Source: a virus. From it: DNA of 23,310 bases. The notes below the pieces were generated by a model that was not told the origin of the DNA, did no database searches, and saw only the letters and a list, made by a program, of their open reading frames with translations. The stretch spans positions 1-23,310 of IMG/VR virus record IMGVR_UViG_3300031951_001237; one strand, 5' to 3'. Position numbers and translations under genes: made by a program. Position 1 is the stretch's first letter. Each line of letters begins with the position of its first letter. Positions 1 to 23,310 of the stretch are shown one piece after another.

Positions 1-127
1 CGAATTCGGCCTATGACAACTTCCGCGGCGCGCAGGTGCGCGGGGTCGCCGGCGCGACTGGCACCGCGTATAGCAGCGTCGCGCGCCGGTATGACGGCAA
101 TTATTCCGCGCAGCGCCAGGAGCTGGT
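1..127. repeat. Terminal direct repeat, left copy (circular-contig overlap)
   Basis: These 127 bases are identical to 23184-23310. The portal reading frame runs through the junction without interruption, so the repeat marks circularity. The length of exactly 127 matches a k-mer size commonly used by de Bruijn assemblers, so it is most likely an assembly overlap rather than a biological terminal repeat. The unique genome is then 23,183 bp. Confidence 0.95.
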
Positions 128-512
128 CGAGTCGCAGATCGCCTACCAGGTGTTGCGGCGGTATTTCGTCGCGCGCTGGCTGCGCGAGGTTTACCGCCGT
201 TTCGTCGATCTCGCGATTGCGGCGGGCCAGCTCGACACCCGCGGCGCCAATCTCGCGACGCTGTACCAGTTCCAGGCAATCGAGCCCGCGACGCCGTGGA
301 TCGATCCGGAGCGCGAGGGCAAGGCCGACGAGCTGCTACTGCGCAACCGGATCGCCAGCCGTCACCAGATCATCCGGCGCCGCGGCGGCGATCCGGCCGA
401 GGTCGACGCGCAGATCGAGGCCGATCCGATGCGCGTGGACGCGCACGACAACCCGGCCGGCGAGGATGACGATCCGCCGCGCCTCGAATTAATCGAAGGG
501 GGCGCCGCATGA
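1..512 (+). CDS. Portal protein, C-terminal part (continues from 22184-23310)
   Basis: This is the 3' part of a lambda-family portal gene (Phage_portal_2 type). The first whole codon is at base 3, and the frame matches the gene that starts at 22184 and runs off the right end. Joined across the circle the gene is 1,512 nt (503 aa), a normal length for lambda-type portals. The portal forms the dodecameric ring at the capsid vertex through which DNA is packaged and ejected. Visible here are the end of the core domain and a charged, Asp/Pro-rich tail (NPAGEDDDPPRLEL) of the kind seen at portal C-termini. The stop codon overlaps the next start as ATGA, so capsid translation is probably coupled to portal translation. 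Internal ATGs near 13 and 36 are not real starts. Confidence 0.93.
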   Translation, partial: NSAYDNFRGAQVRGVAGATGTAYSSVARRYDGNYSAQRQELVESQIAYQVLRRYFVARWLREVYRRFVDLAIAAGQLDTRGANLATLYQFQAIEPATPWIDPEREGKADELLLRNRIASRHQIIRRRGGDPAEVDAQIEADPMRVDAHDNPAGEDDDPPRLELIEGGAA

Positions 513-2479
513 GCGCGATCAATCTCGAGTTATCCGCGCGCCGCGAGCGCGCCATGTCGATCGAATTCCGCGCCGATGACAAGGGCGGGGAAACCTTCCG
601 CGCGGCACTGTCGAGCGACACGCCGATCCGGATCTGGTCGGATCTGGACGAGCGATTGATCCACACCGCCGAGGCCGTCGATCTGTCGCGCGCCGTCGGC
701 GGGCTGCCGCTGCTGTTCGCGCATGATCAACGCCAGCCGATCGGCCGCGTCGACAACCTGGCGATCGAGGGCGGCGTGCTGCGCGGGGACTTTACGTTTG
801 CGCCGAATGCGAAAGCACAGGAGATCCGCGCCGATGTGGCCGGCGGATTCCTGCGCAACGTGTCGATCGGCTACCGGATCCATGAGTGGATCGAAAAAGA
901 CGACGGCCGACTGATCGAGGCCACGCGGTGGGAGCTCTTGGAAGCTTCGATCGTGTCCGTGCCGGCCGATCCGTCGGTGGGACTTAACCGCGCCGCACCC
1001 GCGGCGACCATGCAACGAGGGGGAACCGTGGAAGAAAACACCGGGGGCGCGGGCGCGCCCGACTTCGGGAGCGCGCAGGAAATCGCGCGCCGTCAGGGCA
1101 TCGAAGAAGGCCGCCGCGCCGAAACCGAGCGCCGCAACGCGATCGAGGCGCTCTTTATCGGCGAACGCTTCCAGGCGCCCGAATTCCAGGCGATCCGCGC
1201 CGCCGCGCTGGCCGATGGCCGCGGCGTCGACTGGGCCAAAGATGAGCTGCTGCGCGCCGTCGGCGCCGGCGTCGCGCCGATCGCGCAGGGCTCGACCTTC
1301 ACGCAGTCGCCGGCCGCCGGCGGCCAGCGTTTCCAGGGCGGCGACGATGCCGTCGAAAAGTTCATGCGCGGCGCCGAGCTTCAGATCAGCGTGCGCGCCG
1401 GGCTCGAAACCGATAAGGCGAAGGTCCGCGAAGCGCGCGACGCCGAGCTCGGCGGCATGTCGCTCGCGGAGCTCGCGCGCGAATACTGCATTCGGCGCGG
1501 GCTCAATATTCGCGGCATGAACCGCGACCGGATCGCGGGCGTCGCACTGTCGCAGCGTTCCGCGGGCGTGATCTTCAACAACGTCGCGGCCGACTTTGCC
1601 AACCTGCTGGAAAACATCGCCGGCAAAGCACTGCTGCTGGGGTACGAGGAACCGACGGAAACCTGGCGCATGATCGCGCGTCCCGGCGTGCTGTCCGACT
1701 TCCGCCAGGCGTCGCGCACCGGGCTTTCCGAGTTTGACGATCTGGCGATTGTCCGTGACGGTGCGGAATACCGCATGGGCACTTTCAGCGACCGCGCCGA
1801 GAAGATCCAGTTGACGAGCTTCGGCCGCCTGTTCCGTTTGTCGCGCCAGGCGATCGTGAACGACGACCTGGACGCGTTCGCCGCCGTGCCGCGCAAAATG
1901 GGCAGGGCCGCCGCGCGCACCGTCGGTGATGTGGCTTACAACGCGTTCCTGACCAACCCGACGTTGAACCAGGACGGACTCGCGCTGTTCGTCGCGGGCC
2001 ACAACAACCTGATCACCACCGGCGCCGCGCTCGGCGCGCCTGGCGTTGCGTCGCTGTCGGGGATGAAAACCCTGATGGGCCGCCAGCGTGACGGCAGCAA
2101 CCAGACCAACGGACTGAACATCCGGCCGGCGCGCGTGGTGGTCCCGCTCGCGCTTGAGGACGCCGCGCGCACCTTGCAGACGGCGGAATTTAACCCGCTG
2201 ATCACGGCGACCAATTCGGCGAGCCCGAATATCCACCGGGGCACCTTCGAGACGGTCGCTGACGCGCGCCTCGATTCCGTGTCCGCGACGCAGTGGTACG
2301 CGTTCGCCGATCCGATGCTCTACGACGTGATCGAGGTCGGATTCCTCGACGGTCAACAGGAGCCGTATCTCGAAAGCCGCGACGGCTGGTCCGTCGATGG
2401 TGTCGAGTTCAAGGTGCGCGTCGACTGCGCGGCGATCCCGCTCGACTTCCGGACGATGGTCCGCAACAACGGCGCATAA
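509..2479 (+). CDS. Prohead protease / major capsid protein fusion
   Basis: A 656-aa fusion. Residues about 35-165 are an HK97-type prohead protease (U35/S78 family): His72 in LLFAHD and Ser119 in RNVSIGYR fit its catalytic His and Ser, and ELLEASIVSVPADP is the family's usual next block. Residues about 174-320 are Glu/Arg/Ala-rich (EEGRRAETERRNAIEALF) and sit where a scaffold or delta domain would be. Residues about 320-656 form the coat protein, related to Mu gpT/HK97-fold capsid proteins. The protease would clip the scaffold part during head maturation. The start overlaps the portal stop and is preceded by GAAGGGGG; an in-frame ATG at 554 is an alternative. A second ribosome-binding site lies inside the gene before GTG 1028. 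Such fusions are known in phage databases, but most phages keep the genes apart. Confidence 0.9.
   Translation: MSAINLELSARRERAMSIEFRADDKGGETFRAALSSDTPIRIWSDLDERLIHTAEAVDLSRAVGGLPLLFAHDQRQPIGRVDNLAIEGGVLRGDFTFAPNAKAQEIRADVAGGFLRNVSIGYRIHEWIEKDDGRLIEATRWELLEASIVSVPADPSVGLNRAAPAATMQRGGTVEENTGGAGAPDFGSAQEIARRQGIEEGRRAETERRNAIEALFIGERFQAPEFQAIRAAALADGRGVDWAKDELLRAVGAGVAPIAQGSTFTQSPAAGGQRFQGGDDAVEKFMRGAELQISVRAGLETDKAKVREARDAELGGMSLAELAREYCIRRGLNIRGMNRDRIAGVALSQRSAGVIFNNVAADFANLLENIAGKALLLGYEEPTETWRMIARPGVLSDFRQASRTGLSEFDDLAIVRDGAEYRMGTFSDRAEKIQLTSFGRLFRLSRQAIVNDDLDAFAAVPRKMGRAAARTVGDVAYNAFLTNPTLNQDGLALFVAGHNNLITTGAALGAPGVASLSGMKTLMGRQRDGSNQTNGLNIRPARVVVPLALEDAARTLQTAEFNPLITATNSASPNIHRGTFETVADARLDSVSATQWYAFADPMLYDVIEVGFLDGQQEPYLESRDGWSVDGVEFKVRVDCAAIPLDFRTMVRNNGA
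1016..1030 (+). promoter_or_regulatory. Internal Shine-Dalgarno and GTG start inside the capsid fusion
   Basis: A strong ribosome-binding sequence (CGAGGGGG, 1016-1023) precedes an in-frame GTG at 1028, exactly at the protease/scaffold border (residue 174). Initiation here would give a 483-aa scaffold-capsid protein without protease, analogous to the nested Nu3 start inside lambda gene C. ATG 1010 is also in frame but lacks a comparable site. The function is inferred. Confidence 0.5.
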
Positions 2480-2483
2480 CACC

Positions 2484-2523
2484 GCGCGCGCCGCCTGGCG
2501 CGCGCCTTTGCCGCTTCGGCGGC
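2484..2523 (+). terminator. Two tandem GC hairpins after the capsid gene
   Basis: The first hairpin has a 9-bp perfect stem (GCGCGCGCC, loop GCCT, 2484-2505). The second has a 5-bp stem with a TTCG loop (GCCGC/GCGGC, 2510-2523). Only CTTTG follows the first, so there is no real T-tract. They could be a leaky terminator or an mRNA-stabilising 3' structure that raises capsid expression relative to downstream genes. They fill most of the 62-bp gap before the decoration gene. Confidence 0.5.
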
Positions 2524-2541
2524 TGAATTGAAGGGGGAACG

Positions 2542-2880
2542 ATGACGCGAGCATATGTGCAGGACGGCGCCACGATGGACTTTACGACCACCGGCGCGGT
2601 CACGAACGGCGAAGTGCTGGAATTCACGAACGCGATCGGCGTCGCGCTGGCCGCGGCGAGCGGCGCCAGCCAGGTGATCCCGGTGGCAATGGAGGGCGTG
2701 TATCTGCTCGCCAAGGAAACCGGCGTCGCGTTTACGGTGGGCCAGAAGCTCTATTGGGACACGGTGAACAACCGCCTGGACGCGACGAATACCAACGTCG
2801 CGGCCGGCATCGCCTGGGCGCCGGCCGCAAGCGCGGACACGACCGCGCTAGTGCGGATCAACTTCGGCGCGCCGCAGTAA
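2542..2880 (+). CDS. Capsid decoration protein, DUF2190 type
   Basis: A 112-aa protein of the DUF2190 family, a class of small capsid-cementing proteins related to the lambda gpD role. It would sit on the outer capsid surface and stabilise it. Supporting features are the beta-rich sequence, the family-like segments DFTTTGAVTNGEVLEF and AVTVGQKLYWD-type motif (here FTVGQKLYWDTVNNRL), the length near 110 aa, and the position directly after the capsid gene. A good ribosome-binding site (GAAGGGGGAACG) lies just upstream of the ATG. The next gene follows after 12 bases. Confidence 0.85.
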   Translation: MTRAYVQDGATMDFTTTGAVTNGEVLEFTNAIGVALAAASGASQVIPVAMEGVYLLAKETGVAFTVGQKLYWDTVNNRLDATNTNVAAGIAWAPAASADTTALVRINFGAPQ

Positions 2881-2892
2881 GGAGCGCGAGCG

Positions 2893-3693
2893 ATGGCGCA
2901 ATTCTGGCCGGGCGGGGCGTCGCTGCGCACCGTTCGCTTCACCGCGAACGGCTTTTGGCAGGTGCCGCATAACGTTGACACAATTTTTGTCTCGGGCTGC
3001 GGCGGGGGTTCCGGCGGCGGTGGCGGCCACACCGCGAACCCGGGCGGCGGCGGCGGTGGCGGCGGGCACGGTGTTTCGCTTCAGCTCTTTCCTGTTCCTG
3101 TCGTTGCGGGGCTTGAGTTAGCGATAACGATCGGTGCCGCCGGGCTTGGCGGCGCAGTGGGCGCGCCGGGCGGCACACCGACGGCAACGACAATCACCGG
3201 CGCCGCGCTCGATGCGATTATTTATCCGTCGGGCGTGATCATTCCGGCGGCGACGAATTCGGTACAGTTCTCGGGGCAAGCGGGCACCGCGACCAACGGC
3301 GGCGCGGGCGGCGCGCACGCCGCTTTGGGCCTGGGCGCCGCCACGGGCACCGGGGCAGGCGCCAACGGTCAGCGGAGCACCGCGAATTACGGCGGCTTTC
3401 CAGTGTATGCCGGGGGCGGCGGTGCCGGTGGCGGGCCGTCTAGCGCCGGCGGCGCAGGCGTGAACACAAATTTAAATAACCCCAATTCCGTGAACGGCGG
3501 CGCCGCAAACGGCACCGCCGGTGGCGGCGGTGGGGGCGCCGGCGGTTTGTTCGGCCGCGGTGGCTTGCCGGGCGCCGGGCTCGCAGCGGGGGGCAATGCG
3601 ATCGGCTACGGCGCCGGCGGTGGCGGTGGCGGTGCAACGGCCGCCGGCGGCAACGGCGGGCCGGGCTACGTTGAAATTTCGTGGTTCGAGTGA
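2893..3693 (+). CDS. Glycine-rich fibre-like protein
   Basis: A 266-aa protein. Residues about 1-38 form a short folded start (SLRTVRFTANGFWQVPHNVD), a pattern typical of phage glycine-rich domain proteins. The rest consists of long glycine runs, and the C-terminus ends in GGPGYVEISWFE, a hydrophobic cap common in glycine-rich tail-fibre tips. In T-even-like phages such polyglycine II bundles make receptor-binding adhesins. Here the gene lies between the decoration protein and head-tail connectors, unlike a normal tail-fibre position, so it may decorate the capsid or neck. The ribosome-binding site AAGGAG is well placed. Part of the gene (about 3200-3490) contains AT-richer patches unlike its neighbours. 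No transmembrane segment or signal peptide was seen. Confidence 0.7.
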   Translation: MAQFWPGGASLRTVRFTANGFWQVPHNVDTIFVSGCGGGSGGGGGHTANPGGGGGGGGHGVSLQLFPVPVVAGLELAITIGAAGLGGAVGAPGGTPTATTITGAALDAIIYPSGVIIPAATNSVQFSGQAGTATNGGAGGAHAALGLGAATGTGAGANGQRSTANYGGFPVYAGGGGAGGGPSSAGGAGVNTNLNNPNSVNGGAANGTAGGGGGGAGGLFGRGGLPGAGLAAGGNAIGYGAGGGGGGATAAGGNGGPGYVEISWFE

Positions 3694-3700
3694 GGCGATC

Positions 3701-3949
3701 ATGCGACTAGGGTTTATTGCGGCCGGCATCGTTTCGCAGGTGTCGCTGTGCGATCTGGAGCTCGCGGATCGATGGGCGGCGCACCTTGGCTGCGATGCTT
3801 GGCTGCATCTGCCAGACACCGATCTGGATCGGCTGCGCAAGTTGGTGCCAGGCGCGACCGTCGCCAACGTCGAGGCTGCGCGCTTGCCGGGCTCCCTTGG
3901 GCTCGATCCGGCGAAGATAGGCGCGATCACGCCACCGGCTGACGCGTGA
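3701..3949 (+). CDS. Hypothetical 82-aa protein in the head-tail connector block
   Basis: Not recognised. The protein begins MRLGFIAAGIVSQVSLCDLE and is a mixed, probably alpha-helical sequence with two Cys and several Leu/Asp-rich stretches (HLPDTDLDRLRKLVPG). It starts eight bases after the glycine-rich gene behind a GAGG ribosome-binding site, and its TGA overlaps the GTG of the following gene. The position between decoration protein and connector suggests a small head-completion protein or a partner of the fibre-like gene. This is inference from context only. Confidence 0.6.
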   Translation: MRLGFIAAGIVSQVSLCDLELADRWAAHLGCDAWLHLPDTDLDRLRKLVPGATVANVEAARLPGSLGLDPAKIGAITPPADA

Positions 3950-4320
3950 CGCCGGATCGCACCCTGGCGGGCGAGCTCGGCGCGACGATCGCGGCGGACG
4001 TCGCTTCCCTGTTGTGGGGCGAGGCATCGATCGGGCTGACCATCGATGGGCAACCTGCGCGCGGCATCCTGCGCGAGTATTTCGGCCAGGTCGACGATCC
4101 GCGCGCGCCTGAGGTGTATTTACCCGCGGCGGTGCTGCCGGCGGGCCAGCATGGCGCCTCGATTCAGATCGGCGCCGAGAATTTCGCGATCGAGGGTGTG
4201 CGGCCGGTGGCGCCGGGCCTGGTGCGCGTGCTGCTCGCGGCGTCGCCGGCGCCGCTGGTGGTCGGGCGTTTCGATTTCTCCAATCCGGATCAGTCCGGAT
4301 CTTTCCTCGGGATCTTTTGA
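3946..4320 (+). CDS. Probable head-tail joining protein (gpFII-like)
   Basis: A 124-aa protein starting at GTG 3946, overlapping the previous stop as GTGA. Size, position after the head genes and a beta-rich middle (GASIQIGAENFAIEGVRPVAPGLVRVLL) fit the lambda gpFII / head-tail attachment family, which closes the portal vertex and docks the tail. The C-terminus (FDFSNPDQSGSFLGIF) looks like an ordered end rather than a linker. The assignment rests on pattern and gene order, and another connector type (a stopper or adaptor) is possible. Confidence 0.6.
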   Translation: MTPDRTLAGELGATIAADVASLLWGEASIGLTIDGQPARGILREYFGQVDDPRAPEVYLPAAVLPAGQHGASIQIGAENFAIEGVRPVAPGLVRVLLAASPAPLVVGRFDFSNPDQSGSFLGIF

Positions 4321-4323
4321 GCG

Positions 4324-5874
4324 ATGGCAAACAATATCGACATCAAGGACGCGGCCGGCGCTACCGTCACGGTCGCGACGACCGAGGCCGGCGGTGTGCA
4401 TACGCCGAAACATGCGATCGAGGGCGTCACGCCGGCATCCGGCCGGCTGCCGGTCGCCGCCGAGGGCTACGACGCCGGCGCCGGCAATTACCCGGTGGCC
4501 GTCGAGTCGATGCCCGCGTATGACGCCGTGAACGATCGCCTGAAAATCGCGGTGCAGTCGACGCTTGCGTATGACGCCGTGAACGATCGCCTGAAAATCG
4601 CCGTGCAGTCGACGCCAGGCTATGACGCCGGCGACGATATGCTCCGCGTAAAGTCGATGCAGAAGAAATTCCGCGACAGTTTCACCGGCGCGTCCCTGGA
4701 CGCGACCAAGTGGACGAGCGCGATCGGCACCGGCGGCGCGATCTCGCAGTCGGGCGGCCAGCTCACGATCGGATCCGGCGCGACCGCGAGCGCCGAGACG
4801 TCGATCCTGTCCGTCGAGACGTTCACGATCCCGTTCCGCGTGCAGATCGCGCTGACGCTCTCGCAGCGCATCGCCAATCAGACGTTTTTGATCGAGGCCG
4901 TGAGCGTCGATCCGGTGACGCTCTCGCCTAACAACTTGCACGCCGTCGCGTGGCTGTTCGACGGCACGACCGCGACGCAGGCGAAATACCGCGTGCAGAA
5001 TGGCGGCCTGACGCCGCTCGACTCCGCGGCGTCGACGGTGGTCACGACCGCCAGCGGCGGCCTGTACGAGCTCGAACCGTTCGCGGATGAAGCGTGGTTC
5101 CATTCGGCGTCGCTCGACGCGACGACCGGGCGCGCGAACTCCTACCGCCGGCACCAACAGATCCCGGATCCGAATGGCGTGTACAAGCTGCGGCTGCGCT
5201 GGATCAACGGTGCGACGCCGCCGGCGAGCAGCACCAACGCGGTGATCCAGTTCCTGGCGTGCCAGGACTACGCCGAATTGACCGCCGAGATCACGGCCGG
5301 CCGCGGCCAGTCGGTCGCCGGCCAGGCGCTCGGCGTCGCCGTGACGTCGGCTCTGCCGGCCGGCACCGCCGCCCTCGGATCCGTGACCGTCACCGGCGGC
5401 CAGGCGGCGCACGACGCGGTGCTGGCCGGCAACCCGATGCGGATCGGTGCGCGCGCGCTGTCGGCCGCGTATGCGACGGTCGCGACTGGCGACCAGGCCG
5501 ATCTGGTGTCGACCTTACAGGGCGTGCTGGTGACGCGTCCTTTTCAGATCCCGGAATTGGAGTGGTCGTTCGCGTCGCCGGCCGGCGGCGTCATCAATAC
5601 CACCGATGTGGTGCTCGCCGCCGCGGCCGGCGCAGGGCTGCGGCGCTATATCACCGGGCTGCAACTGAGCAACGCCAACGCGACCGCGACGGAAGTAGTG
5701 CTGAAAGACGGTGCAACCGTGATCTGGCGCGGCAATCTGCCGGCAAACGCGCCCAACGTCGCGATCGAATTCCCGGATCCACTGAAAACGACCGCCAACG
5801 CGGCGCTGAATTTCGCATGTATCACGACCGCCGCCGCCGTCTACGTCAACGCCCAGGGCTACACCGCCGCATGA
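4324..5874 (+). CDS. 516-aa virion protein with 17-aa repeats and lectin-like domain
   Basis: Three parts are visible. Residues about 1-47 are an N-terminal module. Residues 48-115 are four tandem 17-aa units (core AYDAVNDRLKIAVQST). Residues about 118-330 look like a concanavalin/laminin-G-like jelly roll, opening with FRDSFTGASLDATKW, as seen in phage and secreted carbohydrate-binding proteins. The C-terminus (about 400-516) is a beta-sandwich-like domain ending YVNAQGY, a pattern recalled from phage structural proteins. It probably binds a surface glycan or displays an adhesive head. Its place between connector genes and tail protein Z is unusual for an adhesin. The stop overlaps the next start (ATGA). 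Function is inferred from fold-like patterns, not clear homology. Confidence 0.65.
   Translation: MANNIDIKDAAGATVTVATTEAGGVHTPKHAIEGVTPASGRLPVAAEGYDAGAGNYPVAVESMPAYDAVNDRLKIAVQSTLAYDAVNDRLKIAVQSTPGYDAGDDMLRVKSMQKKFRDSFTGASLDATKWTSAIGTGGAISQSGGQLTIGSGATASAETSILSVETFTIPFRVQIALTLSQRIANQTFLIEAVSVDPVTLSPNNLHAVAWLFDGTTATQAKYRVQNGGLTPLDSAASTVVTTASGGLYELEPFADEAWFHSASLDATTGRANSYRRHQQIPDPNGVYKLRLRWINGATPPASSTNAVIQFLACQDYAELTAEITAGRGQSVAGQALGVAVTSALPAGTAALGSVTVTGGQAAHDAVLAGNPMRIGARALSAAYATVATGDQADLVSTLQGVLVTRPFQIPELEWSFASPAGGVINTTDVVLAAAAGAGLRRYITGLQLSNANATATEVVLKDGATVIWRGNLPANAPNVAIEFPDPLKTTANAALNFACITTAAAVYVNAQGYTAA
4465..4668 (+). repeat. Four tandem 51-bp coding repeats
   Basis: The units lie at 4465-4515, 4516-4566, 4567-4617 and 4618-4668. 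Units 2 and 3 are almost identical at the DNA level (both encode AYDAVNDRLKIAVQST plus one residue), while units 1 and 4 share the YDA start and the spacing but have diverged. The near identity of the middle pair implies a recent duplication, so the copy number may vary among relatives. Confidence 0.9.
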
Positions 5875-6065
5875 TCGCCGAGATCGTCATCGACGACGCG
5901 CAGCGCCTCGACGGCGCCGCCTGGCAAGTGTGCGCGACCGTCGGCCAGGCCGGCGCGCTCGCGCGCGTGCCGTTCGTGCTCGACGATGCGGCCGACGGGC
6001 TCGACGAGGCCGCCGGCGCCGCCGAGCTGGTCGCCGCGATTGCGCGCCGCTACGGGGCCGCATGA
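5871..6065 (+). CDS. Hypothetical 64-aa protein before tail protein Z
   Basis: Not recognised. The start is ATG 5871, overlapping the previous stop as ATGA, and its own TGA overlaps the next ATG the same way. The protein is acidic, with a beta-like first half (MIAEIVIDDAQRLDGAAWQV) and an Ala-rich helical end. Coupling on both sides and GC-rich third codon positions support a real gene. Its place at the head-tail border suggests a small structural or assembly role, which is unproven. Confidence 0.65.
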   Translation: MIAEIVIDDAQRLDGAAWQVCATVGQAGALARVPFVLDDAADGLDEAAGAAELVAAIARRYGAA

Positions 6066-6658
6066 GCGCGATCGATCTGCGCCTGGACTCCCGCGCCTTC
6101 GACGCGGAGCTGCGCGACTTTCGCGCGCGCCTGGCGCGGGCCAACGCGCAGGCCGTGCCGCGCGCCGAGGCGCGCGCGCTGAATCGCGCGGCGGCGCACG
6201 CCGCGACGCGCACGCGGCGCGAGCTCGCGACCGTGAAGCGCCTCCCGCAAAAGCTCTTGAAGCGGCGGATCTCAAGCTACCAGGCGAGCCCGCAGCGCCT
6301 GACGGCGCGCGTGTGGGTCGGCACGAAACGCAAGATCCCGCTCTCCGACATTCCCGGCGCGCATACCGCGCTCGCCGGCAAACGCGCGGGCCAGGTGCGC
6401 GCGGGGCGGCTCGCGGTGCAGACGTTTAAAGCCACGATGCCGAGCGGCAAAACAGGCCGCTTTGTGCGCGTCGAGCCGGGCCAGCGGCGCACCGCCGGCC
6501 GGCCGGCGACCAGCTCGCCGAATCTCCCCATTGAAGAACCCGCGATCCGCTTGCAACCGGAAGCGGGGCCGATCCTGGAACGCGCCGCCGACACCGCGCT
6601 GCGCACCGTCTATGTCACCGAGCTGCGGCGCCTGCTGGCGCGCGCGCTGAAAATTTAA
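6062..6658 (+). CDS. Minor tail protein Z-like
   Basis: A 198-aa protein of the lambda gpZ family (prophage minor tail protein Z). The signature is the basic N-terminal helical part with ALNRAAAHAATRTRRELA followed by LPQKLLKRRI. In lambda, gpZ acts at the head-proximal end of the tail during completion. A Lys/Arg-rich middle (TMPSGKTGRFVRV) and a long C-terminal helix complete the family layout. The start is ATG 6062, coupled to the previous stop. Longer in-frame starts upstream lie wholly inside other genes and are not needed. Confidence 0.82.
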   Translation: MSAIDLRLDSRAFDAELRDFRARLARANAQAVPRAEARALNRAAAHAATRTRRELATVKRLPQKLLKRRISSYQASPQRLTARVWVGTKRKIPLSDIPGAHTALAGKRAGQVRAGRLAVQTFKATMPSGKTGRFVRVEPGQRRTAGRPATSSPNLPIEEPAIRLQPEAGPILERAADTALRTVYVTELRRLLARALKI

Positions 6659-6671
6659 AGGAGCACGCACC

Positions 6672-7052
6672 ATGCCCGCGGAAATCGGCACCGGCACGAC
6701 GATCACATTCTCCAGCGGCTTTTTTGCCGAGATCACCGCGCTGCGGCATAACGGCATCGAGCGCCCGGCGATCGATCAGTCGCATTTCGGCACGACGACC
6801 GCGCGCAGCTTTCGGCCGGGCGCGCTGGCCGATATGGGCGAGCTCGAGATTGAGTGTCACTTTCGGCCGTCGCTGAAACCGCCGATCAACGGCGCCGCCG
6901 AATCCGTGACGATCACGTTTCCCGATACCGGCGCGGCGACGTGGCAGTTTTCCGGCTTTTTGACCGCGTTCGAGTACGGCGGGGAGCTTGAAGGCAAATT
7001 GACCGGCACCGGCCGGATCAAGGTCGCCGGCGATATCACGGTGACGCCGTGA
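6672..7052 (+). CDS. Major tail tube protein
   Basis: A 126-aa beta-rich protein in the position of the siphovirus tail tube protein, directly before the G/GT chaperone pair. It opens with GTGTTITFSSGFFAEITALRH and contains the segment SVTITFPDTGAATWQFSGFL, consistent with the short tail-tube fold whose hexamers stack into the tube. The ribosome-binding site AAAGGAG lies nine bases before the ATG and is among the strongest in the window, as expected for an abundant protein. The stop overlaps the GTG of the next gene. Confidence 0.8.
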   Translation: MPAEIGTGTTITFSSGFFAEITALRHNGIERPAIDQSHFGTTTARSFRPGALADMGELEIECHFRPSLKPPINGAAESVTITFPDTGAATWQFSGFLTAFEYGGELEGKLTGTGRIKVAGDITVTP

Positions 7053-7393
7053 TCCTGAGCCGCGATCTGATCCTGGCCGCCGGCGCCGCGCGTCCCGTCG
7101 AGCGCGTCGAGGTCCCGGAGTGGGGCGGGGCGGTGTTCGTGCGCACGATGAGCGGCGCCGAGCGCGACGCGTTCGAGCTCGCGACCGCGCCGCCGCTCGG
7201 GACCTTCGCGAACCTGCGCGCGCGCCTGGTGGCGCTGTGCGCGTGCGACGAGGGCGGCGCGCGACTCTTCGAGGACGCCGACGCGGCGCGGCTCGGCGAG
7301 CTCGACGCGCGCGCGCTCGATCGCGTGTTCGCCGCGGCGCGCCGGCTGAACGCGCTAGGCGCCGACGATTACGAGCAGATCAAAAAAAACTAG
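7049..7393 (+). CDS. Tail assembly chaperone (gpG-like, unshifted product)
   Basis: A 114-aa protein starting at GTG 7049, coupled to the tail tube stop. It lies between tail tube and tape measure, where siphoviruses encode the gpG/gpGT chaperones that coat the tape measure before tube assembly. It ends in EQIKKN at TAG 7391, immediately after a run of eight A (7382-7389). The -1 frame stays open beyond this stop to 7725. The sequence is helical and Ala/Arg/Asp-rich, like other G proteins, which are poorly conserved, so the call depends on position and the frameshift signal. Confidence 0.82.
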   Translation: MILSRDLILAAGAARPVERVEVPEWGGAVFVRTMSGAERDAFELATAPPLGTFANLRARLVALCACDEGGARLFEDADAARLGELDARALDRVFAAARRLNALGADDYEQIKKN

Positions 7394-7725
7394 CGGCCGA
7401 TCCGAGCCGGCGGATGTGGCATCGGATCGCCGCGCGCCAGGCGCGCACGGTGGCGGAAGCGCAGGCCGCGAACACGGCGCGCGAGTTCGCCGAGCTGTGC
7501 GCCTTGTGGGAGATCGAGCCCTGGGGGCCTGAGCGGGACGCGATCCACGCCGCGCAGATCGTCAAAGCGATCGCCGAGGTGCTGGGGGCGACGCGACACG
7601 CGCGCCCGATCGAGGATTACGCGGTGCGTTTCGGCCGGGCCCGGCAGACACCGCAGGACATGCGCGCCGCGCTGCGGCTGGCCGCACTGACGGCAGGAGT
7701 GAGGATCAATGGCGACGATCGTTAA
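7049..7725 (+). CDS. Tail assembly chaperone GT fusion by -1 frameshift
   Basis: If ribosomes slip back one base at 7382-7390, translation continues in the -1 frame through KKLAADPSRRMWHRI to TAA 7723, giving about 225 aa (join 7049-7390 with 7390-7725). The T extension is about 112 aa and helical. Its end overlaps the tape measure start (7709) by 17 bases. In lambda the G:GT ratio set by slippage is critical for tail length control. An ATG at 7414 could also start a separate T-like protein, but the A-run plus downstream stem-loop makes frameshifting the better explanation. Confidence 0.78.
7382..7433 (+). promoter_or_regulatory. Programmed -1 ribosomal frameshift signal
   Basis: Eight consecutive A at 7382-7389 are followed by C, giving codons AAA AAA AAC, so A AAA AAC fits the X XXY YYZ slippery pattern. 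Just downstream, 7393-7404 pairs with 7423-7433 as an 11-bp GC-rich stem with one bulged C (7397) and an 18-nt loop. The stem starts two bases after the slippery heptamer, closer than usual. It blocks the ribosome near the slip site and encloses the TAG-proximal region. Confidence 0.82.
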
Positions 7726-8716
7726 CCTGGTGGCGAAACTGTCGGCCGATGTGTCGCAATTCCGCGCGCAAATGGGATCGGTGCCGTCGATCCTCGGCGG
7801 GGTCAAAGGGGCCTTGGCCGGGCTTGCGGGGTCGGTCGGCTTCGGCGCGATCGTCAAGGGCTCGCTCGATGCGGCCGACGCGATCAACGATCTGTCGCAA
7901 CGCTCGCAGCTCTCGGCGGAGTTCCTGTCCGCGATGGAGCAGGGCGTGCGCATGGCGGGCAGCTCGATCGAGACATTCAACCGCGGCGCGCTGCGCCTGC
8001 AAAAGAATGCGGCGCTTGCGGCCGGGGGTAACGCGAAGCTTGCCGAGCAGTTCAAGCTGTTGGGGATCAACGTGCAGGAGTTCGCGAAACTCTCGCCCGA
8101 CGAGCAGATCCGCACCTACGTCGATCGCCTGTCGACGCTCGAGGACCAGGGCGCCAAGGTGCTGAACATCACAAAACTGATGGGCGGCGCGGCGGCCGAG
8201 CTGCTGCCGGCCTTTAACGACGGCGCCGCCGGCCTCGACAACATGATCGCGACCGCCGAAAAATCGAACCGCATCCTTTCCACCGATCAGGTGGCGGCGG
8301 CGGCGGCGGCCAACGACGCGATCGATCTGCTCAACGATTCATTCTCGGGCCTGGTGCGCAACCTTGCGATCAATTTCGCGCCGGCGATCACGGCCGTTTC
8401 CAACGGCCTAAGCATGTTGGTGTCGACGGTCGGGCCGGTCATTCGCGAGTTTGTCGGGGCGTTTTTGCAGATCGGGACCTCGCTCGGCGGCGTCGCCGCG
8501 CTGGTCGGCCAGCTCGCCCGCGGCAACTTCGCCGGCGCGCGCGAGCTGCTCAACATCGAGCGCGGCGACCTGGCGCCGACGACGCGCGCCGGCGGGCGTG
8601 GCACCGGCGGCGATGCCGCGGCGCGCGAGACGGCGAAGAACACCGCCGAGAGCCTGCGCAAGCAGGACGAATTGATCCGCGCCGTGCGCGGCGGCGTGCC
8701 GGCGGTGGCGCAATGA
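7709..8716 (+). CDS. Tape measure protein (short)
   Basis: A 335-aa protein with typical tape-measure features: N-terminal MATIVNLVAKLSADVSQFRA, a helical Ala-rich body, and hydrophobic stretches near residues 25-50 (ALAGLAGSVGFGAIV) and 225-275. It sets tail length as a ruler and may help DNA pass the host envelope. At the usual 0.15 nm per residue the tail would be only about 50 nm, very short for a siphovirus (lambda gpH has about 850 aa). It starts inside the end of the GT frame behind AGGAG/GAGG, and its stop overlaps the next ATG. Confidence 0.85.
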   Translation: MATIVNLVAKLSADVSQFRAQMGSVPSILGGVKGALAGLAGSVGFGAIVKGSLDAADAINDLSQRSQLSAEFLSAMEQGVRMAGSSIETFNRGALRLQKNAALAAGGNAKLAEQFKLLGINVQEFAKLSPDEQIRTYVDRLSTLEDQGAKVLNITKLMGGAAAELLPAFNDGAAGLDNMIATAEKSNRILSTDQVAAAAAANDAIDLLNDSFSGLVRNLAINFAPAITAVSNGLSMLVSTVGPVIREFVGAFLQIGTSLGGVAALVGQLARGNFAGARELLNIERGDLAPTTRAGGRGTGGDAAARETAKNTAESLRKQDELIRAVRGGVPAVAQ

Positions 8717-9498
8717 TGGTGATCGCGGATCTGTTCGAGCGCGCGAGCGTCCAGGAAACCGCCGACGGCGTGGAGCTGACGCGCGTGTATCACGTCGAAG
8801 GGCTCGACGGCGACGCGGCGAGCCGCGCGGCGCGCGTCCTTCAGGTGTCCGGCATCCCGCGCATTGGCGAGCCGCACCCGCTGCTCGCGGCGGCGACGGT
8901 GGTCGAGCGATCGGTCACTTTCCTCGATCCTGACAATGCCGAAATTGCCGTCACCTACCGCACGCCGAGCGCCGGCACCGCGGCCGGCGCAATCCAGCAA
9001 GCCGGCGGCGTCGCCGTGCTGTCGGTGGACTTCAGCGCGACGACGTTTACCGAGCGCACCAGCCGCGACATCGACGGCCGGCCGATGCGGAACACGTATG
9101 TAGTCCTAAACAGTGTGACCGCCGAGGCCGTCGAAATTGACGCGTTCCGGCCGCAATTGATCGTGCGCATTCGGCACACCCGGCCGGCGCTGCCCAAGGA
9201 TCTTGCGAAGCGGTTTATCGGCGCCGTGAACGCGGACGGCTGGGCCGGTGACGCGCCCGAAACCTGGCTGTGCACCGCTTTTTCGACCGAGCGCGAAGCG
9301 GGGCAAGTGATCTGCACGTTCGAGGCGCTGTATCGGGCGGAAACCTGGCGCGTCCCGCACGTGATGAAGATCAACGGGCTGCCGGTCACGCAACGGCGCG
9401 TCGAGCGCGCGAACCAGGGCAGCGTCGAGGGCGAGGGCGTGCGCTGGTTTACCGTCTACCGCGCCGAGCGGTTCTCGGATCTGGGGCTCACCTGGTGA
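8713..9498 (+). CDS. Hypothetical 261-aa distal tail protein
   Basis: Not recognised by family. It is a beta-rich protein directly after the tape measure, where distal tail or baseplate hub proteins are encoded. Visible segments include a repeated threonine-valine beta pattern (ATVVERSVTFLDPDNAEIAV) and a later compact region with two Cys (WLCTAFSTE and VICTFEALY) that could pair or bind metal. The start ATG 8713 overlaps the previous stop and a second in-frame ATG follows immediately. Its TGA overlaps the GTG of the next gene. A role as a distal tail or hub component is inferred from position. Confidence 0.65.
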   Translation: MMVIADLFERASVQETADGVELTRVYHVEGLDGDAASRAARVLQVSGIPRIGEPHPLLAAATVVERSVTFLDPDNAEIAVTYRTPSAGTAAGAIQQAGGVAVLSVDFSATTFTERTSRDIDGRPMRNTYVVLNSVTAEAVEIDAFRPQLIVRIRHTRPALPKDLAKRFIGAVNADGWAGDAPETWLCTAFSTEREAGQVICTFEALYRAETWRVPHVMKINGLPVTQRRVERANQGSVEGEGVRWFTVYRAERFSDLGLTW

Positions 9499-9875
9499 CG
9501 GCACCGCGCGTGCTGCGCCTGCGGCGCGGCGAGCCGATCCGGGCGCGCTACCTGAACGCGCTCGCCGATTCCGTCGACGAGCTGCGCGCGCGCGTGTCGC
9601 GCCTCGAAGGCGGCGCCGGCACGCAAGCGACCGACGCGAACCCGCAAGGCTCGAACCTGTCGCCCGATCAACTGCTCGATCCGACGCTCGACGCCGCGAG
9701 CGTGACGCAGGGCCTGAACGCCGGCCGCGTGCTGAGTGAGATCGCGCGCCTGGTGACGGTGGTCCGGGTCGAGAACCCAAGCGATCCGGCGCAATACGTC
9801 GACGTCGAGCGGGTCGAGGTGATCACCTTCGGCGACAACGACGGCGAAAAAATGACGCTGATTTTCGACAATTAA
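9495..9875 (+). CDS. Hypothetical 126-aa tail-tip protein with coiled coil
   Basis: Not recognised. The start is GTG 9495, overlapping the previous stop. Residues about 15-40 (YLNALADSVDELRARVSRLE) have heptad spacing expected of a short coiled coil, often used to trimerise fibre or tip proteins. The C-terminus is acidic and beta-like (VERVEVITFGDNDGEKMTLI). Lying between the 261-aa tail protein and the beta-helix candidate, it may be an adaptor that attaches the fibre. This is inference from coiled coil and order. Confidence 0.6.
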   Translation: MTAPRVLRLRRGEPIRARYLNALADSVDELRARVSRLEGGAGTQATDANPQGSNLSPDQLLDPTLDAASVTQGLNAGRVLSEIARLVTVVRVENPSDPAQYVDVERVEVITFGDNDGEKMTLIFDN

Positions 9876-9887
9876 GGGGCCGCGACG

Positions 9888-11138
9888 ATGGCAACGAAAT
9901 ACTGGAAGGGCACCGCGCTCGCGGTGGCGCAGGTGTCGACCGTCACGGTCGGCACGCACGACGCGACGACGCTGTACGAGATCCGCGTCAACGGGCTCAC
10001 GATCGCGCGCTCGGTCGGCGCGGCGAGCAATACCGCGACCGCAACCGCACTGGCCGCGGCTTGGAACGCGTCAACGCACCCCTACCGCCAGGGGATCACG
10101 GCAACGTCGGCCGCGGCGGTGGTCACCCTGACCGGCGTCGCCGGCATGCCGTTTACGGTGACGGTGGCCGTCACGACCGGCACCGGCACGATCTCGACCG
10201 CGACGCCGACGGCGGCGACGGGCCCGCACCATTGGGACAACGCCGCGAACTGGTCGGATGGCGCGCTCCCGGCGTCAACGGACACGGTGATTTTCCGCGA
10301 CAATGCGGTGAACGTGTGCTGGGGGCTCAACCAGGCCGCCGTTGCGCTCGCCGAGCTGCAAATCTGGCAGTCCTACACCGGGCGGATCGGCTTGCCGCTG
10401 GCAACGGTCGCCGCGAGCGCGAACGGCGAGACGGCGAACGCCGGCGCCGACGAGTACCGCGATCGCTACCTGCGGATTGCCTGGACGGCCGCGCGCATTG
10501 GCGAGCACGCGGGGCCCGGCACGCCGTCGGGCTCGCCGCGGCTGAAGCTCGACAACGCCGCCGCCGGCGCCTCGACGACGCTGATCGCGAACACCGCCGC
10601 GGCCGGCATCGATCCGGGGCTGCCGGCGGTGCGGCTCAAAGCCAACAATGCGAGCGCGCGCGTCAATGTGCGGCTCGCGCCCGGCGGGCTCGGGCTCGCG
10701 GCCGACGAGCCGACGGAAACGTCGACCTTCGGCGCCGTGGTGATCGCCGATACGTCGGAATTGTCGCGCGTCTACAGCGGGCCAGGCGCGACGCTTGCGA
10801 GCTGGCAACAGTCGGGCGGCAACAATCAATTGCGCGCGGCGGCGACGCTCGCGAGCTGCACCGTGCTCGGCGGACAACTCGCGATTGACGGCGCATTCGC
10901 GATCACGGCGTTGACCGTCGAGGGCGGGATCTGCTACCCGAACAACGTGCCGGCGAGCGGCGCGGCCGTGGTCACGGCAACGCTCAACGGTGGCTTGCTG
11001 GACTTCACGCAGTCGCCGGCCGCGCGCACCGTGACGACCTTGAACCCCAACCGGGGCGAGCTGCGCGCGGATAAAAACGTGCTAACGGTCACGACCTTCG
11101 CGCAACCGGCGAACCTGTACCGCGCCGCGATCCGCTGA
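9888..11138 (+). CDS. Putative receptor-binding beta-helix tail protein
   Basis: A 416-aa protein with a Thr/Val/Ala-rich N-terminal part (about 1-105) followed by HHWDNAANWSDGALPASTD, a motif that resembles the strand-turn pattern opening right-handed beta-helices in autotransporters and phage fibres. After it come repeated short strands with Asn/Gly turns (KLDNAAAGASTTLIANTAAA, RLKANNASARVNVRLAPGG), as in a stacked beta-solenoid. The location at the end of the tail operon suits a tail fibre or spike. No catalytic motif was seen, so binding rather than depolymerase activity is the safer guess. The ribosome-binding site AAGGGG precedes the ATG, and the stop overlaps the next start (TGATG). 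Confidence 0.62.
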   Translation: MATKYWKGTALAVAQVSTVTVGTHDATTLYEIRVNGLTIARSVGAASNTATATALAAAWNASTHPYRQGITATSAAAVVTLTGVAGMPFTVTVAVTTGTGTISTATPTAATGPHHWDNAANWSDGALPASTDTVIFRDNAVNVCWGLNQAAVALAELQIWQSYTGRIGLPLATVAASANGETANAGADEYRDRYLRIAWTAARIGEHAGPGTPSGSPRLKLDNAAAGASTTLIANTAAAGIDPGLPAVRLKANNASARVNVRLAPGGLGLAADEPTETSTFGAVVIADTSELSRVYSGPGATLASWQQSGGNNQLRAAATLASCTVLGGQLAIDGAFAITALTVEGGICYPNNVPASGAAVVTATLNGGLLDFTQSPAARTVTTLNPNRGELRADKNVLTVTTFAQPANLYRAAIR

Positions 11139-11878
11139 TGGCGGTGCGCCTCGATCCGTTCCGGCGGATCCAGTCCGTCGGCTGGCCGTTGGGCTTCGCA
11201 TTGCCGTACCTTGATCGCGTGTTTGTGTCAAACGTGCTCGATCAATCGGTGGCGCCCGTCACTAAATCGTGCCCGGGCAACAATCCGCCGGGCGGGTACC
11301 AGGATCGGGTCGATCGCACGTCGCAAACTTGGATTTTTCATTTTCGCGCGACGCCATCTAGTCCGGACACCCTGGTTCAGCGGGTCGAGACCATCAATTA
11401 CGATCGCAGTAATTGTTTCGTTTGCGCGTCGCCGTCGGAGCGCGCTGTCGCGTATCGATCGGTGGTGATGCGCTACGTGAGCGCGGGTCATACGCACGCG
11501 GCGCTTTCCGCATTCGCTTTTACAGAGGTATCCGGCGGCGCTTTCCTCATTCCGAATTCAGAAAACCCGCTGGCCTGGCCTCAGCCGGACTGGACGTTAA
11601 CAGGGCTTGCAGCAAATCGAATCTTGATTATAAGTCACGCGCAGCGGCGCGATCGCTTCCCGGGTGAGGCGGTCGCGATCACGCCGATGCGCTGGGATCA
11701 ATATCTGCTGAATCCCGGCACGACGACGCACCAGTCGAGCCCGATCACGCCGTTCGCGTCGGCGCCTACAAGCCTGTTCAATGCGCCTGATCTGTTCTAT
11801 CAGGAGGGCGCCGATAACGTCGATCCGGGCTTAGATCAGACCTACCGCGCGCGGTGGTCAGTGCAAATGCTGCTCTAG
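11138..11878 (+). CDS. Hypothetical 246-aa terminal protein of the tail operon
   Basis: Not recognised. It is the last gene of the rightward structural operon, starting at ATG 11138 in a TGATG overlap. The protein is aromatic and beta-rich with clustered Cys (SNCFVCASP) and a Pro/Asn-rich middle. Parts of the gene (about 11320-11420 and 11590-11640) have lower GC and codons such as ATA, AGT and TTA that are scarce elsewhere in the window, hinting at recent acquisition, as is common for host-range genes. It may be a fibre partner or receptor-binding tip. It ends at TAG 11876, sharing CTAG with the convergent regulator gene. Confidence 0.6.
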   Translation: MAVRLDPFRRIQSVGWPLGFALPYLDRVFVSNVLDQSVAPVTKSCPGNNPPGGYQDRVDRTSQTWIFHFRATPSSPDTLVQRVETINYDRSNCFVCASPSERAVAYRSVVMRYVSAGHTHAALSAFAFTEVSGGAFLIPNSENPLAWPQPDWTLTGLAANRILIISHAQRRDRFPGEAVAITPMRWDQYLLNPGTTTHQSSPITPFASAPTSLFNAPDLFYQEGADNVDPGLDQTYRARWSVQMLL

Positions 11879-12219
11879 CTCAAATCGAGCAGGTACTGCG
11901 CCGGGGCCGCGCGCAATTTGCGCAGCTCGCGCCACACGGTATCGAGCTCGCGCAGCCGATACGCGTAGGCCGCAATTTCCGTGAGCGGCACGCCGTCGGG
12001 GTTGTCCCGGTAGTACAGCGCGCCGCGGCAGTAGCGCAGGCGCTCGCCGCCGGGCCAGGGCACGCGCCCGGCGTGGATTTCGAGCAGCGCGCGCGCCGCC
12101 GGCGGCGCCTGGTTGGCGCGGGCGTAGCGCTCGAGCGTGCGGCGACTGACGCCGAGCTCGACGGCGAGCTGATCGGCGGGGACGGGGGCGTAACGGATCA
12201 AGTCTGCGATCGCGGGCAT
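11875..12219 (-). CDS. HTH DNA-binding protein, DUF3653/VC1465-like
   Basis: A 114-aa leftward protein. Residues about 15-50 (ADQLAVELGVSRRTLERYAR) form a clear helix-turn-helix. The rest, with RLRYCRGALYYRDNPDGVPL, resembles the DUF3653 / VC1465-like phage family, which includes the Xer recombination activation factor of TLC-phi-related elements. The resemblance is by layout and is moderate. The ribosome-binding site GAGG lies upstream of the ATG at 12219. It follows the repressor-like gene in the same leftward unit and probably acts as a regulator. A role in Xer-dependent integration is possible given the absence of an integrase, but untested. Confidence 0.7.
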   Translation of the reverse strand: MPAIADLIRYAPVPADQLAVELGVSRRTLERYARANQAPPAARALLEIHAGRVPWPGGERLRYCRGALYYRDNPDGVPLTEIAAYAYRLRELDTVWRELRKLRAAPAQYLLDLS

Positions 12220-12270
12220 CGTGAAAACCTCGAAAAGATTATGTGAAATCGCGGGCAGGGCTCCGCGGGC

Positions 12271-12684
12271 TCAAACGGCCGCGAACCCGGACGGCATAGC
12301 GGCGGCAAGCGGGGGAAAACTCACGGGAAAAGTGCGCGCGCGCGGCGGGCGTTTATTCCCGGTCACGACTTTACATAATAAACAGTTAGTTACCGTCGCA
12401 GCGACCGCCGCCGCCGCCAATCCTTGATTGGCGATGCGCAGGAGGGACGCGGCGATCTCTTGATCCTCTTCCCGCTCCGCTTGGGCAATCGCGATCAGCG
12501 CGCCCGGCTCGACTCCCAGTATCAGCGCGGCTTTTTTGCAGTTCGCGCGCGACATTGAGCACTTCCCGGCGCGGATCCGGCTGATCTTTTGCGGCGGGAT
12601 CCCTGTGATCTTGCTTACCCGGTAGTCGGTGCAGTCGCCATAGGCGCGCGCGATCGCGTCGATGATTTCGATCGAGTTTTTCAT
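12271..12684 (-). CDS. Repressor-like XRE-family protein, DUF3693-like
   Basis: A 137-aa protein starting at the ATG whose first base is 12684. Residues about 20-60 (YRVSKITGIPPQKISRIRAG) are a Cro/CI-like helix-turn-helix, followed by ALILGVEPGALIAIAQAERE, a pattern like DUF3693 proteins of xanthomonad phages. The tail has an Ala/Val-rich hydrophobic stretch (about 88-108, GLAAAAVAATVTNCLLCKVV), also seen in that family and perhaps membrane-associating, then a basic Pro-rich end. It is transcribed leftward from the promoter at 12713-12741, over which the 34-bp palindrome extends, so autoregulation and control of the early operon are likely. A longer open frame upstream crosses the promoter region and is not used. 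Confidence 0.78.
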   Translation of the reverse strand: MKNSIEIIDAIARAYGDCTDYRVSKITGIPPQKISRIRAGKCSMSRANCKKAALILGVEPGALIAIAQAEREEDQEIAASLLRIANQGLAAAAVAATVTNCLLCKVVTGNKRPPRARTFPVSFPPLAAAMPSGFAAV

Positions 12685-12703
12685 TGTTCCGATCCCTGTG
12701 GAG

Positions 12704-12723
12704 GATAGGGACAAGATAGGGAC
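12704..12723. repeat. Two direct GATAGGGAC repeats at the leftward promoter
   Basis: GATAGGGAC occurs at 12704-12712 and again at 12715-12723, a start-to-start spacing of 11 bases, about one helical turn. They cover the -10 region and start site of the leftward promoter. They look like tandem operator half-sites for a second regulator acting on the repressor gene, for example the other HTH protein. This is inference. Confidence 0.45.
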
Positions 12724-12741
12724 TAATTCCTTTTTTGCCAA
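12713..12741 (-). promoter_or_regulatory. Leftward promoter for the repressor unit
   Basis: On the minus strand, TTGGCA (12741-12736) is followed after exactly 17 bases by TATCTT (12718-12713). This gives a sigma70-like promoter with a start site near 12706 and a short leader to the ATG at 12684. The -35 box touches the left end of the palindrome. Confidence 0.6.
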
Positions 12742-12774
12742 TGAACAAATTTGCACATGTGCAAATCTGTTCAT
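12741..12774. promoter_or_regulatory. 34-bp near-perfect palindromic operator
   Basis: The left arm ATGAACAAATTTGCACA (12741-12757) is the reverse complement of the right arm 12758-12774 except at one base. It splits into a 16-bp perfect core (TTTGCACATGTGCAAA) and outer ATGAACA/TGTTCAT boxes. It lies between divergent promoters and covers their -35 boxes, so a bound dimer or tetramer would block both directions. It is the most obvious operator in the window and the likely target of the repressor-like protein. Confidence 0.8.
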
Positions 12775-12779
12775 ACACT
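12751..12779 (+). promoter_or_regulatory. Rightward early promoter
   Basis: TTGCAC (12751-12756) and TACACT (12774-12779) are separated by 17 bases, the ideal sigma70 spacing. The expected start is near 12786, 22 bases before the first early ATG. The -35 box and spacer lie inside the palindrome, so repression by occupancy is expected. Confidence 0.65.
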
Positions 12780-12807
12780 CGGGCCTGTCCTTCACAGGGG
12801 CGACCCG

Positions 12808-12999
12808 ATGACCATTCCGATCAATCAAGTTTTCCAGTGTGGCGCCAGTCGGCGCGGCCGGTGGCTGGCGCCGCCGGAATGGTTGGGGCTTTTGCCTCTC
12901 CCGGGTCCCTGTGGACCGGCCGCGCCTCCTATCTCTTGCTGTCCGTGCCTGTTTTCGGGCGCCTTCGGGCGCCTGTGTTTTCCCAATCACAGGGGCTAA
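12808..12999 (+). CDS. Hypothetical 63-aa first early protein
   Basis: Not recognised, and not certainly a gene. ATG 12808 opens 63 codons rich in Pro, Gly and Cys (PGPCGPAAPPISCCPC), unlike a Cro protein, although it holds the place of cro. In favour: it starts just after the predicted promoter, has an AGGGG ribosome-binding site, and shares the leader TCACAGGGGC-N6-ATGAC with the next gene at identical spacing. Its stop is three bases before that gene. Against: composition is unusual and a hairpin lies inside its 3' end. It may be a translated leader controlling the early operon. Confidence 0.42.
   Translation: MTIPINQVFQCGASRRGRWLAPPEWLGLLPLPGPCGPAAPPISCCPCLFSGAFGRLCFPNHRG
12958..12981 (+). 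terminator. Terminator-like hairpin in the early leader
   Basis: GGCGCC-TTCG-GGCGCC (12958-12973) is followed by TGTGTTTT. The stem is short but all G:C with a stable TTCG loop, and the T content behind it is exceptional here. It lies about 170 bases after the predicted early start site, in the place of lambda tR1, so it may attenuate early transcription. Confidence 0.45.
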
Positions 13000-13002
13000 C
13001 CA

Positions 13003-13146
13003 ATGACGATGATTCCGCTCGACTTTGAAACCGTGCGCCGCCGGGCCTGGCTGGCGCGCTGGCACGCCGCGACCGTTGAGAAACGCGCCCGCGCGGCCGG
13101 ATGGGCCGCGATCCTGGTTCTCGTGTTCCTGGGGGCTGCGCGATGA
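13003..13146 (+). CDS. Small 47-aa protein with C-terminal membrane segment
   Basis: Not recognised. ATG 13003 follows an AGGGG ribosome-binding site, and the stop overlaps the next start as ATGA. The first half is basic and amphipathic (RRRAWLARWHAATVEKRARA) and the end is hydrophobic (WAAILVLVFLGAA), long enough for a short transmembrane helix. The coupling on its 3' side supports expression. It may be an early membrane-associated factor such as an exclusion or host-takeover peptide, but nothing in the sequence proves that. Confidence 0.55.
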   Translation: MTMIPLDFETVRRRAWLARWHAATVEKRARAAGWAAILVLVFLGAAR

Positions 13147-13316
13147 CTTACCGGATCTGCAAGCGCAGCTATTTTGCGAACCAGGCGCCGCACGTGTGGC
13201 GTTCCGCTGGGGCATACGATCACCGCACGGCGACGATGATCATTGCTTCGTTGCGTCGCGATTTCCCGCATCACCCGGCCTACCTGGGCGCGGACTGCTG
13301 GATGGTGCCGGCATGA
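13143..13316 (+). CDS. Hypothetical 57-aa early protein
   Basis: Not recognised. It starts at ATG 13143 (ATGA overlap) and its TGA overlaps the ATG of the HNH gene. The protein has several His, two Cys and many aromatic residues (YRICKRSYFANQAPHVWR, PHHPAYLGADCWM). The Cys and His could bind metal, but no standard zinc-finger spacing is present. Coupling on both sides supports a real early gene. Confidence 0.58.
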   Translation: MTYRICKRSYFANQAPHVWRSAGAYDHRTATMIIASLRRDFPHHPAYLGADCWMVPA

Positions 13317-13963
13317 GTCGCCGGCCGTGGACCGCCGCCGAGGATGAGATCCTGCGGCGGCTTTACCCCGATCGCAGGGCCGCCGACGTCGCCGCCGAGC
13401 TCGAGCGCAACGTGTGCCAGGTGCACGCGCGAGCAAAACGGCTGGGCGTGCGCAAGTCCGACGCGTTCAACGCGTCGCCACAATCCGGCCGAGTGGCAAA
13501 GGGGCGGCTGCTGCCGGCATCGCTGCCTTATCGGTTCAAGCCGGGCCAGGTGAGCCACAACAAGGGCCGCCACTACCAGCCAGGCGGGCGCGCCGCTGAA
13601 ACGCAATTTAAGCCTGGCCTGGTCCCGCATAACACCCAACCGATCGGCACTGAGGTCTGGAATTCCGCCGGCTACCTGGTGCGGAAAATTTCAGACGCGC
13701 GCGGGCTGACGCAGCGTCAGCGGTGGCGCTTCGTTCACGCGTTGATCTGGGAGGCCGCGCACGGGCCTGTGCCGCGGGGTTTTGGCTTGGTGTTCCGCAA
13801 TGGCAACCGGGCCGATCTGCGCCTCGATAACCTCGAGCTGGTCAGCGATCAGGAGCGCATGCGGCGAAACTCGATCCACAGCCTGATCCCGTCGGAGCTC
13901 AAAGAGCTGATCCAGCTGAATGGGCGGCTCAAGCGGCGCATTCGCGAGAGGTGCGGCGCATGA
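13313..13963 (+). CDS. HNH endonuclease family protein with Myb-like N-terminus
   Basis: A 216-aa protein. Residues about 3-48 (RRPWTAAEDEILRRLYPD) are a Myb/SANT-like DNA-binding segment. Residues about 120-185 form an HNH_3-like region with VHALIWEAAHGPVPRGF and RLDNLELV. The C-terminal helices (ERMRRNSIHSL...KELIQLNGRLKRRI) match the layout of HNH proteins of Pseudomonas-type phages. The position where relatives have GHIVVFKDG-like residues reads GFGLVFRNG here, so a His usually present there appears to be missing and nuclease activity is uncertain. The function in early gene clusters is often assumed to be DNA processing. Start ATG 13313 is coupled to the gene before it. Confidence 0.75.
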   Translation: MSRRPWTAAEDEILRRLYPDRRAADVAAELERNVCQVHARAKRLGVRKSDAFNASPQSGRVAKGRLLPASLPYRFKPGQVSHNKGRHYQPGGRAAETQFKPGLVPHNTQPIGTEVWNSAGYLVRKISDARGLTQRQRWRFVHALIWEAAHGPVPRGFGLVFRNGNRADLRLDNLELVSDQERMRRNSIHSLIPSELKELIQLNGRLKRRIRERCGA

Positions 13964-14202
13964 AAAACAAAATGGTGGACATCCGAAACCATTTGATCGC
14001 GGCGATGGAAGGGCTCGCCGATCCCGATAACCCGATGGACATCGAGCGCGCCCGCGCGATCTCCGAGATCGGCCAGGTGCTGATCAACTCCGCGAAAGTC
14101 GAGGTTGACTTTATCAAGGTGACGGGCGGGCAGGGGACCGGCTTCCTGGTCGAGCATGATCCGAAAGCGCCGCCGCGCCTGATTTCGCGAGGGTCAACAT
14201 GA
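13960..14202 (+). CDS. Conserved 80-aa phage protein following the HNH gene
   Basis: The layout MVDIRNHLIAAMEGLADP, then MDIERARAISEIGQVLINSA and KVEVDFIKVTGG, is familiar from small proteins next to HNH-family genes in phages of Pseudomonas and related hosts. The function is not known. It looks mostly alpha-helical. The start is ATG 13960 (ATGA with the HNH stop); a GTG nine bases upstream is in frame but less likely. The pairing suggests it works with the HNH protein. Confidence 0.68.
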   Translation: MKNKMVDIRNHLIAAMEGLADPDNPMDIERARAISEIGQVLINSAKVEVDFIKVTGGQGTGFLVEHDPKAPPRLISRGST

Positions 14203-14660
14203 TCCCGGCCTACGGGCGGGAGCTGATCGCGCTCCGCGACCGCGGCGCGCACCCCGATCTGGTCGTCATCTGCTACGCGTCGCGCTTTGCCGTGCAGCGC
14301 GCGCGCGAGTTCGCCGCGCGCCTCGACGCGCCGCACCCGCTGATCGCGACCGATGATCAGGTGCGATTCGGATCGATCGGCTGGTGGCTGCTGCGCGGGC
14401 TCGGCGCGGCGGTGCTGAACGCGGAAGGCGCGCGGGCCCATGTGCCGACATTCTCGCGCCTGGTGGCGGACGTCGCGCGCGAGGCTGCGCCCGTGCTGGT
14501 GTTCCATGACCAGCACGGCGGTCACTGGGGTAGCGACGCGTCGGAATTCCTGTGGTGCCAGCGGTTCACGGCGCACGCGCCCGACGGCTGGCCGGCGGGC
14601 TGGTCCGATGAGCTCGATCAAGGGTATCTCGCGCGCCTGCGCCGCCGGGCGGAAGCATGA
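14199..14660 (+). CDS. Hypothetical 153-aa early protein
   Basis: Not recognised. ATG 14199 overlaps the previous stop, and its TGA overlaps the helicase start. The N-terminal half has an alternating strand-helix pattern (DLVVICYASRFAVQRAREFA, then LIATDDQ), a Rossmann-like start, and the C-terminal half carries His and Trp (HDQHGGHWGSDASEFLW). The direct coupling to the VapE-like gene suggests a replication-linked role. No catalytic motif can be named with confidence. Confidence 0.6.
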   Translation: MIPAYGRELIALRDRGAHPDLVVICYASRFAVQRAREFAARLDAPHPLIATDDQVRFGSIGWWLLRGLGAAVLNAEGARAHVPTFSRLVADVAREAAPVLVFHDQHGGHWGSDASEFLWCQRFTAHAPDGWPAGWSDELDQGYLARLRRRAEA

Positions 14661-15946
14661 CCGGCGCGGATCCAGCGGCGGAAGGCTGGCAGTCCGCCGT
14701 GACCGAAATGTGGCCGCAGCGGCTCGCGAAGAGTGACGCCGGCGCCGTCAAGCCATCCCTTTACAACCTGTCGTTGATCCTTCAGGGCGCGGAGGAATTC
14801 CGCGGCCTGATGCGCATGGATCGCTTTGCGCAGCGCATCGTAAAGACCAGGCCGACGCCGTGGCACTCGAGCGCGCGCGAGTGGACGCCGACGGATAGCA
14901 CCCTGCTGCGATCCTGGCTCGCGCAAAAGCGGCTTGGCGAATACTCAAAGCTCGACATAAAGGACGCGGTGGTAGCCGCGGCCGAGGGCGAGGGCTTCCA
15001 CCCTGTGCAGGATTATCTGCGCGGCCTGGTGTGGGACGGAAAACCGCGCGTGTCGCTGTGGCTCGGCGCGTACCTGGGCGCGAGCCTGGGCCGCGGCGGG
15101 AGCCTGCGCGATTACGTCGACGCCGTCGGGCGCATGTTCCTAATCGGTGCGGTTAAGCGGGTGATGGAGCCCGGCTGTAAGTTCGACTCCGTGCTGGTGC
15201 TTGAGGGCTTGCAATCCCTGGGCAAATCAACCGCGCTTTCGATCCTGGGCGGCGACTGGCACCGCGACACACCGTTTCAGCTCGGCGACAAGGACGCGCT
15301 ACAGACGATTCAGGGCGTGTGGATATACGAGCTCGCCGAGCTCGAGGGCTTCACGAGCGTGGACGCCAGCAAGGCGAAAGCGTTTTTCAGCTCGCCCGTG
15401 GACCGATTCCGGCCGAGTTACGAGCCGGCGATCGTCGAGTTCGCGCGGCAATGCGTGTTCGCCGGCACGACGAACCAGATCGCCGACTACCTGCGCGACA
15501 GTACCGGCAACCGCCGGTATTGGCCGATCTACTGCCGCAAGGTCGACGCCCGCGCGCTCGCGGAGGACCGCGACCAGCTCTGGGCGGAAGCGTTTTGGAT
15601 GTGGTCGGCCGGCACGCCGTGTTTCGTCGGGCGTGACGATCCGCTCTGGCCGCTGTTCGAGTCTGAGCAGCTGCTGCGCACGACGACCGATCCCTGGGAG
15701 ACGGCGATCTCGCAGTACATCGACGGGTGCCCGCCACACGAGCGAGACCGCTTCACGTCGCTGGACATTCTGACCAAGGCGCTGTTGGTCGACGTCAACC
15801 GGCTGGATCAGCGCGGCATGTCAATGCGCGTGGGGCGAATCATGCGCGATCTCGGCTACGTGAAACGCCAGGCGACGACCGTCGAGGAGCGGCGCGTGGC
15901 GCGGTTTTTCTATGTGCGGCATGACACACCTGCTCCGGAGGCCTGA
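14657..15946 (+). CDS. VapE-like replication helicase/ATPase
   Basis: A 429-aa protein of the virulence-associated E (VapE) family, P-loop ATPases that serve as replicative helicases in phages and pathogenicity islands. Walker A is GLQSLGKS (residues 184-191) and the Walker B region is GVWIYELAELEG (about 220-231). Before them is the family's YLRGLVWDGKPRVSLWLG block, and afterwards AGTTNQIADYLRDSTGNRRYWP, the usual sensor/arginine region. A primase domain is not present in this polypeptide, so priming may depend on the host or another protein. The 3' end already contains the first iteron (15922), tying the gene physically to the origin. The start overlaps the previous stop. Confidence 0.87.
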   Translation: MTGADPAAEGWQSAVTEMWPQRLAKSDAGAVKPSLYNLSLILQGAEEFRGLMRMDRFAQRIVKTRPTPWHSSAREWTPTDSTLLRSWLAQKRLGEYSKLDIKDAVVAAAEGEGFHPVQDYLRGLVWDGKPRVSLWLGAYLGASLGRGGSLRDYVDAVGRMFLIGAVKRVMEPGCKFDSVLVLEGLQSLGKSTALSILGGDWHRDTPFQLGDKDALQTIQGVWIYELAELEGFTSVDASKAKAFFSSPVDRFRPSYEPAIVEFARQCVFAGTTNQIADYLRDSTGNRRYWPIYCRKVDARALAEDRDQLWAEAFWMWSAGTPCFVGRDDPLWPLFESEQLLRTTTDPWETAISQYIDGCPPHERDRFTSLDILTKALLVDVNRLDQRGMSMRVGRIMRDLGYVKRQATTVEERRVARFFYVRHDTPAPEA

Positions 15947-16046
15947 AAGTGTGTCATAAAAACTTCAACAAATTCAAAGCGATGACACACCATGACATAC
16001 CATCATTTGCAGGTGTGTCATTAATTTTCTTCGGAGGATCATGCAC

Positions 16047-16136
16047 ATGACACACCTGCACCGGAATTTAGGGGCGCGCGTATACGCGCGCGCGCGCACG
16101 CACTCCAGGTATGTCATGTGTGTCAGTGTGTCATGA
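16047..16136 (+). CDS. Possible 29-aa peptide inside the origin
   Basis: ATG 16047 follows GGAGG (16033-16037) at a good distance and opens 29 codons rich in Arg, His and Val (THLHRNLGARVYARARTHSR). ATG 16041 is also in frame but too close to the ribosome-binding site. The frame is made from iterons and the purine/pyrimidine tract, so it may be accidental, yet the ribosome-binding site is one of the few in this stretch. A translated leader at the origin is possible. Confidence 0.25.
   Translation: MTHLHRNLGARVYARARTHSRYVMCVSVS
16074..16103. other. 30-bp alternating purine/pyrimidine tract with 18-bp palindrome
   Basis: Every base from 16074 to 16103 alternates purine and pyrimidine, mostly CG steps. 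16074-16091 is a perfect 18-bp palindrome centred on TA/TA. Such tracts adopt Z-DNA or cruciform structure under negative supercoiling. Its place among the iterons suggests a supercoil-sensing element of the origin. That function is inferred. Confidence 0.75.
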
Positions 16137-16197
16137 CAATGAATTTAAAAGGGTTTTTCATGACACACCTGCAAAATCAGGTGTGTCATGGTGTGTC

Positions 16198-16725
16198 ATG
16201 CGGGGTGGCGCCGTGATCCGGGGCCTATTGCGCCGGTGGGCGCGCCGCCTGCGGTGCCGGACGATTGCGATCGACGGGCGGCCGTACCTGCGCCGCTACC
16301 TGGTCGCGCGCGCCTTCGGCTGCGAGCTCTACCTGCACGAATTTTTGACCGCCGACGGCGAACGGCACCTGCACGATCATCCGTGGGCCTGGTCGGCGTC
16401 GCTGGTGCTGGCCGGCGGCTACGTCGAGCAGGTGCTGCGGCACCTGGACGGCTACGCCGGTCCGGTGACCGCGTTGCGTGCGCACGACGCGCCCGGGTTT
16501 AACTGGGTGGGCCAGGGCTTCCACCGGATCCACGCGCTGACGCCTGGCACGTGGACGCTGTTCGCCGTGGGCCCGCGCCGCAGGATGTGGGGGTTCCTCG
16601 AGTACCAGGAGCCCAACGGGCCGACGATCTATCACCAGCCGCTTGAATACGACCGATCGGCCGAGCCGGCCGACTGGTCGACCTTCCCGCGTGGCGCGGA
16701 CGTCGAGGGGGTGCGCCGTGGCTGA
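16198..16725 (+). CDS. Cupin-like metal-binding protein
   Basis: A 175-aa protein taken from ATG 16198, after the last iteron. GTG 16213 is an alternative, and ATG 16111 would place iterons inside the coding region. Residues 57-63 (HLHDHPW) and a later GFHRIHAL give the His pattern of a metal-binding cupin barrel. The strands around them (WSASLVLAGGYVEQVL, GTWTLFAVGPRRRMWGFL) fit a double-stranded beta-helix. It could be an oxygenase, isomerase or a binding protein, and no substrate can be deduced. It is the first gene after the origin and overlaps the endolysin start by eight bases, so it is co-transcribed with lysis genes. Confidence 0.68.
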   Translation: MRGGAVIRGLLRRWARRLRCRTIAIDGRPYLRRYLVARAFGCELYLHEFLTADGERHLHDHPWAWSASLVLAGGYVEQVLRHLDGYAGPVTALRAHDAPGFNWVGQGFHRIHALTPGTWTLFAVGPRRRMWGFLEYQEPNGPTIYHQPLEYDRSAEPADWSTFPRGADVEGVRRG

Positions 16726-17308
16726 TTTCGCGGTGTCGTTCTCGCTGATGCGGCAATTCGAGGGCGGCTATGTGGTCGACCCGGACGACGAGGGCGGCGA
16801 GACCTGCGACGGCATCGCGCGCGCGCACTGGGCGAGCTGGGACGGGTGGCGGCTGATCGACGCCTGGAAGGCGCCAGGCGTGCCGCTGGTGCTCACGCCG
16901 GCGCAGTACGCCCAGCTCGAACCGCTGATCGTCGGTTTCTACCGCGACCGTTTCTGGCGCGAGCTGCGCGGCGATGATGTGGCCGCGCAGGGCGTTGCGG
17001 ATGAGCTGCTCGAGGCGGCGGTGCTGCTGGGCACCTACCGCGCCGTGCGCATCCTTCAACGCGCCTTGAACCTGTGCAACGACCGCGGGCGGCGCTGGGC
17101 GGATCTGGTGGTGGATGGGCGCATGGGGCCGCAATCGCTCGCCGCGATCGCCGCCGCCGAGCGCGCCAGGCGCACGCACTACGTGGTGACGCTGCAAAAC
17201 GTGATGCAGGGCGCGCTCTTCGTCGAGCGCATGGAGGCGCGCCCGATCAACGAAAAGTTTATTGGCTGGCTGCGGCGCGTGGAGCTGCGCGCGGCGCGCG
17301 GGGCGTGA
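16718..17308 (+). CDS. GH108 endolysin (N-acetylmuramidase)
   Basis: A 196-aa protein starting at GTG 16718. Residues about 8-95 carry the GH108 signature FEGGYVVDPDDEGGETCDGIA, with Glu15 in the place of the catalytic acid; the C-terminal half (about 105-180, with QRALNLCNDRGRRW and VVDGRMGPQS) is the peptidoglycan-binding_3 domain usually joined to it. It cleaves glycan strands of the host wall at lysis. Family members usually have a Lys or Tyr-type residue before GI; here CDGI is found. There is no signal peptide or SAR segment, so export depends on the holin genes that follow. Confidence 0.9.
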   Translation: MADFAVSFSLMRQFEGGYVVDPDDEGGETCDGIARAHWASWDGWRLIDAWKAPGVPLVLTPAQYAQLEPLIVGFYRDRFWRELRGDDVAAQGVADELLEAAVLLGTYRAVRILQRALNLCNDRGRRWADLVVDGRMGPQSLAAIAAAERARRTHYVVTLQNVMQGALFVERMEARPINEKFIGWLRRVELRAARGA

Positions 17309-17309
17309 C

Positions 17310-17552
17310 GTGGTCGATCTGGATCACATGCGGGCGATCCTGCGCGAAGAGCTCGACGCCAGGGCGCGGATCGATGCCGACGCGCACGCCGATCATCACC
17401 GTTTCATTTCCGAGCTGATCGAGCGCTCGCAGCGGCGCCGCGACATGCTCGACAAGATCAAGGGCCAGGTGATCGGCTGGGCCGTGATCGCGGCACTGGG
17501 GAGCGCGGCGGCGTGGGTCGCGCGCGAGGTCGGGCGATCTTTCAAAAGCTAG
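17310..17552 (+). CDS. Small membrane protein of the lysis cassette
   Basis: An 80-aa protein from GTG 17310, one base after the endolysin stop. Residues 1-55 are charged and helical (REELDARARIDADAHADHHR), followed by one hydrophobic segment (about 53-73, VIGWAVIAALGSAAAWVA) and a basic end. This is an N-in or N-out single-pass protein. Between endolysin and 3TM holin it may be a second holin, an antiholin or a release factor. Family not recognised. Confidence 0.65.
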   Translation: MVDLDHMRAILREELDARARIDADAHADHHRFISELIERSQRRRDMLDKIKGQVIGWAVIAALGSAAAWVAREVGRSFKS

Positions 17553-17560
17553 GGGGAAGC

Positions 17561-18112
17561 GTGGATCCATTCACGATCGGATTGATTGCCAGGGCGGCGC
17601 CTGCGGCGCTGCGCGCGATTGCTGGCCTGTTGCCTGGCCGGGGCGGCGAGGTGGCCGGCAAGCTCGCGACCGTCGCCGAGGCTACCCAAGGACTCGGCGC
17701 CGACGCGAAACGCCAGGCGCTCGAAAAGACCGTGGACGCGATGACGCCCGACGAGCGGCGCGAGCTGCTCGCCGTGACGGTCGAGCTGCGCAAGGTGGAC
17801 CGCGAATCGCGGGCCGATGAGCTGAACGCGGAAACCGCCAGGCACGCCGAGGCGCAGGAGACCATCCGCACCGAGATCCGCGAGGGGTCGCCGTTTGCGC
17901 GCGACTCGCGCCCGTGGATCGCGCGCTGGTCATTCGCCGCCGGTGGGGCGTATGGGCTGCTCGCCGAGCTGATCGGCAAGCTGGCAACCGCTAACGGCGT
18001 GGCCGTGGCGGGCGCCGATCCCGCGATTCTGGCGGCGCTGTTCGGGCCGTGCGTGTGGTACATGACCGCGCGCACGATCGACGGCTTCACGCGCCAGGGG
18101 CGCACGGTATGA
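17561..18112 (+). CDS. Holin, 3TM superfamily
   Basis: A 183-aa protein starting at GTG 17561 behind AGGGGGAAGC. The segments LIARAAPAALRAIAGLLPG near the start, REGSPFARDSRPWIARW (about residues 107-123) and two hydrophobic stretches (GGAYGLLAELIGKLA and ILAALFGPCVWYMTAR) followed by a short RxxxGF-type end fit the GTA_holin_3TM family. The charged middle (about 50-105) is probably a coiled coil. It would permeabilise the inner membrane for the endolysin. The stop overlaps the next ATG. Confidence 0.83.
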   Translation: MDPFTIGLIARAAPAALRAIAGLLPGRGGEVAGKLATVAEATQGLGADAKRQALEKTVDAMTPDERRELLAVTVELRKVDRESRADELNAETARHAEAQETIRTEIREGSPFARDSRPWIARWSFAAGGAYGLLAELIGKLATANGVAVAGADPAILAALFGPCVWYMTARTIDGFTRQGRTV

Positions 18113-18276
18113 CGTGGATCACCTGGCTGGCGGTGGTGCTGTGGTTTGCGCTGCTGGCGTGTTCGCTGGCGGCGATCGTGGTGCTCTACCTGCTCGAACG
18201 GCAATGGGATCGCGAAGATCGCGAGCAGCTCGAGGTGCTCGACAATCCCGTGCCCAACTCAAAGCCGCGGCCGTGA
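18109..18276 (+). CDS. 55-aa single-pass membrane protein (possible spanin-like)
   Basis: ATG 18109 is coupled to the holin stop. The protein is one N-terminal hydrophobic helix (WLAVVLWFALLACSLAAIVV) followed by a highly charged segment (LLERQWDREDREQLEV) and a Pro-rich end. An N-terminal anchor with a periplasmic charged helix is the outline of a small inner-membrane spanin, but it is shorter than usual and no lipoprotein partner was found in another frame. A holin accessory role is equally possible. Confidence 0.6.
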   Translation: MTWITWLAVVLWFALLACSLAAIVVLYLLERQWDREDREQLEVLDNPVPNSKPRP

Positions 18277-18815
18277 TGCGCGAGCAGGACAAATCGACGA
18301 CGCCCGCGGGCTTGCGGGATGAATGGCGCACGCCTGATCACGTGTTCGCCTGGGCCGTCCGCCGCTGGGGGCCGTTCGATCTGGATTTGGCCGCGACGCC
18401 TGACAATGCGCGCGCACCGCGATTCTTCACGCGCGAGGACAACGCACTCGCGCAGGACTGGGCCGCGGCCGGCCGTCGCGCCTGGTGCAATCCGCCCTAT
18501 TCGAACGTGCGCCCGTGGCTGCACCGTGCGGTATATGAGCACGCGCGCGGGCTTGCCTCTGTGTGGCTCATTCCGGCATTCCGCGGGGACGTCTATCACG
18601 CTCAGCTCACGTACAAGCACGCGACCGAGATCGTGCTTATCTCGCCGCGGATCGCGTTTGTGCTGCCAGGTGTCGGCGCCAAGGCGGGCAATACGGGCGG
18701 CTCGATGTTTGTCTATTTCGACGGCGAACCGCGCGCGGCGCCCATTCCCGCGCGCATTTCCATCTGCACCATTACGCGAGGATCCCATGCTGCAACGTGT
18801 CACGATAACGAATGA
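18276..18815 (+). CDS. dam: DNA N6-adenine methyltransferase, phage Dam type
   Basis: A 179-aa protein of the phage Dam family (PF05869-like). DEWRTPDHVFAWAVRRWGPF at residues about 14-33, FDLDLAATPDNA, and the catalytic NPPY motif (72-75, in WCNPPYSN) are all visible. It would methylate adenine in a short site, possibly GATC, protecting phage DNA or regulating it. The start ATG 18276 overlaps the previous stop (TGATG). The last codons extend beyond the ATG of the next gene (18787) by 29 bases. Phage Dam genes are often near lysis or packaging genes, as here. Confidence 0.88.
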   Translation: MREQDKSTTPAGLRDEWRTPDHVFAWAVRRWGPFDLDLAATPDNARAPRFFTREDNALAQDWAAAGRRAWCNPPYSNVRPWLHRAVYEHARGLASVWLIPAFRGDVYHAQLTYKHATEIVLISPRIAFVLPGVGAKAGNTGGSMFVYFDGEPRAAPIPARISICTITRGSHAATCHDNE

Positions 18816-19041
18816 TTCCGACGCGCCGATCGTCGTCGTCGCGCTCGACCTGACCGGCCAGGAGATGCGCGAGGACGTCCCGACGCACGTCCTACCAGGC
18901 CGCGCCGCGCGCCTGCTGGTGCACGAGGCGCGTTATCTCGCCGTGTATGCCGACGCGGCGCCGCGCACGCCTGAGCTCGAGCCCGATCTGCGCATCGAAG
19001 CTGACGAGGTCGCCGTCGAGGACGTCGCCGCCAATGCCTGA
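18787..19041 (+). CDS. Hypothetical 84-aa protein
   Basis: Not recognised. It starts at ATG 18787 behind GAGG inside the end of the methyltransferase gene. The sequence has the look of a small beta-sandwich (VTITNDSDAPIVVVALDLTG, then LLVHEARYLAVYADA) followed by an acidic end (EADEVAVEDVAANA). It lies immediately before the presumed packaging signal. Codon composition matches the neighbours. No role can be assigned. Confidence 0.6.
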   Translation: MLQRVTITNDSDAPIVVVALDLTGQEMREDVPTHVLPGRAARLLVHEARYLAVYADAAPRTPELEPDLRIEADEVAVEDVAANA

Positions 19042-19174
19042 CGCGTCCATTGCGAAACCCTGCGCGGGTCCTCCCGCGCGCTGGATCTGCGGGTCCAAAG
19101 CACCGCGATTTTCGTCAAAATTTTTGCGCGCGATCACGGGCTTCCATCGACAGGCGCGGGGCGCCCGGCGGTGA
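19034..19174 (+). CDS. Possible 46-aa protein overlapping the cos candidate
   Basis: ATG 19034 lies in the last bases of the preceding gene, and its TGA overlaps the ATG of the small terminase gene (TGATG). That is the arrangement used throughout this genome. The product would be basic with a Cys/Pro-rich start (MPDASIAKPCAGPPARWICG). It has no good ribosome-binding site, and the sequence has non-coding features (hairpin, AT-rich block), so it may be accidental. Confidence 0.25.
   Translation: MPDASIAKPCAGPPARWICGSKAPRFSSKFLRAITGFHRQARGARR
19042..19173 (+). promoter_or_regulatory. Candidate cos / packaging region upstream of terS
   Basis: The largest clear gap in the packaging block, directly upstream of the Nu1-like gene where lambda-type phages have cos. 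It holds a 7-bp inverted repeat GCGCGGG-TCCT-CCCGCGC (19062-19079), preceded by TGCGAAACCC, which partly resembles the complement of the lambda cosN surroundings. An AT-rich block (about 19108-19125) contains ATTTT-CGTC-AAAAT and could be a bend or protein site. The function is inferred from position. Confidence 0.45.
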
Positions 19175-19737
19175 TGGGGGCGGATCTCTTCGCGCCTGGC
19201 GATGGAGGCTATACGGCGCGCGTCACGGCCGAGCAACTGGGCGAGCTGTTCGGCGTGTCGCGCACGATGATCTACAAATACCGCGATCAGGGGATGCCGC
19301 AGACCAGCCGCAACGAGTTTGATCTGCGCGCGTGCGTGCGCTGGATGATCGAGCGCGCCAACCGGCCGACGACCGCCAGCGAGGAAACGACGCGATCGCA
19401 GCTCAACAACGCACAACGCGAGAAGGTCGAGATCGAGATCGCGCGCCTGCGCGGCGAGCTGGTGCCGCGCGAGGATGTGCGGCGCGTGGTGCATGATCTG
19501 GCTGCGATCGTCGCGTCACAGCTCGACGCGCTCGGGCCGCGCGTCGCGCCGTTCGCCACAACCTGGGCGACGCCGGCCGCGGCGCAGGCCGCGATCCTGG
19601 TGGAAACCGCCGCGATCCGTTCGAGCATCGCCGCCGCGATCCGGGGCTATGCCGCCGATCCCGACGCGCCGGCCGCCGGCGACCAGGCGCCACCGGCCGC
19701 GCCGGCGCCGCGCCGCCGCCGCAAGGCCGCCGCATGA
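19174..19737 (+). CDS. Terminase small subunit, Nu1-like
   Basis: A 187-aa protein. Residues about 15-45 (VTAEQLGELFGVSRTMIYKY) form the winged helix-turn-helix typical of lambda Nu1, which binds cos. Then comes LNNAQREKVEIEIARLRGELVPREDV, a helical assembly region found in this family, and an Ala/Pro/Arg-rich tail for contact with the large subunit. ATG 19174 was chosen; GTG 19171 is directly in front of it. It is coupled by ATGA to the next gene. The protein would recognise the packaging site just upstream. Confidence 0.83.
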   Translation: MGADLFAPGDGGYTARVTAEQLGELFGVSRTMIYKYRDQGMPQTSRNEFDLRACVRWMIERANRPTTASEETTRSQLNNAQREKVEIEIARLRGELVPREDVRRVVHDLAAIVASQLDALGPRVAPFATTWATPAAAQAAILVETAAIRSSIAAAIRGYAADPDAPAAGDQAPPAAPAPRRRRKAAA

Positions 19738-19928
19738 GCGTGCAGGGCGAGCGACACGGGCGCGCCAGACTCAGCGAGCGCGACGTGCTCGCCATGCGCC
19801 GCATGGCGGCCGAGGATGGGCTCTGCACCAAGTGTATCGCGCACCTGTTCGGCGTCTCGTATCCGACGGCGCGCCAGGCGATCACGGGCCGCACCTGGCG
19901 CCACCTGGAAGCGGAGGCGGGCGACTGA
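19734..19928 (+). CDS. 64-aa HTH protein between the terminase genes
   Basis: A short protein with RLSERDVLAMRRMAAEDGLC and IAHLFGVSYPTARQAITGRT, a compact resolvase- or sigma-like helix-turn-helix of the kind found in many phages near DNA-packaging genes. Function not established; it may help bind the packaging site or regulate late genes. It starts at ATG 19734 (ATGA with terS) and ends in TGATG with terL, so it is translated with both. Confidence 0.7.
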   Translation: MSVQGERHGRARLSERDVLAMRRMAAEDGLCTKCIAHLFGVSYPTARQAITGRTWRHLEAEAGD

Positions 19929-21874
19929 TGAGCGTGCACGCCGCGATCCCGGCGCTGGCGCGCGAGGCCGCCGAGATCATCGACGCGCCGCCGATCCGCA
20001 CCGCCGACGAGTGGGCCGACGCGCGGCGCGTGCTGCCGGCCGGCAATGCCGAGCCGGGCGCCTGGCGTTCGGATCGCGTGCCCTATACCCGGCCGATCTG
20101 CCAGGCATTCGCCGATCTGGCGTCGCGGTGGGTGGTGGTCGTGATGGGCTCGCAAATGGCGAAAACCGAAACGATCCTAAACATCATCGGGCACCGCTTC
20201 GACGACGGGCCGCGCGTCCCTTGTTTGTACGTGGGCCCAACGGAAAACCAGGTGCGCGGATTCTGCCGCGAGCGCCTGGATCCGATGCTGCGCACGGTGC
20301 CGGGCATTGCCTCAAAGATGGCGCAAGGGCACGAGGACAAGATCACCGAAAAATACGTCGCGGGCGTGCGCCTGGGCGGCGCCTGGGCGGGCTCGGCGAC
20401 CGAGCTCGCGAGCCGGCCGGCGGGGCTCGTGCTGCTCGACGAGCGCGATCGCATGGAATCGAGCACGGGCGGCGAGGGCGATCCGGTCGAGCTCGTCGAC
20501 GCGCGCATTGCCACCTTTCCGGGCGGCAAACTCGGCATTTTCTCCACGCCGACGATCCACAACGCAAGCCCGATCGTCGCGCTCTTTGACCAGGGCTCGC
20601 GCGAATTCTGGTGCTGGCCGTGCCGGCACTGCGGCGCCCTGTTCCGGCCGGAGGCGCGGCTGCTGACTTACGACAAGGACGCACCGGCCGCCGCGCTCGC
20701 GGAGTCGGCGCGCGTCGCCTGTCCGCACTGCGGCGGCGCGCATGAGGACGCCGACAAACCGGCATTAAACGCCGGCGGGCGTTTCGTCGCGCATCGCCTG
20801 GCGCCGGGTCAAGATGGCGTGTATGAGCCCGTGCCGCAGCTCGAGCGCGGCGAAATTCGATCGTTCTGGGTGTCGGGCTTGTGCTCGCCGTGGCAATCGT
20901 TCGGCCGGCTCGCGCAAAAATTGGCCGCGGCCTATGCCTCGAAGGATCCCGAAAAACTGCAAGCGGTGCTCAATACCGCGTTCGGCGAAACCTACCGCGC
21001 CGCCGGCGACGCGCCGAAAACCGAGGATGTGCGCCGCACCGTCGCGCGCGTGCCGCGGCGCCAGGTCCCCACCTGGGCAACGCTTGTGACGATGGGCGTA
21101 GACGTCCAAAAAAGTGGGTTGTGGTATGCCGTGCGCGCGTTTGGCTTCGACCAGGCGGCGCAGGCGATGCGCTCGCACGCGATCGATCATGGCTTCATCT
21201 TCGGCGATCCGGAATACGATGACGTATGGCTCGCGCTGTCGCGCGTGCGCGATGCGGACTATCTGACGACCGACGGCAACGCGCGGCGCCGCGTCGAGCT
21301 CGCGCTCTGCGATTCCGGCTATAACCCGGGCGCCGATCGCTACCGGCGGCCGGCGCACGTGGTGTACGAGGCGTGCCGGCGCTCAGCCTGGCGCATGTTG
21401 CCGAGCAAGGGCCACGCGGCGCAGAAATCGCCGGCCTACCTGTCCAAGATCGAGACGCTGCCAAGTGGGCGGATCATTCCGGGCTTGCGGATCTGGCACG
21501 TGGATACGGACCATTTCAAAACCGCGATCCATGCGTCGATCCGGCGCGCCGCCGAGGATGCCGCGCCGCTGTGGACGCTGCACGCGGAGGCCGACGATCA
21601 CTATCTCGAACAACTGATCGCCGAGGAATTGCTGATCACCAGCGCCGGGCGCCGGATCTGGAAATTGCGCGGGCGCGCCGACAATCACCTGTTGGACTGT
21701 GAGGTGCTGGCGCACGCCGCCGCCTGGATACACCAGGCGAAAACGCGCCCGACGACGACGCCGGCCGCGCCGCGCGCGCCGGCGCCAACCGCGGCGCCCG
21801 CGCCGATGCGCGCGCCGGTGGGCGGCTACGTGCCGCGACCCGGCGGCCGGCCGTGGATCCCGCCGCGCCGCTGA
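19928..21874 (+). CDS. Terminase large subunit, lambda GpA family
   Basis: A 648-aa packaging motor. The ATPase domain has a deviant Walker A GSQMAKTE (residues 74-81), as expected for the GpA family, and Walker B LVLLDERD (167-174, Asp171-Glu172). Cys pairs at 232/235 and 265/268 likely bind zinc. The nuclease domain begins near TMGVDVQ (Asp392), and downstream acidic residues complete a metal site. The last 45 residues are Pro/Ala/Arg-rich. It cuts concatemers at cos and pumps DNA through the portal. ATG 19928 overlaps the previous stop. Earlier in-frame starts lie in the small terminase gene and are not needed. Confidence 0.93.
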   Translation: MSVHAAIPALAREAAEIIDAPPIRTADEWADARRVLPAGNAEPGAWRSDRVPYTRPICQAFADLASRWVVVVMGSQMAKTETILNIIGHRFDDGPRVPCLYVGPTENQVRGFCRERLDPMLRTVPGIASKMAQGHEDKITEKYVAGVRLGGAWAGSATELASRPAGLVLLDERDRMESSTGGEGDPVELVDARIATFPGGKLGIFSTPTIHNASPIVALFDQGSREFWCWPCRHCGALFRPEARLLTYDKDAPAAALAESARVACPHCGGAHEDADKPALNAGGRFVAHRLAPGQDGVYEPVPQLERGEIRSFWVSGLCSPWQSFGRLAQKLAAAYASKDPEKLQAVLNTAFGETYRAAGDAPKTEDVRRTVARVPRRQVPTWATLVTMGVDVQKSGLWYAVRAFGFDQAAQAMRSHAIDHGFIFGDPEYDDVWLALSRVRDADYLTTDGNARRRVELALCDSGYNPGADRYRRPAHVVYEACRRSAWRMLPSKGHAAQKSPAYLSKIETLPSGRIIPGLRIWHVDTDHFKTAIHASIRRAAEDAAPLWTLHAEADDHYLEQLIAEELLITSAGRRIWKLRGRADNHLLDCEVLAHAAAWIHQAKTRPTTTPAAPRAPAPTAAPAPMRAPVGGYVPRPGGRPWIPPRR

Positions 21875-21956
21875 ATTTAACCGCGCGGTGACAAATCGCG
21901 CGCGCTTGATTTAGAAATCCCGCACAGGACCGCCGCTCGCGCCCTACGCTGCGCGC
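21875..21956 (+). other. 82-bp gap before the gpW-like gene
   Basis: A non-coding gap after the large terminase gene. It contains an AT-richer patch (CTTGATTTAGAAATC, 21904-21918) but no convincing pair of sigma70 boxes at normal spacing and no strong ribosome-binding site. In the absence of other gaps in the late region it is the most likely place for a late promoter or mRNA processing, but nothing firm is visible. Confidence 0.3.
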
Positions 21957-22184
21957 ATGAGCATGACCAAGGCAGAAGCGCAAACGCACTTAGACGACGC
22001 ACTGGCGCGCCTCACGGCCGCCAGGACCGCGCAGTCCTACAGCGTCGGCGAAATGTCGGTGCAGCGCGCGAGCCTGGCCGAGCTTCGCCAGGAAGTCGCT
22101 TACTGGCGGCGCGTGGTCACGCAGTTCGAGGCGCGCGAGCAGGGCGTCACGGCGCCTGGCGTCGCGTTCGCGAGTTTCCGCTGA
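21957..22184 (+). CDS. gpW / DUF6148-like head-tail joining protein
   Basis: A 75-aa protein between large terminase and portal, the position of lambda gpW. The layout of a first helix (AEAQTHLDDALARLTAARTA), a short beta turn (QSYSVGEMSVQRA) and a second helix (LAELRQEVAYWRRVVTQFEA) matches the gpW/DUF6148 family, whose members stabilise packaged DNA at the portal and form the tail docking site. ATG 21957 is taken; ATG 21963 is an in-frame alternative. The stop overlaps the portal start as TGATG. Confidence 0.8.
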   Translation: MSMTKAEAQTHLDDALARLTAARTAQSYSVGEMSVQRASLAELRQEVAYWRRVVTQFEAREQGVTAPGVAFASFR

Positions 22185-23310
22185 TGGCGCGGCGCGATCC
22201 CGTCGATAGCGCGCGCCAGGCCGCCGAGGTCGCACGGCTGCGGCTTCAGGCATACCGCGACAAGCGCGCACTTCAGACCCTGCGCCGGGCCTACGATGCC
22301 GCGCGCCCGAATCAGTATCACCCGAAACGCGGCGACAAACGGTCAGCCGATGCGGTGATGACGCACGCCGGCACGCGCCTGCGCGAGCTCGCGCGCTACC
22401 TGGACGAAAATTCAGACATCGCGATCGCGGTGCTGGACGATCTGACCAACAAATCGATCGGCACCGGCATCGGCGTCGAGCCGATGATCAAGGACGCGCG
22501 CGGCCGGCTCGCGCTGCGCATCAATGCGCAGGTGCGCGAGCTGTGGGGCGCTTGGACCGCCGAGACGGTCGACGCCAGGCGCGAGCTGCCTTTCGGCGAC
22601 TTGCAGCGCCTCGTATTCCGCACGACGCTTCGCGACGGCGAAATGCTGACGCGGCACGTGGAGGGCGCCGCGGCCATTCGGCACCGCGGGCCCGTGCCGT
22701 ATTCGCTGGAGCTCTTGGAGGCCGATCATCTGCCGTTCGACTTGTTCGACCGCGCCGAGCTCGGCAACCGCACTATTCACGGCGTCGAGCTCAACGCGTG
22801 GGGCGAGGCCGTCGCCTATCACCTGACCGATCACCATCCGGGCGATCTGCATTTAGGCACGAACACCTTTCGCTCGACGACGCGCCGCGTCCCGGCGAGC
22901 GCGATCACGCACCTGAAGTTTTCGCGCCGGCTCGGGCAGACGCGCGGCGTCACGGTGCTGCACGGCGCGCTGAACCGCTTGCAGGACGTCAAAGACTACG
23001 ACGAGTCGGAGCTGATCGCCGCGCGGGTCGCATCGGCGTTTACCGTCGCGATCACGCGCTCCGAAGGGTTCCAGGGCTCGGTTAACGTCGAGGACGGGCG
23101 CCGGCAGTACGAGCTCGCGCCCGGCTTGATCATCGACGATCTGTTGCCGGGCGAATCCGTCGAGACGATCTCGAGCAATCGGCCGAATTCGGCCTATGAC
23201 AACTTCCGCGGCGCGCAGGTGCGCGGGGTCGCCGGCGCGACTGGCACCGCGTATAGCAGCGTCGCGCGCCGGTATGACGGCAATTATTCCGCGCAGCGCC
23301 AGGAGCTGGT
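22184..23310 (+). CDS. Portal protein, N-terminal part (continues at 1-512)
   Basis: The 5' 375 codons of the lambda-family portal, starting at ATG 22184 in overlap with the gpW-like stop. RRAYDAARPNQYHPKRGDKR near residue 30 and ARYLDENSDIAIAVLDDLTN are family-typical opening blocks. The sequence RDGEMLTRHV followed by LELLEADHLPFD matches the portal core, and later ITHLKFSRRLGQTRGVTVLH is the usual clip/stem entry. The frame is uninterrupted to the end of the window and continues at base 3 after removal of the 127-base repeat. Confidence 0.95.
   Translation, partial: MARRDPVDSARQAAEVARLRLQAYRDKRALQTLRRAYDAARPNQYHPKRGDKRSADAVMTHAGTRLRELARYLDENSDIAIAVLDDLTNKSIGTGIGVEPMIKDARGRLALRINAQVRELWGAWTAETVDARRELPFGDLQRLVFRTTLRDGEMLTRHVEGAAAIRHRGPVPYSLELLEADHLPFDLFDRAELGNRTIHGVELNAWGEAVAYHLTDHHPGDLHLGTNTFRSTTRRVPASAITHLKFSRRLGQTRGVTVLHGALNRLQDVKDYDESELIAARVASAFTVAITRSEGFQGSVNVEDGRRQYELAPGLIIDDLLPGESVETISSNRPNSAYDNFRGAQVRGVAGATGTAYSSVARRYDGNYSAQRQEL
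23184..23310. repeat. Terminal direct repeat, right copy
   Basis: Identical to 1-127. Removing one copy closes the molecule and restores the portal gene. See the left copy for interpretation. Confidence 0.95.

Follow-up and report, generated by a model that had tools for sequence, protein, structure and literature searches.

The leftward early operon of the tailless phage PM2 and of plasmid pAS28 comprises a repressor gene, a dif-like site, and a DUF3653 gene, and it diverges from the replication operon. Krupovic and Bamford (PMC1950889) reported P15 and P16 as repressors encoded by the PM2 operon and pAS28 as its probable source, and the PM2 dif site has been published (PMC9966536). In PM2, the first sizeable gene annotated after gp c on its strand encodes a DUF3653 protein, and the replication genes are divergent; from these gene positions, we infer that gp c is P16 and gp a is P15. 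In the Ralstonia filamentous phage phiRSS0, attP (dif) lies in ORF13, a helix-turn-helix (HTH) repressor-like ORF, and XerCD integration truncates the product from 156 to 130 aa, a change whose function was offered as a hypothesis (PMC3816273). In mycobacteriophage BPs, the 136-aa form of gp33 undergoes degradation and repression is exerted by the 103-aa form, which makes immunity dependent on integration, and an operator lies within the early lytic promoter (PMC4557955). The literature on Xer integration covers filamentous phages, microviruses, and tailless PM2-like phages, and a Vibrio survey ascribed tailed-prophage specificity to prophage-encoded integrases. Our literature search, whose coverage was incomplete, found no precedent for a switch dependent on Xer integration in a tailed phage.

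The DNA analyzed here, hereafter the window, is a viral sequence of 23,310 nucleotides (IMG/VR record IMGVR_UViG_3300031951_001237) that represents the complete circular genome of a ~23-kb tailed phage, as indicated by a repeat of 127 bp at the two ends and by an ORF in the portal position that is completed when the ends are joined. Comparison with the described systems revealed that (i) the window shares with PM2 the order of repressor gene, DUF3653 gene, and divergent replication operon, although the link between the two DUF3653 proteins is weak; PM2 differs in being tailless, in being described as virulent, in having operators that look like 19-bp direct repeats, and in having a repressor that stops short of the dif site and has no hydrophobic stretch, whereas the window repressor ORF contains the dif-like site and encodes such a stretch; (ii) phiRSS0 is a filamentous ssDNA phage and the window a tailed dsDNA phage, but both have a dif-type attP, in the window a proposed one, within a repressor-type ORF; (iii) BPs resembles the window, with its proposed attP and probable operator, in the attP within the repressor gene, the loss of 33 residues on integration (predicted in the window), the divergent promoters, and the operator within the early lytic promoter, but BPs encodes its own integrase and its degron is demonstrated, whereas the window has no integrase, host XerCD is proposed in its place, and the degron is a guess, and the two repressors are not known to be related; and (iv) lambda OR likewise has divergent promoters under an HTH repressor, but uses three operators and Cro. 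The window has one palindrome copy, and none of the first rightward genes tested gave an HTH match, so that no Cro-like protein was identified on the right; a contrast with the multi-operator lambda OR was also drawn by an earlier reading of the sequence alone (the sequence-only reading). That reading emphasized one operator and a hydrophobic repressor tail, both of which are modest; the stronger finding is that this tailed phage, which has no integrase, carries a dif-like attP inside its repressor gene.

The palindrome and the divergent promoters

The 34-bp near-perfect palindrome (12741–12774; arms ATGAACAAATTTGCACA|TGTGCAAATCTGTTCAT) was confirmed: 16 of its 17 pairs match, compared with 13/17 for the runner-up within the window. 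It is not a chance feature and is far ahead of all other palindromes in the genome; 60 dinucleotide-preserving shuffles of the whole window reached 12–15 pairs at best, and 2000 local shuffles did not exceed 13. The genome carries a single copy, as determined by searching for the core with up to 3 mismatches. On the rightward side, the palindrome covers the −35 box and the spacer of the promoter; on the leftward side, it overlaps the −35 box by a single base, in agreement with the sequence-only reading.

The leftward promoter (12741–12713, minus strand) consists of a −35 box TTGGCA (12741–12736), a 17-bp spacer, and a −10 box TATCTT (12718–12713); the rightward promoter (12751–12779, plus strand) consists of TTGCAC (12751–12756), a 17-bp spacer, and TACACT (12774–12779). 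The consensus score was 9/12 for the former, which ~6% of shuffles equaled, and 7/12 for the latter (8 with an 18-bp reading), an ordinary value among shuffles, so that neither promoter was better than chance by consensus scoring alone. The two divergent sigma70-like promoters are instead upheld by alignment with L084, a relative found through a capsid search (capsid 71% identical) whose sequence extends across the equivalent region and whose repressor is 54% identical to that of the window. L084 has TTGCGC-17-TATTTT in both directions, column for column (GCGCAA/AAAATA on the plus strand at the boxes aligned with the leftward promoter), with the 17-bp spacers in register and a gap of 9–10 bp between the two −35 boxes in the aligned sequences; this alignment is better evidence for the predicted promoters than any consensus score. 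Two exact GATAGGGAC repeats (12704–12712 and 12715–12723), 11 bp apart, lie over the leftward −10 box, as had been noted; L084 has mere traces of them, with no clear conservation.

The palindrome was absent from L084 and from every other relative searched, and no exact match was found among viral contigs. The switch region had no DNA similarity to phage records and no match in Rfam and tRNA searches. The 17-mer CCTGTGGACCGGCCGCG is present in seven viral contigs, which is about the number expected by chance, L084's own contig aside. In place of the palindrome, L084 carries inverted TAGTCACG/CGTGACTA half-sites, and the related prophage G389 has no palindrome exceeding the chance level. Since no relative has the palindrome, an operator function draws no support from conservation, and its absence from L084 makes "operator" a putative label. 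The regions upstream of ten related repressors share two words, GACTA (10/10) and TGCAA (9/10), counts that exceed those of all 200 shuffle sets, in which no 5-mer was present in 9 members; TTGCA and TGCAA are contained in the arms of the window palindrome. In PM2-type members and L099, lag analysis detected direct repeats of ~19 bp that span the repressor promoter (L093, L095, L098, L099, and L101, including a Billgrantia element), a trait seen in PM2-type members and not a formal group criterion. Lag analysis of the window found no such 19-bp repeats; the palindrome is there instead. Thus, the operator layout appears to have diverged within the family, with the palindrome as a local variant. 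The HTH repressor probably binds the palindrome as its predicted operator. That the palindrome is the sole operator, serving both directions, is plausible but unproven, given the other inverted half-sites in L084 and the 19-bp direct repeats of the PM2-type members. Another dif element, G341, has a parS-like GTTCCACGTGGAAC palindrome in its repressor intergenic region (L106, ~737–750).

The rightward transcript would begin with a structured leader (about 12785–13003, plus strand) that contains a terminator-like hairpin (12956–12975) before the first likely gene. The stability of its fold is moderately unusual (z of −2.8 in the window and −1.3 in L084; a P4-like attenuator was considered). A 20-nt block (12907–12926) is identical in the L084 leader (15312–15530), although the reading frame there is a different one, and some of the block can pair with the complementary stretch 12851–12862; the leader is a possible attenuator. 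The rightward early operon (13003–15946, plus strand) contains small genes, an HNH endonuclease gene (13313–13963), and a VapE-type helicase gene (14657–15946). After the helicase gene, eleven copies of ATGACACACC on both strands, with at most 1 mismatch, lie at 15921–16199, compared with at most 3 copies in shuffles; these are likely replication-origin iterons. This 23-kb phage also encodes an adenine methyltransferase of the Dam type (18273–18815) and a cupin protein resembling cysteine dioxygenase (16111–16725).

The repressor gene and its dif-like site

The repressor gene (12271–12684, minus strand) encodes an HTH protein of the PM2 P16/phrog_4441/phrog_638 type, 137 aa long in the phage form, as revealed by profile matches (phrog_4441, E = 1e-14; phrog_638, E = 8e-11) and a tblastn match to PM2 gp c (E = 2e-4). 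The Pfam DUF3693 profile (PF12472) did not match the window repressor up to E = 10, but it does match the repressor homolog of the dif element G279. By sequence, the protein is a member of the P16/DUF3693 HTH group; the proposal that it is DUF3693-like is therefore borne out by PHROG clustering, although not by Pfam. A hydrophobic C-terminal stretch is present in the repressors of several relatives, and its recurrence means that it is not the unusual feature that the sequence-only reading took it to be. The AlphaFold model was uninformative (pLDDT 43). A second HTH gene (11875–12219, minus strand) is P15/DUF3653-like (48% identical to L165 and 53–54% to L084, whereas PM2 gp a was matched only weakly by BLASTP). 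The reading of the locus as a divergent-promoter lysis–lysogeny switch under a small HTH repressor is well supported by the PM2-like gene order, the promoters conserved in a syntenic relative, and the GACTA and TGCAA words shared upstream of ten relatives. The earlier interpretation thus stands as to the switch, is unproven as to a sole operator, and fails as to the unusual tail.

The most informative part of the switch, which the sequence-only reading missed, is a dif-like XerCD site within the repressor ORF, 350 bp from the palindrome region. We designate this site (12368–12384, minus strand; full 28-nt site, 12368–12395) the proposed attP; it comprises a central TGTTTA and the XerD arm TTATGTAAAGT, and the second HTH gene lies across it from the repressor. 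The conserved block TGTTTATTATGTAAAGT (minus strand, 12368–12384) is identical in L084 and L135 and matches the corresponding half of the E. coli dif (central region and XerD arm) at 14/17 positions, whereas the best of 60 shuffles matched at 12. The XerC arm has diverged and matches dif at 3/11 positions. The same dif search also recovered the published PM2 site and placed a dif-like site at the same position in L096, L098, G389, G341, and G096; in G279 and G004, the XerC side is present. L083, L085, and L135, three other metagenome records, are fragments 92–100% identical to the window in most proteins, and none of the three extends to the palindrome; L135, a near-identical contig, keeps the frame and protein ending of the window.

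The site is translated as NCLLCK, TVYYVK, CILC, or DIHYAK, in a frame that differs among relatives, which indicates that the DNA site and not the peptide is conserved. We rejected TVYYVK as a conserved C-terminal protein motif, together with a suspected frameshift in the window, because the same DNA occurs in several frames and matches dif. The HYAK-type C-terminal motif of Pfam DUF3693 proteins (L113/L162 of G279, L168, and L169) appears to be a translated dif arm and not a feature of the protein itself.

Integrated relatives and the two repressor forms

Neither a tyrosine nor a serine recombinase was found in the window genome, whereas the controls were positive in 14 and 13 of 14 genomes. 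In G096, G341, G279, and G004, a repressor-bearing element lies between two dif-like sites 6.6–10.9 kb apart on one contig. The G389 prophage is syntenic with the window and has dif sites at both ends, which sit on separate contigs: the repressor end on C102, with a VapE 50% identical to that of the window, and the other end on C278, with a P15-like gene (48%) and a tail module (35–52%) collinear with the window. This synteny, with dif at both ends, points to a tailed prophage of the window's kind bounded by dif. No lysogen of the window phage itself is known; the phage is proposed to integrate via host XerCD at dif.

Since the site lies at the 3′ end of the repressor gene, a phage that inserted itself into the chromosome would truncate its repressor in the same step, and the length of the protein would thus depend on integration. 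The 3′ extension of the ORF (12271–12367, minus strand), downstream of the XerD arm and ending in GFAAV, would be lost. Chromosomal dif sites with a TGTTTA center (L175 and L177, from the family of G389) would yield a 104-aa window repressor ending in NCLLC, so that recombination with a dif of matching center is predicted to remove 33 of the 137 residues of the phage form. In L084, the predicted prophage form depends on the host site. The long phage forms of three relatives were reconstructed by rejoining the prophage ends: the prophage and rejoined repressors have 117 and 143 aa in G389, 124 and 151 aa in G341, and 123 and 160 aa in G279, so that the rejoined forms are 26–37 residues longer, with the prophage stop in or directly after the dif arm. 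The filamentous phages SMA9 (160 aa) and PSH1 (157 aa) carry the long form in their genomes, with the dif arm inside the ORF and both proteins ending in PAKDEIAA, which confirms the reconstruction. These DUF3693 repressors share with that of the window the long form, the dif arm within the ORF, and a degron-like ending, but SMA9 and PSH1 are Inoviridae, and their repressors are only distantly related to the window repressor. The GFAAV ending of the window long form is suggestive of an ssrA degron; tail endings vary among the family (AAV, IAA, SPV, AAW, and AVR) and are degron-like in some only.

A proposed integration-dependent switch and its alternatives

The reading that we consider probable is a Xer-based, integration-dependent lysis–lysogeny module in an integrase-less tailed phage, in which a repressor that binds the palindrome is truncated at dif and its long form is less stable or active. 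Of two back-to-back sigma70 promoters, the left would drive the repressor and the right the replication operon. The HTH repressor, bound to the palindrome over the rightward −35 box and spacer, would shut off lytic replication, and its effect on its own promoter would be indirect or modest. By geometry, RNA polymerase would be blocked on the right by a dimer or tetramer bound at the palindrome center, which lies near −28 relative to the rightward start; relative to the leftward start, the center is near −51, and no occlusion beyond the −35 edge would be expected; one operator could thus repress the right promoter and spare or modulate the left. Integration at the host dif would part the repressor from the P15-like gene, and an in-site stop codon would replace the last 33 residues (137 to 104 aa), thereby tying lysogeny to integration; the short prophage form is expected to exceed the long phage form, with its GFAAV end, in stability or activity. 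The module is consistent with what the sequences contain, namely the palindrome, the conserved promoters, the dif half-site, the lack of an integrase, the synteny with a dif-bounded tailed prophage, and the two ORF forms in relatives; from these, we infer palindrome binding, the use of XerCD by the window phage, and a stability difference between the forms.

An ordinary divergent switch joined to a Xer attachment site, in which the two repressor forms are functionally equivalent and attP overlaps the 3′ end only through incidental compactness, appears rather unlikely. It would accommodate the repressors of G096, G004, and the PM2 group, which end before the site and show that truncation is not universal, and the diversity of tail endings, but it does not account for the stop codons of G389, G341, and G279, which fall within the arm or immediately past it, while the rejoined forms stay open for 26–37 more codons. 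The C-termini of SMA9 and PSH1 are identical while their N-terminal parts are only ~40% alike, which also argues for a functional tail, although overlap with the next gene could preserve it as well. Binding of a host regulator or of the second, P15-like HTH protein to the palindrome, in place of the adjacent repressor, is unlikely: the inner and outer parts of the palindrome could serve two proteins, both P15 and P16 of PM2 are described as repressors, and the palindrome is not conserved in L084, but it occurs as a single copy beside the repressor promoter, and its arm words TTGCA/TGCAA recur upstream of related repressors. We regard it as improbable that the dif-like block is fortuitous or a relic of coding sequence in a phage that is not Xer-temperate (virulent, or a phage-plasmid with a repressor); only 14/17 positions of half of dif match, and PM2, which has the same module, is described as virulent, but the site is kept at the same place in L084, L135, G389, G341, G096, and PM2, and the syntenic tailed prophage is flanked by dif on either side. 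It is very improbable that the palindrome is a non-regulatory site, such as one for replication or telomere resolution. Palindromes of 34 bp are known from protelomerase and recombination sites, but the genome annotation has no protelomerase or recombinase candidate, for which reason we rejected that reading; moreover, the palindrome lies exactly over the conserved divergent promoters, and the iteron array is the better origin candidate.

Beyond the Xer-based module itself, and with a likelihood somewhat short of even, a small tailed-phage lineage may couple dif/XerCD lysogeny to immunity, with an unstable 137-aa repressor becoming a stable 104-aa one and chromosome-dimer resolution serving as the switch, and the cassette of repressor, attP, and DUF3653 gene may be shared with filamentous phages by exchange. 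Tailed phages are generally assumed to carry an integrase; a dif-type attP in the repressor gene, together with a syntenic dif prophage, would extend Xer integration to tailed phages. These observations suggest a portable cassette that joins immunity and integration across unrelated viruses, and they suggest why DUF3693 proteins have a common C-terminal motif, which would stem from translation of a dif arm, and how a temperate lifestyle is possible for small tailed phages that lack an integrase.
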